Below, in pieces: positions 1 to 11,511 of a stretch of 11,511 nucleotides of DNA. This stretch comes from an uncultured Prevotella sp. (lineage in GTDB: Bacteria > Bacteroidota > Bacteroidia > Bacteroidales > Bacteroidaceae). The DNA is taken from NCBI GenBank assembly GCA_934230685.1, contig CAKQFF010000045.1:1-11511 (forward strand). The letters are read 5' to 3'. The notes under the pieces were generated by a model. It saw only the letters and a program-made list of their open reading frames with translations, was not told the DNA's origin and made no database searches. How positions within the stretch are numbered: position 1 is the stretch's first letter; each line of letters opens with the position of its first letter. A program made the translations under genes and the position numbers.

Positions 1-419
1 TTACGCTTGTAAGCACCACCCTGGTTGTTGTAAGCATCCATAATCTCAGCAGCAAGCTTGTCAGCCATGCTCTTACCGCCACGCTTGCGAGCGAAAGCGA
101 TGAGGTTCTTCATTGAGATGCTCTCCTTGCGCTCCGGACGGATTTCTGTCGGAACCTGGAAAGTGGCACCACCGATACGGCGGCTCTTTACCTCAACCTG
201 TGGAGTGATGTTGTCGAGAGCCTGCTTCCAGATTTCGAGAGCTGACTTCTCTTCCTTAGACATCTTCTCCTGAACGGTGTCAAGTGCGTTGTAGAAGATT
301 TCGTATGAGGTATTCTTCTTACCGTCATACATCAAGTGGTTTACAAACTTAGAGACCTTCTGGTCGTTGAATTTCGGATCCGGAAGGATCACGCGCTTCT
401 TTGGTTTTGCTTTTCTCAT
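1..419 (-). CDS. rpsG: 30S ribosomal protein S7 (3' end outside window)
   Basis: Reading the minus strand from the ATG at 417-419 gives 139 codons without a stop up to the window edge. The protein begins [20 protein letters not shown] and contains the S7 signatures [12 protein letters not shown], the [17 protein letters not shown] region and [15 protein letters not shown]7 nucleates assembly of the head of the small ribosomal subunit by binding the 3' domain of 16S rRNA and lines the E/P-site mRNA exit. About 19 C-terminal residues are missing because the window ends, judged from the usual length of about 158. It lies 146 nt downstream of rpsL in the same direction, the classical str operon order, so it is probably co-transcribed. 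The 18 nt before the ATG are A/U-rich without a Shine-Dalgarno motif, usual in Bacteroidetes. Confidence 0.97.
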
Positions 420-447
420 GTTGTTTTGAAAAAATTTGTCTGCGTGG

Positions 448-497
448 GGTTGTCTCTTACTGTTCTTCAACGCCCTCTCTTGGGCATTTACTCAACC
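448..497 (-). promoter_or_regulatory. Structured rpsL-rpsG intercistronic spacer
   Basis: In the minus-strand transcript, two nested helices can form in the 146-nt spacer between rpsL and rpsG. The inner one pairs 487-482 (AUGCCC) with 475-470 (GGGCGU) around a 6-nt loop AAGAGA. An outer 5-bp helix pairs GGUUG (497-493) with CAACC (452-448). In E. coli the S7 autoregulatory site lies in this same intercistronic position; that this element does the same job is inference from position alone, and I did not match it to the S7 rRNA site. The rest of the spacer is A/U-rich with no reading frame of note. Confidence 0.35.
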
Positions 498-565
498 TGT
501 CTATTAACAATTCTCCAGCAAAACGTTTAATAATTTTTCGTCCGACAATCAAAGTTTAATATTGA

Positions 566-946
566 TTACTTCTTTGCCTTAGGACGCTTAGCACCATACT
601 TAGAACGGCGCTGTGTACGGTTGGCAACACCTGCTGTATCGAGTGTACCGCGAACGATGTGGTAACGAACACCTGGAAGGTCCTTTACACGACCACCGCG
701 AACAAGCACGATTGAGTGCTCCTGAAGGTTGTGACCCTCTCCCGGGATGTAGGAGTTAACTTCCTTAGAGTTTGTCAAACGTACACGGGCAACCTTACGC
801 ATTGCCGAGTTAGGCTTCTTAGGTGTTGTAGTGTAAACACGAACGCAAACACCACGACGCTGAGGACATGAATCCAAAGCCGGTGACTTGCTCTTGTCTA
901 CGAGCACCTTTCTGCCTTTTCTTACCAACTGTGAAATTGTAGGCAT
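566..946 (-). CDS. rpsL: 30S ribosomal protein S12
   Basis: This complete 126-residue protein begins [13 protein letters not shown] and carries the invariant S12 blocks CPQRRGVC (27-34), [10 protein letters not shown] (39-48), [10 protein letters not shown] (69-78) and [13 protein letters not shown] (84-96). S12 sits at the decoding centre of the small subunit and governs tRNA selection accuracy. Lys43 and Lys88 (E. coli numbering including Met, identical here), the main sites of streptomycin-resistance substitutions, are both the wild-type lysine, so the allele looks streptomycin-sensitive. Asp89, which RimO methylthiolates in E. coli, is also present. It is the first gene of the str operon here, followed by rpsG, with a -7 box about 85 nt upstream. 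The C-terminus ends in a basic KRPKAKK tail, as usual for the family. Confidence 0.99.
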
Positions 947-996
947 AATTCTAATTTTTAATTTATATATTTTATTTTTATTTTTTCGTTTTCAGC

Positions 997-1019
997 AACA
1001 GCCTGTGTAACAAGCCGTT
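997..1019 (-). promoter_or_regulatory. Hairpin at the 5' end of the rpsL leader RNA
   Basis: The minus-strand RNA reads AACGGCUUG-UUACA-CAGGCUGUU. All nine positions pair, two of them G-U, so the helix is stronger as RNA of this strand than as a DNA palindrome. It would start only a few nucleotides after the start site predicted from the -7 box at 1029-1036, with the rest of the leader (947-996) A/U-rich and probably unpaired. Either a 5' stability element or a ribosomal-protein leader is possible; I do not recognise a named family. Confidence 0.45.
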
Positions 1020-1028
1020 TTCGGGGTG

Positions 1029-1036
1029 CAAAGGTA
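1029..1036 (-). promoter_or_regulatory. Bacteroidetes -7 box (TACCTTTG) of the rpsL-rpsG operon
   Basis: The minus strand carries TACCTTTG, a full match to the Bacteroidetes sigma-ABfr -7 consensus TAnnTTTG, followed by GCA. It lies 82 nt before the rpsL ATG, giving a predicted start near 1022-1024 and a leader of about 76 nt. A TTTG -33 element at the usual 19-21 nt spacing is not evident; that stretch is A/T-rich. Confidence 0.7.
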
Positions 1037-1069
1037 CGAACTTTTTCTGAAAATACCTAATATATAAAA

Positions 1070-1085
1070 TGACAATATCTTGTCA
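1070..1085. repeat. 16-bp palindrome TGACAA-tatc-TTGTCA upstream of the rpsL promoter
   Basis: Perfect 6-bp arms (1070-1075 and 1080-1085) surround a 4-bp centre. The site lies about 34 bp upstream of the -7 box, i.e. just beyond the expected -33 position, where a regulator of a strong promoter could bind. No matching regulator can be named from the sequence. Confidence 0.4.
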
Positions 1086-1182
1086 GAACCCACAATTTTC
1101 ATAAAAACAGGATATTTTAACAGTTGTTTGCACAATAATCTCATCTTATTGACATTCAACGGCTGTTTTACCGTCCCCTACC

Positions 1183-1199
1183 CCACTATTTTATAGTGG
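1183..1199. repeat. Short hairpin CCACTAT-ttt-ATAGTGG
   Basis: Perfect 7-bp inverted repeat with a 3-nt loop in the gene-free stretch 947-1531. No T-tract follows on either strand, so it is not a typical intrinsic terminator, although it lies in the 3' region of the minus-strand AraC-type gene and could act as a transcript 3' end. Confidence 0.35.
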
Positions 1200-1259
1200 T
1201 AGAACATAAAACCAAGGGCCAACAACGTATTTGAACCAGTACACCAACACGACTCATCC

Positions 1260-1512
1260 CGAACGGATCCCGAAGGAATCCCGTATTCCGACCTTTCATT
1301 CTTCGATAGGTCTTCGATAGGTTCTCGATAGATTCTCGATCGGTCTTCGATCGGTCTTCGATCGTTCTCCGTTCATCCTCCGTTCATCCTTCGATAAACT
1401 AACGGAGAACAATCGAAGAACGAACGGAGAACTATCGAAGAACTATCGAAGGCAGAACGAAGGATGAACGAAGGGCGAACGAATAAAGAACAAGAGACTA
1501 TCGAAGAAATTA
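1260..1512. repeat. Tandem array of 23 degenerate 11-bp CG-phased units, inverted at its centre
   Basis: A CG dinucleotide occurs at 1260 + 11k for 21 of 23 consecutive positions; only 1293 (CT) and 1491 (CA) fail. In the left half the units read CGATAGGTTCT, CGATCGGTCTT and CGTTCATCCTC. From about 1400 they switch to the reverse-complement form (CGAAGAACTAT, CGAAGGATGAA, CGGAGAACAAT) without losing the 11-bp phase. The whole block is therefore also an imperfect palindrome with its axis near 1387; the best arms are the 10-bp perfect GTTCTCCGTT (1364-1373) and AACGGAGAAC (1401-1410). The core 1304-1512 is clear; the first four units (1260-1303) are more diverged. 11 is not a multiple of 3 and TAG recurs in each frame, so it is not coding. 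It begins 20 bp beyond the stop of the AraC-type gene. Confidence 0.9.
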
Positions 1513-1531
1513 TTTAGTGTCTTTATAATGT

Positions 1532-2686
1532 TCATTCCTTCATACCCTTTTTCCACAACGTGGGCGAAAGTCCCACATTTTGCGAGAAAACTTTCGAGAA
1601 ATATGATGGCGAGGAGAATCCTACTTGATGGGCAATGTCCTCGAGCTTACGCTCGGGATTCTCTGTCATCAGACGTTTTGCCTCCTCTACACGAAGACTC
1701 GACACCCATGCGCTGAAGTTCATGCCATACCGCTCATTAATATAATAGGAAAGATAGTTCTTATTGGTGTCGAGGGCTGCGGCAAGTTCATCAATAGTAA
1801 ACTGTGTGCCCAGGAAATTTTTACTCTCTACCCAAGCCGTAATTTTCTGATAAAGATTATTCGCAGCAGTCTCCGCCCCTCCCGACGCTTGTGCGGCATA
1901 GGCTTTATCGTGACAGTCATTACCGACACATATATTTTTCTCCATCGAGGAGTCCGACTTATATGATTGGGCAATGTGGCCATACTGTGGTGCAAAGTTA
2001 AGAAAATTCATTGCAATATACATATTAAGGCTCACCATATATATTTGGAAAAGCCAGTTAACATATACATCAGTAAACATAGTAATCAATGCGAACACCC
2101 ATGATATTATAAGAAAAAGTATGCTTCGACTGGTCCAGCGTACAAAACGATGCATATCAGACGAGAAATAGTTGTCGAGCATATCGCGGTTGACCTTATA
2201 CTGTTTGCGGAAGAGAAAAGCAAGCTCGGCAACGTTCTCAATCATCACGACTATCGCCAACAACAGGCACACCCGGCTCAAATGTTCAAAACGCGGGAGC
2301 AATGGCATAAGCACAAGAATAGCCGCCAGGCACATGCGCGAGGCATCCTTCATCACGCGCTTTCGGGTAAGGAAACTATTGTTGAGAATATGGCACATCG
2401 AGTAGCACAACATCAGTTCCTCGAAATAAAAGAGGATGATGTCGATGCACGCAATGGCATAATTAAATTTGTCCCAATTGCCGTTAGTGAGCACACACCA
2501 GGCTGCAAGATTAAGAGCCATCGACCCGAAGGCGAGCGTGAGCATAAGTTTCGACTGCCTGTAGGGGCGGAATATGGCATCCTTGGGTGTCGTGGTGAAA
2601 TGCAGCACCATACAGAGCGTAAAATAAGATACGGCTACGCACTTGATAAGAGTTTCAAAATAACTTTGCAGTTGTAAAGTATCCAT
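1532..2686 (-). CDS. Membrane-bound AraC-family transcriptional regulator
   Basis: The protein has 384 residues. Its N-terminal half is hydrophobic, with about seven possible membrane segments near 11-31, 46-66, 75-98, 116-131, 136-159, 186-206 and 210-230. A hydrophilic linker (about 232-275) leads to a C-terminal AraC-type DNA-binding domain (about 277-384). This has a first helix-turn-helix around FTIDELAAALDTNKNYLSYY (296-315) and a second around IAHQVGFSSPSYFSKVFSQN (351-370) followed by GLSPTLWKK. Such fusions are common in Bacteroidetes and are thought to sense a signal at the membrane while binding DNA directly. The linker holds a CVGNDCH motif (Cys253, Cys258, His259) that might bind metal or be redox-active; this is speculative. 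It is monocistronic, with a -7 box 36 nt upstream. No target is identifiable; the gene is divergent from tRNA-Arg and dsbD. I recognise the family, not the specific regulator. Confidence 0.9.
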   Translation of the reverse strand: MDTLQLQSYFETLIKCVAVSYFTLCMVLHFTTTPKDAIFRPYRQSKLMLTLAFGSMALNLAAWCVLTNGNWDKFNYAIACIDIILFYFEELMLCYSMCHILNNSFLTRKRVMKDASRMCLAAILVLMPLLPRFEHLSRVCLLLAIVVMIENVAELAFLFRKQYKVNRDMLDNYFSSDMHRFVRWTSRSILFLIISWVFALITMFTDVYVNWLFQIYMVSLNMYIAMNFLNFAPQYGHIAQSYKSDSSMEKNICVGNDCHDKAYAAQASGGAETAANNLYQKITAWVESKNFLGTQFTIDELAAALDTNKNYLSYYINERYGMNFSAWVSSLRVEEAKRLMTENPERKLEDIAHQVGFSSPSYFSKVFSQNVGLSPTLWKKGMKE

Positions 2687-2721
2687 CGCTAAGAGTTTGT
2701 TAATAGAAATTTAGTATCTTG

Positions 2722-2729
2722 CAAAATTA
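2722..2729 (-). promoter_or_regulatory. Putative -7 box (TAATTTTG) of the AraC-type regulator gene
   Basis: The minus strand reads TAATTTTG, matching TAnnTTTG, 36 nt before the ATG at 2684-2686. This predicts a short leader of about 30 nt. A -33 TTTG at normal spacing is not evident. Confidence 0.5.
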
Positions 2730-2856
2730 CAAAATAAAGTCGGTATTTTGAGTAATTTGAAACAATAATAGACCTATAAACTTAAAAGTAATGCGCATTT
2801 TCACAAGAATAGAGTATTTGTTACAAAAAATATTTTCACAATCCGAAAAAAATCGA

Positions 2857-2864
2857 TAATTTTG
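2857..2864 (+). promoter_or_regulatory. Putative -7 box (TAATTTTG) for tRNA-Arg, perhaps also dsbD
   Basis: TAATTTTG followed by CAC matches the Bacteroidetes -7 consensus, with TTTTC at 2833-2837 as a weak -33 candidate. The predicted start near 2871 lies about 80 nt before the tRNA. Because 3023-3098 contains no clear consensus -7 box (only TATATTTT at 3049-3056), this promoter may also feed dsbD. Confidence 0.5.
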
Positions 2865-2925
2865 CACAACAATATATTGTTTATTACCCCATGTCTATAT
2901 AGAATCAGACATAATTAAGGTTTGA

Positions 2926-2939
2926 ATACTATTTAGTAT
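2926..2939. repeat. 14-bp palindrome ATACTA-tt-TAGTAT before tRNA-Arg
   Basis: Perfect 6-bp arms around a 2-bp centre lie 11 bp before the tRNA 5' end, inside the predicted tRNA leader. A second inverted repeat, ATGTCT (2891-2896) and AGACAT (2907-2912), lies just upstream. They could be leader structure for tRNA processing or operator sites; nothing distinguishes these. Confidence 0.35.
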
Positions 2940-2950
2940 GACAGCAAGTG

Positions 2951-3022
2951 GCTCCTATAGTTCAATGGATAGAACGGAGGTTTCCTAAACCTTTGATCCG
3001 GGTTCGATTCCCGGTGGGAGTA
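2951..3022 (+). tRNA. tRNA-Arg (anticodon CCU)
   Basis: The cloverleaf folds by eye. The acceptor stem is GCTCCTA (2951-2957) with TGGGAGT (3015-3021), including two G-U pairs; the discriminator is A3022. The D stem is GTTC/GAAC around AATGGATA. The anticodon stem is GAGGT/ACCTT with loop TTCCTAA, giving anticodon CCT (2984-2986), which reads AGG. The variable loop is 4 nt and the T arm is CCGGG-TTCGATT-CCCGG. CCA is not encoded. It is alone in this stretch, 76 bp before dsbD in the same direction. Confidence 0.96.
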
Positions 3023-3098
3023 CATTTCACCACACATATTTTTATATATATATTTTATAAGGCAAACATTATATAATAAAAATACCCGTAAACAAATT

Positions 3099-5135
3099 AT
3101 GAAAAAAGCGATGTCAATAGCGTTGCTGCTTCTGGTAGCAATGTTCTGCAATGCGCAGATGGCAGACCCGGTGAAGTTCACTACGAAGTTCAAGACCGGC
3201 AGTACTGCTGAAGCTGAGATTATCTTCAGTGGTAAGATTGAGAGTGGATGGCACGTCTATTCCACCAATCTCGGAAGCGATGGTCCTATAGAGGCATCGT
3301 TTCATGTTGACAAGAAAGACGGTGTGGAGCTTGTAGGCAAACTCACTCCTCGCGGTCATGAGATTTCACAGATGGACAACATGTTCGGCATGAAGCTGCG
3401 CTTTTTTGAGCACAGCGTGCAGTTTGTTCAGAAGGTGAAGTTCACCAAGCCCAACTACTCTATCAAGGGTTACTTGGAGTTTGGCGCATGCAACGACGAG
3501 ATGTGTATGCCTCCCACAAACGTAGAGTTCCACTACAAGGGCAAGTCGCCTGCTGTCGACGGCGAGAGTGCTGACGCTAATGAAGATGCCGCAACCACCG
3601 ACCCAAGCACAGCAGACCAAACATTGGCAAATGCCGACTCTGCAGCAACCAATGCTGTTGCCGACTCAGCTGCTGCAGCTGCTCCACAGCTCGACAAGAG
3701 CGAGATGCAGAAGCTTTGGACTCCTGTGATTCAGGAGCTTGCCAAATACGACAAGCCAGTAAGCAACTCATTGTTATATATATTCCTTGCAGGAATTGTA
3801 GGCGGATTCCTCGCCCTGTTCACTCCATGCGTATGGCCTATCATCCCGATGACCGTGAGCTTCTTCCTCAAGCGCAACAAGGACCGCAAGAAGGCTATCC
3901 GCGAAGCCATCACCTACGGAGTGTCAATCGTTGTGATTTATGTGGCATTAGGACTCATCGTTTCGCTGCTCTTCGGAGCAAGCGCACTCAACGCCCTTTC
4001 CACCAACGCTATATTCAACATTCTCTTCTGCTTGCTGCTTGTAGTCTTTGCAGCATCGTTCTTCGGAGCGTTTGAGATCACTCTCCCCTCTTCATGGAGC
4101 AACAAGATCGACCAAAAGAGCGACGAGACAAGTGGTGTGCTCAGCATATTCCTCATGGCGTTCACATTGTCGCTCGTGAGCTTCTCGTGCACAGGTCCTA
4201 TCATTGGCTTCCTGCTCGTGGCTGTAGCATCTGAGGGCAGCATCGTGGCTCCTACAGTAGGTATGCTCGGTTTTGCCGTTGCATTGGCTGTGCCGTTCGC
4301 ATTGTTCGCCATGTTCCCATCATTGCTCAAGTCGGCTCCTAAGTCGGGTGGATGGATGAATGTATTGAAGGTTGTGCTCGGTTTCATCGAGTTGGCTTTC
4401 GCCTTGAAGTTCCTTTCTGTGGCAGACCTTGCCTACGGTTGGCACATTCTCGACCGCGAGACCTTCCTCGCCCTCTGGATAGCAATCTTCTCATTGCTCG
4501 GACTCTATCTGCTCGGAATGTTCAACTTCCCGCACGACGACGACAACCGCCGCACCAACGTGCCGCAGTTCTTCCTCGCCCTTGCGTCGTTGGCATTCGC
4601 CTTCTATATGATTCCTGGTCTGTGGGGTGCTCCGCTTAAGGCTGTTTCTGCCTTCGCACCACCGATGAATACGCAGGATTTCAACCTCTACAAGAATGAG
4701 GTTCATCCGCGTTTCAAGGATTTCGAGGCTGGTATGGCAGCCGCTCGCTTGGAAGGAAAGCCTGTAATGGTCGATTTCACCGGATTCGGTTGCGTCAACT
4801 GCCGCAAGATGGAGGCTGCTGTTTGGACAGACGCCAAGGTGGCAGACATGCTCAACAACAAGTATGTGCTCATTTCTCTGTATGTTGACGACAAGACTCC
4901 TCTGCCCGAGCAGATGACTGTGAAGGATACCGACGGCACAGAGCGCACCCTGCGCACCGTAGGCGACAAGTGGAGCTACCTGCAGCGCCACAAGTTCGGA
5001 TCTAACACCCAGCCTATGTACATCCTTCTCGACAACGAGGGAATGCCGCTCACCGGCAGCCGCTCTTACGACGAGGATATCAATGCCTACATGGATTTCC
5101 TGAAGGCAGGACTTGATACATATAATAATAAATAA
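3099..5135 (+). CDS. dsbD: Thiol:disulfide interchange protein DsbD (cytochrome c-type biogenesis family)
   Basis: This 678-residue inner-membrane protein carries electrons from cytoplasmic thioredoxin to periplasmic thiol proteins. All three DsbD modules are present. A signal peptide (1-19) precedes the N-terminal alpha domain (about 22-147) with the cysteine pair Cys131/Cys136 in GACNDEMCMPP. An Ala/Asp/Thr-rich linker (about 155-198) follows. The eight-helix membrane domain (about 224-510) has the paired cysteines Cys244 (FTPCVWPIIP) and Cys364 (SFSCTGPIIG). The C-terminal thioredoxin-like gamma domain (about 535-675) carries CVNC (565-568) and a cis-Pro motif TQPM (637-640). All six redox cysteines are intact, so the protein should be functional. 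The start MKKAMSIALLLLVAMF gives a good signal peptide. The gene follows tRNA-Arg and ends at a strong terminator before a cysteine desulfidase family gene. Substrates in this organism cannot be told from sequence. Confidence 0.95.
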   Translation: MKKAMSIALLLLVAMFCNAQMADPVKFTTKFKTGSTAEAEIIFSGKIESGWHVYSTNLGSDGPIEASFHVDKKDGVELVGKLTPRGHEISQMDNMFGMKLRFFEHSVQFVQKVKFTKPNYSIKGYLEFGACNDEMCMPPTNVEFHYKGKSPAVDGESADANEDAATTDPSTADQTLANADSAATNAVADSAAAAAPQLDKSEMQKLWTPVIQELAKYDKPVSNSLLYIFLAGIVGGFLALFTPCVWPIIPMTVSFFLKRNKDRKKAIREAITYGVSIVVIYVALGLIVSLLFGASALNALSTNAIFNILFCLLLVVFAASFFGAFEITLPSSWSNKIDQKSDETSGVLSIFLMAFTLSLVSFSCTGPIIGFLLVAVASEGSIVAPTVGMLGFAVALAVPFALFAMFPSLLKSAPKSGGWMNVLKVVLGFIELAFALKFLSVADLAYGWHILDRETFLALWIAIFSLLGLYLLGMFNFPHDDDNRRTNVPQFFLALASLAFAFYMIPGLWGAPLKAVSAFAPPMNTQDFNLYKNEVHPRFKDFEAGMAAARLEGKPVMVDFTGFGCVNCRKMEAAVWTDAKVADMLNNKYVLISLYVDDKTPLPEQMTVKDTDGTERTLRTVGDKWSYLQRHKFGSNTQPMYILLDNEGMPLTGSRSYDEDINAYMDFLKAGLDTYNNK

Positions 5136-5141
5136 CAATAC

Positions 5142-5198
5142 AAGACTCCACCCCCGACCCTTCCCATGTAGGGAGGGGTCGGGGGTGGAGTCTTTTTT
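5142..5198 (+). terminator. Strong intrinsic terminator after dsbD (24-bp stem)
   Basis: The arms at 5142-5165 and 5171-5194 pair over 24 bp with a single G-U, around the loop ATGTA, and six T's end at 5198. The core is very GC-rich (CCACCCCCGACCC). The upstream flank contains few A-runs, so it is mainly a plus-strand terminator. Only 20 nt separate its T-tract from the ATG of the next gene, which leaves no room for a separate promoter. Confidence 0.93.
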
Positions 5199-5218
5199 AA
5201 TTAACTTATAAAACTACT

Positions 5219-6508
5219 ATGCTCGACAATCAAACACGTGAACGAATTATTGCTCTCATCAACCGCGAGGTGGTGCCTGCTGTAGGCTGTACCGAGCCAA
5301 TGTGTGTATCGCTCTGTGTGGCACGCGCCACAGAAGTGTTGGGCTTCCGTCCCGAAAAGATTACGGCTCTGCTCTCTGCCAACATCCTTAAAAACGCTAT
5401 GGGCGTGGGTATTCCTGGCACAGGAATGATTGGCCTGCCCATTGCCATCGCCTTAGGTGCATTGGTGGGCAAGTCGGAATATCAGCTCGAAGTAATCAAG
5501 GACCTCACTCCCGAAACTCTTGAGGAGGGCAAACAATATATAGCTGGCGACCACATCGACATTCAGCTGAAGCGTGGCATCACCGAAAAGCTTTATGTAG
5601 AGATACGCTGCGAGGCTGAGGGACACGAGGCTACTGCCATTATCGCACACGACCACACCAATTTCGTGTATGTGGAACGCGACGGCGAAACCATTATCGA
5701 CAACCGACAGCCTTCGGGCTCGGAAGTTGCCAACAACGATATCCGACTCAACATGCGACTCGTATACGACTTCGCCACAACTTCGCCAATATCTGAAATA
5801 AGCTTTATCCTCAAGACACGCGACTACAACATACGCGCTGCCGAGGAGTCGAAGAAGGGCAACTATGGCCATTGCCTTGGCAAGACTATCGACCGCCCTA
5901 TGAGCCACGGTATATTCGGAAACTCAATATTCTCGCACATCATCTCAAAGACTGCCCTGGCTTGCGACGCGCGAATGGGTGGAGCCATGATTCCGGTGAT
6001 GAGCAATTCGGGTTCGGGAAACCAAGGTATTTGCGCCACAAATCCTGTGGCTGTATATGCCGAGGAGAACGAGAACACAGAGGAAGAACTTATCCGTGCC
6101 CTCACCTTGAGCCATCTCACCGCTATATACATCAAGCAGAACCTCGGAAAGTTGTCGGCTCTGTGCGGATGTGTGGTGGCAAGTATCGGTTCGAGCTGCG
6201 GTATCACCTATCTCATGGGAGGCGACTATTGCCGCATTTGCAACTCTGTGAAGAATATGATTGCAAATATCACGGGCATGATATGCGATGGAGCAAAGCC
6301 ATCGTGCGCCTTGAAGATTTCATCGGGCGTATCCACAGCCTTGCTCTCTGCCCTACTCTCTATTGAGGGCAAATGTGTTAGTTCGGTGGAGGGCATCATA
6401 GATGATGATGTCGACCGCTCAATACGCAATCTCACAAGCATTGGTGCCGACGCCATGAACAAGACCGACGAAATGGTGCTTGAAATCATGACGCACAAAG
6501 GATGCTAA
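5219..6508 (+). CDS. L-cysteine desulfidase family protein (UPF0597 / CyuA-YhaM type)
   Basis: The 429-residue soluble protein matches the cysteine desulfidase / serine dehydratase-alpha-like family, whose characterised members (archaeal CdsB-type enzyme, E. coli CyuA/YhaM) convert L-cysteine to pyruvate, sulfide and ammonia with an oxygen-sensitive [4Fe-4S] cluster. Visible family hallmarks are GCTEP near the N-terminus (Cys24), the glycine-rich SNSGSGNQGI (262-271), LCGCVVASIGSSCG (315-328) and GMICDGAKPSCALK (353-366). Cys24, Cys316 or Cys318 and Cys356 are the likely cluster ligands. The length is normal for the family and I see no damage. It follows dsbD in the same direction, separated by a strong terminator, which suggests read-through or an unrecognised promoter. 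A role in cysteine catabolism or sulfide production is probable; serine or another substrate cannot be excluded. Confidence 0.88.
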   Translation: MLDNQTRERIIALINREVVPAVGCTEPMCVSLCVARATEVLGFRPEKITALLSANILKNAMGVGIPGTGMIGLPIAIALGALVGKSEYQLEVIKDLTPETLEEGKQYIAGDHIDIQLKRGITEKLYVEIRCEAEGHEATAIIAHDHTNFVYVERDGETIIDNRQPSGSEVANNDIRLNMRLVYDFATTSPISEISFILKTRDYNIRAAEESKKGNYGHCLGKTIDRPMSHGIFGNSIFSHIISKTALACDARMGGAMIPVMSNSGSGNQGICATNPVAVYAEENENTEEELIRALTLSHLTAIYIKQNLGKLSALCGCVVASIGSSCGITYLMGGDYCRICNSVKNMIANITGMICDGAKPSCALKISSGVSTALLSALLSIEGKCVSSVEGIIDDDVDRSIRNLTSIGADAMNKTDEMVLEIMTHKGC

Positions 6509-6511
6509 AGA

Positions 6512-6571
6512 AAAAGAAGAAGGGTGTATCAAAACAATCAAACAAATGTTTTGATACACCCTTCTTCTTTT
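6512..6571. terminator. Bidirectional terminator with a perfect 25-bp stem
   Basis: Arms 6512-6536 and 6547-6571 are exact reverse complements over 25 bp, around a 10-nt loop ATCAAACAAA. The stem is flanked by A-runs on the left and a T-run on the right (through 6575), so it can terminate both strands. It lies between the convergent ends of the desulfidase family gene (3 nt away) and the outer-membrane receptor gene (35 nt away). Confidence 0.93.
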
Positions 6572-6606
6572 TTTTATTTATTGAACTTTAGCAAGTTCTG
6601 TTTCTA

Positions 6607-9108
6607 TTATTCTTCTCCACCATTTCCACTATAGTCCATCTGCACATCGCCGCCATCATCAGCACCTTGTCGCATAGGACGTTTCTTCTGCTTCATGTTA
6701 CCGAAATTCAATGTCAGCGTCATGTTCACTCGTCTGCCGCTGCGACGGTTCACCTGGTGACGTGTGAAGTTCTCGCCGCTGGTGAAAGTCTCAAACTTGC
6801 GTGAGTTGAGCAAGTCACGACAGTTGAGCGACAGCGTGAAGAGCTTGTTGAAGAAATTCTTGCGTGCTCCGAGGTCAAGACTATAGTTTGCCTTGCGGTA
6901 GCCCTGTGTGATAACCTGGCGCGAGTTGTAGCGTCCGGTTGTCTGTATTGAAATGTCGTAGGGCAACATAAGCGATGCTGTCATGCGAGCGTTCCACGTG
7001 AAGTTATGGTCTTCCTTGCCCGTTACGGTCTGTCCATCTATGTCGTAGCTGAAGCCGTTGAGCTTATAGTAATAGGCATTGGCAGAGGTGGTGAGGTCGA
7101 GAATGCGGAACAACTTGTTCTTTACAGTAAGTTCCAGACCCGACGACACACTCTTAGCCACATTCATTGATGTAGAGTAGAAGAGTCCATCGGCAGAGTT
7201 CTTGTAGCTGATGCGCTGTATCACGTCTGATGTAGGACGGTAGTAGGCGCTGAGCAGGAGCGAGTGTTCGGTCCATGTCTTGAGGTAGTTGAGCGAGAAC
7301 GAATTGCTGAACTCAGGAGTAAGGTATGGATTACCAAACGACACGGTAGTAGCATCACGCGTATCGCGGAACGAGTTGAGTTCACCTCCCCACGGACGGC
7401 GCAAGCGACGCGTGTAGTTGAGTTGCAACTGCTGAGTCTCTGTCATCTGCCATGAAAGGAACAGCGATGGGAACAGCTGGAAATAGTCTTTATTGAAAGG
7501 CTTTTCGCGCAACGAGGCGTCGTGCTCCTGGTTCCAGTTGTAGCTCTCAGTATTCACGTGCCAATACTCACCACGCAATCCTGCCATGGCACTTACGGCT
7601 CCAAGCTTGTAGCTGAGTGTGGTATAGAAGGCATGCAAGTCCTGCTTGTAGATAAAGCGGTTGTAATAGAGCTTGTCCTCCGTGGCATTATTTCCGTCAA
7701 ACGAAGTCTTGTCGACGAACGACTCCTGCGGAGTGTTCTCCTTAGAGAAGTTTCCTTGGTAGCCAGCCTCTATCTTAAAGTCCTTAGTCACCTGATTCTC
7801 ATATTCCAGTTTCAGCTCCTTGCGGTTGTTGTTGATGTGCTGCGGACGGTATTGATACTGATAGGTCACGTCAGCCACAGCATCCATGTCGTCATAAACG
7901 ATTGTGGAATCCTGATACCAGTTGTCACCCTCCATCTTCCAGCGGCTTAAATCGGCGGTGAAATCGAGGAAATGGCGATCGGAGAAATTGTGGCGATAGT
8001 TGAACTCACCATAATACATATTCATATTGTCGCGCGAGCGGTTACGGCGGTCGAGCTTATAGTCGTGCAGACCCTCAGCTACGGCTGTATATATATAAGG
8101 TGTAAAACTGTTGCTGCGTCCGCCTCCGTGCATAAGCATTCCGCTCACCGAGAAGTCGTCCTTCTTTGTGGCATGCAATGTCACTCCGGCACGTGTGAAG
8201 AGATTGTTGCCCCAACGGCTATTGTCGCCGTTATAAGTCTGGTTGTAGGTATTGCTGGTCTGCTGACTCTCTGCATGACCATCGCTTGAGCGATGGCGGT
8301 AGCCAATATTGAAATAAGAGTCGAGCAACCCACTATTGTAATTGATGTTGAAACTTGTGTTGGCACCACCACGCGAGTTGCCTCCTGCCTGAAGCGAACC
8401 ATAATAGCCCGCCTTGCGGTCTTTCTTCAGCACGATATTGATGATTCCTGCAGAGCCTTCGGCAGAGAACTTGGCAGAAGGATTATCAATAACCTCCACA
8501 CGCTCAATGCTTTCGGCAGGCAGCTGCTGCAGAATCTGCGCACGGTTGTCGGATGTCAGTCCCGATGCCTTGCCATTAATCCATACCTCCACACTCGAAT
8601 TGCCACGCAACGACACATTGCCATCGTTGTCAACCTCGATAGAGGGCACATTGTCGAGCACATCCGAAGCCGACTGTCCGGCATTGCTAATGAGTTGGCT
8701 CACGTCGAATGACTTACGGTCTACCTCAAGTTTCATGGTAGCACGCTGTCCGGTTACCGTGACTCCACTCAGCATCTTGGCATTCTCCGACATGTATACA
8801 GCCTTGAATTGAGCCTCACGATCGTCGGGAGAGATAGTAAACTGGCGCGTGATATCCTTGTAGCCCATATAATTGAGCGACAGAGTATAACTGCCATCTT
8901 TCAAGCCACGCACAACGAAATTGCCGTTGGCATCGGTCATACCTCCACCAACAAAATTTTCGGAACCTTGCACAGCCACCTTCACAGTGACAAAACCAAG
9001 AGGCTCTGAGTTCTGCTTGTCCAATACTTTTCCCTTAACCAATCCCTGCGCCATAAGGGCAACAGCGAAGAGACACTGGACTACACAAAGTAAGAAAAAA
9101 CGTTTCAT
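6607..9108 (-). CDS. TonB-dependent outer-membrane receptor (OMP_b-brl_3-like beta-barrel family)
   Basis: I place the start at the ATG 9106-9108 (833 residues) because it gives a clean signal peptide, MKRFFLLCVVQCLFAVALMA; the in-frame ATG 57 nt upstream would put a polar stretch in front. After the signal come a carboxypeptidase-D regulatory-like beta-sandwich (about 22-105, GKVLDKQNSEPLGFVTVKV), a plug domain (about 125-225, with SDVLDNVPSIEVDNDGNVSLRG and the VEVIDNPSAKFSAEGSAGII block) and a large barrel rich in aromatic beta-strands. This arrangement is typical of the Bacteroidetes outer-membrane beta-barrel family, which takes up or secretes unknown ligands using TonB energy. No SusD-like partner, sigma/anti-sigma pair or glycosidase is nearby, so a polysaccharide locus is unlikely; the substrate is unknown. 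A 30-residue charged, Gly-rich tail follows the last evident strand. The upstream 113 nt (9109-9221) show no full TAnnTTTG box, only AAGATTTG. Confidence 0.93.
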   Translation of the reverse strand: MKRFFLLCVVQCLFAVALMAQGLVKGKVLDKQNSEPLGFVTVKVAVQGSENFVGGGMTDANGNFVVRGLKDGSYTLSLNYMGYKDITRQFTISPDDREAQFKAVYMSENAKMLSGVTVTGQRATMKLEVDRKSFDVSQLISNAGQSASDVLDNVPSIEVDNDGNVSLRGNSSVEVWINGKASGLTSDNRAQILQQLPAESIERVEVIDNPSAKFSAEGSAGIINIVLKKDRKAGYYGSLQAGGNSRGGANTSFNINYNSGLLDSYFNIGYRHRSSDGHAESQQTSNTYNQTYNGDNSRWGNNLFTRAGVTLHATKKDDFSVSGMLMHGGGRSNSFTPYIYTAVAEGLHDYKLDRRNRSRDNMNMYYGEFNYRHNFSDRHFLDFTADLSRWKMEGDNWYQDSTIVYDDMDAVADVTYQYQYRPQHINNNRKELKLEYENQVTKDFKIEAGYQGNFSKENTPQESFVDKTSFDGNNATEDKLYYNRFIYKQDLHAFYTTLSYKLGAVSAMAGLRGEYWHVNTESYNWNQEHDASLREKPFNKDYFQLFPSLFLSWQMTETQQLQLNYTRRLRRPWGGELNSFRDTRDATTVSFGNPYLTPEFSNSFSLNYLKTWTEHSLLLSAYYRPTSDVIQRISYKNSADGLFYSTSMNVAKSVSSGLELTVKNKLFRILDLTTSANAYYYKLNGFSYDIDGQTVTGKEDHNFTWNARMTASLMLPYDISIQTTGRYNSRQVITQGYRKANYSLDLGARKNFFNKLFTLSLNCRDLLNSRKFETFTSGENFTRHQVNRRSGRRVNMTLTLNFGNMKQKKRPMRQGADDGGDVQMDYSGNGGEE

Positions 9109-9221
9109 CTCATTTTCTGTTTTTAATTGCAAATCTTTGGGTATTAAGTACATAAATGTTATCATCGTTATTTTGGACGTGATGTATCCTGAATAGTTTA
9201 ACTTTATATTGATTTTTTCGT

Positions 9222-9917
9222 TTAATCGAGGGTTTTGCCTATCGTGAGAAAACTCACCCTCACATCATCAACCTTCGCCAGCACCTCAATACAGGCTCCA
9301 AGCGACGCTCCCGTTGTAAGAATATCGTCGACAAGCAGCACATGCTTTCCTTTCAACCGTTCGGGATGCTTCACGGCGAAGGCTCCAACCATATTGCCAG
9401 CTCGCTGGGTTGGCGACATAAGCGTCTGACTCTTCGTGTTTCGGGTACGCACAATAATGTCGTCAGCCACTGGGATATCTGTCACAGCAGAAATGCCATA
9501 GGCAAACTCACAACTCTGATTATAGCCACGCTGACGACGACGTGCCGGATGCAAGGGAAGAGGATGGATAAGGTCAATATCCTCGAAAAAGCCGTGAGGC
9601 GAGAATTCCCCTGCTACCACCTTGCCAAGATGGGTAGCTATGTCAGGGCGGTCGCCGTACTTCATCTTGTAAATAAGGTTGGCGAATGGAGAGTGTGGCA
9701 CATAATCAACCCATGCCGCCCCACGCTCTATCATCATCCTGCCCCACAGCAAGCGTGCGGAGGGATTGTCCATAGGAGTGAGCACATCGCTGCGCCGTGG
9801 CAACCATGCGAAACATCCGGCACAGAGATAACTCTCGCCTTTGGCAAGTCGGCAACCACAACACTCGCAACAGCGGGGAGACAGAAGGTCGATAATGTCG
9901 GAAAACAATTGTATCAT
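9222..9917 (-). CDS. comF: ComF family protein (amidophosphoribosyltransferase-like)
   Basis: The 231-residue protein has a cysteine cluster at the N-terminus (Cys16, 17, 19, 20, 22, then Cys32 and Cys35), the zinc-binding double-CxxC-like region of ComF proteins. The type I phosphoribosyltransferase fold follows, with IHPLPLHPARRRQRGYNQS (117-135) and the PRPP loop LLVDDILTTGAS (194-205). In naturally competent bacteria ComF is needed for DNA uptake across the inner membrane; in most others its role is unknown, perhaps nucleotide salvage. Its ATG overlaps the recX stop by four bases (ATGA), so the two are almost certainly translationally coupled. It is the last gene of the prmC-recX-comF cluster. 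I saw no other competence genes nearby, so competence is only a possibility. Confidence 0.94.
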   Translation of the reverse strand: MIQLFSDIIDLLSPRCCECCGCRLAKGESYLCAGCFAWLPRRSDVLTPMDNPSARLLWGRMMIERGAAWVDYVPHSPFANLIYKMKYGDRPDIATHLGKVVAGEFSPHGFFEDIDLIHPLPLHPARRRQRGYNQSCEFAYGISAVTDIPVADDIIVRTRNTKSQTLMSPTQRAGNMVGAFAVKHPERLKGKHVLLVDDILTTGASLGACIEVLAKVDDVRVSFLTIGKTLD

Positions 9918-10423
9918 GGCTCAAAGTCGTCATCGGGTTCGGGATACTCATCAGCCGCGTCAATGCAACGGCGTATAATATCCATACCGAAACCTCGTCC
10001 AAGGGCAAAACGTATGAGCTTGGAGTTGAGTTCATAGTCGCTGTCGGCCTTTGTTGTGCGGCGCTTCGACACAAGCAGTTCGCTGAGCACAGCCTCATAA
10101 TCCTCATCAGGCACAGCATCAAGCACATGGCTGCTTATGTCGCGTGCAACACCTTTCTTATATAATGCCTGCTCTATCTTGCGACGTCCCCAACGGTCGA
10201 AGCGTATCTTGTCGCGCACAAAGAAACTGGCGAAACGCTCGTCATCAACAAACCTTTCATCAATAAGGCGGTTGAGCACACGCTCCATAGCATCGGCGGG
10301 CATAGCCCAACGACGCATCTTGTCGATCATCTCGCCTGAGGAGTGCTCTGCCTGCGAACAGAGAGCTGAGAGTTTGAGGAGAGCCTCCTGCTCGGTGACT
10401 TGCTTTTTGGGTTTCTGAAACAT
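9914..10423 (-). CDS. recX: Regulatory protein RecX
   Basis: The 169-residue protein fits the RecX/OraA family: an all-helical protein of three repeats that binds the RecA filament and limits strand exchange. The most diagnostic stretch is the RFVDDERFASFFVRDK block (57-72), followed by RWGRRKIEQALYKKGVARD (77-95), the GRRKIxxxLxxKGV motif of the family. The first repeat (about 12-55) and the third (about 108-155) are more diverged, as usual. The C-terminus is acidic (EYPEPDDDFEP). recX lies 80 nt after prmC and overlaps comF by 4 nt, so it is probably transcribed with both. The 80-nt gap (10424-10503) is A/T-rich with no TAnnTTTG box on the minus strand. No recA lies in the window. Confidence 0.92.
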   Translation of the reverse strand: MFQKPKKQVTEQEALLKLSALCSQAEHSSGEMIDKMRRWAMPADAMERVLNRLIDERFVDDERFASFFVRDKIRFDRWGRRKIEQALYKKGVARDISSHVLDAVPDEDYEAVLSELLVSKRRTTKADSDYELNSKLIRFALGRGFGMDIIRRCIDAADEYPEPDDDFEP

Positions 10424-10503
10424 TGTTTTTTTTATATTGATTAGAATATTGCTAAATGGTATATATCAAAATGCCGAAGATGCGTATAATTATAACCTGT
10501 GAA

Positions 10504-11367
10504 TTATAACTTAAGAACTCCTTCCGCAAACCTCGGCTTTCCAAAGCAATCGTCCACAGCCACAACCTTCTGATATCCGAGCTGTCGCATCATATCGGCT
10601 GTATCCACAGCATAGCGAGTGTTGCACTCAAAGAGCAGATGTCCGTTAGGGCATAGAGCCTCCTTGCCATATCTGGCTATAGAGCGATAGAAAAGCAGAG
10701 GGTCATCATCGGGAACAAAAAGAGCTGTCGCTGGCTCATGCTCCAAGACATTAGCGTCCATATCCTTGCGCTCGCTGTCGCAGATGTAAGGCGGATTGCT
10801 CACTATTATGTCCCATTGTCGCTCTGTGGAGTCAGTAGTGTCTATGTCGGTCAAGGCAAGTGCGTCGCGTTGCTTGAACACCACGTCAGCCTCTTGTTTC
10901 TTGGCGTTTTCCTTGGCTATCGCAAGCGCATCCTCCGAAATGTCCCATGCCTCTACATAAGCATTGGGCAGCACCTTCTTCAAACTCACGGCTATGCAAC
11001 CGCTACCAGTGCCTATGTCAAGAATGCGCGGTGAGGCAACATTCATATCGCGAGCCACACAGCAAGCACGCTCTACAAGCCACTCTGTCTCGGGACGTGG
11101 AATAAGCACTCCCTCGCCCACCGCAAAACGATATCCACAAAACCATGCCTCACCAAGCACATATTGTATCGGTTCCATCTGCTCTATGCGAGCCACGGCA
11201 CGTGCAAGCCACATAGTGTCGTCGGCAGACAACTGCTCTATTCCACCGCAGAGAATATCAGCAAACGAAAGTCCGAATTTATCTTCAAGAAGCATCCTGG
11301 CTTGCGCCTTTGCCTCACCATCGGGATATACCACGGCAAGACGATGCCATATTTCTTCGTAAGTCAT
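10504..11367 (-). CDS. prmC: Peptide chain release factor N5-glutamine methyltransferase
   Basis: The 287-residue protein has the two PrmC modules. An N-terminal helical domain (1-65) recognises the release factor; after the linker PIQYVLGEAWFCGYRF (66-81) and the VLIPRPETEWLVE block (87-99) comes a Rossmann methyltransferase domain. This has motif I ILDIGTGSGCIAVSL (115-129), which binds S-adenosylmethionine, and the catalytic NPPY motif (191-194) that holds the target glutamine amide. It methylates the glutamine of the GGQ motif of RF1 and RF2, which is needed for efficient peptide release. Length and motifs are normal. It is the first gene of the prmC-recX-comF cluster and starts only 15 nt after the T-tract of the tRNA-Leu terminator. 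It is not followed by a terminator. Confidence 0.96.
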   Translation of the reverse strand: MTYEEIWHRLAVVYPDGEAKAQARMLLEDKFGLSFADILCGGIEQLSADDTMWLARAVARIEQMEPIQYVLGEAWFCGYRFAVGEGVLIPRPETEWLVERACCVARDMNVASPRILDIGTGSGCIAVSLKKVLPNAYVEAWDISEDALAIAKENAKKQEADVVFKQRDALALTDIDTTDSTERQWDIIVSNPPYICDSERKDMDANVLEHEPATALFVPDDDPLLFYRSIARYGKEALCPNGHLLFECNTRYAVDTADMMRQLGYQKVVAVDDCFGKPRFAEGVLKL

Positions 11368-11382
11368 AAAATCCTATAAAAT

Positions 11383-11416
11383 AAAAAAAGTGAACATTCG
11401 CAATGAATGTCCACTT
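11383..11416 (-). terminator. Intrinsic terminator after tRNA-Leu
   Basis: On the minus strand AAGTGGACATTC (11416-11405) pairs with GAATGTTCACTT (11399-11388) over 12 bp with one G-U, around the loop ATTGC, and seven T's follow (11389-11383). The G-U becomes an A-C mismatch on the plus strand, which points to function on the minus strand. It lies 22 nt after the tRNA 3' end. Confidence 0.88.
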
Positions 11417-11437
11417 CCGTAATCAACATTGTATAAG

Positions 11438-11511
11438 TGCCGCGAGCGGGACTCGAACCCGCACAGCCATTACTGGCCAAGGGATTTTAAGTCCCTCGTG
11501 TCTACCAATTC
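11438..11511 (-). tRNA. tRNA-Leu (anticodon UAA), 5' end outside window
   Basis: The minus strand shows a class II tRNA: D-loop region GAATTGGTAGACACG, anticodon arm AGGGA-CTTAAAA-TCCCT with anticodon TAA, a long variable arm (TGGCCAGTAATGGCTGT), the T arm GCGGG-TTCGAGT-CCCGC and acceptor 3' strand TCGCGGC with discriminator A (11438). No CCA is encoded. About 12 nucleotides of the 5' end, the acceptor 5' strand and start of the D stem, lie beyond the window. Confidence 0.95.

Follow-up and report, generated by a model that had tools for sequence, protein, structure and literature searches.

An 11-bp CG lattice beside rpsL in an uncultured Prevotella belongs to a wider class of intergenic arrays in which the period outlasts the sequence

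Porphyromonas gingivalis and Prevotella belong to the same order, and it is in the former that the closest known kind of element is found. This kind is the minisatellite-MITE BrickBuilt, which together with PgRS/464 makes up MITE-like elements of P. gingivalis; like the arrays described here, it is intergenic, multi-copy and built as a spacerless tandem minisatellite with a variable number of units and predicted long stem-loops, and 22-nt repeats are also mentioned for strain W83 (PMC4596501). BrickBuilt differs from our arrays in unit length, sequence and ends: it has 23- or 41-nt units, one sequence family per element, a leader and a tail, and IS5-like terminal repeats (PMC4596501), whereas our arrays consist of units of 11n bp (11, 22 or 44) with many unrelated sequences. 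Heptamer repeats (TAACTGA), present in up to 43 copies between the genes of Beggiatoaceae, cyanobacteria and some Bacteroidetes, are likewise short intergenic direct repeats, but they have a 7-bp period and one fixed sequence (PMC4679880). Intergenic tandem repeats of 6–11-bp units are over-represented in some prokaryotes, among them Methanococcus voltae, M. aeolicus and Natrialba magadii; they are similarly short in unit, although neither an 11n period nor Prevotella is given in the accessible part of that survey (PMC4060949). Finally, parC centromeres bound by the ribbon-helix-helix protein ParR carry repeats of about 10–11 bp, of which R1 needs at least two of 11 bp (PMC9426499), and our array also consists of tandem direct repeats of that size; parC, however, is a plasmid site upstream of parM, whereas here there are many chromosomal copies, and neither parM nor parR adjoins the array. 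The heptamer repeats (PMC4679880) and the ParR/parC arrays (PMC9426499) are analogues. A search of the open-licence literature at the level of titles and abstracts returned no report of 11n-bp intergenic arrays in Prevotella.

The array in question is non-coding and has rpsL on one side and an AraC-type gene on the other within the window, that is, the whole stretch of 11,511 bp that was analysed. The genes at the window start are those we take to be rpsG and rpsL, rpsG being next on the rpsL strand; a DsbD-type gene is also among the neighbours. The features needed below are as follows.

566..946, minus strand: rpsL (ribosomal protein S12), relatives up to 98% identical
947..1120, minus strand: leader and promoter region of rpsL, which aligns with relatives and stops short of the array
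1250..1512, no strand assigned: array of 11-bp units, with CG on 1260 + 11k in 21 of 23 units
1250..1292, plus strand: outer sub-array with units like ATCCCGAAGGA on the 11-bp lattice of the array (TRF period 11 at 1256–1283, ATCCCG..., and sequence)
1293..1391, plus strand: left arm with units CGATAGGTCTT, CGATCGGTCTT and CGTTCATCCTT
1392..1512, minus strand: right arm, the left-arm unit family reverse-complemented (CGAAGAACTAT, CGAAGGATGAA), with a dyad axis near 1395
1532..2686, minus strand: AraC-type regulator gene (PF12833 and PF00165), its 3' end about 20 bp from the array

The original prediction described a CG lattice with an exact 11-bp period and proposed comparing it with randomised sequence. 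This comparison was made, and the lattice is real: C occupies the position 1260 + 11k in all 23 units and is followed by G in all but two of them (CT at 1293, CA at 1491), whereas the highest count among 20,000 first-order Markov sequences modelled on the region was 11 CG, and the best 11-bp phase in any 253-bp piece of the rest of the window had 7. Compared with itself, the array matches by 0.655 at lag 11, 0.574 at lag 22 and 0.519 at lag 33, against 0.16–0.41 at the remaining lags from 2 to 39, and TRF returned rows of 11, 22 and 33 bp. The units follow one another directly, with no spacers, and share a consensus of about CGWTMRTYCTY once those of the right arm are reverse-complemented, so conservation goes beyond CG alone. 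Since the reverse-complemented right arm fits the left-arm consensus, the array is an inverted dyad built from a single 11-bp unit. It contains seven inverted pairs with arms of 42–73 nt and 70–76% complementarity, and the phase of the lattice runs unbroken through the orientation switch.

Compared with the described systems, the array shares the intergenic location of BrickBuilt but has a unit of 11 bp and not of 23 nt, and it also lacks the 7-bp unit of the heptamer repeats, its self-match at lag 7 being 0.40. BrickBuilt-like terminal inverted repeats (GAGACCTTTGCA) gave 8 matches with 2–3 mismatches in the window, where 10.6 were expected; none of them falls between 1039 and 2227, so that no terminal-repeat pair flanks the array. 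A CRISPR array was rejected, as repeats with unique spacers are absent and the 11-bp units are contiguous. The earlier statement that no named element can be recognised agrees with Rfam, which assigned no family to the array at gathering score; at this score Rfam 15 found only tRNAs in the window, and the sub-threshold matches at 950–1600 were mostly microRNA hairpin models. Plasmid and phage matches to the array did not exceed the chance level, although the BLAST low-complexity filter may mask true ones, and the viral contigs contained a single exact 20-mer match, located within an ORF with no array there.

The AraC-type protein has 128 homologues at E ≤ 0.001, but the best non-identical one is only 66% identical, while relatives of the nearby DsbD-type protein reach 97–99% (a 97% match is annotated as 'uncultured Prevotella sp.'). 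To judge by these sequence identities, such a difference suggests that the AraC-type gene is variable or was recently acquired. Scans of genome contigs revealed no close relative of this protein, one scan returning nothing and another 80 loci at 25–41% identity.

Across rpsG–rpsL, the closest genome that we found, G526, shares 82.6% identity with the window. None of the 30 rpsL loci of relatives carries an 11-bp array (one of them, L119, includes only 52 bp upstream). Among the 29 loci other than L119, five (L115, L117, L127, L129 and L132) have 22-bp arrays, unrelated in sequence, no more than 1.5 kb upstream of rpsL.

A search for 11-bp arrays in other genomes, also proposed originally, was productive, since related genomes do carry intergenic ones. 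The DNA of the array, used as a query against 150 genomes of the genus of G526, gave matches with E < 0.001 in six of them (G718, G604, G699, G659, G665 and G670). Stretches from G718, G604, G699, G659, G665 and G675 contain intergenic arrays of 11-bp units, with 3 of the 20 having none at the threshold used, and the unit CGTTCATCCTT/CGAAGGATGAA of our array recurs in the arrays of G718, G604, G699 and G659. Rfam recognised no family in the relatives' arrays at gathering score. Period-11 arrays numbered 25 in 400 kb of G699, 2 in 193 kb of G718 and 1 in 400 kb of G526 (of the 20 G526 stretches, two were placed deliberately, at rpsL and at a weak match, and the others at round coordinates), whereas a single shuffled version of each of these sets contained no such array.

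The spectrum of intergenic periods extends this picture from 11 bp to its multiples. In G526, 14 of 19 arrays have a period of 11n bp (22 in eight, 44 in five and 11 in one), in G718 6 of 22, and in G699 20 of 52 have a period of 11 bp. Arrays with a 7-bp period are about as numerous in the G699 stretches (L215–L234; 19 of 52), a period that they share with the heptamer repeats (PMC4679880). Twenty further genomes, each sampled over 40 kb at round coordinates on contigs chosen for length, yielded 38 arrays at 11n among 66 intergenic ones (35 at 22 bp, two at 44 and one at 11). Since arrays inside one genome are often related, the counting unit should be the genome and not the array; 16 of the 20 genomes have at least one intergenic 11n array. 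Many of the 22-bp arrays match only by about 60–75% between units and are still in step. Hence the array in the window belongs to a wider class in which the period outlasts the sequence.

The same periods emerge when no array detection is involved. Counting a segment whenever at least three 7-mers recur at a given lag, we found that, of the 252 intergenic segments of the 20 genomes, 30 show lag 22 and 21 show lag 44, while every remaining lag from 8 to 48 was present in at most 7; the period is sharply 22 bp, lags 21 and 23 being found in 7 and 4 segments, respectively. At 60 rpsL and prmC loci the two lags occurred in 7 and 5 of 104 segments, compared with 1 and 0 of 221 at 69 non-Bacteroidota control loci and 0 of 32 for both at 11 other Bacteroidota loci. 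Not all genomes follow a pure 11n rule: G526 shows lags 10, 20 and 30 in 13, 8 and 8 of 112 segments, and G699 shows lag 14 in 19 of 141. By eye, 10- and 12-bp steps seemingly alternate inside the 22-bp unit of the TTTTAC arrays of G526 (L235–L254). The 20 genomes contain 38 arrays of the 11n type per 99 kb of intergenic DNA, so about 4 would be expected in the 10.0 kb of non-coding DNA of six genomes related at the level of the order; none was seen there, and the trait may thus be limited to the family.

Copies of single elements show how such arrays vary. One element was compared in five copies from G718 and G604; these differ by whole 11-bp units, with 2, 3, 4, 4 and 6 of them by eye between common ends CAATC...GATTG (with one substitution in L184), which supports the earlier suggestion of growth in 11-bp steps. 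The claim that no indel breaks the phase is true of the array in the window but not of the class: 11 of the 21 period-11 arrays of G699 are free of indels under lenient TRF settings. Among 10 regions inspected by eye, the phase shift over the orientation switch was 0 in the window, L185 and L223 and +2 in L221, L222, L228 and L190; in the TACC/GGTA type of array, CC and GG stay on one residue through the switch.

Multiple copies per genome were seen for related elements in G718 and in G672, whose 2.7-Mb genome gave 282 first-look candidates for an element with a 22-bp lattice. Forty copies were scored (the query included), with 89–100% identity; the element (L297–L326) is conserved over about 230 bp, near-palindromic and intergenic. 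Its 30 placed copies have 15 convergent, 13 co-directional and 2 divergent pairs of neighbours according to a simple ORF caller, which in 13 cases also predicted an ORF that covers the copy. In a pooled set, 47 of 53 arrays could be placed, 16 between convergent, 23 between co-directional and 8 between divergent genes. In G699, 9 of the 14 arrays for which both flanks are known were nearer a 3' end, against a fraction of 0.545 for random positions, and 11 of its 25 arrays could not be placed. The arrays of the class adjoin many different genes; they are intergenic and have no tie to promoters.

How might such a class arise and persist? We tentatively favour, only slightly ahead of the next explanation, the view that Prevotella and its family carry a dispersed intergenic minisatellite, which would grow by 11n-bp duplication and be kept in helical register as a platform of double-stranded DNA. 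Slippage or unequal exchange would lengthen the arrays, and their 11n lattice would persist because the double-stranded DNA would be read or packed one helical turn at a time. The likely reader, and with it a function, might be sought in a nucleoid or boundary protein that binds cooperatively and acts between transcription units. It counts against this proposal that most genomes have no array sequence in common, so there is no single recognition motif. The array in the window would then be a spacer between the AraC-type gene and the rpsL promoter region and the operator of neither. In favour of this proposal we count the Markov null, the unit common to several genomes, the 11n spectrum, the recurrence at lags 22 and 44 compared with the control loci, the period-11 arrays of G699, the variation in unit number, the G672 copies and the intergenic placement; against it, the indels in G699, the excess of lag-22 pairs with related spacers (see below), lags 10, 20 and 30 in G526 and lag 14 in G699, and the six order-level genomes devoid of 11n arrays. 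DNA of about 11 bp per turn is plausible under negative supercoiling. The idea that all CG steps lie on one face is true only at 11.0 bp per turn; at 10.5, successive units rotate by 17 degrees, adding up to 377 over 22 steps. Nor did we find support for a curvature element, which had been offered as a possible reason for the lattice and which we rejected, as the predicted curvature of the array is ordinary: by end-to-end distance, predicted from wedge values, 21% of shuffles are at least as curved.

An explanation of nearly the same, likewise tentative, standing is that we are dealing with a non-adaptive minisatellite, which duplicates in steps of 11 or 22 bp (for example, through slippage or through nicks staggered by one or two turns) and is simply tolerated between genes, the lattice being a memory of duplication. 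Pairs recurring at lag 22 speak for it: 134 of them have related spacers, where other lags have about 8 such pairs and the control has none, while those with unrelated spacers number 48 against 23, the same ratio as in control DNA (10 against 5.2). Contrary to the earlier claim that spacing is maintained despite sequence divergence, there is thus no sign of spacing kept without homology; units appear to be duplicated whole and then to diverge. Near-perfect tandem duplications also peak locally at 22 bp (7, against 0–4 at each of lags 13–21 and none at lags 23–37), copies vary in unit number and the placement bias in the pooled set is weak. On the other hand, we know of no enzyme step of 11 or 22 bp, and among short near-perfect duplications outside G699 there is no peak at 11 bp (41 at 10 bp, 19 at 11 and 9 at 12), such a peak (59) being restricted to G699. 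It is also hard to reconcile with tolerated duplication alone that so many poorly matched 22-bp arrays stay in step and that the G672 copies favour convergent neighbours. Overall, a pure duplication mechanism that advances in helical turns has nearly the same probability as selection for geometry.

REP/BIME elements with their RAYT transposases are present in many intergenic copies as single palindromes. An RNA or DNA hairpin of this kind, working either at the ends of transcripts or by forming a cruciform, was also considered, but we find it improbable. For the copy in the window a hairpin is possible, given a dyad z of 4.3 and MFE fold z values from -3.0 to -3.65, and dyad z exceeds 3 in 16 of 27 arrays, which were chosen and not random. 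As with REP/BIME, there are many intergenic copies, and those of G672 prefer convergent gene ends. However, while many 22-bp arrays are dyads, others are not: 11 of the 27 have no clear dyad, and L237, L240, L256, L269, L175 and L179 have none (z < 2). In the consensus fold of the 30 G672 copies, 887 of 900 cells pair, against a mean of 886.1 with one side shuffled (174 of 500 shuffles reach 887); 18 of the 30 pairs are invariant, and one facing C/G position pairs in 11 of the 30 copies. A covarying hairpin was accordingly rejected, both on the arrays without a dyad and on the lack of covariation above shuffles in G672. No terminator-like site was found at 940–1640. REP/BIME elements also lack the helical-period lattice seen here, and PF01797, which we take to be the Y1 transposase of the RAYT kind, has no match in 7 of 13 array-bearing genomes, including G672, G663 and G526. 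It matches in the other 6, as well as in 3 of 4 genomes whose sampled 40 kb lacks intergenic 11n arrays; in these relatives its presence does not follow that of the arrays.

AraC proteins can use direct repeats. A cooperative operator for the AraC-type regulator or for rpsL, although suggested by this ability and by the location of the array between the two genes, was nevertheless rejected on position and on the comparison with relatives and must be deemed highly improbable, because the array lies downstream of the AraC-type gene and past the part of the rpsL leader that aligns with relatives (blastn alignments to the loci of the 30 relatives stop at points from 950 to 1120), none of these loci has an 11-bp array, arrays sit beside many other genes, and the AraC protein has only 2 matches (35% and 30% identical) at E ≤ 1e-50 in 398 genomes of the genus of G526.

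Returning to the minisatellite held in helical register, intergenic repeats are usually defined by their sequence, whereas the property common to these unrelated families and many species is the period. Either a duplication process steps by helical turns, or, in this major group of gut bacteria, geometry has been selected to suit a protein that packs DNA. One may go further and speculate, though we consider it rather unlikely, that genomes of the Prevotella family keep chromosome-wide intergenic lattices of 11, 22 and 44 bp, helix-phased and largely independent of sequence, which some as yet unrecognised nucleoprotein system would read or pack, and that their sequences turn over fast between species while the register of one or two turns stays.

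Some further observations were made along the way. A more distant genome has an array with a 9-bp period (L384, 4074–4206), whose second half is inverted. In L269, an FopS sRNA (Rfam RF04319) at 14747–14814 lies about 80 bp from a 22-bp array. Finally, a second family of elements, with inverted arms of 11-bp units of the CACTACATAAA type, occurs in L176 (8185–8331), L179 (7307–7450) and L181 (10128–10260), in each case about 200 bp from the CG arrays.
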